Positions 1 to 39,721 of a stretch of 39,721 nucleotides of DNA are shown here, piece after piece. Each line of letters begins with the position of its first letter. Positions within the stretch are counted from its first letter, which is position 1. The stretch spans positions 18,270-57,990 of the forward strand of contig DYGX01000022.1 of NCBI GenBank assembly GCA_020724465.1, read 5' to 3'. The notes beneath the pieces were generated by a model. The model was given only the letters and a program-made list of their open reading frames with translations, did not search any database and was not told the origin of the DNA. Both the position numbers and the translations under genes were made by a program. The stretch comes from Thermoflexus sp. (GTDB lineage: Bacteria > Chloroflexota > Anaerolineae > Aggregatilineales > Aggregatilineaceae).

Positions 1-2
1 TG

Positions 3-854
3 GCTCCCTTCCACGACTTCGAGGACGTCGTCCCCGAAGAAGTCAAGCAGGAGCTGGTGGCGATTGCCCAGGGGCTGGGTGACGGCACGATCAGCACCGG
101 CTACGGCGCGGGCGCTGCGCCGGAGACCGAGGTCGGCATGGAGAGCGAGTTCGGCGTCGTGACCGTCGGCATGAACGCCGAGTACCCGCCCTTCGAGTAC
201 GTCGATGAAGACGGCAACATCGTCGGATTCGATGTGGACCTGATGAACGCCATCGCCGAGCAAGCCGGCTTCGATATCGAGTTTGTCAACACCCGCTGGG
301 ACGGCATCTTTGTTGCCCTGCAGTCGGGTGAGTTCGATGTGGTCGCCAGCGCTGCCACCATCACCGAGGAGCGCGAGGAGATCATCGACTTCTCCAACCC
401 GTACTTCAACGCCGGCCAGATGATCGCCGTCAAGGAAGATCGCGCGGATGAGATCCAGACCCCGGACGACCTGGCCGGGCTGCGCGTGGGCGTCCAGTCC
501 GGCACCACCGGCGACATCTGGGCCAGCGAGAACATCCCCGGCGTGCAGATGGTGCGCTACGACGAGATCACGCTCGCCTTCCAGGCGCTGGCGAACGGGG
601 ACATCGACGCCATCGTCAACGATGGCCCGACCAGCGCGGACATCATCGCCAAGAACCCGGAGCTAGGCGTCGTCCTGGTGGGTGACCCCTTCACCGACGA
701 GTTCTACGGCATCGCCGTCCAGCCGGACCTGCCCGAGCTGCTCGAGGCGATCAACAACGCGCTGGCCGAGATCATCGCCAACGGCACCTATCGGGAGATC
801 TACCTGAAGTGGTTCCAAACCGAGCCGCCGTCGGCATTCCAGCCGGCTGACTAG
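3..854 (+). CDS. Amino-acid ABC transporter substrate-binding protein, 5' partial, probable BMP + SBP_bac_3 fusion
   Basis: The reading frame is open to the left edge, so the gene starts outside the window. From about nt 150 it encodes a complete family-3 solute-binding domain (PBP2 fold): the entry motif YPPFEYVDEDG, GFDVDLMNAIA, the RWDGIFVALQSGEFD segment, then the second lobe VGVQSGTTG and ALANGDIDAIVND, ending with the usual IYLKWF. It binds a polar amino acid outside the membrane and delivers it to the permease that follows. The first 50 visible residues (APFHDFEDVVPEEVKQ, then a Gly/Ala linker) do not belong to this fold. They resemble the C-terminal end of basic-membrane-protein (BMP/Med-type) binding proteins, so a two-domain binding protein is inferred. 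The same-strand permease and ATPase downstream support the role. The transporter call is firm; the BMP part needs the upstream sequence. Confidence 0.88.
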   Translation, partial: APFHDFEDVVPEEVKQELVAIAQGLGDGTISTGYGAGAAPETEVGMESEFGVVTVGMNAEYPPFEYVDEDGNIVGFDVDLMNAIAEQAGFDIEFVNTRWDGIFVALQSGEFDVVASAATITEEREEIIDFSNPYFNAGQMIAVKEDRADEIQTPDDLAGLRVGVQSGTTGDIWASENIPGVQMVRYDEITLAFQALANGDIDAIVNDGPTSADIIAKNPELGVVLVGDPFTDEFYGIAVQPDLPELLEAINNALAEIIANGTYREIYLKWFQTEPPSAFQPAD

Positions 855-870
855 TCTGCTGCTGCGCGAT

Positions 871-906
871 GCGCCCGGTGCCCGCCTGGGGTGCCGGGCG
901 CGTTTC
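871..906 (+). terminator. Candidate terminator after the binding-protein gene
   Basis: GCGCCCGG (871-878) pairs with CCGGGCGC (894-901), followed by a short GTTTCC tail. The stem is strong but the U-tract is poor, so it may only attenuate expression of the permease relative to the binding protein. Confidence 0.4.
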
Positions 907-992
907 CTGTCATCGTCATCATCGTTAGGCGGCCAGGGGAGAGCCGGTTCTCAGAAAAACGTTCCCCGGCGGACCCGCGCCGCACCTTCCGT

Positions 993-1055
993 AGAGGAGT
1001 GCCTTTCCTCTGTAAGATATTGTTCCGGTTCTCCAGGCGTCGGAGTGCTCCGACG
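993..1055 (+). promoter_or_regulatory. Two hairpins in the 5' region of the permease gene
   Basis: AGAGGA (993-998) pairs with TCCTCT (1006-1011), and CGTCGGAG (1038-1045) pairs with CTCCGACG (1048-1055). The second is a near-perfect 18-bp inverted repeat that could be an operator or an RNA hairpin. They lie in the 257-nt gap between binding protein and permease, which is long for genes of one transporter. I see no clear -35/-10 pair here. Confidence 0.35.
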
Positions 1056-1111
1056 TTTGCGAGCTTGCTCCACCAGCCTGACACACGCCGCGCACATTGA
1101 CGAGACGGATC

Positions 1112-3085
1112 ATGCCAGACGAACGTGATTACCCTGAGGTCCAGCCTGCGCAGCCCATGCCCCCCCAGCACTCGGGCGAGATCTATGACGACCTGCAGTT
1201 TGAAGTCAAAGAGAGCCTCGGCGACCGTCTGATGAACTGGATCGCCGGCCTTCCGTGGTGGGCGATCATCCTCGCCGTGGTGGCCGTTGCCGCGCTCTAC
1301 TCGATGTTCACGTCCGCCGCCTACCGGGACGTGTTGCGCGCCCTTACCGACAACCCTCAAGTTACGACCGAGGATCTGTTCGAGGTCGTGCAGATCGTGG
1401 GCGAGCCAACAATGATCGTTGGCCGCTATGTCGGCGAGTCACAGGATTCGGTCTCGACGGTGATCACCTCTCTGCTGGACGACGTCATCGACAGCGAACT
1501 GGTCCAGCGGGCCGGGTTTCTTGTGCGCGAGGACCCGGCGACTATCACCATCCAGACCGAGAGCGGGCGCGTCACGATCCCGCGCCAGCGCATCACCGCC
1601 ATGGATCCGCCCGACGCGGGGCTGGGTGACAACGTGTCGGTCGAGTATATCGAGCGCGTCACCGTGACCGGAACGCTGACCGCACGTGACGACAAAACGC
1701 TGACGATCCGGACGGTGAACGAGCAGATCGAAACCTTCGACACAGACCGCATCCTCAGCGAAGAGACGACGACCACCCCCGAGGGCGAGGAGCTCGTCCG
1801 CATCGAGCGCGAAGGTCTGAGCTACCGGGGTCGCCTGACGGCGCTCAGCCAGACGGGAATCAGCCTCGTCCAGGAAGACGAGACGCGCGTCGAACTGCGC
1901 CGCGCCGATGTAGCCTTCCTCGCGATCCCAACTCTGACGGTTGCCCTCAACGCGGCAGCCGCCGAGCGCACGATCGGCCCGGACGACGAGGTGCGCATCG
2001 GGTTCGTGCAGGGGACCGACATCACCCGCGCGTTGCAAGAGCTGGACTCGCTGGATGGTATCCCCGTCCCGTTGCGTTACGGCGCCGGGGCGGCGCGCGC
2101 CGCCTTGATCAGCTATGCCGATCTGGCGGCGATGATGGGCGCGGTCGCGGCAGGCGAGCTGGACGCCGCGCTGTATCTCTCCGGCGCCGAAGATCGCCTG
2201 GCGATGGCCGAGTGGGTAGAGAACAACCCGGACGCTGCCGTCGTCCTGCCGACGCCGCCGCGCGAGTGCCAGCGCAACTGCACTGTGACGGTCAAGCTGC
2301 GGGATGATGTGGTCGAAGGGCGCGTCCTCGAACGCACCGCAGACACGATCTCGATCCAGACCGTGGCACCCGAGTTCGTGGTGATCGACCGCGATCAGAT
2401 TCTCGAGAACCGACGCACCGAGCCGGGCGCCTGCGCGCTGAACAATCTGCGCGGCTGCAATGCAGGCATTTTCCTGACCCTGCGCGTGACGTTCATGGCC
2501 TATGGGCTGGCGCTGATCATCGGGCTGTTCTTCGGGCTGATGCGTGTGCAGAAAAACCCCATCCTCTACGCCTTCTCCACGCTCTACGTCGAGGTGGTGC
2601 GCGGCATTCCGCTGCTGGTCATTCTGCTCTACGCCGGGTTCGTCGTCAGCCCGTGGCTGCGCGATAACACCCCGCTGAAGCTCAGCGACGAATGGGAAGC
2701 GGTGCTGGGCCTGTCCTTCGGCTATGGGGCCTTCATCGCCGAGATCTTCCGCGCCGGGATTCAGAGCATCAGCCGCGGGCAGATGGAAGCCGCGCGCAGC
2801 CTGGGCATGAGCTATCCCCAGGCGATGCGCTATGTGGTGCTGCCTCAGGCCGTGCGTGTCGTGCTGCCGCCGTTGGGCAACGACTTCATCGCCATGCTCA
2901 AAGACTCGGCGCTGATCTCCGTTCTGGCGCTGCCAGACCTGCTACAGCTTGGCCGCCTGTATATTTCCCGCACGTTTCGCGCGTTCGAGGGGTATAATAC
3001 GGTCGCGCTGCTGTACCTTCTGATGACGTTGTTCCTCTCGCTGCTCGTCCGCGTGATCGAGCGGCGGACCCGGCTGCCCGGCTAG
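1112..3085 (+). CDS. Amino-acid ABC transporter permease (HisM/GlnP type) with about 400-residue N-terminal insertion
   Basis: The last 200 residues (about 455-655) are a standard polar amino-acid permease: several membrane helices ([18 protein letters not shown], then [15 protein letters not shown]) and the EAA loop [21 protein letters not shown] that docks the ATPase. Ordinary members are 220-300 residues; this one is 657. It begins with a soluble N-terminus, one membrane helix (about 48-66) and then about 390 residues placed outside. That part holds four similar short beta-rich units (about 123-166, 183-214, 235-272, 391-431), each built like xxGxLxxxxxxxIxIQT...VxIxRxxI. Between units three and four (about 290-385) lies a stretch resembling lobe 2 of the family-3 binding proteins ([35 protein letters not shown]). 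The ATG at 1112 is preferred over an in-frame TTG 15 nt upstream. The ATPase gene follows after 17 nt. Confidence 0.9.
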
Positions 3086-3102
3086 ATCAGGAAGACCCCA
3101 GC

Positions 3103-3867
<765 letters not shown>

Positions 3868-3939
3868 CAGAGTGAGTTTGCCCGTGGGCTGAGCATCCGC
3901 CTACAGCTTGATGATATAAGCCAAAACAGCTAGATGCAG

Positions 3940-4060
3940 CGGCAAAGCAAAAGCAGCAAGGAGATAGCAAACACGGCCAGGGAACCGCTATAGGCGGCTC
4001 TATTATAGGTGGCTCCATAGGTGGCTGCGCTTGGCCGTATTTTGCTGCTCTTTGCGAACC
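3940..4060. repeat. Long inverted repeat with internal direct repeats
   Basis: The 353-nt gap between the transporter and trxB holds no gene. A left arm rich in GCAAAG/AGCAGCAA and ending in ACACGGCCA (about 3952-3981) is the interrupted reverse complement of TGGCCGTATTTTGCTGCTC (4032-4050, continuing TTTGC). Between the arms are three imperfect direct repeats of the form ATAGGyGGCTsy (about 3991-4026). The right arm contains TTTGCTGCTCTTTGC (4041-4055), found again exactly at 38379-38393. It could act as a bidirectional terminator or as a dispersed hairpin element. An extended -10 motif (TGTTAAAAT, 4065-4073) for trxB lies just downstream. Confidence 0.6.
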
Positions 4061-4220
4061 TTCCTGTTAAAATCGTGTAAGACCCGTGCGGGTAGCACAA
4101 CCAAATCGTTCCCTGGCGCATCGAACCAATTGAGTAGCACCTGTTCCAGACTTGCGCCCGGACCGGTCCGTTGCCACCATCACGGGCGCTTTTCACGAAG
4201 CGAAAGCATTGTGAGGCATC

Positions 4221-5273
4221 ATGGCAGACGAGAAACTGTCGTTTACTCTAACCACCAGCACACCGCAGACCGCCGGCCAGCCCAAACCGCAGGGCGCGCC
4301 GCAGCACGAGAAAGTGATCATCATTGGCTCCGGCCCGGCCGGGTTGACCGCTGCGCTGTACACCGCGCGCGCGCAACTCAACCCGCTGGTGATCGCCGGC
4401 CACGAGCTGGGCGGCCAGGTGTCGCTGACCTATGAAATCGAGAACTATCCCGGCTTCCCCGAGCCGATGACCGGCCAGGAACTAGTCGAGCGCATGAAGG
4501 CCCAGGCCGAGCGCTTCGGCGCGCGCATCAAGATGTTCAGCGCCGTCAGCGAGGTCGATTTCAGCCGGCCGGGCGGCCCGTTCTATCTCAGGACGGACGA
4601 CGGCGACGAGTACGAAGCCGAAGCCGTGATCATCACCGCCGGCGCCACACACCGCCACCTGAACGTGCCGGGCGAGAAGGAGTTCACCGGCAACGGCGTC
4701 AGCTACTGCGCGACCTGCGACGGGTTCTTCTTCCGCGACAAGAACGTGGTGGTCGTCGGCGGGGGCGACAGCGCGCTCGAAGAAGCCCTGTTCCTGACGC
4801 GCTTCGCCCGCCGGGTGGACATCATCCACCGCCGCGACGAGCTGCGCGCCGGAAAGACGCTGCAACGCCGCGCTTTCGCCAACGACAAGATCCACTTCAT
4901 CTGGAACACGGTGGTGGAGAGCATCAACGGCACGCAGCACGTGGAGTCGGTGACGCTGCGCGACGTGAAAACCGGCGAAGTGCGCGACTACCCGACCGAC
5001 GGCGTCTTCATCTTCATCGGTCACGACCCGAACAGCGACCTGTTCGCCGGGCAGCTTGAGCGCGACGCCTTCGGGTACATCATCACCGACCGCGAGATGC
5101 GCACCAGCGTCGAGGGGGTGTTCGCCGCGGGCGAGATTCAGGACCGTCTCTTCCGTCAGGTGGCGACCTCTGTCGGGCAGGGGACAGCCGCGGCCATGAG
5201 CGCCGAGCGGTGGCTGGCCGAGCGCGAAGCCCTGGCCGAGGCCGCCGATCAACAAGAGCCGGTCACTTCCTGA
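4221..5273 (+). CDS. trxB: Thioredoxin-disulfide reductase
   Basis: A flavoprotein that passes electrons from NADPH through FAD and a redox-active cysteine pair to thioredoxin in the cytoplasm. Visible motifs are the FAD dinucleotide fold GSGPAG (36-41), the active-site CATC (163-166), the NADPH fold GGGDSA (180-185), and a C-terminal FAD-contact segment [11 protein letters not shown]. The 350-residue length exceeds the usual 310-320 because of a 30-residue Thr/Gln/Pro-rich N-terminal extension before the first beta strand. The start ATG follows a short GAGG. It appears to be a single-gene unit: a long inverted repeat precedes it and a separate ribosome-binding site serves the glycosidase downstream. 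No thioredoxin gene lies nearby. Confidence 0.95.
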
Positions 5274-5408
5274 TCATCCCCTTCACCTGTGTCCGAGCGA
5301 GGCGTGTCGCGCTGGGCGACACGCCTCGTTTTGCGCGGGCCGGATGGGCAGCCGGCGCGACATTCGGTATGCTCTGTGGACGAAGCCCATCCCACCCCGG
5401 AGACATCC

Positions 5409-6953
5409 ATGACAAAGCGTGTATGGCGGGCAAACCCCCTGATCTACGAAATCAACGCCTGGACGTGGCTGCACGCCCTCAGCGAGCGGGCCGGACGGCG
5501 CGTCAGCCTCGGCAGCGTGCCCGACGCCGAGTTGGACGCGCTGGCCGCCTGGGGGCTGGACGCCATCTGGCTGATGGGCGTCTGGGAGCGCAGCCCGGCC
5601 AGCCGCCAGATCGCGCGCGAGCACCCCGACCTGCAAGCCGAATACCGCCGCGCGCTGCCCGATTTCACCCCCGACGACGTCAGCGGATCGCCCTTCGCCA
5701 TCCGCCGCTATGAGGTCGATCCGGCGCTGGGCGGGCGCGAGGAGCTGGCCGCGCTCCGCGAGCGGCTGGCAGCGCGCGACCTGCGCCTGATCCTCGACTT
5801 CGTGCCCAACCACACCAGCCACGACTGCCCCTGGCTGGAAACCAACCCGGAATATTACCTGCACGGCACCGAGCGCGAGCTGGCCGAGCATCCCGATTAC
5901 TTCTTCCGCTATCCGACCGCGGCGGGCGACGTGATCTTCGCCAACGGACGCGACCCGTACTTCCCCGCGTGGACCGACACGGCGCAGCTCAACCCCTTCA
6001 GCCCCCAGCTCCGCCAGCAGGCGATCGCCACCCTGCGCGACATCGCCGCGCAGTGCGACGGCGTGCGCTGCGATATGGCGATGCTCGTCCTGAGCGAGAT
6101 CGTGGCGCAGACCTGGGGCGAGCGCGCCGGCGATCCCCCCGCCGAAGACTACTGGCGCGAGGTGATCCCGGCCATTAAGGCACAGCGGCCCGATTTTCTG
6201 TTCATCGCCGAAGTGTACTGGGATCTGGAGTGGGAGCTTCAGCAGCAGGGTTTCGATTACACCTACGACAAAGAACTATACAACCGGCTGCATCACGCGC
6301 CGGTGGCGGAGATTCGCGCCCATCTTCAGGCCGATCTGAGCTACCAACAGCGCCTGGTGCGCATGATCGAGAACCACGACGAGGCGCGCGCAGCGACCTC
6401 GCTCGGCGGGCCGCGCTCGCTGGCCGCTGCCGCGCTGGTCGTCACGTTGCCCGGCGCGACCCTGCTGCACGAGGGGCAGTTCCAGGGCCACCGCGTCAAG
6501 CTGCCGGTACAGCTTCGCCGCCGCCCGCACGAGCGCGATAATCGGGCGATTGAGGCGTTTTACCGCGCCCTGCTGGCCGAAGCGACCCAACCGATCTACC
6601 ATGAGGGTGAGTGGATCTTGCGCCAGGTCGAACCGGGGACGGACGGCGCCACGCACCACAACCTGATCGCCTACACCTGGCACCTGGGCGAGGAGCGCCG
6701 CCTGATCGTCATCAATTATTCCGGCGCCCCGGCTCAGGGCGTCGTGCCCCTGCCCGATTTCGCGCTTGACGGGCAGCGCTGGACCCTGCGCGACGTGCTG
6801 CAGCGGACCAGCACGGCCCGGCCCGGCGACGATCTGGCACAGACCGGCGTGTCGCTCGAACTGGCGCCCTGGCAGGCGGCCATCATCGCGCTGCTGCCGC
6901 GGACGGACCGCATCCCCGCGCCGCAGCCCGGCACCGCTCAACGCCCCACGTAG
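5409..6953 (+). CDS. Alpha-amylase family (GH13) glycosidase
   Basis: A TIM-barrel glycoside hydrolase or transglycosidase of 514 residues. The conserved GH13 regions are readable: region I DFVPNH (130-135), region II GVRCDMAML with the nucleophile Asp222, region III FIAEVYWD with the acid/base Glu268, and region IV ENHDE with Asp324. A C-terminal beta domain follows (about 420-505). There is no signal peptide, so it probably acts on cytoplasmic alpha-glucans or sugars. The enzyme reads YEINAWTWL at its start, as in the group of stand-alone bacterial GH13 proteins without a firm substrate. The ATG at 5409 has GGAG about 8 nt upstream and is preferred over an upstream in-frame start at 5289. 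Its 3' end overlaps the opposite-strand kinase gene by 16 nt. Confidence 0.9.
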   Translation: MTKRVWRANPLIYEINAWTWLHALSERAGRRVSLGSVPDAELDALAAWGLDAIWLMGVWERSPASRQIAREHPDLQAEYRRALPDFTPDDVSGSPFAIRRYEVDPALGGREELAALRERLAARDLRLILDFVPNHTSHDCPWLETNPEYYLHGTERELAEHPDYFFRYPTAAGDVIFANGRDPYFPAWTDTAQLNPFSPQLRQQAIATLRDIAAQCDGVRCDMAMLVLSEIVAQTWGERAGDPPAEDYWREVIPAIKAQRPDFLFIAEVYWDLEWELQQQGFDYTYDKELYNRLHHAPVAEIRAHLQADLSYQQRLVRMIENHDEARAATSLGGPRSLAAAALVVTLPGATLLHEGQFQGHRVKLPVQLRRRPHERDNRAIEAFYRALLAEATQPIYHEGEWILRQVEPGTDGATHHNLIAYTWHLGEERRLIVINYSGAPAQGVVPLPDFALDGQRWTLRDVLQRTSTARPGDDLAQTGVSLELAPWQAAIIALLPRTDRIPAPQPGTAQRPT

Positions 6954-7828
6954 CGCGCGGCCAGCGCGTCCACACGCCCGCCGTAGCTCTCGCCGAACAG
7001 GTTGAGGTGCGCCAGGATGTAGTAAAGCTGGTAGAGCGCGCGGCGGTCCTCATAGCCCGGATCGATCGGGTAGGCGGCGTGATAGGCGTCGTAGAACCGG
7101 CGCGAGAAGCCGCCGAACAGCTCGCTCATCGCCAGGTCCATCTCGCGGTGGCCGTAGTAAACCGCCGGGTCGATCAGCACGGCCTCGCCGTGTTCGTCGA
7201 TCAGATAGTTCCCGCCCCACAGATCGCCGTGCAGCAGCGAAGGCTGGATGGCGTCATCGTCGAGCAGGTCGGGCAGGCGATCCATCAGGCGCGTGAGCAG
7301 GTCCTCGCGCCGCCTGGGGAGCAGCCCGCGCTCGCGCGCCAGCGCCATCTGCGGGCGGATGCGCTGGTCGCGGTAGAAGGCGCTCCACGACGGCGCAGGC
7401 CGGTTGGGCTGGGGCAGGCGGCCAATGAAATTGTCGTGATCCAGCCCATAATGGGGGCCGGTGTGGCGGTGAAGCGCCGCCAGACGCTCGCCAAAGTCTT
7501 CCATCACCGCGTCGTGCGAGCGGCTCCCCTCGCCCGTCTCGATCCATTCCAGCACCAGATAGGCCGGGCAGGCGCCCTCCACATCCCCCTGCGCGATCAC
7601 CGCCGGGACGCGCACCGCGCCCGCCTGGGCCAGCAGGCGCAGCCCCGCCGCCTCGGCAGGGAACATGGCGGGCGGCGCCTGATAGCTGTACTTGACAAAA
7701 TAGCGCGTCCCGTTCACCGCAAAGGACGCCGCCTGGTTGATGTCGCCGCCGTAGACGGGGTGCCCGCCCTCAACACGCCCGCCCAGGCGATCCTCAAGCG
7801 CCTCACGCAGCGCAGCCGGGATCGTCAT
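6938..7828 (-). CDS. Fructosamine kinase family protein (FN3K-related)
   Basis: A small kinase of 296 residues related to fructosamine-3-kinase and aminoglycoside phosphotransferases. It phosphorylates sugar adducts on protein amines, which destabilises them and frees the amine. Visible residues are the ATP-binding lysine (46) in RYFVKYS, the catalytic loop HGDLWGGN (200-207), and the metal-binding IDPAVYYGHREMDLAM with Asp220. The last two motifs are diagnostic of this family. Bacterial homologues studied so far mostly act on ribulosamines and erythrulosamines rather than fructosamines (family knowledge). Its start lies 3 nt after the stop of the phosphatase gene, so translation is probably coupled. 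It is the last gene of a four-gene minus-strand group. Confidence 0.93.
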   Translation of the reverse strand: MTIPAALREALEDRLGGRVEGGHPVYGGDINQAASFAVNGTRYFVKYSYQAPPAMFPAEAAGLRLLAQAGAVRVPAVIAQGDVEGACPAYLVLEWIETGEGSRSHDAVMEDFGERLAALHRHTGPHYGLDHDNFIGRLPQPNRPAPSWSAFYRDQRIRPQMALARERGLLPRRREDLLTRLMDRLPDLLDDDAIQPSLLHGDLWGGNYLIDEHGEAVLIDPAVYYGHREMDLAMSELFGGFSRRFYDAYHAAYPIDPGYEDRRALYQLYYILAHLNLFGESYGGRVDALAARYVGR

Positions 7829-7831
7829 CGC

Positions 7832-8302
7832 CTACAACCCATGCTCGCGGCGGATATGCTTCAGCAATCCCGCCGCGCCCTGCTGGACCAGCTCGTAGAC
7901 CTCGTCGAAGCGCCCGTCATACCACGGATCGGGCACCTCGCGGACCGGCACCTGCGGCGCAAAGTCCAGGAACCGCGCCAGCTTCACCGTGCTGCCGGGG
8001 GGCATCATCCGCTCCAGGTCATACAGATTGTCATCGTCCATCGCCAGAATGTAATCGAAGCGCCCGAAGTCGTCGCGCTGAACCTGGCGCGCGCGCCCCT
8101 CGTAGGGGATACCGTGCCGCGCCAGAACGTCCCGCGTGCCGCGATGGGCGCGCTCGCCGACGTGCCAGCTTCCCGTACCCGCCGAGTCCACCTCGATCGC
8201 GTGGCTCAGCCCGGCCTCGTCCACCATGTGCCGGAACACCGCCTCGGCCATAGGCGAGCGGCAGATGTTGCCCAGGCAGACGAACAACACTCGAACCGTC
8301 AT
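7832..8302 (-). CDS. Low-molecular-weight protein tyrosine phosphatase family protein
   Basis: A cytoplasmic phosphatase of 156 residues with the family P-loop CLGNICRS at the very N-terminus (nucleophile Cys9, Arg15) and the general-acid loop DPWYD (Asp125). Family members remove phosphate from tyrosine in bacterial kinases, but some paired with fructosamine kinases hydrolyse free ribulosamine 5-phosphate, keeping glycation routes from harming proteins. Here the kinase gene follows after only 3 nt, which favours the second role (inference). GAGGAG sits about 10 nt before the ATG. The 40-nt gap to the epimerase gene suggests cotranscription. Confidence 0.94.
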   Translation of the reverse strand: MTVRVLFVCLGNICRSPMAEAVFRHMVDEAGLSHAIEVDSAGTGSWHVGERAHRGTRDVLARHGIPYEGRARQVQRDDFGRFDYILAMDDDNLYDLERMMPPGSTVKLARFLDFAPQVPVREVPDPWYDGRFDEVYELVQQGAAGLLKHIRREHGL

Positions 8303-8342
8303 GCGTGTTTGCTCCTCACGATAGTGCCAGATGTGGTTGTCC

Positions 8343-9305
8343 TCACCGGTCCCCGATCCGGATCTCGCCGCGCTCGATCAACCAGGTCACGGCTTCCTGC
8401 ACGGCCTGTAGCGAGGTGTAGCGCGGCTGGTAGGCGATCAGGTGCTGCGCTTTGGCGATGCTGCAATTCGGGCTATGCGCGATGTGATCCCACGTGGCGC
8501 GCGCTTCCTCGTCGGAGACGGTTTCGCGCCAGGCGTCCCAGGGCAGGAACTCCAGCCGGGCGGGCTGCCCAAACCAGGCCGCCATCTGCTCGGCATAGCC
8601 GCGCAGCGTCAGCGCCGCGGGCGAGACGACGTGAAAGCTCTCGCCCACCGCCGCGCTCCAATGCGCGATCGCCTGGACAAATGCCTGCGCCACATCGTCG
8701 GCGTGCACGTGGTGGACCGTCTCCAACCCCAGGTTGGGCAGGACGAGTGTCTCCCCGCGCGCCAGCCGCTCGAAGACGGCCGGGTTGAAGTGCCCCGCCG
8801 GGTTGAGCGGAACCCATCCCGGCCCGACGATGTGGCCCGGATGCAGCACCGTCGCCGGAAAGCCGTTCTGGCGCGCTTCGCGCAGCAGGTACGCCTCGAT
8901 GGCCGCCTTCTGGATGCCGTACTCGCCGAACGGGCGGCGCGGCTGGGTTTCGGTCGTGGGCACTTCGACGCTGGGGCCATGCACCCAGATCGTGCCGCAG
9001 TGCAGGAAGTGCTGCACCCGCCCGCGCAGCGCCTCGACCAGCTGCTGCGCGCTGGCGAGCGTGAAGCAGATCATGTCCACGACCACGTCCGGCTCCAGCG
9101 CCCGGATCCGCACGCCGAACTCGCCCCGCGCTTCGGCGTCCTGCCGGTCCAGCGTCACCTGCTGGACGGCATCCCAGGCGCGGTGCGCCTGGTACGGGGC
9201 GCGCTGGCGGCGGCTGACCACGATGACCTCATGGCCGCCTTCGACCAGCCGCGGGATCAGATAGGTCCCCACATGGCCGCTGCCACCAATCACCACAATT
9301 CGCAT
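8343..9305 (-). CDS. NAD-dependent epimerase/dehydratase family protein
   Basis: A 320-residue extended short-chain dehydrogenase-like protein. It opens with the Rossmann motif VIGGSGHVGTYL (about 4-15) for NAD(P) binding. The segment GEYGIQKAAIEAYLL corresponds to the YxxxK catalytic region, with Tyr replaced or shifted to GEYGIQK, so the Tyr and Lys appear to be present. TVLHPGHIVGPGW is the usual post-catalytic strand. The substrate is probably a nucleotide sugar or related carbonyl compound, but nothing in the sequence fixes it. GAGAGGAG precedes the ATG. It lies between the membrane methyltransferase and the phosphatase on the same strand. Confidence 0.88.
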   Translation of the reverse strand: MRIVVIGGSGHVGTYLIPRLVEGGHEVIVVSRRQRAPYQAHRAWDAVQQVTLDRQDAEARGEFGVRIRALEPDVVVDMICFTLASAQQLVEALRGRVQHFLHCGTIWVHGPSVEVPTTETQPRRPFGEYGIQKAAIEAYLLREARQNGFPATVLHPGHIVGPGWVPLNPAGHFNPAVFERLARGETLVLPNLGLETVHHVHADDVAQAFVQAIAHWSAAVGESFHVVSPAALTLRGYAEQMAAWFGQPARLEFLPWDAWRETVSDEEARATWDHIAHSPNCSIAKAQHLIAYQPRYTSLQAVQEAVTWLIERGEIRIGDR

Positions 9306-9337
9306 GGGTTGCTCCTCTCGCCAGGGCGATCCGGATG

Positions 9338-9838
9338 CTAGTACAGGTAGGGGATCAGCTTGCGCACCCGGCGCTGATAGGCGCTATAGGCCGGAAAGGC
9401 CCGTGCCAGCCAGCGCTCCTCGCGCCGCGATTTGACGTCGAAAAAGACCAGCAGCAGCCCCGCGCCCAGCAGCGTGATCGGGCTGGCGTGCAGCAGCGCC
9501 CACCCCGCCGCGCCCAGGATCAGGCCGCTGTAGATCGGGTGGCGCACCAGCCGGTACGGACCGCGCTCGACGAGTTCCGCGCCCGGCTTGGGGTGCGGCA
9601 GGATCGATACATTGTCGCCGAGCGCCAGCACCCCGCCCAGCGCGAGCGCGCCGCCCGCCGCACCGAGAAGGAAACCCACCACAGCCAGACCGACCCGCGC
9701 GCCACCCGGCAGGTCGAGGGCCACGTCGGGCAGCAGCGGCCCGGCTGCGATCAGGGCGAACAGCACGATCTGCACCACGACATAGGCTTCGCCGCGGGTG
9801 TTTTTCCACCACGGCATCCGCCGCGCTGCGCCGGACAT
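9338..9838 (-). CDS. Isoprenylcysteine carboxyl methyltransferase-like membrane protein
   Basis: A 166-residue integral membrane protein with three to four helices. The C-terminal half carries the cofactor-binding pattern of the ICMT/PEMT methyltransferase fold: GPYRLVRHPIYSGLI followed by REERWLARAF and AYQRRVRKLIPYLY. Such bacterial proteins are thought to methylate lipids or small hydrophobic compounds; the substrate here is unknown. A GAAGGAG ribosome site precedes the ATG. It is the first gene of the minus-strand group that ends with the kinase, with a 32-nt gap to the next gene. Confidence 0.87.
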   Translation of the reverse strand: MSGAARRMPWWKNTRGEAYVVVQIVLFALIAAGPLLPDVALDLPGGARVGLAVVGFLLGAAGGALALGGVLALGDNVSILPHPKPGAELVERGPYRLVRHPIYSGLILGAAGWALLHASPITLLGAGLLLVFFDVKSRREERWLARAFPAYSAYQRRVRKLIPYLY

Positions 9839-9924
9839 ACGAGCCAGACTCCTTCTTCCCGGTCGGGAACCGCTGTCTTTCCCAATTCTAGCAGCCCGGC
9901 CCGGCCTTCGGTAACGGCGGATGC

Positions 9925-9953
9925 TTTTACCCTGAGGGTGGGTCTGCTATAGT
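9925..9953 (+). promoter_or_regulatory. Candidate promoter for pcm
   Basis: An extended -10 TGCTATAGT (hexamer 9948-9953) with a weak -35 TTTTAC (9925-9930) at 17-nt spacing. A start of transcription near 9960 would give a short leader containing GAAGGAGAG. Confidence 0.5.
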
Positions 9954-10023
9954 TAGGATAGAAGGAGAGCAGGGAAAGCGCCGGGCGTTTTTGCAGCCGC
10001 AGGCGATGCCCTGCGACACAGGC

Positions 10024-10749
10024 ATGGAGATGCAACCTGACTTTGCCGCCCTGCGCGAGCGTATGGTGCGCGAGCAGCTCATGGGCCGCGACATCACCGA
10101 TCCGCGCGTGCTGGAAGCGATGCGCCGTGTGCCGCGTCACAAGTTTGTGCCGCCGGAGCTTCAGGCCGCTGCGTACCGCGACACTCCGCTGCCGATCGGC
10201 AGCAACCAGACGATCTCACAGCCCTACATCGTGGCCTTCATGACGCAGCTTCTCGAACTCAAGCCCACCGATGTGGTATTGGAAATCGGCACGGGCAGCG
10301 GCTACCAGACTGCCATCCTGTGCGAGCTGGCGCGTTTTGTCTACAGCCTGGAACGCTATCCCGCCCTGGCCGAGCGCGCCGCCGCCGTGCTGGATGAGCT
10401 GGGGTACGAAAACGTGGAGCTGCACATCGGCGACGGGAGCCAGGGTCTGCCCGATATGGCCCCCTTCGACGCGATCCTCGTCACCGCTGCCGCGCCCGTC
10501 ATCCCCGGCCCGCTGCGCGCCCAGCTCGCCGACGGCGGGCGGATGGTTCTGCCCATCGGCGACGATCAGGGGCAGTCGCTGCAGCGCGTGCGCCGGATCG
10601 GCGATCAGTGGAAGATCGAGGACCACATCCCGGTGATGTTCGTGCTGCTCTACGGCAAGCACGGCTTCACACCCCCCGACGACCCTCAGCCGGAGCATGA
10701 AGAGGTGGAGCCGCCCCAGGACGAGGACGACGAAGACGACGAGGACTAG
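10024..10749 (+). CDS. pcm: Protein-L-isoaspartate O-methyltransferase
   Basis: A SAM-dependent repair enzyme that methylates abnormal L-isoaspartyl residues so they can revert to aspartate. The family N-terminus (MVREQLMGRDITDPRVLEAM, RVPRHKFVP) is followed by the substrate-site segment NQTISQPYIVAFM and SAM motif I VLEIGTGSGYQTAIL. PIGDDQGQSLQ near the end is also typical. The protein ends with a run of about 20 mostly acidic residues, an uncommon tail. The start is uncertain: ATG codons at 10006, 10024 and 10030 and a TTG at 9991 are all in frame, and none has an ideal ribosome site. 10024 leaves a family-like N-terminus. It converges with the methyltransferase gene on the other strand. 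Confidence 0.93.
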   Translation: MEMQPDFAALRERMVREQLMGRDITDPRVLEAMRRVPRHKFVPPELQAAAYRDTPLPIGSNQTISQPYIVAFMTQLLELKPTDVVLEIGTGSGYQTAILCELARFVYSLERYPALAERAAAVLDELGYENVELHIGDGSQGLPDMAPFDAILVTAAAPVIPGPLRAQLADGGRMVLPIGDDQGQSLQRVRRIGDQWKIEDHIPVMFVLLYGKHGFTPPDDPQPEHEEVEPPQDEDDEDDED

Positions 10750-10964
10750 GGCGTGTTGTGTGCTTGAGGGGGAAGCGCCGGTCTCAAGGTTTCTCGTCGG
10801 GGAGATGCACGCGTCGCCCGCTGCCCCACCACCGCGCGTTTGACCCCCGTCTTTCGCACGGGCCGGGCAGGTTCAGCCTCAACGTCGGGCGCCGGATTCC
10901 TTCCCCGCGTGAGCTGGTCTGCAACAGCCCGCAACAGCCTGTGACCCAGGCTCGCCACGCGCCG

Positions 10965-11837
10965 CTAGTTATGCCCATCCAGCCGGCTGAGGTACTCGCG
11001 CGCGAAGCCCCCGCCGTTGGTCGCCACGATCACCCCCACCAGCTTGTTGACCTTTAGCTCGCCGAAGTGCCGGATCAGGCGGGTGATCTGTTTTTCCATC
11101 ATGCTCATAAACTCTTCCCAGGTGACGTCATCGGGAAGCTGCTGTTCGCGCAAGGGGCGCGTGCTGTTGATGTAGTCGAGGACCGGATCGACTTCGGGGA
11201 AGTGAAACGCGCCGGGCAGATCGTAGCGTGCCACCGCGCGGAAGTACCTGCCCAGCAGCGACGGGCCGCGCTCCAGCGAGAACGCCCCGCCGGTTTGAAA
11301 TGCGTGCCGGGGATAGCCAAGCAGCGCACACGCCCGCCGGGTCAGGGTGTCCAGCTCCGGCAGCGTTCCTTCGCTGTTCGTCCCGGCGATCAGCAAGCCG
11401 TCCGGGCGCAGGACGCGGCGGATCTCGAGCAGGGGTTCGTGCAGCGTGGGAAGCTGGCCCAGCAGATGAGTCGCCAGCACAACGTCGAACGTCGCGTCGG
11501 CAAAGGGGAGGTGCTGCACGTCCAGGTTAAGCACGGTCGTACTTGCGGCGGCGCCAGTGTGTGCCTGGTGCGCCAGGTCAAATGACAGATCGCCCGCCAC
11601 ATACCGCCCGCGCGGGGCGCGTGCCGCGACGCCTTCGGAGTACCTGCCCGGCCCCGTGCTGATATCCAGCACCCACTCGTCACCGGACCAATCCACCACG
11701 TCGAGCACCCAGTCCTGAAAGTTGACGGCCGGGCGGCTGTATTGCTCGTCCGTCCGATAGCGCACGGCCAGGTGCTCGGCTGAAGCGTTTGCCTGTGCGA
11801 TCAGAGTCTTCCGGTTCGTGTGCGGGTCACTGGTCAT
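10965..11837 (-). CDS. Class I SAM-dependent methyltransferase
   Basis: A 290-residue cytoplasmic methyltransferase. The SAM-binding motif I reads VLDISTGPGRYSEGVA, motif II gives YVAGDLS, and LPFADATFDVVLATHLLGQL with RRVLRPDGLLIAG are the standard type-11 core strands. The C-terminal 120 residues (FHFPEVDPVLDYINSTRP onward) form the substrate region and match the UbiE/type-11 group with a C-terminal cap. The substrate is unknown. The ATG at 11837 starts a family-like N-terminus; the open frame continues 73 codons further upstream, but that part reads as low-complexity Arg/Pro-rich sequence overlapping the divergent intergenic region, so it is left out. Confidence 0.87.
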   Translation of the reverse strand: MTSDPHTNRKTLIAQANASAEHLAVRYRTDEQYSRPAVNFQDWVLDVVDWSGDEWVLDISTGPGRYSEGVAARAPRGRYVAGDLSFDLAHQAHTGAAASTTVLNLDVQHLPFADATFDVVLATHLLGQLPTLHEPLLEIRRVLRPDGLLIAGTNSEGTLPELDTLTRRACALLGYPRHAFQTGGAFSLERGPSLLGRYFRAVARYDLPGAFHFPEVDPVLDYINSTRPLREQQLPDDVTWEEFMSMMEKQITRLIRHFGELKVNKLVGVIVATNGGGFAREYLSRLDGHN

Positions 11838-12076
11838 CGGATGTTCGATTCTCAGCACACAAAGCTGCGGCTGTGCTGCCGCCGGCCTACCCCGGCTGGA
11901 AGTGCGCGGCGCTGTCTCAAGTTTAGCACGACAACCGGGGCGTTCCAACGGCGCGGCGCGAGTTCTGCCATCCATTACGCACGGGAGCGGCTCGCGTTGC
12001 ACCGCCGGTTTGACAGCGCCCGGCCCGCGTAGCAGAATCAGCCCAGCCTGTGCCATACACCAGCGAGGAGACCCCC

Positions 12077-12883
12077 GTGATCGACCGATCGCCCCGCACC
12101 CCGCTGACGCCTGAGAATCTGCGCGCTGCGGCCCGCGTGCTGCACGCCAGCCGCTGCCCGGTCGTGCTGACCGGCGCGGGCATCTCGAAAGAGAGCGGCA
12201 TTCCGACCTTCCGCGACGCCCTCGACGGGCTGTGGGCGCAGTACGATCCGCAGCAGCTCGCCACGCCGGGCGCCTTCCGGCGCAACCCCAAGCTGGTCTG
12301 GGACTGGTATGAATACCGGCGCGAGTTGCTCGCCCAGGCGCAGCCCAACCCCGGCCACCGCGCGCTGGTCGAGCTGGAGCGGCTGCTCGGCTGTCTGATC
12401 GTGATCACGCAAAACGTCGACGGGCTGCACCAGGCCGCCGGGAGCAGCGACGTCATCACCCTGCACGGCGATATCCGGCGCAACAAGTGCTTCGCCAACT
12501 GCCAGGGCGACCCGACCCTGATCGACCTCAGCACGCTGGACTGGGACCGCGCCAGCGGGCCGCCGCGCTGCCCGCACTGCGGCGCGCCCGTCCGGCCGGA
12601 CGTCGTGTGGTTCGAGGAAGCCCTGCCTGCCGCGGCGCTGGAGCGCGCCTTCCGCGTGTGCGAAGACGCAGATGTCGTGCTGGTGGTCGGCACATCGGGC
12701 ATGGTCCAGCCGGCGGCCAGCCTGCCGTTTGTCGCCAAAGAACACGGAGCATTCGTGATCGAGGTCAACCCCGCGCCAAGCGCGATCACCGCGATCGCGG
12801 ACTGGTCATTCGCGGGTGGCGCGGGTGAGGTGCTGCCCCGGCTGGTGACCGCGCTCGCGGAGTGGGAGACGCATGAGCCTTAG
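12077..12883 (+). CDS. NAD-dependent protein deacylase, sirtuin class III-like
   Basis: A Sir2-family enzyme of 268 residues that uses NAD+ to remove acyl groups from lysines. Motifs: GAGIS(K)ESGIPTFR (33-46), the QNVD motif (112-115), catalytic His130 in LHG, and two zinc pairs, Cys138/Cys142 and Cys165/Cys168. The segment DWYEYRREL places Tyr78 and Arg81 where class III sirtuins (SIRT5, CobB) bind the carboxylate of succinyl- or malonyl-lysine, so desuccinylase activity is predicted. The first zinc pair is spaced CxxxC rather than CxxC. The GTG at 12077 has CGAGGAG at a spacing of 6 and is preferred over an earlier GTG at 12050. The next gene overlaps its end by 11 nt. Confidence 0.93.
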   Translation: MIDRSPRTPLTPENLRAAARVLHASRCPVVLTGAGISKESGIPTFRDALDGLWAQYDPQQLATPGAFRRNPKLVWDWYEYRRELLAQAQPNPGHRALVELERLLGCLIVITQNVDGLHQAAGSSDVITLHGDIRRNKCFANCQGDPTLIDLSTLDWDRASGPPRCPHCGAPVRPDVVWFEEALPAAALERAFRVCEDADVVLVVGTSGMVQPAASLPFVAKEHGAFVIEVNPAPSAITAIADWSFAGGAGEVLPRLVTALAEWETHEP

Positions 12884-13958
12884 CCCGCGATCGCGCGCCT
12901 GGATCGGTGTCGTGCTGGTGCTGGTCTTGGTCTCCGGGGCCGCCGGCGCGCAGGAACCGCTGCCGGGGCTGGCAGATGTCTTCCTGGCGCCGGACGATCC
13001 GCCTGGCGGCGCAACGATCTACTTCGTCGATGCGCTGACCGGCCTCAGCACGGTCGTCAGCGTTGCGGACGGCACGGACTTCACCCTCTCCGGCGATGCG
13101 GTGATCTACCGCAAGACGCTCAGCGGCGCCATCATGCGCGTGCGGGCATCCGGCGCGATCGAGCCACACCCGTTCCTGCGCTGGTCGCCCGATCTGGCAT
13201 CGCTCGATTGGGTGGTGTCGCCGGATGGAGACGCTATCGCCTGGGTCGAACGGGGGATAGACGGCAGCACGCACAGCTATCTGGCGCTGGCCGACGGCAG
13301 TGACCGGCGCGAGCTGCCCCTGCCCGCGCCCCCCGCAGACGCCCGGCTGCGGCCCGTCGCGCTGGCGGACAAGCTGGCGCTGTTCGTCTACGATGCAGCC
13401 GCGCCGCTGGAACCCGCCGCCGGAACACCGTACACCGTCGTGCACGCGCCGCGCGTGTACGATCCATTGGGCGAGGCGTTCGTCCCGTTCGACGACGCGC
13501 TGCCCTGCCCGTGCGCCACCGGCATCAGCGCCAACGGCCGCTGGATCGCGCGGCTGCAAGCGCCCGGCGGCAGCGGCCCCTTCGCGCTGAACCTGAGCGA
13601 TTCCGGCAGCGGCGCAGCGGTCCGCCTGCAACCGCCCGCGCTGGATTTCCGGCTGGCGGGAGATGTTGTCGTCAGCGCCACCGGCACCCTGGCTGCCTAC
13701 AGCGTCGCCAGCGGCACCGGGGAATCCGGGCCGGTGCAGTATGGCGTGATTCTGGCCGACGCGCGCGCCCGCCAGCAGTGGCTGGTGGTGTCGTCCGGCG
13801 CGGTTCGCATGCGGCCGATCCGCTTCACCGACCAGGACGCCGCGCTGCTGCTGGCCGACGCCGCTCAGGGAGGGACGCACAAGCTCGAACTCGCCACCGG
13901 CCAGCTTACGCGCGTCTCGCACCGGACCTATCTGGGGACCGTGGCGCTCGACCGGTAA
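12873..13958 (+). CDS. Secreted WD40/TolB-propeller-like protein, unknown function
   Basis: A 361-residue protein with a signal peptide (hydrophobic segment about 11-22, ending GAAGAQE) and no later membrane helix, so it is probably exported. Repeats of the form (V)SPDGDAIAWVER, ISANGRWIARLQ and VSATGTLAAYSV mark successive beta-propeller blades, as in TolB/WD40-like proteins. A conserved CPC (DALPCPCATG) sits in the middle. The function is unknown. The gene overlaps the end of the sirtuin gene by 11 nt, so translation may be coupled, although a secreted propeller and a cytoplasmic deacylase have no obvious common task. Confidence 0.75.
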   Translation: MSLSPRSRAWIGVVLVLVLVSGAAGAQEPLPGLADVFLAPDDPPGGATIYFVDALTGLSTVVSVADGTDFTLSGDAVIYRKTLSGAIMRVRASGAIEPHPFLRWSPDLASLDWVVSPDGDAIAWVERGIDGSTHSYLALADGSDRRELPLPAPPADARLRPVALADKLALFVYDAAAPLEPAAGTPYTVVHAPRVYDPLGEAFVPFDDALPCPCATGISANGRWIARLQAPGGSGPFALNLSDSGSGAAVRLQPPALDFRLAGDVVVSATGTLAAYSVASGTGESGPVQYGVILADARARQQWLVVSSGAVRMRPIRFTDQDAALLLADAAQGGTHKLELATGQLTRVSHRTYLGTVALDR

Positions 13959-14065
13959 CGCGCCGGTTTCTCACATCCCACGCCAAGCTGGTACAATTGG
14001 ACGCGGGGGTTGTGTGCCGGTTGCCTGTTCCGCGGCTGCCCGCACTATCCAGAAGGACTGCGGAC

Positions 14066-15556
14066 ATGCGCAAGCTTACCAAGCCACACACGCGCTGGCT
14101 GCTGGCCCTGGGGTTGCTGCTGGCCCTGGGGCTGCTCGGCGCTGCCAGCCGGGTCGAGGCGTCCGATGGGATGCGCGGCGATCGCTGCGTGGTGGCGGAA
14201 GACGAGTACATCGTCGAAGACTTCTACTTCCTGTGCAGGATTCTGGAAGTCCGCGGCACCATTGACGGCGACCTGCTCGGCATCGGCTCCGAGGTGCAGA
14301 TCTTCCCCACCGGCACCGTGACCGGCGATATCTGGTTCGCCGGGGGACGGCTGCGCGTTGAAGGCACGGTCGGCGACGATATCCACTTCGCCGGCGTCAG
14401 CGTGCTGATCAGCGACAAAGCGCGCATCCTGGGCGACCGCACGGACCTGGTCGCGCTGGCGCTCAACGTGGAGATTATGCCGGACGCCTACCTGCCTGGC
14501 GATCTGCTGGTCTACGGGTACCAGATCGAGGTCAACGGCGTGGTGGGCGGCGATATCGACTTCGGCGGCGAGTCGCTGACCATCCGCGGGCGCGTCGGCG
14601 GGCAGATCGACGCCTCGGTGGGCGATTGGCGGCGTGATGCCGACCTGCCGGGGCTGCCGTTCTACAACGTCTCGTTCAACGACCCCGGCCTGATCATCGC
14701 CGAAGATGCGTTTATCGGCGGTGACGTCAACTATCAGGCCCCCTCGCGGCGCCCCATCCCACCGGGGGTGGTTCAGGGGCGCATCCGCTATGAAGCGGTG
14801 ATCTCCCAGCCGGACATCACCAACATCGGCGAGGCCGACGCCGCGGCGCGGGCGCGCCTGCTGCGCGACTACGCCAGCCGCGTGCTGCGCGACGCGATCA
14901 CGCTGGCGCTGATCGGCGCGCCGGTTCTGCTGCTGTGGCCGGACTTCATCACCCAGCCGGCGCAGTACGTCCGGCGGCGGACGATCCCGGCGGTGGGCTG
15001 GGGGCTGGTCGCCTTTATGCTGGCGTTCCCGTTCAGCCTGATCCTGATCGTGTTGAGCCTGATCGTGCTGGCGCTGCTGCTGACGATCTCGTTGGAACAA
15101 CTGGCGATCTTCGCCGGGGCCGGGATGCTGATCGGCAACCTGGCGTTCATCGCCGGGTTTGGCTTCCTGCTGCTGTTCATGGGACGCGTGGTCGTCAGCT
15201 TCGCCATCGGCTATCTGGTCTATCGCTTCGCTTTCCCCCGGCCCGATCGAAGCGCCCTGCGCCGGGCGCTGTGGGCGCTGGCAGCGGGCGTGCTGGTCTA
15301 CGCCATGCTGACCAATGTGCCTCTGCCGCCCCTGGGCCTGATTCTGGAGCTGATCACGGCTCTGGCCGGGGTGGGAGCGGTGGCGATGTTCCTGCGCGTG
15401 TGGTTCTACAACGTCCGCGCCGCCGAAGCCGTGCCCGCGACCGCCGCGCCGCTCTCCGGCGAGCCGGCTCCGGTTCCGAGCTTCGCCGAGGAGTACGCCA
15501 GCCTGCCCGGCATGGACAACCTGCCGGAAGGTTTCACCGGCTTCGACGACGACTGA
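14066..15556 (+). CDS. Polymer-forming (bactofilin-like) membrane protein
   Basis: A 496-residue envelope protein. A signal peptide (about 1-32) is followed by a right-handed beta-helical region of short repeats with the rhythm xxGxVxGDIxxxGxxLxVxGxVxGD (about 50-200), as in bactofilin-type polymer-forming domains. The second half has five or six membrane helices (about 270-460) with an ALLLTISLEQLAIFAGAG-type core, and a short acidic tail. The fold suggests a scaffold displayed outside and anchored by a helical bundle; the function is not known. The ATG at 14066 has AGAAGGA about 8 nt upstream; the open frame continues further upstream but overlaps the preceding gene and is not coding. Confidence 0.82.
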   Translation: MRKLTKPHTRWLLALGLLLALGLLGAASRVEASDGMRGDRCVVAEDEYIVEDFYFLCRILEVRGTIDGDLLGIGSEVQIFPTGTVTGDIWFAGGRLRVEGTVGDDIHFAGVSVLISDKARILGDRTDLVALALNVEIMPDAYLPGDLLVYGYQIEVNGVVGGDIDFGGESLTIRGRVGGQIDASVGDWRRDADLPGLPFYNVSFNDPGLIIAEDAFIGGDVNYQAPSRRPIPPGVVQGRIRYEAVISQPDITNIGEADAAARARLLRDYASRVLRDAITLALIGAPVLLLWPDFITQPAQYVRRRTIPAVGWGLVAFMLAFPFSLILIVLSLIVLALLLTISLEQLAIFAGAGMLIGNLAFIAGFGFLLLFMGRVVVSFAIGYLVYRFAFPRPDRSALRRALWALAAGVLVYAMLTNVPLPPLGLILELITALAGVGAVAMFLRVWFYNVRAAEAVPATAAPLSGEPAPVPSFAEEYASLPGMDNLPEGFTGFDDD

Positions 15557-15585
15557 TCCGGCCGTCGAATCGCTCTGATTCTGAC

Positions 15586-15614
15586 TGGACAGCCCCGAGG
15601 ATGCGTGGTATAAC
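15586..15614 (+). promoter_or_regulatory. Promoter of the 6S RNA gene
   Basis: TGGACA (15586-15591) and TATAAC (15609-15614) with 17-nt spacing. The expected transcript start is about 15621, exactly at the 5' side of the RNA closing stem. Confidence 0.75.
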
Positions 15615-15620
15615 GGAAAC

Positions 15621-15790
15621 CAACCTGCCGTGCGCGTGATCCGCACATGGTTTTGAGCCAACACCCACTCTATGGGCATCACGGTCCGGGCACGAACGCA
15701 TTAGGACTTGTTCTAAAGCAGGAGTGTTCGGCAGATGACCCCCCTGCGAAAGCAGGTTCAAAACGTCGCGGTACACGGCATGGCGGGAGG
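15621..15790 (+). ncRNA. ssrS: 6S RNA
   Basis: This RNA binds housekeeping RNA polymerase by imitating an open promoter. The 5' part TTTTGAGCCAACACCC (15651-15666) is the hallmark sequence of 6S RNAs in several phyla, equivalent to CCTGAGCCGAT in E. coli. TGCCGTG (15626-15632) pairs perfectly with CACGGCA (15774-15780) to close the rod. The facing strand carries GTTCAAAACGTCGCG (15756-15770), resembling the 3' side of the central bubble. The gene is complete: it has its own promoter and a terminator and no ORF. Its length of about 170 nt fits. It was recognised from the sequence only; a covariance-model search would settle it. Confidence 0.8.
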
Positions 15791-15798
15791 CCTTATCC

Positions 15799-15838
15799 GG
15801 CGCCCCTGATCGTTCACCGGCAGGGGCGTCTTTCTTGT
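15799..15838 (+). terminator. Intrinsic terminator after 6S RNA
   Basis: GCGCCCCTG pairs with CAGGGGCG across a 12-nt loop and is followed by TCTTTCTT. It closes the 6S RNA transcription unit and separates it from the promoter of the next gene. Confidence 0.75.
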
Positions 15839-15871
15839 GTGCGGCGAAGGGCTGCGTTTTCGCCGCAAGCC

Positions 15872-15900
15872 TTGATTCGCCCCTGTGAAAACGTTATACT
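15872..15900 (+). promoter_or_regulatory. Promoter of the MBL-fold gene
   Basis: TTGATT (15872-15877) and TATACT (15895-15900), 17 nt apart. Transcription should start near 15907, about 50 nt before the ATG. Confidence 0.75.
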
Positions 15901-15957
15901 GAGTGCGCCCTGTACCCTGATCGAGACCTCATCCGCCCACCAGGATACGCATGTGCC

Positions 15958-16803
15958 ATGCAGCGAGAACGCGTTGCAGATGACATTTATGTCTTTTCGA
16001 GCGAGCTGTATGCTCAAGTAACCGCGGGTGCGGTGATCACCTCCGAGGGCGCGATTCTGATTGACACCCTCATCTTTCCCGAAGAAACGCTGGCCATCAA
16101 ACACTTTCTTGAGACGCGGCTGGACTGCCCCGTCCGCTACGTGATCAACACCCACTATCACGCCGATCACACCTACGGCACGTGCTTCTTCGAAGGCGCT
16201 CAGGTCGTCGCGCATGCCCGCTGCTACGAGCTGCTCGATACCCGCGGGCGCGCCGGGCTGGAGCAGGCGCAGCAGAGCGCCCCGGAACTGCGCGACATCA
16301 AGCTGGTGCTGCCGCATCTGGTGTTCGATTCGGGCGTGATGAGCATTCACCTGGGCAACAAAACCGTCGAATTGTGGCACTCTCCCGGCCACAGCCCAGA
16401 CTCAATCGTCGCGTTGGTGAAAGAAGATCGCGTGTTGTTCGCGGCGGACACGATGATGCCGATCCCCTACTTCGTCGACGGCAGCTACGATGACTTCGTC
16501 GCCAGCCTGAACGCGCTGCGCAACGGCGGCTATGAAAACGTGGTGCAGGGGCACGGCGAGGTCGTGCTGCGCGGCGAGGTCGAATCCAAAATCGAGGAAG
16601 ACCTGGCCTACCTGACTCGCTTGCGGCAGCACGTTGAGCAGGCCATCCAGCAGCGGCTGCCGATCACGGCACTAGACGAGATCAACATCGAGCGCTGCGG
16701 CAAGAGCCGGATTCCCCTCAACGGCCTGGTTCAAGAACTGCATCGCACCAATCTGCGCGCGCTGTACGAGGACCTCTTCACCCGCCAGGGCGAGCACATC
16801 TGA
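15958..16803 (+). CDS. MBL-fold metallohydrolase
   Basis: A 281-residue metallo-beta-lactamase-fold hydrolase. The metal-binding motif is THYHADHTYG (His66, His68, Asp70, His71), with further ligands in SPGHSPDS, AADTMM and the last histidine in VVQGHGEVV. The layout with GHSPDSIVA is common among thioesterase-like and lactonase-like members; no signal peptide is present, so it is cytoplasmic and not a secreted beta-lactamase. After the fold, a 60-residue C-terminal helical segment (about 205-275) resembles that of QbdB/SoxH-type relatives. The substrate is unknown. A strong promoter lies just upstream. The same frame stays open after the stop codon for 72 codons (see the small glycine-zipper gene). 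Confidence 0.92.
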   Translation: MQRERVADDIYVFSSELYAQVTAGAVITSEGAILIDTLIFPEETLAIKHFLETRLDCPVRYVINTHYHADHTYGTCFFEGAQVVAHARCYELLDTRGRAGLEQAQQSAPELRDIKLVLPHLVFDSGVMSIHLGNKTVELWHSPGHSPDSIVALVKEDRVLFAADTMMPIPYFVDGSYDDFVASLNALRNGGYENVVQGHGEVVLRGEVESKIEEDLAYLTRLRQHVEQAIQQRLPITALDEINIERCGKSRIPLNGLVQELHRTNLRALYEDLFTRQGEHI

Positions 16804-16905
16804 GGCGCGCACCGGCCAGGCCGCATCACACACGGAGAGAAGGCGACGGCACCCGATCCACGCACACCAGGGAATAAGCCGCACAGGAACAATCCGGCGC
16901 TTGGC

Positions 16906-17022
16906 ATGACGGTCGGGATCGCGCTGGGCGTCGCCGTCGGCGTGGCGCTGGATAACCTGGCGCTCGGGCTGGGGGTCGGCGTCGCCCTGGGCGCGGCGCT
17001 CTCGCTCGCCCAACGCCGCTAG
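16906..17022 (+). CDS. Glycine-zipper mini-protein, start uncertain
   Basis: A 38-codon ORF that is almost entirely a glycine-zipper: VGIALGVAVGVALDNLALGL then GVGVALGAALSL, with small residues every fourth position, ending in AQRR. Such sequences form tightly packed transmembrane helices or soft membrane assemblies. Homologous small proteins usually have a 15-25 residue polar leader. Here the frame is open back to the stop of the MBL gene and reads a suitable polar leader (APDPRTPGNKPHRNNPALG), but it has no ATG, GTG or TTG before 16906. A good GGAGAGAAGG (16834-16843) lies upstream with only ACG (16846) or GCG after it. It may use an unusual start, or the annotated start may be right. Confidence 0.55.
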   Translation: MTVGIALGVAVGVALDNLALGLGVGVALGAALSLAQRR

Positions 17023-17064
17023 CGTCCCCACCCCCTGCACAGACTTCACAATCTGCCGGCTCGC

Positions 17065-17095
17065 GCCCGCTGCCATCCAGGCAGCGGGCTTTTTT
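17065..17095 (+). terminator. Intrinsic terminator
   Basis: A perfect 10-bp stem GCCCGCTGCC (17065-17074) with GGCAGCGGGC (17080-17089), 5-nt loop, followed by TTTTTT. It ends the MBL/glycine-zipper transcription unit. Confidence 0.9.
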
Positions 17096-17192
17096 GGGTC
17101 TCGCGCTGCGAGCCTCTCTCTCGCGCCCACGCCCTGTTCCGCGCTGCACACACTTTTCACAAAAAATTCATGCACCTACGCGCAAGGCTGAA

Positions 17193-17220
17193 TTGTGCCT
17201 GGTCTCAATATCCATAAAAT
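17193..17220 (+). promoter_or_regulatory. Candidate promoter of the DUF4258 gene
   Basis: TTGTGC (17193-17198) and TAAAAT (17215-17220), 16 nt apart, in a locally AT-rich stretch. Confidence 0.45.
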
Positions 17221-17289
17221 GCTAAGTAATGGCGCACCTTAACAGGCCCATCTCATCCCGGCAGCCGTTAGAGAAAGGGATGTGACCAT

Positions 17290-17610
17290 TTGACTCGCGT
17301 GTCTTTCAGCCAACATGCCGAAAAGCGCTGCGCCCAACGCAACATTTCGCGGAATGATGTGCTCTACGTGTTGCAGCACGGCCGCCGCCACTGGAACGCC
17401 GGCACCCTGATGTACTTCCTGGGCCGGCGCGACATCCCGGCGCACGACCGCGCTGATCAGCGCGTACAGCAGCTCGTGGGCCTCTGCGTGCATACTCGCC
17501 TGGTTGAAACCGACGCCTTGTTGATCGTCACGCTGTATCACAACGAGAAGACCGGTCTGAAGGATCACCGGCGCAAACAGAAGTTCGATCGTAAAAACTA
17601 CGCGGCGTAA
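17290..17610 (+). CDS. DUF4258 domain-containing protein
   Basis: A 106-residue basic protein. FSQHAEKRCAQRNISRNDVLYVLQHG is the DUF4258 N-terminal pattern (HAxxRxxQRxIsxxDV). The second half, CVHTRLVETDALLIVTLYHNE, forms the remaining strands. DUF4258 is a small alpha/beta fold distantly similar to RelE/ParE-like toxins and is often found as a lone ORF, so a toxin-type RNase or a stress role has been suggested; none is proved. No antitoxin-like partner gene is adjacent. TTG at 17290 is used with GAGAAAGGGA about 9 nt upstream; a GTG at 17299 is an alternative. Confidence 0.72.
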   Translation: MTRVSFSQHAEKRCAQRNISRNDVLYVLQHGRRHWNAGTLMYFLGRRDIPAHDRADQRVQQLVGLCVHTRLVETDALLIVTLYHNEKTGLKDHRRKQKFDRKNYAA

Positions 17611-17750
17611 ATCTCTGAGGAAGGTCTTTTAGGGGCGCGCTCGCCGCGCCCGCGCACTCACTCGTTGGACATCAGCCGGCTGCCGGGGCGAGATGGGCCT
17701 GTTTGCGCCCGGCGCTTGTTCCCGCTGCAACCATCACCAGGCGCGCAAAC

Positions 17751-17785
17751 AAAAAACCCCCGGACCGGCGGTCGGGGGTTTTTCG
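17751..17785 (-). terminator. Terminator of the initiator tRNA gene, also fits the plus strand
   Basis: A GC-rich stem (ACCCCCGACC paired with GGTCCGGGGGT with one bulge, read on the minus strand) between A- and T-runs. It ends the tRNA transcript and, symmetrically, could stop plus-strand reading from the DUF4258 gene. Confidence 0.75.
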
Positions 17786-17791
17786 TTCAGG

Positions 17792-17863
17792 TAGCGGGGG
17801 CAGGATTCGAACCTGCGACCTCCGGGTTATGAGCCCGACGAGCTGCCACTGCTCTACCCCGCA
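17792..17863 (-). tRNA. Initiator tRNA-Met (CAT)
   Basis: Cloverleaf is complete: acceptor stem TGCGGGG/CCCCGCT, D arm, anticodon stem TCGGG-CTCATAA-CCCG with anticodon CAT, and T arm GCAGG-TTCGAAT-CCTGC. Three G:C pairs stack next to the anticodon loop and positions 1 and 72 are mismatched (U with U); both are initiator hallmarks that elongator tRNA-Met lacks. CCA is not encoded. A strong promoter and a terminator flank it as a single-gene unit. Confidence 0.93.
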
Positions 17864-17901
17864 ACATGGATGGTGCCGCACCGGTTTCCCAGTGCGCGGC
17901 T

Positions 17902-17930
17902 ATCATACACCGGTCAGCCGTCAGCGTCAA
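17902..17930 (-). promoter_or_regulatory. Promoter of the initiator tRNA gene
   Basis: On the minus strand TTGACG (17925-17930) and TATGAT (17902-17907), 17 nt apart, about 40 nt before the mature tRNA 5' end. The remainder of the 463-nt stretch 17611-18073 holds only the tRNA, its terminator and this promoter. Confidence 0.8.
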
Positions 17931-18073
17931 GGTCGAATTGCGCGGCTCCGTCCGTTTCTATGCGATTCTAATGCCGCGAGCGCGCCGCACGGCGGGCAAT
18001 ATTCGCCGCGCCTGCCAGGAATTCGTATACTCGAAGCAACGTCGGACGATCGGATCTCGGGGCACCCGCACGC

Positions 18074-18607
18074 ATGGACCCACACGCCTCACTCTCGCGC
18101 GAAGAGCTGCTCAAGCTGCTGGATGTGTACGCCAAAAACTGGCTGGCTCACGACGGGAGCTGGTTCCTGGCCGTGGAAGAGGCTTTCGGCACGGATGTTG
18201 CTGTGGAGATGGACCGGCGCGCCTGGGAACGGTTCGCCGCTGCCGAAGCGCAGCGGATCATGCGCGCGTTTGAGATCCCGCCGGGCGGCGGCCTGCGCGC
18301 GCTGGAGCAGGCGTTGCGGCTCCGGCTATACGCGCGCGTCAACCCGCAAACTATCGAATGGGTGGACGGACACACCCTGCGCTTTCGCATGGACGACTGC
18401 CGCGTGCAGCGCACCCGCCAGCGCAAAGGGCTGCCGCCGTTCGCCTGCAAGCCGGTAGGCATGGCGGAGTTTTCGACCTTCGCGCGCACCATCGACCCGC
18501 GCATCCGCACGCGCTGCCTGATCTGCCCGCCCGATCCGATCGGCGATGGCAAGTACTGTGGCTGGGAGTTCACCCTGGCCGATTCCGATGGAGCGGACGA
18601 GTCATGA
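18074..18607 (+). CDS. DUF6125 family protein
   Basis: A 177-residue soluble protein. The segments LLDVYAKNWLAHDGSWF, AVEMDRRAWERFAAAEA and a Cys-rich C-terminal half (FACKPVGMAEF, RTRCLICPPD, CGWEF) are the pattern of DUF6125, a family related to L-2-amino-thiazoline-4-carboxylate hydrolase-like proteins. The cysteines suggest metal or thiol chemistry, but no reaction is known for this family. The stop overlaps the start of pncC by 4 nt (ATGA), so the two are translated together. Confidence 0.75.
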   Translation: MDPHASLSREELLKLLDVYAKNWLAHDGSWFLAVEEAFGTDVAVEMDRRAWERFAAAEAQRIMRAFEIPPGGGLRALEQALRLRLYARVNPQTIEWVDGHTLRFRMDDCRVQRTRQRKGLPPFACKPVGMAEFSTFARTIDPRIRTRCLICPPDPIGDGKYCGWEFTLADSDGADES

Positions 18608-19110
18608 GCGCACGCGAGCCGGCGACAGATGATGATCGGCTGGAAGCACGGGTCGGGCAGCGGCTGCGCAGCGCCGGGCTGACCATCGCCACCGCCGAAA
18701 GCAGCACCGGCGGCTTGATCGCCAAGCGCCTGACGGACATTCCGGGTAGCAGCGCCTACCTGATCGGCGGGGTAGTCGTCTACGCCAACCGCGCCAAGCG
18801 CCGCCTGCTCAGCCTGGACGAGCAGTTGCTCGCCGAGCAAGGCGCCGTCAGCGAGACGGTCGCGCGGGAGATGGCGATCGGCGCGCGCACCCTGTTCGGC
18901 GTGGACCTGGCGATCAGCGTGACCGGCATCGCCGGGCCGGACGGCGCCACTGCGACCAAGCCGGTCGGGCTAACGTTTGTGGCGCTCAGCACGCCGCGCG
19001 GGGTGTGGGTGCGCCGCTTCGTCTTTGAGGGCGACCGGCTGCAAAACCGCGAGCAGTCCGCCGACGCGGCCTTTCAGATGGTGCTCGATTACCTCGATGG
19101 GGCGCTGTAA
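18604..19110 (+). CDS. pncC: Nicotinamide-nucleotide amidohydrolase, CinA C-terminal domain type
   Basis: A 168-residue enzyme that hydrolyses NMN to nicotinic acid mononucleotide, recycling NAD breakdown products. It matches the stand-alone CinA C-terminal domain: IATAESSTGGLIAKRLTDIPGSS with the catalytic serine region, GGVVVYANRAKRRLL, AEQGAVSETVAREMA, and the SVTGIAGPDGATATKPVGL core. The N-terminal CinA pyrophosphatase domain is absent, as in many PncC proteins. The start overlaps the DUF6125 stop, so both are in one transcript. Confidence 0.93.
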   Translation: MSAREPATDDDRLEARVGQRLRSAGLTIATAESSTGGLIAKRLTDIPGSSAYLIGGVVVYANRAKRRLLSLDEQLLAEQGAVSETVAREMAIGARTLFGVDLAISVTGIAGPDGATATKPVGLTFVALSTPRGVWVRRFVFEGDRLQNREQSADAAFQMVLDYLDGAL

Positions 19111-19249
19111 GCAGCGCGAGGCGACTCACCGCCAGATACTGGCGCGCCTCGCGCCAGCATCGCGGCCACGCGCCGGTTTCTTGCGCCCTCATTGAAGCGC
19201 TTTCCCCACGCAACCCGCCCACTCGTGCGGACGCGCTCGCCTGGTTTGG

Positions 19250-19322
19250 GCCGATTTTCAATTTCACTTATTTATTATGTTTTTTAGATATTTACAATTA
19301 ATATATTTATTGATTTAATGGA
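19250..19322. other. AT-rich island upstream of a secreted-protein gene
   Basis: About 73 nt nearly free of G and C (runs of TTATTTATTATG, TTTTTTAG, ATATTTATTGATTTAATG) inside a GC-rich chromosome. It lies 75 nt before the start of the small secreted-protein gene and contains several -10-like words, so it may be its promoter region or a protein-bound curved DNA. The rest of 19111-19397 shows nothing else. Confidence 0.6.
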
Positions 19323-19397
19323 CGTTTGGCCCTGGCTGCACGCATCCACACCAGCCATCGCCCCCGACCACTCATCTGACAAGGAGCCACACACCCC

Positions 19398-19856
19398 ATG
19401 AAACGCACGCTATTGCTGACGCTCGTGCTTGCGCTGCTGTTGTCGTTCGGCGCGACCCTCACCGCCCAGGCCCAGACCGATCAGGGCCGCTTCTGGTATG
19501 AAGATACCATCTGGTCAGATTGCGCCGGCGAGCTGATCGACCTTTCCGGCTATCTGCATGTGACCTTCCGCCTGACATTCGACACTGCGGGGGGCGTGCA
19601 CGTCAAATTCCAGGCCAATCCGCAGGGCATCACCGGCGTCGGACAGACGACCGGAAATGTGTACCAGGGGACGGGCGTCTCGCAGGATCTTTTCAACGCC
19701 ACGGTCGGTGAGCAGTACACCGTCATCAACAACTTCCGCATCGTTGGCCGCGAGCCGGGCACCAGCACAATGGTGCACAGCGTCTGGCATTACACCATCA
19801 ACGCCAACGGCACACTGACCGCCTGGGTGGATCACTCCAGTTCGGAGTGCCGGTAA
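19398..19856 (+). CDS. Small secreted protein, unknown function
   Basis: A 152-residue protein with a clear signal peptide (positive MKRT, hydrophobic stretch to about 22, cleavage near AQAQ). The mature part is a beta-rich, Gly-rich domain: GYLHVTFRLTFDTAGGVHVKFQANPQGITG, then repeated strand-like segments. Only two cysteines occur (SDCAGE and SSECR at the end), which probably form a disulfide. The pattern resembles small secreted beta-barrel proteins of Chloroflexi and Actinobacteria whose function is unknown. An AT-rich island precedes it and a hairpin terminator follows. Confidence 0.72.
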   Translation: MKRTLLLTLVLALLLSFGATLTAQAQTDQGRFWYEDTIWSDCAGELIDLSGYLHVTFRLTFDTAGGVHVKFQANPQGITGVGQTTGNVYQGTGVSQDLFNATVGEQYTVINNFRIVGREPGTSTMVHSVWHYTINANGTLTAWVDHSSSECR

Positions 19857-19885
19857 GCGGCACTCCACGCCGAACCACACACCGG

Positions 19886-19912
19886 AAGGGCTGCGCACGC
19901 GGCCCTTTCGTG
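19886..19912 (+). terminator. Weak terminator after the secreted-protein gene
   Basis: AAGGGC (19886-19891) pairs with GCCCTT (19902-19907) followed by TCGTGTT. The stem is short and the U-tract broken. An extended -10 TGTTATAGT (19911-19919) immediately follows and may serve the next gene. Confidence 0.45.
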
Positions 19913-19955
19913 TTATAGTGCGCCCGGTGTACCCGCTGAGCGCTGGACTGATGTG

Positions 19956-20192
19956 ATGGACGCAGAACTCATCGCTGTGGAAGCGACCTGGACGCCGGAC
20001 GGCTGGCCGGTCCCTGCGCGCCTGACGTGGGCGGGCGAGACGCTGCCGGTGGTGGACACGGGCCGCCGCTGGAAAGCCGACGACGGCCTGCACCTGCTGG
20101 CGCGGGTGGCCGATGGGCGTGTTTTTGAGCTGCACACCAACGGCGCGCGCTGGTGGGCGCGGGTCGTCTCTGCCCCGCCGGGACGTGCCTGA
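19956..20192 (+). CDS. Small DUF6504-like protein
   Basis: A 78-residue soluble protein rich in Trp: EATWTPDGWPVPARLTWAGE, VVDTGRRWKADDGLHLLARVADGRVFELHTNGARWWARVV. The alternation of hydrophobic and Trp residues gives a small beta-barrel pattern resembling DUF6504-like proteins. Function unknown. The ATG at 19956 is one codon after an in-frame GTG. An extended -10 element lies about 37 nt upstream. Confidence 0.6.
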   Translation: MDAELIAVEATWTPDGWPVPARLTWAGETLPVVDTGRRWKADDGLHLLARVADGRVFELHTNGARWWARVVSAPPGRA

Positions 20193-20303
20193 CCGGGCTT
20201 GTTGGGCATTTCCGGACCAGGCGCGGTACACTTAGCGCCTGCCGGGGCGCGAGCCGCGCCAGGGGGGCTGACACACATCACCGGATCATCGAGAGAAGCA
20301 CCC

Positions 20304-21293
20304 ATGAAGAAATGGATCGTCGCCACGCTCGCGTTGCTCAGCTTGCTGGCCCTCACCCTGCCCGGCGCTCAGGCGCCGACCTTCGCCCGCCAGAACCCGA
20401 CCCCGCTCGCCGCCGACCCTTACGGCGATCTGACCATCGACTTCCTGGCCACCCGCAGCTACGGCGGCGGGACGATCACGCTGCACGAGGTCATGGAAAG
20501 CAACACCGCTTTCAACCGCTTCCTGATCTCGTATCCCAGCGACAGCCTGACGATCTACGGGTTCATGAACGTGCCGCAAGGCACCGGGCCGTTCCCGGTG
20601 ATCATCGCGCTGCACGGCTACATCGATCCCGCGATTTACTACACGCTGGACTACACCACGCGCTACGCCGACGCGCTGGCGCGGGCCGGGTATCTGGTGC
20701 TGCATCCCAACCTGCGCGGCTACAAGCCCTCGGATGACGGCCCCAATCTCTTCCGCGTCGGTATGGCGACCGACGTGCTCAACCTGATCGCCATCGTGCG
20801 CGACCAGGGCGGGCAGCCCGGCCCGCTGGCGCTGGCCGACCCGGAGCGGATCGGGCTGTGGGGGCACAGCATGGGCGGCGGCATCTCACTGCGCGTGCTG
20901 ACGGTCAGCCCGCACGTCGACGCGGCGGTGCTGTACGGCTCGATGAGCGGCGACGAGCGGCGCAACTACGAGGCGATCCAGGCGTGGTCTGGCCGGCAGC
21001 GCGGCGCGTTCGAGCTGGCCATTCCGGACGAGGCGCTGCAGCGGATCGCGCCGATCTACTTCCTCAACCGCATCCAGGCGGCGGTCAGCATCCACCATGG
21101 CGCGGCGGATGAGCTGGTGCCCCCGTGGTGGTCGGATGACCTCTGCGAAAGGCTACGGGCGCTCGAAAAGACTGTGCAGTGCCTGTCCTATCCCGGCCAG
21201 CCGCATACCTTCGTTGGCGAGGGCGATTTGCAGTTCATCGCGGACACAATCGCGTTCTTCGACATGCACCTGAGGACCGCACACCTGCCATAG
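20304..21293 (+). CDS. Secreted alpha/beta hydrolase, prolyl-oligopeptidase/dienelactone-hydrolase type
   Basis: A 329-residue serine hydrolase with a signal peptide (about 1-24, ALTLPGAQAP). Catalytic triad: Ser in GHSMGG (about 195-200), Asp in HHGAADELVP (about 270), His in QPHTF (about 298). The presence of FMNVPQGTGPFPVIIALHGY places it with the BAAT/S9-like dipeptidase or acyl hydrolase group. An exported esterase or peptidase acting on environmental substrates is the likely role. The ATG at 20304 has GAGAGAAG at good spacing. Confidence 0.85.
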   Translation: MKKWIVATLALLSLLALTLPGAQAPTFARQNPTPLAADPYGDLTIDFLATRSYGGGTITLHEVMESNTAFNRFLISYPSDSLTIYGFMNVPQGTGPFPVIIALHGYIDPAIYYTLDYTTRYADALARAGYLVLHPNLRGYKPSDDGPNLFRVGMATDVLNLIAIVRDQGGQPGPLALADPERIGLWGHSMGGGISLRVLTVSPHVDAAVLYGSMSGDERRNYEAIQAWSGRQRGAFELAIPDEALQRIAPIYFLNRIQAAVSIHHGAADELVPPWWSDDLCERLRALEKTVQCLSYPGQPHTFVGEGDLQFIADTIAFFDMHLRTAHLP

Positions 21294-21310
21294 CGCGATC
21301 TGCGTGCCGC

Positions 21311-21712
21311 TCAGGGTTGCTTGGCGGCGGCGCGCGCCTCGAAGCGTTCTGCGTCCACGATGAAGCGCTCGTGCGTGCCCGCGCCGACCTGCTCGACCGC
21401 GTCCCACGCTTCGACCGCGAACACCAGCCGCCGCCCGTCCACCTCTTGCAGCGTCGCCCGCGCGGTGACCGCCATGCCGACCGGCGTCGCAGCAGTGTGG
21501 CGCACGTCCAGCCGCGTGCCGACGCTCGTCTGGCCCGGCGGCAGCGCCCCGCCGAGCGCGGCCACCGCCGCCGCCTCCAGCAGCGCAACCAGCCCCGCCG
21601 TCGAGTAGACGCGCACCGTCCCGGTGCCCAGCGCGATCGCGCTCAGATCGTCGGTCACGGTGACGCTCGCCTCGCCGGTCAAGCCCGGTTGCAGCGCAGT
21701 CTCTCGGCCCAT
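21311..21712 (-). CDS. FlK-type thioesterase family protein
   Basis: A 133-residue hot-dog-fold protein. The conserved run STAGLVALLEAAAVAAL, then QTSVGTRLDVRHTAATPVGMAVTARATLQEVDGRRLVFAVEAWD and GTHERFIVD is the fluoroacetyl-CoA thioesterase (FlK)-like pattern, with Thr, Glu and His of the active site at STAG, LLEAA and VRHTA. Its substrate here is a small acyl-CoA of unknown kind. The GGAGAG site 7 nt before the ATG is good. It follows the glycosyltransferase by 17 nt as the last gene of the metG transcription unit. Confidence 0.88.
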   Translation of the reverse strand: MGRETALQPGLTGEASVTVTDDLSAIALGTGTVRVYSTAGLVALLEAAAVAALGGALPPGQTSVGTRLDVRHTAATPVGMAVTARATLQEVDGRRLVFAVEAWDAVEQVGAGTHERFIVDAERFEARAAAKQP

Positions 21713-21729
21713 CGAACGCTCTCCTTTGA

Positions 21730-23067
21730 CTACCAGGCGGGCAGGTTCGGCACGATGATGCGCTCCAGAGCGTAGAGCGCGTACGCCGCCAGCATGAACA
21801 GCAACAGGACCGGCGTCAGATCGCGCGCCCGGCCCGGCAGCGACGCCGCCCAGCCCGCCAGCCCGATCGCGACCAGCAGCGCCAGCGGGATCAGCGCCGG
21901 GTACAGGTAGCGGCCCTGGAACTGCACGAACTCGACGTTGTAGAGCACATACGCGGCAGCCACCAGCGCCAGCGTCACGCCGAGCAGCGCCAGTCCGTCG
22001 CGCTGCGGACCGCTCAGCGCCGCCGGCCAGCGCTCGCGCCGGATGTACAGCCCCGCGCCCGCGATCACGCCGAGCGAAAAAAGCGCGAAGGCCGCGTACG
22101 CCCAACGCGGCATGATCAGCGCCATCCACCCGAACTGGCCCCAGAAGCTGCGGAAGGTGGTCGTGACGAACGCTTCCAGGTAACGCCCAAAGCTGCCGCC
22201 GTACATCGTGTCGATATACTCGGCAGTGCGCGGCTGGCCGACCGTCACCGCGTCGTGGCGCGCCAGCCCGGTGAAGTCGGTCCCGCCGTAGACGCTCACA
22301 TTCCGTGCCCACCACACGCCGCCCAGGATCAGCGCGGGGACCAGCACCGCCGCCAGATGCCGCGCCGCCGTCCGCCACGGCCAGCGCTCGCGCCGCCCGC
22401 GCAGAACGACCGCCAGAACGGCGATCCCCGCCAGGAAGTAGATCGTTGTCTTGGTGATCAGCGCCAGCCCAACCAGCCCGCCGAGCAGCGCCGGTGACGC
22501 GCCCCGCGCCTGGCCGCGCAGATAGCGCATCGCGACCAGCAGCGTCAGCCCGACGATGAGTTCCGCCAGCGGGTCGTTGCTCACGCTGGCGAGGACGGCG
22601 AGGTGCTGTGGCAGAAAGGCCACGAACGCCGCGCCGGTCAGCGCCAGGGCGGGGCGCTCCGGGAACAGCGCGCGCAGCACCGCCCACGCCGCCAGCACCA
22701 CGCCCGCGCCGAGCGCAACCGACACCAGCCGCAGCGCGGTGAGATCGCCGTCGGTCGCCGCGTAGATGGGCGTTTGCAGCAGATAATAGAGCGGCGGCTG
22801 GTGGTCCTCGTATTGGACCGTTTCCAGCCGCCCCAACAGCGCCGGGTCGAAGCCGCGCGCCGTCAGCTCGTCTTGATATGTCTGCTGCCAGTCGCCCGGC
22901 TCCAGCACGGGCAGGCGGCCCTCGCCGGCGATCTGGCGGATGTAGTTATAGTGGGCCGGCTCGTCCGGCGCCTGCCAGGCCGGCGTGCGGATGGCGTAGA
23001 GGCTCGCCAGCGCCAGATAGGCCAGCAGCACCGCGCCCAACAGACTTCGCTCGACACCGCGCGTCAT
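21730..23067 (-). CDS. Multi-pass membrane glycosyltransferase (family 39/DUF2142-like)
   Basis: A 445-residue protein with about ten membrane helices. The first outside loop carries WQAPDEPAHYNYIRQIA; the Asp-Glu pair is the catalytic motif of lipid-linked-sugar glycosyltransferases of the GT-C group. GRYLYPALIPLALL near the end is typical too. Such enzymes transfer sugars from polyprenyl-phosphate donors to proteins or glycans outside the membrane. It begins 15 nt after metG. Donor and acceptor are unknown. Confidence 0.86.
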   Translation of the reverse strand: MTRGVERSLLGAVLLAYLALASLYAIRTPAWQAPDEPAHYNYIRQIAGEGRLPVLEPGDWQQTYQDELTARGFDPALLGRLETVQYEDHQPPLYYLLQTPIYAATDGDLTALRLVSVALGAGVVLAAWAVLRALFPERPALALTGAAFVAFLPQHLAVLASVSNDPLAELIVGLTLLVAMRYLRGQARGASPALLGGLVGLALITKTTIYFLAGIAVLAVVLRGRRERWPWRTAARHLAAVLVPALILGGVWWARNVSVYGGTDFTGLARHDAVTVGQPRTAEYIDTMYGGSFGRYLEAFVTTTFRSFWGQFGWMALIMPRWAYAAFALFSLGVIAGAGLYIRRERWPAALSGPQRDGLALLGVTLALVAAAYVLYNVEFVQFQGRYLYPALIPLALLVAIGLAGWAASLPGRARDLTPVLLLFMLAAYALYALERIIVPNLPAW

Positions 23068-23082
23068 GGTGAGCGCCCGCGC

Positions 23083-24882
23083 CTATCCGCGCCCCGGCAG
23101 GGTCTCCGCCTCGCGTGGCTGGCCGAGCCGCGCCCGCTCCGCCTCGATCAGCTCCGGCTCCAGCTTGCGGAACAGCGCCGCGCCGTCGCGCAGCGCCTGG
23201 CCGGGCGGCAACGCGCTCGGCTCCCAGCGCCCGATCGCGCCGCTGGCGTCGTAGGTCAGCGCCGGGTGCGAGCGTGTCGTCTCTTCGAAGACTTCGATTC
23301 GCTGCTCGCCGAACAGCCGCCCCTCGTAGCCCAGATATTCGTGGACGCGCTGCGACGAGAAGGGTAGGAACGGCGCGAACAGCGTCTTGAGGTTATCGAT
23401 GCAGCGCAGCGCAGTGTAGATCGTCGTCGCGGCGGCCTGCCGGTCGTCCTTGATCACCTTGAACCACGGCGCGCGGTCCAGATAGCCGTTGACTTCGCGC
23501 GTCAGGGCCATCGTCTCGGCCAGCGCGTCGCGCAGCTTGACCGCTTCAATCAGCGCTCCCACGCGCTCGAAGCCGCCTTCCACCTGCGCGATGATCTGCC
23601 GGTCGATGTCGCGCAGCGTGCCCGGCTCCGGCACGCGCCCGTCGAAGTGCCGCGCGGCGAATTTGAGCACGCGGTTGACCAGATTGCCCCAGGCCGCCAG
23701 CAGCTCGGTGTTGTTGCGGGTGACGAACCCTTCCCAGCTCCAGTCGGAGTCGCGGGTTTCGGGCATGGTTACCGCGATGTAGTAGCGGATGGCGTCCGGA
23801 TCGTAGCGTTCCAGGATATCGGGCACCCAAACCGCCCAGTTGCGGCTCTTGGAAAACTGCTCGCCTTCGATGTTCATGAACTCGTTGGCGGGCACGTCAT
23901 AGGGCAGCGAGATCGGCCCGTCGCCTTCGTCGGCATACAGCCCGTCGATCCCCATCAGCTCCGCCGGCCAGATGATGGTGTGGAACTCGATATTGTCCTT
24001 GCCGATGAAGTTGTAGATGCGGGCGTCGCGGTTATACCACCACCGCTTCCAGGCATCCGGCTGGCCGGTGTTGTGCGCCCACTCGATGCTGGCGGTCAGA
24101 TAGCCCATCACCGCCTCGAACCACACGTACAGACGCTTATTTTCCCAGCCTTCCAGCGGGACGGGAATCCCCCAGGTGATGTCCCGCGTGATCGGGCGGG
24201 GCAGCAGGTCGCGCGCTTTGTTCTTCGAGACGTTCAGCACCGAGGGGCGCCAGTGTTCCTTGCCGGTCGACAGGTAGTCGAGCAGCCGCTCGCTGAAGGC
24301 CGGCAGGTCGAAGAAGTAGTGCTCCGTCTCGCGGATCACGGGCGTGCTGCCGTCGATCTTGCTGCGCGGGTTGATCAGCTCCGTCGCGTCCAGCAGCGCG
24401 CCGCAGTTGTCGCACTGATCGCCGCGCGCCTGCGTATAACCGCAGCGGGGGCAGGTGCCCTCCACATAGCGATCGGGCAGAAAGCGCTGCTCGGTTTCGC
24501 TGTAGAGCAGGCGCTGAGTCGCGCGGAAGAGCTTCCCGTCGTTCAGCAACTTGAGGAAAATGTCCTGCGCCACCCGGTGATGGTTCTCGGTGTCGGTGTG
24601 GGTGAACAGGTCGTAGCTGATCCCGATCTGCTTCTGGGTCTCCAGAAAGCGGCGATGATAATGCTCGAAGACGACGTTCGGCGGGACGCCAAGCCGGTCG
24701 GCCTCGACCGTGATCGGCGTGCCGTGCGCGTCGGAGCCGCTCACCATCAGCACGTGGTTGCCCTTGAGGCGGTGATAGCGGGCGAAGATGTCCGCCGGCA
24801 AATAGGCCCCGGCCAGATGCCCGGCGTGCAGATCGCCGTTGGCATAGGGCCAGGCAATGGAAACGTGAATGAAGTCGGCCAT
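23083..24882 (-). CDS. metG: Methionine--tRNA ligase
   Basis: The class I synthetase that charges tRNA-Met, including the initiator tRNA encoded at 17.8 kb. Motifs: the HIGH-type DLHAGHLAG (about 16-24), the zinc domain with two CxxC pairs (CPRCG and CDNCG, about 144-163), the methionine-binding region and the KMSKS-type EQFSKSRNW. The 599-residue length and double zinc pair fit the group of larger bacterial MetRS; there is no C-terminal EMAP/OB extension. It is the first gene of a minus-strand transcription unit with the glycosyltransferase and thioesterase. Its 5' region carries an attenuator-like leader, listed separately. Confidence 0.97.
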   Translation of the reverse strand: MADFIHVSIAWPYANGDLHAGHLAGAYLPADIFARYHRLKGNHVLMVSGSDAHGTPITVEADRLGVPPNVVFEHYHRRFLETQKQIGISYDLFTHTDTENHHRVAQDIFLKLLNDGKLFRATQRLLYSETEQRFLPDRYVEGTCPRCGYTQARGDQCDNCGALLDATELINPRSKIDGSTPVIRETEHYFFDLPAFSERLLDYLSTGKEHWRPSVLNVSKNKARDLLPRPITRDITWGIPVPLEGWENKRLYVWFEAVMGYLTASIEWAHNTGQPDAWKRWWYNRDARIYNFIGKDNIEFHTIIWPAELMGIDGLYADEGDGPISLPYDVPANEFMNIEGEQFSKSRNWAVWVPDILERYDPDAIRYYIAVTMPETRDSDWSWEGFVTRNNTELLAAWGNLVNRVLKFAARHFDGRVPEPGTLRDIDRQIIAQVEGGFERVGALIEAVKLRDALAETMALTREVNGYLDRAPWFKVIKDDRQAAATTIYTALRCIDNLKTLFAPFLPFSSQRVHEYLGYEGRLFGEQRIEVFEETTRSHPALTYDASGAIGRWEPSALPPGQALRDGAALFRKLEPELIEAERARLGQPREAETLPGRG

Positions 24883-24955
24883 AGTCTCCCCTTCGAGGCT
24901 CGCGGTCCGCAGACCAGGGCGAATTGTAACAACGCGCCGCCCGGCTCACCACAAC

Positions 24956-24985
24956 AAAAAACCGCCGAAGGTGCTCGACGGTTTT
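24956..24985 (-). terminator. Intrinsic terminator inside the metG leader
   Basis: On the minus strand AAAACCGTCGA pairs with TCGGCGGTTTT over 11 bp (one G-U), loop GCACCT, then TTTTTT. It sits 74 nt before the metG ATG, between a strong promoter and the coding sequence, which makes it a candidate attenuator. Confidence 0.85.
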
Positions 24986-25020
24986 GCTTGCCGGGGTCAG
25001 GGCGGTCGGATGACGATGCG

Positions 25021-25119
25021 TCAGGCACACGCAATTCGCCATCGCCGGGAACTACCCGACCACGGCAAGCTGCGCATGTGCATCGAGGCGCGTACTACCG
25101 TCCATGCTGGCTCGTTCAT
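25021..25119 (-). CDS. Possible leaderless leader peptide upstream of metG
   Basis: A 32-codon ORF (MNEPAWTVVRASMHMRSL...) whose ATG coincides with the expected transcription start 7-8 nt after the -10, so it would be translated from a leaderless mRNA. Codons 13 and 15 are Met (ATG CAC ATG). It ends 36 nt before the intrinsic terminator that precedes metG. This is the arrangement of an amino-acid attenuator sensing methionyl-tRNA. The alternative is a non-coding structured RNA: GCACATGCG pairs with TGCGTGTGC within the same region. Family unknown. Confidence 0.4.
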   Translation of the reverse strand: MNEPAWTVVRASMHMRSLPWSGSSRRWRIACA

Positions 25120-25126
25120 ACGCAAT

Positions 25127-25156
25127 ACTATACGCGAAAAACCCGCGCGCTGTCAA
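25127..25156 (-). promoter_or_regulatory. Promoter of the metG leader
   Basis: On the minus strand TTGACA (25151-25156) and TATAGT (25127-25132) with 18-nt spacing, the best consensus match in this region. The start is expected near 25120. Apart from this promoter, the leader ORF and terminator, and the plus-strand signals near 25.23 kb, 24883-25317 holds nothing further. Confidence 0.8.
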
Positions 25157-25231
25157 TGCTCGCCCACATCACCATGCAGTGAAATGTAAGTCTGTTAGAC
25201 ACGAATTGATCGTTGCATCTCAAAATTCGGG

Positions 25232-25287
25232 TATAATAGGCCATGTCTCTCCTCGGCGCGCGTGCTGCGGTTGGTGACATAATGTCA
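25232..25287 (+). promoter_or_regulatory. -10 element and operator-like palindrome before the small ORF
   Basis: A consensus TATAAT (25232-25237) without a good -35, then a perfect inverted repeat TGACAT-A-ATGTCA (25275-25287) about 31 nt before the start of the ORF. The palindrome lies downstream of the presumed start of transcription, where a repressor could block elongation. Confidence 0.45.
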
Positions 25288-25317
25288 AGCTTTACTTAAG
25301 ATTTCGGAGGCTGCGCG

Positions 25318-25596
25318 GTGAGCACGCTGGCATCTCGATTCCCTTCGGCGCGTCGCCTGACGCGGCCCACCGACCCGGCCCTTCCTCCCGGCGCGGATCC
25401 GCTTGAGGCGCTCTATCACTTCATCAAGCCGTACCTGTCCTGGACGCTGCTCGAGATGGATCCCGGCTCGACCGATATCCTGATCGGCGAGCCTGAGGAC
25501 CCGGACCACCCGCGCGACTCCATGCGCGAACTGGTCATCCTCGGCGGCGAAGAGGCGCAGGTCTGGCTGCGGCACACCCGCAAATCCGCCCGGTAA
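25318..25596 (+). CDS. Small hypothetical protein
   Basis: A 92-residue protein, start GTG with GGAGG 7 nt upstream. The N-terminus is basic and low-complexity; the second half (FIKPYLSWTLLEMDPGSTDILIGEPEDPDHPRDSMRELVILGG) looks like a folded alpha/beta domain. I do not recognise the family. It stands alone between the divergent metG unit and the convergent aldo/keto reductase gene, with a palindromic operator candidate upstream. Confidence 0.6.
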   Translation: MSTLASRFPSARRLTRPTDPALPPGADPLEALYHFIKPYLSWTLLEMDPGSTDILIGEPEDPDHPRDSMRELVILGGEEAQVWLRHTRKSAR

Positions 25597-25633
25597 CCCG
25601 CGCCTTCGCACGCGATCGGTAGCTGGGGCCTGC

Positions 25634-26593
25634 TTAGGCCGGTTCGCGCTGCGCGGGGAACAGCTCGTCGATCCGCTCCAACACGTCGGCATCCAGCCTG
25701 ATTTCGGTCGCCTTGAGTGTTTCCTCAAGCTGAGCGCGTTTGGTCGCGCCGGTGATCGCACTGCTGACGGCGGGCTGGCGCAGCGTCCAGGCGATGGCAA
25801 GCTGCGCCCGCGTGACGCCCAGCTCATCTGCAATCGTCTTGAGCTGGCGCACCGCGTCCAGCCGTTCCTCTTTGAGCAGCCCTTCGGCCAGCCAGCTTTT
25901 CTGCGCCAGGCGGCTGTCTTGTGGCACACCGTTGTCGTACTTGCCCGTCAGCAGGCCGCTGGCGAGCGGACTCCACACCACCAGCCCAATGCCTTCTTCC
26001 TCGGCCAGCGGCAGGATCGTCTCCTCGACACGGCGGCGGTGGATCAGGTTGTACTGCGGCTGCTCGACGATGGGCCGGTACAGCCCGTAGTCTTCGCAAA
26101 TATCAAGCGCTTCCTGGATCTGCTCGTCGGTCCACTCGCTGGTGCCCCAGTACAGGATCTTGCCCTGGTGCACCAGGTCGTCCATCGCGCGCACCGTCTC
26201 CTCGACCGGCGTCTCGGTGTCGTAGCGATGGCAGAAGTAGAGATCCAGGTAGTCGGTCCCGATATTTTGCAGCGAGCGATCGATGCTCTCCATGATGTGC
26301 TTGCGCGACAGGCCGCGGTCGTTGACGTCGTCGCTGATCGGCCAGTAGACCTTGCTGGAGATCACCAGCGTATGGCGCGGGAACTCCTTGAATACCGATC
26401 CCATCAGGCGCTCGGCGCCGCCCTTAGCGTAGCTGTCGGCGATGTCAAAGAAGTTCACACCGTTGTCGTAGGCCAGCACGATCAGCTCACGCGCAAGCTG
26501 CTGATCGGTGATGCTCTCGCCAAAGGTGATCCAGCCCCCCAGGCTGATCTCGCTCACTCTCAGACCGGAAGCGCCGACGCGGCGGTAGTTCAT
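25634..26593 (-). CDS. Aldo/keto reductase
   Basis: A 319-residue NADPH-dependent TIM-barrel oxidoreductase of the group that includes potassium-channel beta subunits (MNYRRVGASGLRVSEISLGGW). The catalytic tetrad is visible: Asp50/Asp53 region in FFDIADSYAKG, Tyr55, Lys81 in VISSKVYWP, His122 in LYFCHRYD. It probably reduces small aldehydes or ketones. Start ATG at 26593 has AAGGAG 8 nt upstream; the frame continues upstream but without support. It is separated from dnaN by a terminator. Confidence 0.92.
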   Translation of the reverse strand: MNYRRVGASGLRVSEISLGGWITFGESITDQQLARELIVLAYDNGVNFFDIADSYAKGGAERLMGSVFKEFPRHTLVISSKVYWPISDDVNDRGLSRKHIMESIDRSLQNIGTDYLDLYFCHRYDTETPVEETVRAMDDLVHQGKILYWGTSEWTDEQIQEALDICEDYGLYRPIVEQPQYNLIHRRRVEETILPLAEEEGIGLVVWSPLASGLLTGKYDNGVPQDSRLAQKSWLAEGLLKEERLDAVRQLKTIADELGVTRAQLAIAWTLRQPAVSSAITGATKRAQLEETLKATEIRLDADVLERIDELFPAQREPA

Positions 26594-26690
26594 TCTGTTT
26601 CTCCTTCGCTCCAAGTGACTCGTCTGATCCGGTTTTAGCACATTCCCCGGCACAGCCAGCCAGTCGCGGCCAACCGGCAGCCTCATCCAC

Positions 26691-26722
26691 AAAAATCCGG
26701 CTGGGTATGAGACGCAGCCGGA
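26691..26722 (-). terminator. Terminator of dnaN
   Basis: On the minus strand TCCGGCTG pairs with CAGCCGGA over 8 bp, followed by TTTTT. It lies about 30 nt after the dnaN stop and separates it from the aldo/keto reductase gene. Confidence 0.85.
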
Positions 26723-26748
26723 CGTGTCCAGACTGGCAGGCGAGGCGC

Positions 26749-27891
26749 TCAGCGCGCGGTGGACATCGGCATGATGACGTGAATGAAATCATCCCGTCCG
26801 GCGGGGCGCACCACGCCCGGCGCGGTCGGCCCGCTGGTTTCCAGCACGACGCGATCCTCGCGGATGACGTTCAGCACTTCGATCAGGTAACGAATGTTGA
26901 AGGCGATTTCGATCGCGGTGCCCTCAATGGTCGCTTCGAGCGGCGCCTGGGCGTCGCCCTTCTCCTGAGACTGCCCGGCAACGATCACCTGCCCCGGCTC
27001 ATTGGGGCTGCTGGCCGGCTCAATCAAGACGCGCGCCGTGTTGGCCGAGTCCTTGGCGAACACCTCAGAGCTACGGCAGGCAGCCAGCAATTCGCTGGTG
27101 TAGGCCATCACGCTCGTCTGGTAGGTGCGCGGGATGATCGCCTCGTAGTCCGGGAACTTGCCTTCGATCAACTGGGAAACGACCAGGACGTTGTCCAGGC
27201 TGAACATCACCTGACCACGCCCATCGGGCAGGGCGATCAGCACTTCCTCGTCGTCATCGCTGATGATCCGCCCCAGTTCTTGCAGGGTGCGGGCCGGGAC
27301 GATGACGGGGTCCGGCGCGCGGTCGCCCACGCTGAATTCCAGCTCCGTCGTGCGCACCGAGAGCCGGTAGCCGTCCGCAGCGGCCATGGTGAACACGTCG
27401 CCGTCAAAGCGCAGCAGCACGCCGGCCAACACCGGGCGGCTCTCGTCTTTCGCCGCGGCGAAGACAACCTGCTCGATCATCTCTTTGAAGACATCCGCCC
27501 GCACGCTGATCGCGCGGTCCGGCTCGAACTCAGGCATCTGGGGGAATTCGGCGGCGTCCATGCCTTTGATGTTGGCCGACTTCCCGGCGCAGTGGAGATG
27601 CAGCGTCAGAGTGCGCGTGTCGAGGTCCATATCAACGCGCTCGGGCGGCAGCGTCGCCACCAGGTCCTGGAAGGTGCGGGCCGGCAGGGTAACCGAGCCG
27701 TCATCCTCGACTTTCGCGCCGATCCACACCGTGATTCCAAGCTGCAGGTTGGTGGCGGCCAGCCGCACGCGCGCGTCTTCGGTCGCGATGAGGACATTCG
27801 ACAGAATCGGCAGCGAAGCCCGGCTGGGGACCGCCCGCCCGACGATGCTGAGACCTTTGTAGAGGTTTTCCTGCAAGACAGAAACGCGCAT
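26749..27891 (-). CDS. dnaN: DNA polymerase III subunit beta (sliding clamp)
   Basis: The ring-shaped processivity clamp that holds DNA polymerase III on DNA. 380 residues in three similar domains. The N-terminus MRVSVLQENLYKGLSIVGRAVPSRASLPILSNV and the C-terminal HVIMPMSTAR (family: xxYxxMPM(R/T)) are diagnostic. RPVLAGVLL(R)FDGD and the AADGYRLS segment are typical of domain 2. Usually it lies next to dnaA or recF, but here it has neither neighbour and has its own promoter and terminator. A start ATG with GGGAGAAGG upstream. Confidence 0.97.
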   Translation of the reverse strand: MRVSVLQENLYKGLSIVGRAVPSRASLPILSNVLIATEDARVRLAATNLQLGITVWIGAKVEDDGSVTLPARTFQDLVATLPPERVDMDLDTRTLTLHLHCAGKSANIKGMDAAEFPQMPEFEPDRAISVRADVFKEMIEQVVFAAAKDESRPVLAGVLLRFDGDVFTMAAADGYRLSVRTTELEFSVGDRAPDPVIVPARTLQELGRIISDDDEEVLIALPDGRGQVMFSLDNVLVVSQLIEGKFPDYEAIIPRTYQTSVMAYTSELLAACRSSEVFAKDSANTARVLIEPASSPNEPGQVIVAGQSQEKGDAQAPLEATIEGTAIEIAFNIRYLIEVLNVIREDRVVLETSGPTAPGVVRPAGRDDFIHVIMPMSTAR

Positions 27892-27993
27892 ACGACCTTC
27901 TCCCTACCTGCGAGGCGCGGGTCCGATGAGGTGGCTGCAGCTCAAAAAAGAATTCCGGTGCGCGGCGCATGTTGGCTGCCATCCGCGAGGGCA

Positions 27994-28022
27994 ATTATAC
28001 TGTGCGCCTCAGGCAAAGCCAA
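27994..28022 (-). promoter_or_regulatory. Promoter of dnaN
   Basis: On the minus strand TTGGCT (28017-28022) and TATAAT (27994-27999), 17 nt apart, right after the stop codon of the upstream lipoprotein gene. The leader is about 95 nt. Confidence 0.75.
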
Positions 28023-28028
28023 GCAGCC

Positions 28029-28847
28029 TCAGCAGCCGTGCGGGATCGAGATGTTTGGCTGGATGTCTATCTGGCTGAGGTCGAGATCGTAGCGCAGGAA
28101 CAGCGTGCCGCTGACCGGGCGCTCCGCCGACAGGATGCGGACGTTCGCCACCTCGACCGACGCCTCGAAGCGCGTCACCGCGTTCAGGCCGGGCGACACC
28201 CACAAATCCGCCTCGACACTGACCCGGCTGTCGGCCTCGCGCTTGATCGCCGCCAGACGCAGCGCCTCGGGCGCGAAGGTGTACTGCCAGACCGGCACGT
28301 CGTCGATTGTGTCGCGGTGACCGGTCGGCACCGCGCGCGCCACCCCGCCGATCAGCTCCCCGGCGGACAAATCGGCCACGATAGACGACCCGGATCCGGC
28401 GGCGCCGGGGCTGCACTGCCCGTTGGTGTCAACCACGTACGTATCGTTGCTGATGCGGACGCCTTCCAGGCGCACGTATTCCTGCGGCGAGACGGCCAGC
28501 CCTTCGACTTCCAATACGACACGGCGCGATTCGCCTAGCTCGTTGGCCCAGACCTGGAGCGTAAAGCGGCCCTCGGCCGGCTCGTCGGAACCGGCAAACG
28601 TGCCTTCGAACTCGCCGACGACCGTGTAGGTCCAGCCGGGCCGCGCCGCCAGGTTGCGGTCGAGCGGGTCGAAGCTCACCTCGTCGAAGCCGGCCGGGGG
28701 CGCGTTCTGGGTGAGGAAATCCGCCGTGGGCAGTGTACTGAGATCGACCAGCGTTGGAAGCGGCTGCGGCTCAGCAGGAGCCGTCTGACAGGCCGCCGCG
28801 CCAGCCAGCAAGACAATCAGCCAGGTGATAACCAACCATCGGCGCAT
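28029..28847 (-). CDS. Probable lipoprotein, LppX/LolA-like fold
   Basis: A 272-residue exported protein. The N-terminus has a signal with a lipobox-like LAGAAAC (Cys about 19), though the residues before Cys are Ala rather than the usual Leu-x-Gly. The mature part is a half-barrel of long antiparallel strands (TYTVVGEFEGTF, RFTLQVWANELG, VEADLWVSPGLNAVTRFEASVEV), as in the LppX/LprAFG group of lipoproteins that carry lipids. Cysteines in NGQCSPG and IPHGC (last residue) may form a disulfide. GGAGAG precedes the ATG. Confidence 0.72.
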   Translation of the reverse strand: MRRWLVITWLIVLLAGAAACQTAPAEPQPLPTLVDLSTLPTADFLTQNAPPAGFDEVSFDPLDRNLAARPGWTYTVVGEFEGTFAGSDEPAEGRFTLQVWANELGESRRVVLEVEGLAVSPQEYVRLEGVRISNDTYVVDTNGQCSPGAAGSGSSIVADLSAGELIGGVARAVPTGHRDTIDDVPVWQYTFAPEALRLAAIKREADSRVSVEADLWVSPGLNAVTRFEASVEVANVRILSAERPVSGTLFLRYDLDLSQIDIQPNISIPHGC

Positions 28848-28893
28848 GCGTCGCTCTCCAAACGGCGGCTGGATCGGGCACAAGCTTGCCCGC

Positions 28894-28923
28894 ATTATAG
28901 CCACATTACCCATTTGGCGGTAA
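28894..28923 (-). promoter_or_regulatory. Candidate promoter of the lipoprotein gene
   Basis: On the minus strand TTACCG (28918-28923) and TATAAT (28894-28899), 18 nt apart, about 45 nt before the ATG. Confidence 0.55.
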
Positions 28924-29034
28924 CTCTGGAGATGCGCAACTCGTTGCAAGCGATTTCAAGTAAGCTAATAATAGTTTTCTCTTCCATCGAAACATAATTA
29001 CGAAAAGGTATGTCGTACCTGAAGTGTTTTTGTA

Positions 29035-29066
29035 TTGACAGATTTATGCTTTACAATGATAATCAT
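29035..29066 (+). promoter_or_regulatory. Promoter with Fur-like operator before the BTAD regulator
   Basis: TTGACA (29035-29040) and GATAAT (29058-29063), 17 nt apart, in an AT-rich stretch (about 28950-29065). The -10 is overlapped by the perfect palindrome ATGATAATCAT (29056-29066), the central 11 nt of the Fur consensus; outer bases match poorly. The transcript starts near 29070. Confidence 0.7.
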
Positions 29067-29130
29067 ACGGGGTCAAACCGGTCATAAGTTTAAGGGGAAG
29101 AGGCTCGCAGACGCGCAGGGCGACAGCACC

Positions 29131-29220
29131 ATGCGTGTGGTGCGAGTTTTCGCATATAACCACAGCATACGCAATGAGGTTGGGCTGTGCTGCCCAGGCG
29201 CTGGCCTAAAAATGGGGTGA
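29131..29220 (+). CDS. Upstream ORF translationally coupled to the regulator gene
   Basis: A 29-codon ORF (MRVVRVFAYNHSI..., ending GLKMG) whose TGA (29218-29220) overlaps the regulator ATG (29220) as TGATG. An AGGG lies about 10 nt before the ATG. It is inside the 5' leader behind a strong promoter. It looks like a coupling ORF or leader peptide; no homologue recognised. The rest of the leader has small hairpins (CACCA..TGGTG, GCGA..TCGC) overlapping its start. Confidence 0.45.
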   Translation: MRVVRVFAYNHSIRNEVGLCCPGAGLKMG

Positions 29221-30497
29221 TGATGATGCCACGAGCAGTGGAACGGGTCGCTGAACTCAGTTTTGAGACATTCCAGGAGCGCCTGCGTGACAAACCGCTG
29301 GCCATTATCTACCCGCGTCACCGCGCGCGCGGTGCCCTGGTGGCGATGTTCCTGCGCCACTATGGCCCGAATATGATGTATTACAGCCTGGGCGAAGACG
29401 ACACGACGCTGGAAGCCTGGCTGGCGCACATGATCGACGACCCGGCCTTCCCCCAGGGATTCGGGGCGCAGACCCGCGAAGCACTGAAAACGCGCGCCAC
29501 CCCCGCCGATCTCGCCGCGGCCTTCGGCGCCGACCTGGGCGCGGCACGCGGCAAGCCTTATATGCTTCTGCTCGACGCCTTCGACCATCTGCATCCCGAC
29601 AAGTCCGTTGACCGCTTCTTCCGCGAGCTGCCCGCAGCCCTGCCCGATAACGTCCAGATTGTCATCAACGCACGTCTGCTGCCGCTCCAGCCCTGGAACG
29701 ATTTAGTCCTGGCGGGGCAGGCGGTCGTCGTGGGCACCGATGAGGCGCTTGGGGGCGGGATTTACGGCGACGAACAGAAGCGGGGGCAGCTTGAGGTCTT
29801 CGCGCTTTCCGGCGGCCACGTGTACATCGACGGTCGCCCGGTAACCAGTTGGGACGGGTCGTTGCCGCGCCACCTGTTCTATTACTTCGTCGACCATCCG
29901 ATGGTGACGCGTGATGAGATCTTTGAGGTCTTCTGGCCGAAGATGTCGGTCAAAGAGGCGACCAATGTCTTTCATGTCACCAAGCGCAAGATCAGCGAGC
30001 GCCTGGGCTATGAGCTAACGCACTACGCGAGCGGGTTCTACGTTCCCTCGCCCAAGCTCCAGATTCACTATGACGCGCGCGTCTTCGAAGAGGCTGTGCA
30101 CGAGGCCATCGAGGTCGAGGAAAACGCGCCCGCCAACTGGTATCTTGCCGTGCAGCTCTACCGCTCGGACTTCCTGCCCTATATCCACACGCCCTGGGTT
30201 GAAGCACGGCGCAATGAACTGCAAAACAAGTACGCGCAGGCGTTGATCGGGTTGGGACGCTATCACCGCGGCCTGGGCGAGCTGGACCTGGCGCTGGGCT
30301 ATCTGCTGCGCGCGCTGCGCGAAAAGCCCGACTGGGAAGATGTCCACCGCGACGTGATGATGATCTACTACCAGCAGGGCCGGCGCGACGAGGCGATCGG
30401 GCAGTATCACCAGTTGGAGCGCACGCTGGACCGCCTGTTTGGCATCCAGCCCTCGCGCGAGACACGCAACCTGTACGAAGTCATCGCCGCGGTCTGA
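29220..30497 (+). CDS. Transcriptional regulator, MalT/BTAD-like with degenerate N-terminal ATPase
   Basis: A 425-residue cytoplasmic regulator. Residues about 30-180 look like a signal-transducing ATPase of the MalT class: PYMLLLDAFDHLHPD resembles Walker B, and QIVINARLLPLQPW resembles the sensor segment (IVLASR...PPLP). But the Walker A position reads IIYPRHRARGALV, without Gly-Lys-Thr, so ATP binding is probably lost. A winged-helix DNA-binding domain (about 195-275, LEVFALSGGHVYIDGRPV, TRDEIFEVFWP, VTKRKISERLG) follows, then a BTAD/TPR region (about 285-415, LGRYHRGLGELDLALGYLLRALR). Three ATGs in tandem give the start; the first overlaps the upstream ORF stop. The targets are unknown. 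Confidence 0.83.
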   Translation: MMMPRAVERVAELSFETFQERLRDKPLAIIYPRHRARGALVAMFLRHYGPNMMYYSLGEDDTTLEAWLAHMIDDPAFPQGFGAQTREALKTRATPADLAAAFGADLGAARGKPYMLLLDAFDHLHPDKSVDRFFRELPAALPDNVQIVINARLLPLQPWNDLVLAGQAVVVGTDEALGGGIYGDEQKRGQLEVFALSGGHVYIDGRPVTSWDGSLPRHLFYYFVDHPMVTRDEIFEVFWPKMSVKEATNVFHVTKRKISERLGYELTHYASGFYVPSPKLQIHYDARVFEEAVHEAIEVEENAPANWYLAVQLYRSDFLPYIHTPWVEARRNELQNKYAQALIGLGRYHRGLGELDLALGYLLRALREKPDWEDVHRDVMMIYYQQGRRDEAIGQYHQLERTLDRLFGIQPSRETRNLYEVIAAV

Positions 30498-30600
30498 TAG
30501 CACGCCGCTCGCCGGCTCCCAGAGGGCAGCAACCGCGCTGCCCTGTTTTTGTCCTCGCGCTGCCAGACGCCACGCGCCGCGAACGAAACGGACACGCGCC

Positions 30601-31188
30601 ATGAAACGACAACCCGCTCCCCGCGCCTGGATCGCGCGGCAGGTCACCGACGCGGGCGGCCACACGCTCGCCGTGGAAGTAAACTACGACCGCCGCCTGA
30701 AGCGCAACGTGCATTGGAACGTCGAGGGCACGGTCATCCGCGTGCGGGCGCCGGAACACGTGCCAGGGGCCGTGCTCGACCGGCTGCTGGACGACATCGT
30801 CGCCAACGTGCTGGATGCGCGCGCCCGCGCCCTCAGCCGCAACGACGCCGAACTCCAGCGCCGCGCCCAGGCGATCAACGAGGCGTACTTCGACGGCGCA
30901 TTGCGCTGGCACACCATCCGCTGGGCAGGCAACCTGCACACGCGGCTTGGGAGCTGTACGCACGGCGGCACGACCGATGGCGACATCCGCATCAGCGACC
31001 AGATCAAGCTGTGGCCGGACTACGTGATCGATTACGTGATCGCGCACGAGCTGGCGCACCGCAAGTTCCCCAACCACAGCCCGGCCTTCTGGGCCTATCT
31101 GGCGCGCTATCCGCACACCGAGCGGGCGCGGGGCTTCATCGACGGCGTCTACTTCACGCGCGGCTGGACGGTTGACGACCCGCTGTGA
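30601..31188 (+). CDS. YgjP-like (DUF45) metallopeptidase
   Basis: A 195-residue zinc peptidase-like protein of the YgjP/M48-related group. The zinc site is VIAHELAHRKFPNHSPAFW: His149, Glu150, His153, with the third ligand His159. An N-terminal beta domain (about 18-50) and the segment LGSCTHGGTTDGDIRIS, typical of the family, precede it. There is no signal peptide, so it acts in the cytoplasm; the substrate is unknown. Start ATG at 30601, 103 nt after the regulator gene. Confidence 0.86.
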   Translation: MKRQPAPRAWIARQVTDAGGHTLAVEVNYDRRLKRNVHWNVEGTVIRVRAPEHVPGAVLDRLLDDIVANVLDARARALSRNDAELQRRAQAINEAYFDGALRWHTIRWAGNLHTRLGSCTHGGTTDGDIRISDQIKLWPDYVIDYVIAHELAHRKFPNHSPAFWAYLARYPHTERARGFIDGVYFTRGWTVDDPL

Positions 31189-31206
31189 GGCGAGCGGGGA
31201 ACCGGG

Positions 31207-32202
31207 CTATTCGTGCAGCACGACCGCGTCGCAGGGGGGCAGCAGGGTGCCGTCGCGCAGGGTGACGCGCACCCGCAGGGCATAATACCCGCTGCGCGAC
31301 AGCATCACCGGCATGTCGAGCAGCAGATCGCCGGACACTGGCTCCTCGGGGGCGGTCTGCTCGAACGGCGGCCCGCGCAGGATGATCCAGTCTGCGGGCG
31401 TGGCGAGCGGATCGCCACCCAGGTAGCTGATCTGCACGGTGTAGTTCCACAGCTCCGGGTGATCCACCGTTCCAAACACCATGAATGCATCCCCGACGCG
31501 CTCGCCGGAAACCGGCTGGTGAATCACCGCGCCCGACCCCTGGCAGGTGGTGGACAGGTGATCGAGGGTCGGCGTGGTGGCAACCGGCAGGGCGGTTGGC
31601 GGGGCCTGCCCGACTGGGTTCGACGGCATATCCTGGCCGGATGGGCGCACCAGCGTGTAGAAAATGATCGCCAGGTTGATTGCCAGCGCCACCGCCAACA
31701 CCGCGAGCATTTCCGCATAGGGGCTGCGCCACAGCCCGACCAGCGCCAGCCAGACCTGATCCAGCCGGTACAGGCCGCGCGCCGACAGCCAGCGCGACAC
31801 CGCCAGCCACACCGGGGCCGGTCCGGCACGTTGCGTCGTCTCCCAGGCGGCGTCGAAGGCGGTCTGGCGGGCCGACTGGACGGTCACCTGCTCCCACCAG
31901 GCCAGGTCCGGATCCAGGTCGGATGATGCGGTGCCCGGCGGCGCGGGCGCTGCCGGGGCAAACGGCCAGCGCGCGCGGTCATACTCGCGCCGGGTGGCCG
32001 GGTGGCGCAGCACGTTGTATGCTTCATTCACCAGCTTGATCTGCTCGGTCGCCCAGTCGGCGCGCTCCGGGTTGCGGTCCGGGTGCAGCTCGCGCACGCG
32101 CTGACGGTAAGCCCGGCGAATGGCGTCGAGCGACGCGTCCGGCGCGATCTGCAGGATCGCGTAATAATCGCGGGCGGGGTCATAGGCTGGCGTGCGGCGC
32201 AT
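31207..32202 (-). CDS. J-domain membrane protein with C-terminal Ig-like domain
   Basis: A 331-residue protein. The N-terminal J domain (about 12-76) with HPD (40-42) would recruit and stimulate DnaK at the membrane. A single membrane helix (about 163-185, EMLAVLAVALAINLAIIFYTLV) follows a 90-residue linker. The C-terminal domain (about 226-331) is Ig-like and lies outside: VIHQPVSGERV, FMVFGTVDHPELWNYTVQISYLG, GYYALRVRVTLRDG. The same kind of domain ends the PBP in this window. The combination of a cytoplasmic J domain with an external module is unusual. It follows the zinc-ribbon gene by 23 nt. Confidence 0.85.
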   Translation of the reverse strand: MRRTPAYDPARDYYAILQIAPDASLDAIRRAYRQRVRELHPDRNPERADWATEQIKLVNEAYNVLRHPATRREYDRARWPFAPAAPAPPGTASSDLDPDLAWWEQVTVQSARQTAFDAAWETTQRAGPAPVWLAVSRWLSARGLYRLDQVWLALVGLWRSPYAEMLAVLAVALAINLAIIFYTLVRPSGQDMPSNPVGQAPPTALPVATTPTLDHLSTTCQGSGAVIHQPVSGERVGDAFMVFGTVDHPELWNYTVQISYLGGDPLATPADWIILRGPPFEQTAPEEPVSGDLLLDMPVMLSRSGYYALRVRVTLRDGTLLPPCDAVVLHE

Positions 32203-32225
32203 CGGGATCGAGCATGGGCCTCCGG

Positions 32226-32567
32226 CTAGCGCCGCCCGTAGCGGTCTTCGAGATCGAGGAATTCGTCCGGGTTGACTTCCAGCGTGACGGCGCCGCAGTG
32301 GCGGCAGACCTGGGCGTTGACCTTGATCAGGCGGCGAAAGGGCCGCAGCAGGCGCGAGATGCGCCCCAGCTTGAGGGCGCGCGGCGCGAGCTGAAGCTGG
32401 CGGAACTTGTCGCTGTAGTCGATCAGGTAGGCCGACGCCAGATCGGTGCTGCCGCAGCGAAAGCAGCGCCACTGGATCGAAGCGGGCATCTCGGTCGAGC
32501 CGGCTTCCGGAATGGTCACGGGCGGCGCGACGGTTGGGGGTGGGGTGTTGGTCAGGTGCTCGGTCAT
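32226..32567 (-). CDS. Zinc-ribbon protein, unknown function
   Basis: A 113-residue protein with a Pro/Thr-rich N-terminus and two CxxC pairs (CFRCG about 35-39; CRHCG about 88-92) that make one zinc ribbon, enclosing a basic helical part (RALKLGRISRLLRPFRRLIKV). It could bind nucleic acid or a partner protein. It is cotranscribed with the J-domain gene (23-nt gap), so a role with that chaperone is possible. AGGGAGCAGG precedes the ATG. Confidence 0.7.
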   Translation of the reverse strand: MTEHLTNTPPPTVAPPVTIPEAGSTEMPASIQWRCFRCGSTDLASAYLIDYSDKFRQLQLAPRALKLGRISRLLRPFRRLIKVNAQVCRHCGAVTLEVNPDEFLDLEDRYGRR

Positions 32568-32746
32568 CCTGCTCCCTGCGGCTAGGCCCGCCCCTTGCGG
32601 CGGACGCGGGCAAACGATGGCTCCGATTATACATCATCCCCGCCCGCGCGGCGCCCGGCGGCGCACAACCTTTCGCGCGGCAGTGCGTATTAGGGAATAG
32701 CGGCGCATAGGTGCGCTGAAAAGTGGTGATTGAGGAGCGGATGGGA

Positions 32747-33373
32747 ATGGGCAATCGACCTGACAGGAGCCGGGTCCGCGCCTGGATCGCGGTGGGATTG
32801 ATCGCGCTGGGTGCCGCGTTCTGGTTGGGGATCGGAACGCTCTGGCCCATGTTCGTCATGGTGCCCGGCCTGATCTTCCTGGGATTGGCAGCCGGGGGCG
32901 GCCGGGCCAGCGCCCCGTTTGCGATCCCCGGCATGATCATCACCGGGACGGGCCTGATGCTGCTGATTCAGAACCTGACGGGCTACTGGTCAAGCTGGGC
33001 CTATGCCTGGACGCTGTACGGCGTCTTTCTTGGTCTGGGGCTGGCGATGATGGGGCGGCTGCTGGACGATCCCGCATTCGAGTCGTTGGGGCGCGTGTTT
33101 GTGCTGGTCGGCGGGGGGGCGTTTGTGGTGCTCGGCGTGTTGATGGAGCTGGTGCGCCTCGGCGGGTTGGGCGGCGCCTGGTGGCCGCTGCTGCTGATCG
33201 GGCTGGGGCTGCTGCTGCTGGCGCGGCCCTTGACGCTGCGCCGCGCGCTGAAGTCCAGGTCAAAGCGCGACGAGCACCTGTTCGCCGGGCCGGTGGTTTA
33301 CAGCTCGCGCAAGCGCGACGCCTCGCGCCTGGCCGCGTCCGACAGCAACGAGCACAAGAGCAAACGAGGCTGA
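32747..33373 (+). CDS. Multi-pass membrane protein, LiaF/DUF5668-like helices
   Basis: A 208-residue integral membrane protein with five or six helices (WIAVGLIALGAAFWLGI, LWPMFVMVPGLIFLGLAAG, and others) and a basic, hydrophilic C-terminus (KSRSKRDEHL...). The WPLLLIGLGLLLLARPL motif is common in LiaI-LiaF/DUF5668-type transmembrane domains of envelope-stress proteins. Function unknown. The ATG at 32747 has AGGAG at spacing 9, better than ATG 32741. The deaminase gene starts 7 nt after its stop. Confidence 0.7.
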   Translation: MGNRPDRSRVRAWIAVGLIALGAAFWLGIGTLWPMFVMVPGLIFLGLAAGGGRASAPFAIPGMIITGTGLMLLIQNLTGYWSSWAYAWTLYGVFLGLGLAMMGRLLDDPAFESLGRVFVLVGGGAFVVLGVLMELVRLGGLGGAWWPLLLIGLGLLLLARPLTLRRALKSRSKRDEHLFAGPVVYSSRKRDASRLAASDSNEHKSKRG

Positions 33374-33380
33374 GACACCC

Positions 33381-33797
33381 ATGGTCACCTATCCACTGGA
33401 CGAATCTGATCACGCGCTGATCGCTGCTGCCCGCGAGACGCTTCTGCGCGCCTACCACGAGGAGCGACACTCCGTCGGAGCGGCGGTGCGGGCGGCCTCA
33501 GGCCGGATCTACACGGGCGTTAATGTCGAGGCGTGCGCGGCGGGGCCGTGCGCCGAGCCGGTCGCGCTGGGCGCTGCCATCACCGCGGGCGAGCGCGCGT
33601 TCGAGACAATCGTCGCCGTCGGGGGCAAGGACGAGCCGGGCTACGTGCTCAATCCATGCGGCAACTGCCGCCAGATGATGCTCGACTACGCGCCGGAGAT
33701 GATGGTCATCGTGGGCTACGAGGGGCAGGTGTGCAAGGTCCGCGCGCGCGACCTGCTGCCTGCAGCCTACTACCACTTCGGCGGCCAGCCGTACTGA
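33381..33797 (+). CDS. Cytidine/blasticidin-type deaminase family protein
   Basis: A 138-residue zinc deaminase of the cytidine-deaminase fold. The zinc and catalytic residues are Cys57-Ala-Glu59 in GPCAEPVALGAA and Cys93/Cys96 in NPCGNCRQMM. The wording GPCAExxxLGxA and the single-domain length resemble blasticidin-S deaminase-like members more than classic CDA (GCAERTA), so nucleoside or nucleoside-antibiotic deamination is possible. It follows the membrane-protein gene by 7 nt. A bidirectional terminator follows. Confidence 0.85.
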   Translation: MVTYPLDESDHALIAAARETLLRAYHEERHSVGAAVRAASGRIYTGVNVEACAAGPCAEPVALGAAITAGERAFETIVAVGGKDEPGYVLNPCGNCRQMMLDYAPEMMVIVGYEGQVCKVRARDLLPAAYYHFGGQPY

Positions 33798-33813
33798 CAG
33801 CGCGCAAAAACAG

Positions 33814-33846
33814 CGCCGCGACGAAAAACCGTCGCGGCGTTTTGTT
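33814..33846. terminator. Bidirectional terminator between the deaminase and tRNA-Ser genes
   Basis: CGCCGCGAC (33814-33822) pairs perfectly with GTCGCGGCG (33831-33839) and is flanked by AAAAACAG and TTTTGTTT. It can stop both the deaminase mRNA and the minus-strand tRNA transcript. Confidence 0.85.
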
Positions 33847-33849
33847 TGG

Positions 33850-33939
33850 CGGGGAGGACAGGATTCGAACCTGCGAACCGGTTTAAAGCCGGTTAACCGC
33901 TTAGCAGGCGGCCCCAATCGTCCACTCTGGCACCTCCCC
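33850..33939 (-). tRNA. tRNA-Ser (GCT)
   Basis: A 90-nt class II tRNA with a long variable arm (AACCGG...CCGGTT). The anticodon loop CTGCTAA gives GCT. Acceptor GGGGAGG pairs with CCTCCCC, discriminator G as serine needs. It lies 20 nt after tRNA-Ser(TGA) on the same strand, so both come from one transcript. Confidence 0.95.
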
Positions 33940-33959
33940 ACTTGAGGTACCCGTCGAGG

Positions 33960-34047
33960 CGGAGGGAGAGGGATTCGAACCCCCGGAGACGCAGAGCGCC
34001 TCAATGGTTTTCAAGACCACCGCCTTAAGCCACTCGGCCATCCCTCC
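33960..34047 (-). tRNA. tRNA-Ser (TGA)
   Basis: An 88-nt class II tRNA with a long variable arm; anticodon loop CTTGAAA gives TGA. Acceptor GGAGGGA pairs with TCCCTCC, discriminator G. First in a two-gene tRNA-Ser transcript. Confidence 0.95.
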
Positions 34048-34082
34048 AGGCGGCAATCCGGGACTCCCCCAGACGCGGCGCT

Positions 34083-34111
34083 AGTATAGCATGATCGGTA
34101 GGGGGGGTCAA
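34083..34111 (-). promoter_or_regulatory. Promoter of the tRNA-Ser pair
   Basis: On the minus strand TTGACC (34106-34111) and TATACT (34083-34088), 17 nt apart, about 35 nt before the tRNA. Confidence 0.8.
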
Positions 34112-34166
34112 CCGTGGAAACGGCGGGCGGGCTGCGCCGCTGCGCTTCAGAGCCGGGCGAAATCGC

Positions 34167-34194
34167 TTGGCAAAACGCCGGATTAGACTACACT
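34167..34194 (+). promoter_or_regulatory. Candidate promoter of the small membrane protein gene
   Basis: TTGGCA (34167-34172) and TACACT (34189-34194), 16 nt apart, about 80 nt before the ATG. Confidence 0.45.
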
Positions 34195-34281
34195 TGGATC
34201 GAGGTCTGCAATCATGCGTCGAGCGAGGCGGGATGCGCTGTCTCGGCGGTCGCATGCCCGCGCCGAATAGGAGAGCACCGT

Positions 34282-34623
34282 ATGCAAGCCGCCGGGGTGG
34301 TTTTTCTGGCGCTGTTCGCGATCACGCTGGCTGTTCTGTACATCGCGGTACGCCGCGCCTGGGCGCCAACGCTCTCGCTGCTGCTGGCCGGCGGCGTGCT
34401 GAACCTGGCATTTGTCATGGCCTTCGCCTTCACCAACGAGAATGTCTACACCGCGCAGGCCGTGCTGGCCGGGGTGGTGGTGGGCGTGGGGTTTTCGGCA
34501 GCGGTGGTCGCTATCGCGCGTTTTTTCCGTGTCAACGAACCACCCAAGCGCACACAGCTCATTTCGTCCCATGCTTTTGAGGAGGAAACCCGCGATGGAA
34601 GAGACGATCATGGTTCTTCGTGA
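34282..34623 (+). CDS. Small membrane protein, unknown function
   Basis: A 113-residue protein with three hydrophobic segments (AAGVVFLALFAITLAVLYIA, APTLSLLLAGGVLNLAFVMAFA, AVLAGVVVGVGFSAAVVAIA) and a soluble tail with charged low-complexity residues. No family recognised. GGAGAG is 7 nt before the ATG. Its last 29 nt overlap the PH-domain gene, whose own strong ribosome site lies inside this gene, so the two are probably translated from one message. Confidence 0.7.
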   Translation: MQAAGVVFLALFAITLAVLYIAVRRAWAPTLSLLLAGGVLNLAFVMAFAFTNENVYTAQAVLAGVVVGVGFSAAVVAIARFFRVNEPPKRTQLISSHAFEEETRDGRDDHGSS

Positions 34624-34978
34624 GAGCAGGCGCCACCCCTGGTTCTGGATCCGAACGATTGCCACGCTTGGCATCTGGCTGCTGTGGTGGCGCAACAACA
34701 TCCTGGCTCTCACGCCGCGCTCGATCATCCGCCGGCAGGGGGTGTTCGTCAAGCACGAGCGCGCCGTCCCGCTCAACCAGGTCCAGGATATCTCCATCTC
34801 CTACGGGTTCTTCCGCCGGATGTTCGGCCTGGGCGACATCCGGATCGAGACGGCAGGCAGCTCGGCCACCGAGATCGTGATGCACGATGTGGACGAACCG
34901 GACGCCTTCCGCTCGCGCGTCTTCGAGGCCATCGACGCCTTCTACGACGAAGGTCCGGCTGCCGACAAGCGAGGCTGA
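34595..34978 (+). CDS. PH domain-containing protein (bPH2, YdbS-like)
   Basis: A 127-residue protein. A membrane-associated segment (WFWIRTIATLGIWLLWW) is followed by one bacterial PH domain: LTPRSIIRRQGVFVKHERAVPLNQVQDISISYGFFRRMFGLGDIRIETAG, the hallmark of bPH2. It likely anchors at the inner face of the membrane. The AGGAGG site 9 nt before the ATG is very strong. It overlaps the upstream membrane protein gene by 29 nt. Confidence 0.85.
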   Translation: MEETIMVLRESRRHPWFWIRTIATLGIWLLWWRNNILALTPRSIIRRQGVFVKHERAVPLNQVQDISISYGFFRRMFGLGDIRIETAGSSATEIVMHDVDEPDAFRSRVFEAIDAFYDEGPAADKRG

Positions 34979-35280
34979 TCCCCGCGCCCGTGCCAGGCCG
35001 CTCGCCAGCGCCCGCCGGCCATTCCCCAATCGTCACGCGGACGTAGGGTGGTGGCCTAGCGGGCGTTTATTTCCGCGTGTTAGAATCCACACAACCGAAG
35101 TGGAGCAGCCGTTACCGCCAACACATGCGGCTGTCCACCCGGCGCCGGGCCGTCTGGACTCGCGTTTATCGGAAAGCGCGGCCCGCATGCCAGAGCGAAT
35201 GAGCCTGGATTGGTAGCAGTGCGAGATAGTAATCGGAATCAGCGGCGGGGCACATGCCCTGGCCGGGAGAACTCAACGTG
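34979..35280 (+). promoter_or_regulatory. Leader and promoter region of the PBP gene
   Basis: A 302-nt gap. It holds an extended -10 TGTTAGAAT (35078-35086) without a recognisable -35 and, downstream, a hairpin with arms CAGCCG and CGGCTG (about 35107-35132). If the -10 is used, the leader is about 190 nt. No ORF is convincing. Confidence 0.4.
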
Positions 35281-38200
35281 ATGAATTCGCCTCGTAAGCC
35301 TCAGCCAGCGCCGAATCACCGGCCGGCACTCCGTCGCGCCGCGCGCCGCCCGGCGAAAGGCCCGCGCCCGGCCCGTGCGGCGGCCTATCCACCGCTGCCC
35401 GCGTCCCCCGGCTATCCGGCGCCGCCCATGCCGCCTGGCCCGGTGCCTGGCGCGGCTCCGCGTCGCGCGCGCCGTGGCCGCCGCCGCGGGATGGCGCTTG
35501 GCCCCGGGATCGTGCTCGGCTGCATGGGCATCCTGGCCGTGACCGTGATTAGTTTCCTGGTGACGGCCTGGCTGGTCTATGACCACTACAGCAACAAGCT
35601 CGAAGAGCAGATCACCCGGCTGGGGACGCTGGCCGATTCGCCCTCGTTCGAAACGACCGTCATCTACGACCGAAACGGGCAAGAGCTATACCAGGTCTTC
35701 GACGAGGGCCTGCGCACCCGCATCCCGCTCGCGCAGATCCCGCAGCACGTCATCGACGCGACCATCTCGATTGAGGACAACACGTTCTACCACAACGAGG
35801 GTATTGACATCCCCAGCATCATCCGTGCCGCCGCCCAATACGTGCGCTACGGCTATATCGTGTCCGGCGGCAGCACGATCACCCAGCAGTTGATCCGCAA
35901 TACCTTGTTCGACGAGCAATATCGCAGCGAGCAAACGCTCAACCGCAAGATCGACGAGGCGCTGCTGGCGATGATCCTGACCCAGAAGATGGGCAAGGAT
36001 CAGATCCTGGAGATGTACCTGAACGAGATCTACTACGGCAATCTGGCGTATGGCATCGAGGCCGCGGCGCAGACGTACTTTGGCAAGCCCGCCGCCGAAC
36101 TGACGCTGGGCGAGGCCGCGCTGCTGGCCAGCCTGCCCCAGGCGCCCGCCGATCTCGATCCGCTCAACCCCGACCCAAGCGTCCAGCGGCGCGTGATGGA
36201 GCGGCGCCGGCTGGTGCTGGACCTGATGGTGAAGGAAGGCTACATCACTCAGGCCGAGGCCAGCGCCGCCTACGCCGAGCCGTTGAACTACGCGCATCGC
36301 TCCATCCGCCTGGACCGCGCGCCGCACTTTGTCGTCTACGCGCAGGACGCGCTCGAAACGCTGCTGGTGCGCGAGCTGGGCTTTAGCCAGGAGCAGATCC
36401 GCAAAGTGATCGCGGGGGGCGGTCTGCGCGTCTATACCACGCTGGACATGGACTACCAGCGGCTGGCGGAAGACATCGCCCGGCGGCAGGTCTCGCAGCT
36501 CAAAGCCGCGCACAATATGAACAACGCCTCGGTGATCGTCATGCGGCCGGACACCGGCGAGATTCTGGCGATGGTGGGCAGCGTCAACTACGACGACGAA
36601 TCGATTGACGGCAATGTCAACATGACGACCGCCGCCCGCCAGCCCGGCAGCGCGATGAAGCCCTTCACCTACGCGGCGGCCCTTGAGAAGGGCTGGTCAA
36701 CCGCCCAGGTCATCTGGGATACCGAGGTGCGCATCGGCGTGCCCGGCCAGCAACCCTACGTGCCGGTCAACTACGACCGCTCGTTCCACGGCCCGGTGCG
36801 CCTGCGCGAGGCGCTCGCCAACTCGTACAACATCCCGGCTGTGCAGACCCTGCGCTTCGTGGGAGTGGACTATCTGCTGTGGATGATGAGCCGGGTGGGC
36901 GTCACCAGCCTGGGCAACGACGCGTCACACTACGGCCTGTCGCTGACGCTGGGCGGCGGCGAAGTCTCGCCCCTGGAACTGACGACGGCCTATTCCGTCC
37001 TGGCGAACGGCGGGGTCTACGTGCCACACCGGGCGATCCGGTGCATCACCAATTCGAGCAACGAGATCCTCTACGAATACCAGCAGAGCTGTCCGCCCGG
37101 CGCTCGCCTGACCGAGCGCTCGCGCACTTTCAACGCGGACGGGCGCCAGGTGCTCGACCCGCGCATCGCGTTCGTGCTGAGCGATATCCTGGCCGACAAC
37201 GCGGCGCGCACCCCGGCAATGGGCGCCAACAGCCCGCTCAACACGCCCGGCCTGCCGACCTCGGTCAAGACCGGCACCACCAACGACTTCCGCGACAACT
37301 GGACGGTCGGCTACACGCGCAATATCGCCGTGGGCGTGTGGGCCGGCAACACGGACAACGCCGCGATGGTCAACATCTCCGGCCTGGACGGCGCGGCCCC
37401 GATCTGGCACGACGTGATCACGGGCATCTACGCCAACCAGACTTTGCTCGACAGGCTGGGCCAGCGCCTGCCGGATGACGCGCACCTTCAGCCGCCGGGC
37501 GGACTCAGCCGGCGCCAGTTGTGCAATATCTCGCGCACGGCGCTGCGCGACCCGGCCCTGAGCTGCACGCCCGGCCCGTTCGAGTGGATGTTCGACAGCC
37601 CGCCCGCCGCGCCGGACGCGTCGGGCAACCTGGTGCCCCAACCGCCGACGCCGCCGCCGCAGACGTCCGCCAACGGGCCACAGCCGGTCGAGATCGAGCC
37701 GGGCCTGATCCGCGTGGCGGTTTATCCCGTCGCGCCGGAGCTGGCGAACGCCATCGCCGCGGCGGACACCAGCGGCAAGACGGTGCCGCCGCGCTATTGC
37801 CAGGTGCCGATCGAGGTTGCCAACCAGGTTCCGGGCGTGCAGGAGCAGCTTTTCATCGCGCCGCCGCCCGACCCCGACGACGCCTTCTACGCGCGGCGCT
37901 GGGCGCAGGCCGCCGGAGTCGCGATTCTGCCCCAGTACGCCTGCAACGAGCAGATGCTCTCGATGCCGCCCGGCGGGGGCAGCCCGGTCGTGGTGGCGAA
38001 CATCGTCTCGCCCACGCCCGGCCAGGAGATCCACGCCTCGCAGCCCATCGACATCATCGGCAGCGCGATGTTCACACCGCAGCAGGCCGAGTACTACAAG
38101 GTCGAGATTCGGGGCGGGCCGTTTGCGGAGTTCCAGACGATCAACGATATCCACCGCGAGGGTGTGGCGAACGGCGTGCTGGAGCGGATCGGCCCTTACG

Positions 38201-38301
38201 CGCTGCCGCCCGGCGAGTACGTGCTGCAACTGGTGATCGTGGGCAAGGATGGCAACTGGCTCCAGCAGCCGTACACGGTCCCCTTCCGCGTGACGGGCTG
38301 A
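35281..38301 (+). CDS. Class A penicillin-binding protein (transglycosylase/transpeptidase)
   Basis: A 1006-residue bifunctional cell-wall synthase. A basic, Pro/Arg-rich cytoplasmic tail (1-72) and one membrane helix (about 75-100) precede the GT51 transglycosylase domain: EDNTFYHNEGIDIPSIIRAA with catalytic Glu165, SGGSTITQQL and RKIDEALLAMILTQKMGKDQILEMYLNEIYYG. The transpeptidase domain has Ser457-x-x-Lys460 (SAMK), Ser515-Tyr-Asn517 and Lys663-Thr-Gly665. After a Pro-rich linker and a Cys-containing region comes an Ig-like domain (about 900-1006, IVSPTPGQEIHASQPIDIIGSAMF, GEYVLQLVIVG). ATG 35281 has GGGAGA at spacing 11; GTG 35278 and ATG 35254 are alternatives. It is followed by the inverted array that separates it from rsgA. 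Confidence 0.95.
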   Translation: MNSPRKPQPAPNHRPALRRAARRPAKGPRPARAAAYPPLPASPGYPAPPMPPGPVPGAAPRRARRGRRRGMALGPGIVLGCMGILAVTVISFLVTAWLVYDHYSNKLEEQITRLGTLADSPSFETTVIYDRNGQELYQVFDEGLRTRIPLAQIPQHVIDATISIEDNTFYHNEGIDIPSIIRAAAQYVRYGYIVSGGSTITQQLIRNTLFDEQYRSEQTLNRKIDEALLAMILTQKMGKDQILEMYLNEIYYGNLAYGIEAAAQTYFGKPAAELTLGEAALLASLPQAPADLDPLNPDPSVQRRVMERRRLVLDLMVKEGYITQAEASAAYAEPLNYAHRSIRLDRAPHFVVYAQDALETLLVRELGFSQEQIRKVIAGGGLRVYTTLDMDYQRLAEDIARRQVSQLKAAHNMNNASVIVMRPDTGEILAMVGSVNYDDESIDGNVNMTTAARQPGSAMKPFTYAAALEKGWSTAQVIWDTEVRIGVPGQQPYVPVNYDRSFHGPVRLREALANSYNIPAVQTLRFVGVDYLLWMMSRVGVTSLGNDASHYGLSLTLGGGEVSPLELTTAYSVLANGGVYVPHRAIRCITNSSNEILYEYQQSCPPGARLTERSRTFNADGRQVLDPRIAFVLSDILADNAARTPAMGANSPLNTPGLPTSVKTGTTNDFRDNWTVGYTRNIAVGVWAGNTDNAAMVNISGLDGAAPIWHDVITGIYANQTLLDRLGQRLPDDAHLQPPGGLSRRQLCNISRTALRDPALSCTPGPFEWMFDSPPAAPDASGNLVPQPPTPPPQTSANGPQPVEIEPGLIRVAVYPVAPELANAIAAADTSGKTVPPRYCQVPIEVANQVPGVQEQLFIAPPPDPDDAFYARRWAQAAGVAILPQYACNEQMLSMPPGGGSPVVVANIVSPTPGQEIHASQPIDIIGSAMFTPQQAEYYKVEIRGGPFAEFQTINDIHREGVANGVLERIGPYALPPGEYVLQLVIVGKDGNWLQQPYTVPFRVTG

Positions 38302-38412
38302 AGACAGCTAAAAGCAGCTAAAGACAGCTAAAAACAGCCAAAGACAGCTAGACAGCTTCGAGCTGCTCTTTGCTGTTCTTTGCTGCTCTTTGCTGCTTTT
38401 CGCTGCTTTTCG
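38301..38412. repeat. 10-bp periodic inverted array at a convergent gene end
   Basis: Five near-identical 10-mers on the left (type AAGACAGCTA, 38301-38350) and five on the right (type TGCTGCTCTT, 38362-38411) that are their approximate reverse complements, around a short TTCG-containing centre (38351-38361). The repeat step is exactly 10 nt. RNA from either strand folds to a hairpin of about 50 bp with mismatches; the right arm ends in TTTT runs. It lies between the stop codons of the PBP and rsgA genes. Probable bidirectional terminator, and A-tracts in phase suggest curved DNA. Confidence 0.7.
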
Positions 38413-38419
38413 CTCACGC

Positions 38420-39373
38420 TCAATACACGTATTGTTCTTCAAGTTCCTCGCGCAGGCGCAGGTAGCTGTCGTACCGTTCGGGCGAGATCTCCCCGCGCGC
38501 CACCGCCGCCCGCACGGCGCAGCCGGGTTCATGCGCGTGCGTGCAGTCCTGGAAGCGGCACGCGGCTACGTGTGGCGCGATCTCGATGTAGTACCCGTCC
38601 AGCTCGTCCGGCTCCACGTCCCACGGCGAGATGGAGCGGATGCCGGGCGTGTCGGCGATGTACCCGCCGCTCGCCAGCGGGACCAGTTCGCTGTAGCGCG
38701 TGGTGTGACGGCCCTTCGTCGTCGCGCGGCTGACCTCGCTCACACGGCGCCCCAGATCCGGCTCGATGGCGTTGAGCAGGCTGGTCTTACCCACGCCGGA
38801 CGGCCCGGTGAAGACCGAGATCTTCCCGGCCAGCGCCTCGCGCAGCGCGTCCAGCCCTTCGCCCGTCTTGGCGCTGACCAGCAGCAGCGGATACCCGATC
38901 CGCTCGTAGACGCCGAATTTGTTCAGCACCTCGGCGCGGTCGGCGACGAGATCGACCTTGTTGACGCAGATGCGGATCTCCGGGATCTCGGCCTTCTCGG
39001 CGGCGACCAGAAAGCGGTCGAGCATGCGGGTGTGCGGCGCGGGATGGGCCGCCGCAAAAACGAAGATCGCCTGATCCGGGTTGGCGATGATGACCTGCTC
39101 GCGCTCGGCCGACGTGCCCACCGCCGACGACGGCGCCACGCGCGACAGCACGCGCTGCCGCGGGGCGACCTCGACGATCACCGCGTTGACCTGATCGGCC
39201 TCGATGGGCAGCGGTTCGATCTTGACCCGGTCGCCCAGCGCGACAAGGTCCGTCTCTTTGTAGTCTTCCTTAAGCTTGCCGCGCAGTTGGGCGACGTAGA
39301 TTCCCTGGTCGGTCTGAACGGTGAAGAATCCGCTCTGGGTGCGGATCACGAGTCCTTCTAGCTGATCTGACAA
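38420..39373 (-). CDS. rsgA: Ribosome small-subunit-dependent GTPase A
   Basis: A 317-residue GTPase that helps finish and release the 30S subunit. An N-terminal OB fold (about 5-75) precedes a circularly permuted GTPase: G4 NKVD (138-141) comes before G1 GPSGVGKTS (190-198) and G3 DTPG (241-244), diagnostic for this family. A C-terminal zinc knuckle with Cys272, Cys277, His279 and Cys285 (CRFQDCTHAHEPGC) completes it. The gene is alone on this strand and preceded by a leader with a short ORF and terminator. It ends 8 nt from the inverted array. Confidence 0.97.
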   Translation of the reverse strand: MSDQLEGLVIRTQSGFFTVQTDQGIYVAQLRGKLKEDYKETDLVALGDRVKIEPLPIEADQVNAVIVEVAPRQRVLSRVAPSSAVGTSAEREQVIIANPDQAIFVFAAAHPAPHTRMLDRFLVAAEKAEIPEIRICVNKVDLVADRAEVLNKFGVYERIGYPLLLVSAKTGEGLDALREALAGKISVFTGPSGVGKTSLLNAIEPDLGRRVSEVSRATTKGRHTTRYSELVPLASGGYIADTPGIRSISPWDVEPDELDGYYIEIAPHVAACRFQDCTHAHEPGCAVRAAVARGEISPERYDSYLRLREELEEQYVY

Positions 39374-39430
39374 GGCGGTTCCCCTTCTGTTTGCCTCATA
39401 CTAGCCCGAATGCAGCAAGTTGCACGCAAC

Positions 39431-39461
39431 AAAAACGCCACGAAAAGCCTCATCCGTGGCG
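39431..39461 (-). terminator. Intrinsic terminator inside the rsgA leader
   Basis: On the minus strand CGCCACG pairs with CGTGGCG (7 bp, loop GATGAGGCTTTT), then TTTTTG. It is placed about 60 nt before the rsgA ATG. Its loop and the end of its 5' arm contain ACGGATGAGG, complementary to CCTCATCCGT inside the small ORF. Confidence 0.85.
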
Positions 39462-39495
39462 CAGGGGAACACAGCAGCGACGGTGCGCGGGGCGG

Positions 39496-39558
39496 TCAGT
39501 CGCATCCCTCCTGCGAACGGATGAGGTGAACGAGCCAACGAACCACGTCCTTCAGCAT
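39496..39558 (-). CDS. 20-codon leader peptide or small protein before rsgA
   Basis: A short ORF starting MLKDVVRWLVHL and ending EGCD, with GGGAGGT and GGAGG exactly 6 nt before the ATG, the best ribosome site in the region. It sits between a promoter and an intrinsic terminator. Codons 12-15 (CTC ATC CGT) overlap CCTCATCCGT, complementary to the terminator region. It may be an attenuation leader for rsgA or a free small protein (amphipathic, one Cys). Family unknown. Confidence 0.55.
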   Translation of the reverse strand: MLKDVVRWLVHLIRSQEGCD

Positions 39559-39621
39559 CGCGCACCTCCCGTCCTGGGCCAGAGCGGCCCGGCTAGAAAC
39601 ACCCAGCAAGTTCAAGCTTCC

Positions 39622-39651
39622 AGAATATCACGACCGCTTTCCCGGAGTCAA
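39622..39651 (-). promoter_or_regulatory. Promoter of the rsgA leader
   Basis: On the minus strand TTGACT (39646-39651) and TATTCT (39622-39627), 18 nt apart, with an extended TG before the -10. Start expected near 39615. The last 70 bases of the window show nothing further. Confidence 0.75.
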
Positions 39652-39721
39652 CCGCTGTCGCGCGGCGGGGTGCATTTCAAGTTTTAGGCAATATCAAGCG
39701 GCGAGCCGCCATAGACGGTCG

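Follow-up and report, generated by a model that had tools for sequence, protein, structure and literature searches.

An amino-acid ABC permease of Thermoflexus with a predicted substrate-binding-protein lobe set among small beta units

The stretch of DNA analysed here (the window, 39,721 nucleotides of contig DYGX01000022.1 from Thermoflexus sp.) begins within an operon for an ABC importer. A gene for a family-3 substrate-binding protein (SBP), recognized by PF00497, lies upstream of a permease gene, and an ATPase gene (PF00005) follows, all on the same strand (Pfam; Table 1). The permease is encoded by a single uninterrupted open frame of 657 amino acids that starts with the ATG at 1112, an in-frame TTG being found upstream at 1097. 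The 5′ part of the SBP gene falls outside the window and is interrupted by an N run just before the window start (L136, assembly). Five other permease matches in the Thermoflexus genome each begin at residue 438 or later, so that the 657-residue protein is the sole full-length copy. As the operon holds a single permease gene, the channel is presumably homodimeric. Pfam also identifies, further along the window, a pyridine nucleotide-disulphide oxidoreductase (4221-5273), an alpha-amylase-family protein (5418-6953) and a protein with Transgly and Transpeptidase domains (35254-38301).

Table 1. Features of the permease gene and its operon (window coordinates; residues are those of the permease).
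Feature	Position	Strand	Evidence
SBP (family 3), C-terminal part, same operon	3..854	+	PF00497; upstream sequence
Permease gene with lobe-bearing extracytoplasmic insert, 657 aa	1112..3085	+	Open frame; Pfam/NCBIfam; family architecture in 16/18 genomes
Extra N-terminal helix TM0, about residues 44-66	1241..1309	+	Hydropathy; similar helix in insert-less L055
Beta unit 1, second part, residues 134-161	1511..1594	+	Iterated profile (partial); strands in AlphaFold2 models
Beta unit 2, residues 175-215	1634..1756	+	Iterated profile; AlphaFold2
Beta unit 3, residues 229-267	1796..1912	+	Iterated profile; AlphaFold2
Predicted lobe 2 of family-3 SBP, residues 272-386, lobe 1 absent	1925..2269	+	hhalign against SBPs; Foldseek and VIA against PDB
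Cysteine pair C386/C390	2267..2281	+	Both conserved without exception in the alignment of 16 proteins
Beta unit 4, residues 392-431	2285..2404	+	Iterated profile; AlphaFold2
CALNNLRGC loop directly before TM1 (C441/C449)	2432..2458	+	Conserved in barrel-bearing permeases
Permease core, residues 452-657	2465..3082	+	PF00528, TIGR01726
ATPase subunit, operon of the permease	3103..3867	+	PF00005

By its core and its operon, the protein is a type I polar amino-acid ABC permease. The sole Pfam match over its cut-off is PF00528 (BPD_transp_1) at residues 468-654, with 88.9 bits for a cut-off of 26.4, while TIGR01726 (HEQRo_perm_3TM) of NCBIfam reaches 69.5 bits at 450-548 for a cut-off of 42.2. None of the named transporter equivalogs of NCBIfam (GlnP, EhuC, cystine and others) reaches its cut-off, the best-scoring being EhuC, with 136.7 bits against 196.95. 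An EIIC-GAT match at 44-137 (Pfam, E 0.02) was below threshold and was taken as spurious. A simple hydropathy scan, which detects only some of the core helices, places one helix at about residues 44-62 and the next at 459-477. Between the first helix and the core there are about 385 residues, in keeping with the first-pass annotation, which had described an oversized permease with about 390 extra residues. In an insert-less relative of 283 residues, L055, a similar first helix is followed directly by the core. We place the insert outside the membrane from the known topology of the family. The cysteine-flanked loop CALNNLRGC, or a close variant of it, stands before TM1 in all 25 barrel-bearing permeases that were scanned; it was not seen in L055. 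An assembly or frame error joining two genes, which the first-pass annotation had kept in mind, is excluded by the same architecture being present in 16 of the 18 genomes of the family, and GC3 along the gene (0.78-0.88) was counted against it as well.

An iterated profile recovers the four similar beta-rich units that had been noticed by eye, with domain E-values from 7e-10 to 3e-16, which are optimistic because unit 4 served as the seed of the profile and the other units were taken in later. Without any profile, the strongest internal repeat joins units 2 and 4. Over the Thermoflexus genome the profile matches the permease gene only, at three places (units 2-4). Like the small SH3/Sm/OB-like barrels (Hfq, the C-terminal domain of RimP, S1, EF-P, NusA), the units are small and beta-stranded, a short helical turn preceding their final strand, but the several family matches that they produce are weak, and none is clear enough to name a family. 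They also differ from those barrels in being arranged in tandem, in their presumed extracytoplasmic location and in having C-x(6-8)-C loops as joints in many relatives. In Pfam, 46 units gave weak, mixed matches to 20 families, the best being Hfq_1 (E 0.0018, in 2 units) and Myosin_N (E 0.0037, in 12). The NCBIfam matches of the same units were all weak: Lepto_7_Nterm (E 0.00025, in 16), LIC_13076_fam (0.00027, in 6) and LA_3334_fam (0.0018, in 5), three small Leptospira family models of unknown function, together with TIGR02603 (putative heme-binding; E 6.5e-5, in 3 of the 46). Poly-ubiquitin, which headed the PDB-sequence rows for the units through the summing of sub-threshold repeats, was judged spurious. 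With the barrel model, Foldseek returned no match at E <= 0.001, listing mixed barrels with a best E of 4.5e-3, and VIA gave a best Z of 6.5, its rows lying mostly over unit 1.

It is between units 3 and 4 that the first-pass annotation had seen, again by eye, a likeness to lobe 2 of the adjacent SBP, and sequence profiles and predicted structure agree in upholding it. When the lobe region of the family (residues 283-388) was compared by hhalign with 52 SBP domains, the window's own SBP among them, the match had a probability of 91.8% and a score of 44.9, spanning residues 326-383. This is above all shuffles: the best of 60 column shuffles scored 24.7, and the best of 200 further ones 20.7 (maximum over the 260, 24.7), although these controls, like several of the E-values given here, treat related sequences as independent. 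The reversed lobe scored 13.1, the lobe against the ATPase family 13.5, and the barrels against the SBPs 12.5. With the whole ectodomain as query (85.1%, score 47.0) the SBPs match at the same place as with the lobe. Among the three motif pairs proposed earlier, the second and third fall within this profile alignment; the first finds support solely in the structural alignment, whose range (272-386) takes it in.

We also ran a lobe profile over the six-frame ORFs of the loci (4,451 in all), a set that is rich in SBPs, the loci being importer operons, yet is mostly made of other proteins. Below E 0.1 it found, besides the lobe-bearing permeases, SBP ORFs only, and their best stretches all begin at profile positions 42-49. 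For single SBPs the whole-sequence E-values are modest, about 0.001-0.09, and the best, 3e-8, sums two SBP domains. Standard family models do not see the relationship: searched with PF00497, the permease gives nothing up to E 1, and none of the 16 lobe sequences is hit up to E 10 within what the HMMER filters let through. Pfam matches no family on the window's own lobe sequence, and on the lobes of the 16 members it matches four families, each in a single member, with NMT1_2 the best at E 0.0092. Against PDB sequences, the lobe profile has as its best row the SBP-type sensor EvgS, at a non-significant E of 0.53. Read ungapped, the N-D that follows DAIV in the SBP, with an aspartate that has a role in ligand binding, stands opposite Y-L in the permease lobe; the profile alignment is gapped there, which makes this a weak point.

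The ectodomain (residues 66-452) was modelled with AlphaFold2 from 16 sequences of a single family, with a mean pLDDT of 73 and a pTM of 0.51. Averaged over ten residues, pLDDT lies at 86-95 for the greater part of unit 3, the lobe and unit 4, and at 65-92 in unit 2. It falls to 66-67 at model positions 241-260, within the lobe, and below 50 at 16-63 and 365-387, so that the first part of the ectodomain (16-63) is poorly predicted. Foldseek found 13 matches in the PDB at E up to 0.001. Amino-acid-binding proteins or domains fill ranks 1-24, mostly the substrate-binding domains (SBDs) of GlnPQ and their relatives, HisG coming at rank 25. As the alignments extend past the lobe, the superpositions are loose, with rmsd 5.3-10.2 Å over 126-183 columns throughout the top 50. 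VIA fits more tightly, placing model positions 207-321, that is protein residues 272-386, onto residues 95-191 of 4zv1 with Z 10.4 (2.4 Å, 90 aligned); 1wdn (GlnBP) follows with Z 8.9 (2.7 Å, 88 aligned) and 6gpm, the isolated domain 2 of TmArgBP (92 residues), with Z 8.6 (2.8 Å, 83 aligned). Models that lack a clear match usually attain a Z of 7 to 8, which these top rows exceed only moderately; Z is still 8.4 at rank 50, and the best 50 rows cover model positions 206-327 only. As the VIA fit agrees with the sequence profile, we regard the identity of the lobe as settled. The insert is thus predicted to hold a complete lobe 2, without lobe 1, since PF00497 has no match and the best VIA rows are confined to this stretch. 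The structure prediction proposed earlier as a check on the insert has accordingly returned an SBP lobe 2, not an unrelated fold. The lobe shares its fold with lobe 2 of free family-3 SBPs over 83-90 residues; it differs from them in lacking lobe 1, in having barrels on both flanks and in belonging to a permease chain.

The full ectodomain is present in 16 of the 18 genomes of the family, the two in which it was not shown being G013 and G016, 87% and 80% complete. Across the order, the ectodomain query found matches in 22 of 154 genomes, in 6 of which these are confined to a short end stretch. In a class-wide search that scored at most 12 candidates per genome, and may therefore miss weak relatives, the lobe profile matched 2 of 396 genomes, both from the window's family. 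Over the 16 aligned members, 10 of 106 columns of the lobe region are invariant. For five pairs, dN/dS (our own Nei-Gojobori script; three of the five pairs share sequences) was 0.119, 0.220, 0.219, 0.154 and 0.126 in the lobe, and 0.013, 0.057, 0.066, 0.010 and 0.050 in the core. The lobe evolves faster than the core, about as fast as the barrels, yet under clear purifying selection. It had been called a remnant, a word that does not suit a full-length lobe under such selection.

Relatives vary widely at this place in the chain. Of 80 named ones, 22 have at least one beta unit, and 13 of the 22 also have the lobe; in 11 others the insert, of about 134-245 residues, shows no detectable units, and the remaining 47 have about 10-66 residues there, these lengths being approximate as the insert start was set by a simple motif. 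The profile finds one unit in L048, two in L058, L065, L133 and L134, three in L050-L054 and L059, four in the lobe-bearing proteins and ten in L143. Such counts are lower bounds in some relatives: L050 has six cysteine loops, hence five intervals, for three units found. The protein with ten detectable units (L143:972-3659) is a permease of 896 residues in which several C-x(6,7)-C loops stand between units. Unit-less inserts stand at the equivalent place in L060-L064, L066-L068, L073, L075 and L076; that of L061 has weak Ig-like matches (Big_13, Big_3_5).

In L050-L054, which belong to other families, the insert is equally long and has no lobe; more generally, the lobe was not detected in the barrel-bearing relatives from other families of the order. 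Gain of the lobe in the ancestor of the family is for this reason the simplest reading, and the barrel array appears to be older than the lobe. We infer that a lobe 2 of the kind found in the operon's own SBP was inserted once, in that ancestor. Of the SBP_bac_3 ORFs of the Thermoflexus genome, it is the neighbouring SBP that obtains the top score with the lobe profile (16.2 bits; next 11.6, the rest at most 5.3), and hhalign gives the lobe 43.2 with the SBPs of the family and 41.5 with those of other families. The preference for the operon's own SBP amounts to a few bits, and other families do nearly as well, so that within the SBP clade it is no more than a candidate donor.

In several relatives the partner proteins are themselves composite; what follows holds for the loci named, many SBP ORFs running off contig ends or containing N. 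At L039:1226-4798 the operon's SBP gene encodes a single chain of two binding-protein types, in which a family-3 SBP domain accompanies two BMP (PnrA-like) stretches and the linkers are acidic and of low complexity; Pfam finds BMP together with SBP3 in L040. The fusion of BMP and SBP that the first-pass annotation had suggested therefore exists in these two relatives; in the window's own SBP, over the part of this incomplete gene that lies in the window, Pfam finds no BMP match ahead of the SBP domain. L042:1-2058 has a Fasciclin (FAS1) domain and two nearly identical family-3 SBP domains, L044 has two SBP3, and only SBP3 is seen in L140, read across a run of N, and in L036, truncated at the start of its contig. 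Elsewhere in the Thermoflexus genome, a 635-residue ORF (L147:1144-3048) bears two family-3 SBP stretches. Tandem SBPs also adjoin insert-less permeases (L083, L085 and L086, for example), which implies that the insert is not required for working with a large SBP; for the same reason we gave up the idea that insert size and SBP size go together.

Two known systems help to situate this architecture. The P2 loop of MalF, an Ig-like domain, sits at a different place in its chain and, unlike the present insert, is without an SBP lobe. The likeness is that of a large extracytoplasmic part in a type I permease (P2 in MalFGK2, and here some 385 residues between TM0 and the core), P2 being coupled to the binding protein MalE (PMC8134467). 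In GlnPQ, complete SBDs in tandem are fused to the permease and compete for docking (PMC8025302). Our permease is similar in its amino-acid type I core and in having SBP-derived material outside, in the permease chain and before the core; it differs in having a single lobe 2 within a barrel array, the SBP being encoded by a separate gene. A permease of the GlnPQ type has at least one complete SBD in its chain, while here PF00497 has no match and barrel units flank the lobe. The protein may thus be placed between MalF, for its accessory ectodomain, and GlnP, for its SBP-derived material. The open-access literature that we searched yielded no case of a permease ectodomain with just one SBP lobe built into it.

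Type I importers take their SBP on the outer face of the channel. We would see in this system a type I amino-acid ABC importer with its extracytoplasmic part enlarged between TM0 and TM1, in which the barrel array arose first and a lobe 2 was later inserted once, in the ancestor of the family. The array would stand over the channel mouth. Alone, the copy of lobe 2 is not expected to clamp an amino acid; it may help to hold, orient or recognize the operon's SBP, in a role comparable to that of the P2 loop. As a whole, this is the best explanation that we can offer, and we hold it tentatively. As for the lobe itself, docking or holding of the operon's SBP is its most likely function, and we prefer it with moderate confidence, because the protein combines a MalF-like accessory ectodomain with GlnP-like SBP-derived material that is reduced to the lobe which, in the TmArgBP case, does not bind ligand by itself.

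The main rival, possible if rather unlikely, makes the insert a structural spacer only, barrels and lobe stiffening or lengthening a stalk through the cell envelope, with the lobe as a stable block devoid of any binding role. The wide range of insert sizes in relatives, from none to ten units, speaks for it, as does the existence of an isolated, folded SBP lobe 2 (6gpm, TmArgBP domain 2). The invariant lobe columns (10/106) and dN/dS of 0.12-0.22 speak against it weakly, since they would also fit a purely structural domain. A composite sensor is less probable still. In it, lobe 2 and another surface, be it a neighbouring barrel or lobe 1 of the operon's SBP, would form a pocket and report substrate to the channel, which would agree with a complete and conserved lobe and with the extra binding domains supplied by the SBP gene of relatives. 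However, the permease has no lobe 1 (no PF00497 match at E up to 1, best 50 VIA rows on model 206-327 only), and the Y-L opposite the N-D of the SBP, for what this ungapped reading is worth, points the same way. In TmArgBP, the one SBP that we found with its lobes tested apart, only lobe 1 (D1) binds the ligand in isolation and lobe 2 does not (PMC7589609); with lobe 1 absent here, this is what makes a sensor less likely than docking.

Two further readings have a much smaller chance. The permease might be a relic of a GlnP-like one, with a full SBD fused at its front and lobe 1 later lost. SBD1 and SBD2 of GlnPQ are among the best Foldseek rows, and tandem SBDs fused to a permease are documented (PMC8025302), but barrel-bearing relatives outside the family show no detectable lobe, and there is no sign of decay. 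It is just as improbable that we deal with a split receptor, where docking would bring the permease's lobe 2 together with lobe 1 of the operon's SBP, or put it in the place of that SBP's lobe 2, the channel itself thus helping to close and open the amino-acid clamp.

Full substrate-binding domains fused to permeases were known already. If the lobe considered here aids docking, as we prefer to think, it would be a natural means of testing SBP recognition by a type I importer, through a part that could be deleted while leaving the channel intact. Ready comparisons come from a graded series of relatives, with no insert or with 1, 2, 3, 4 or 10 units found, with and without the lobe.
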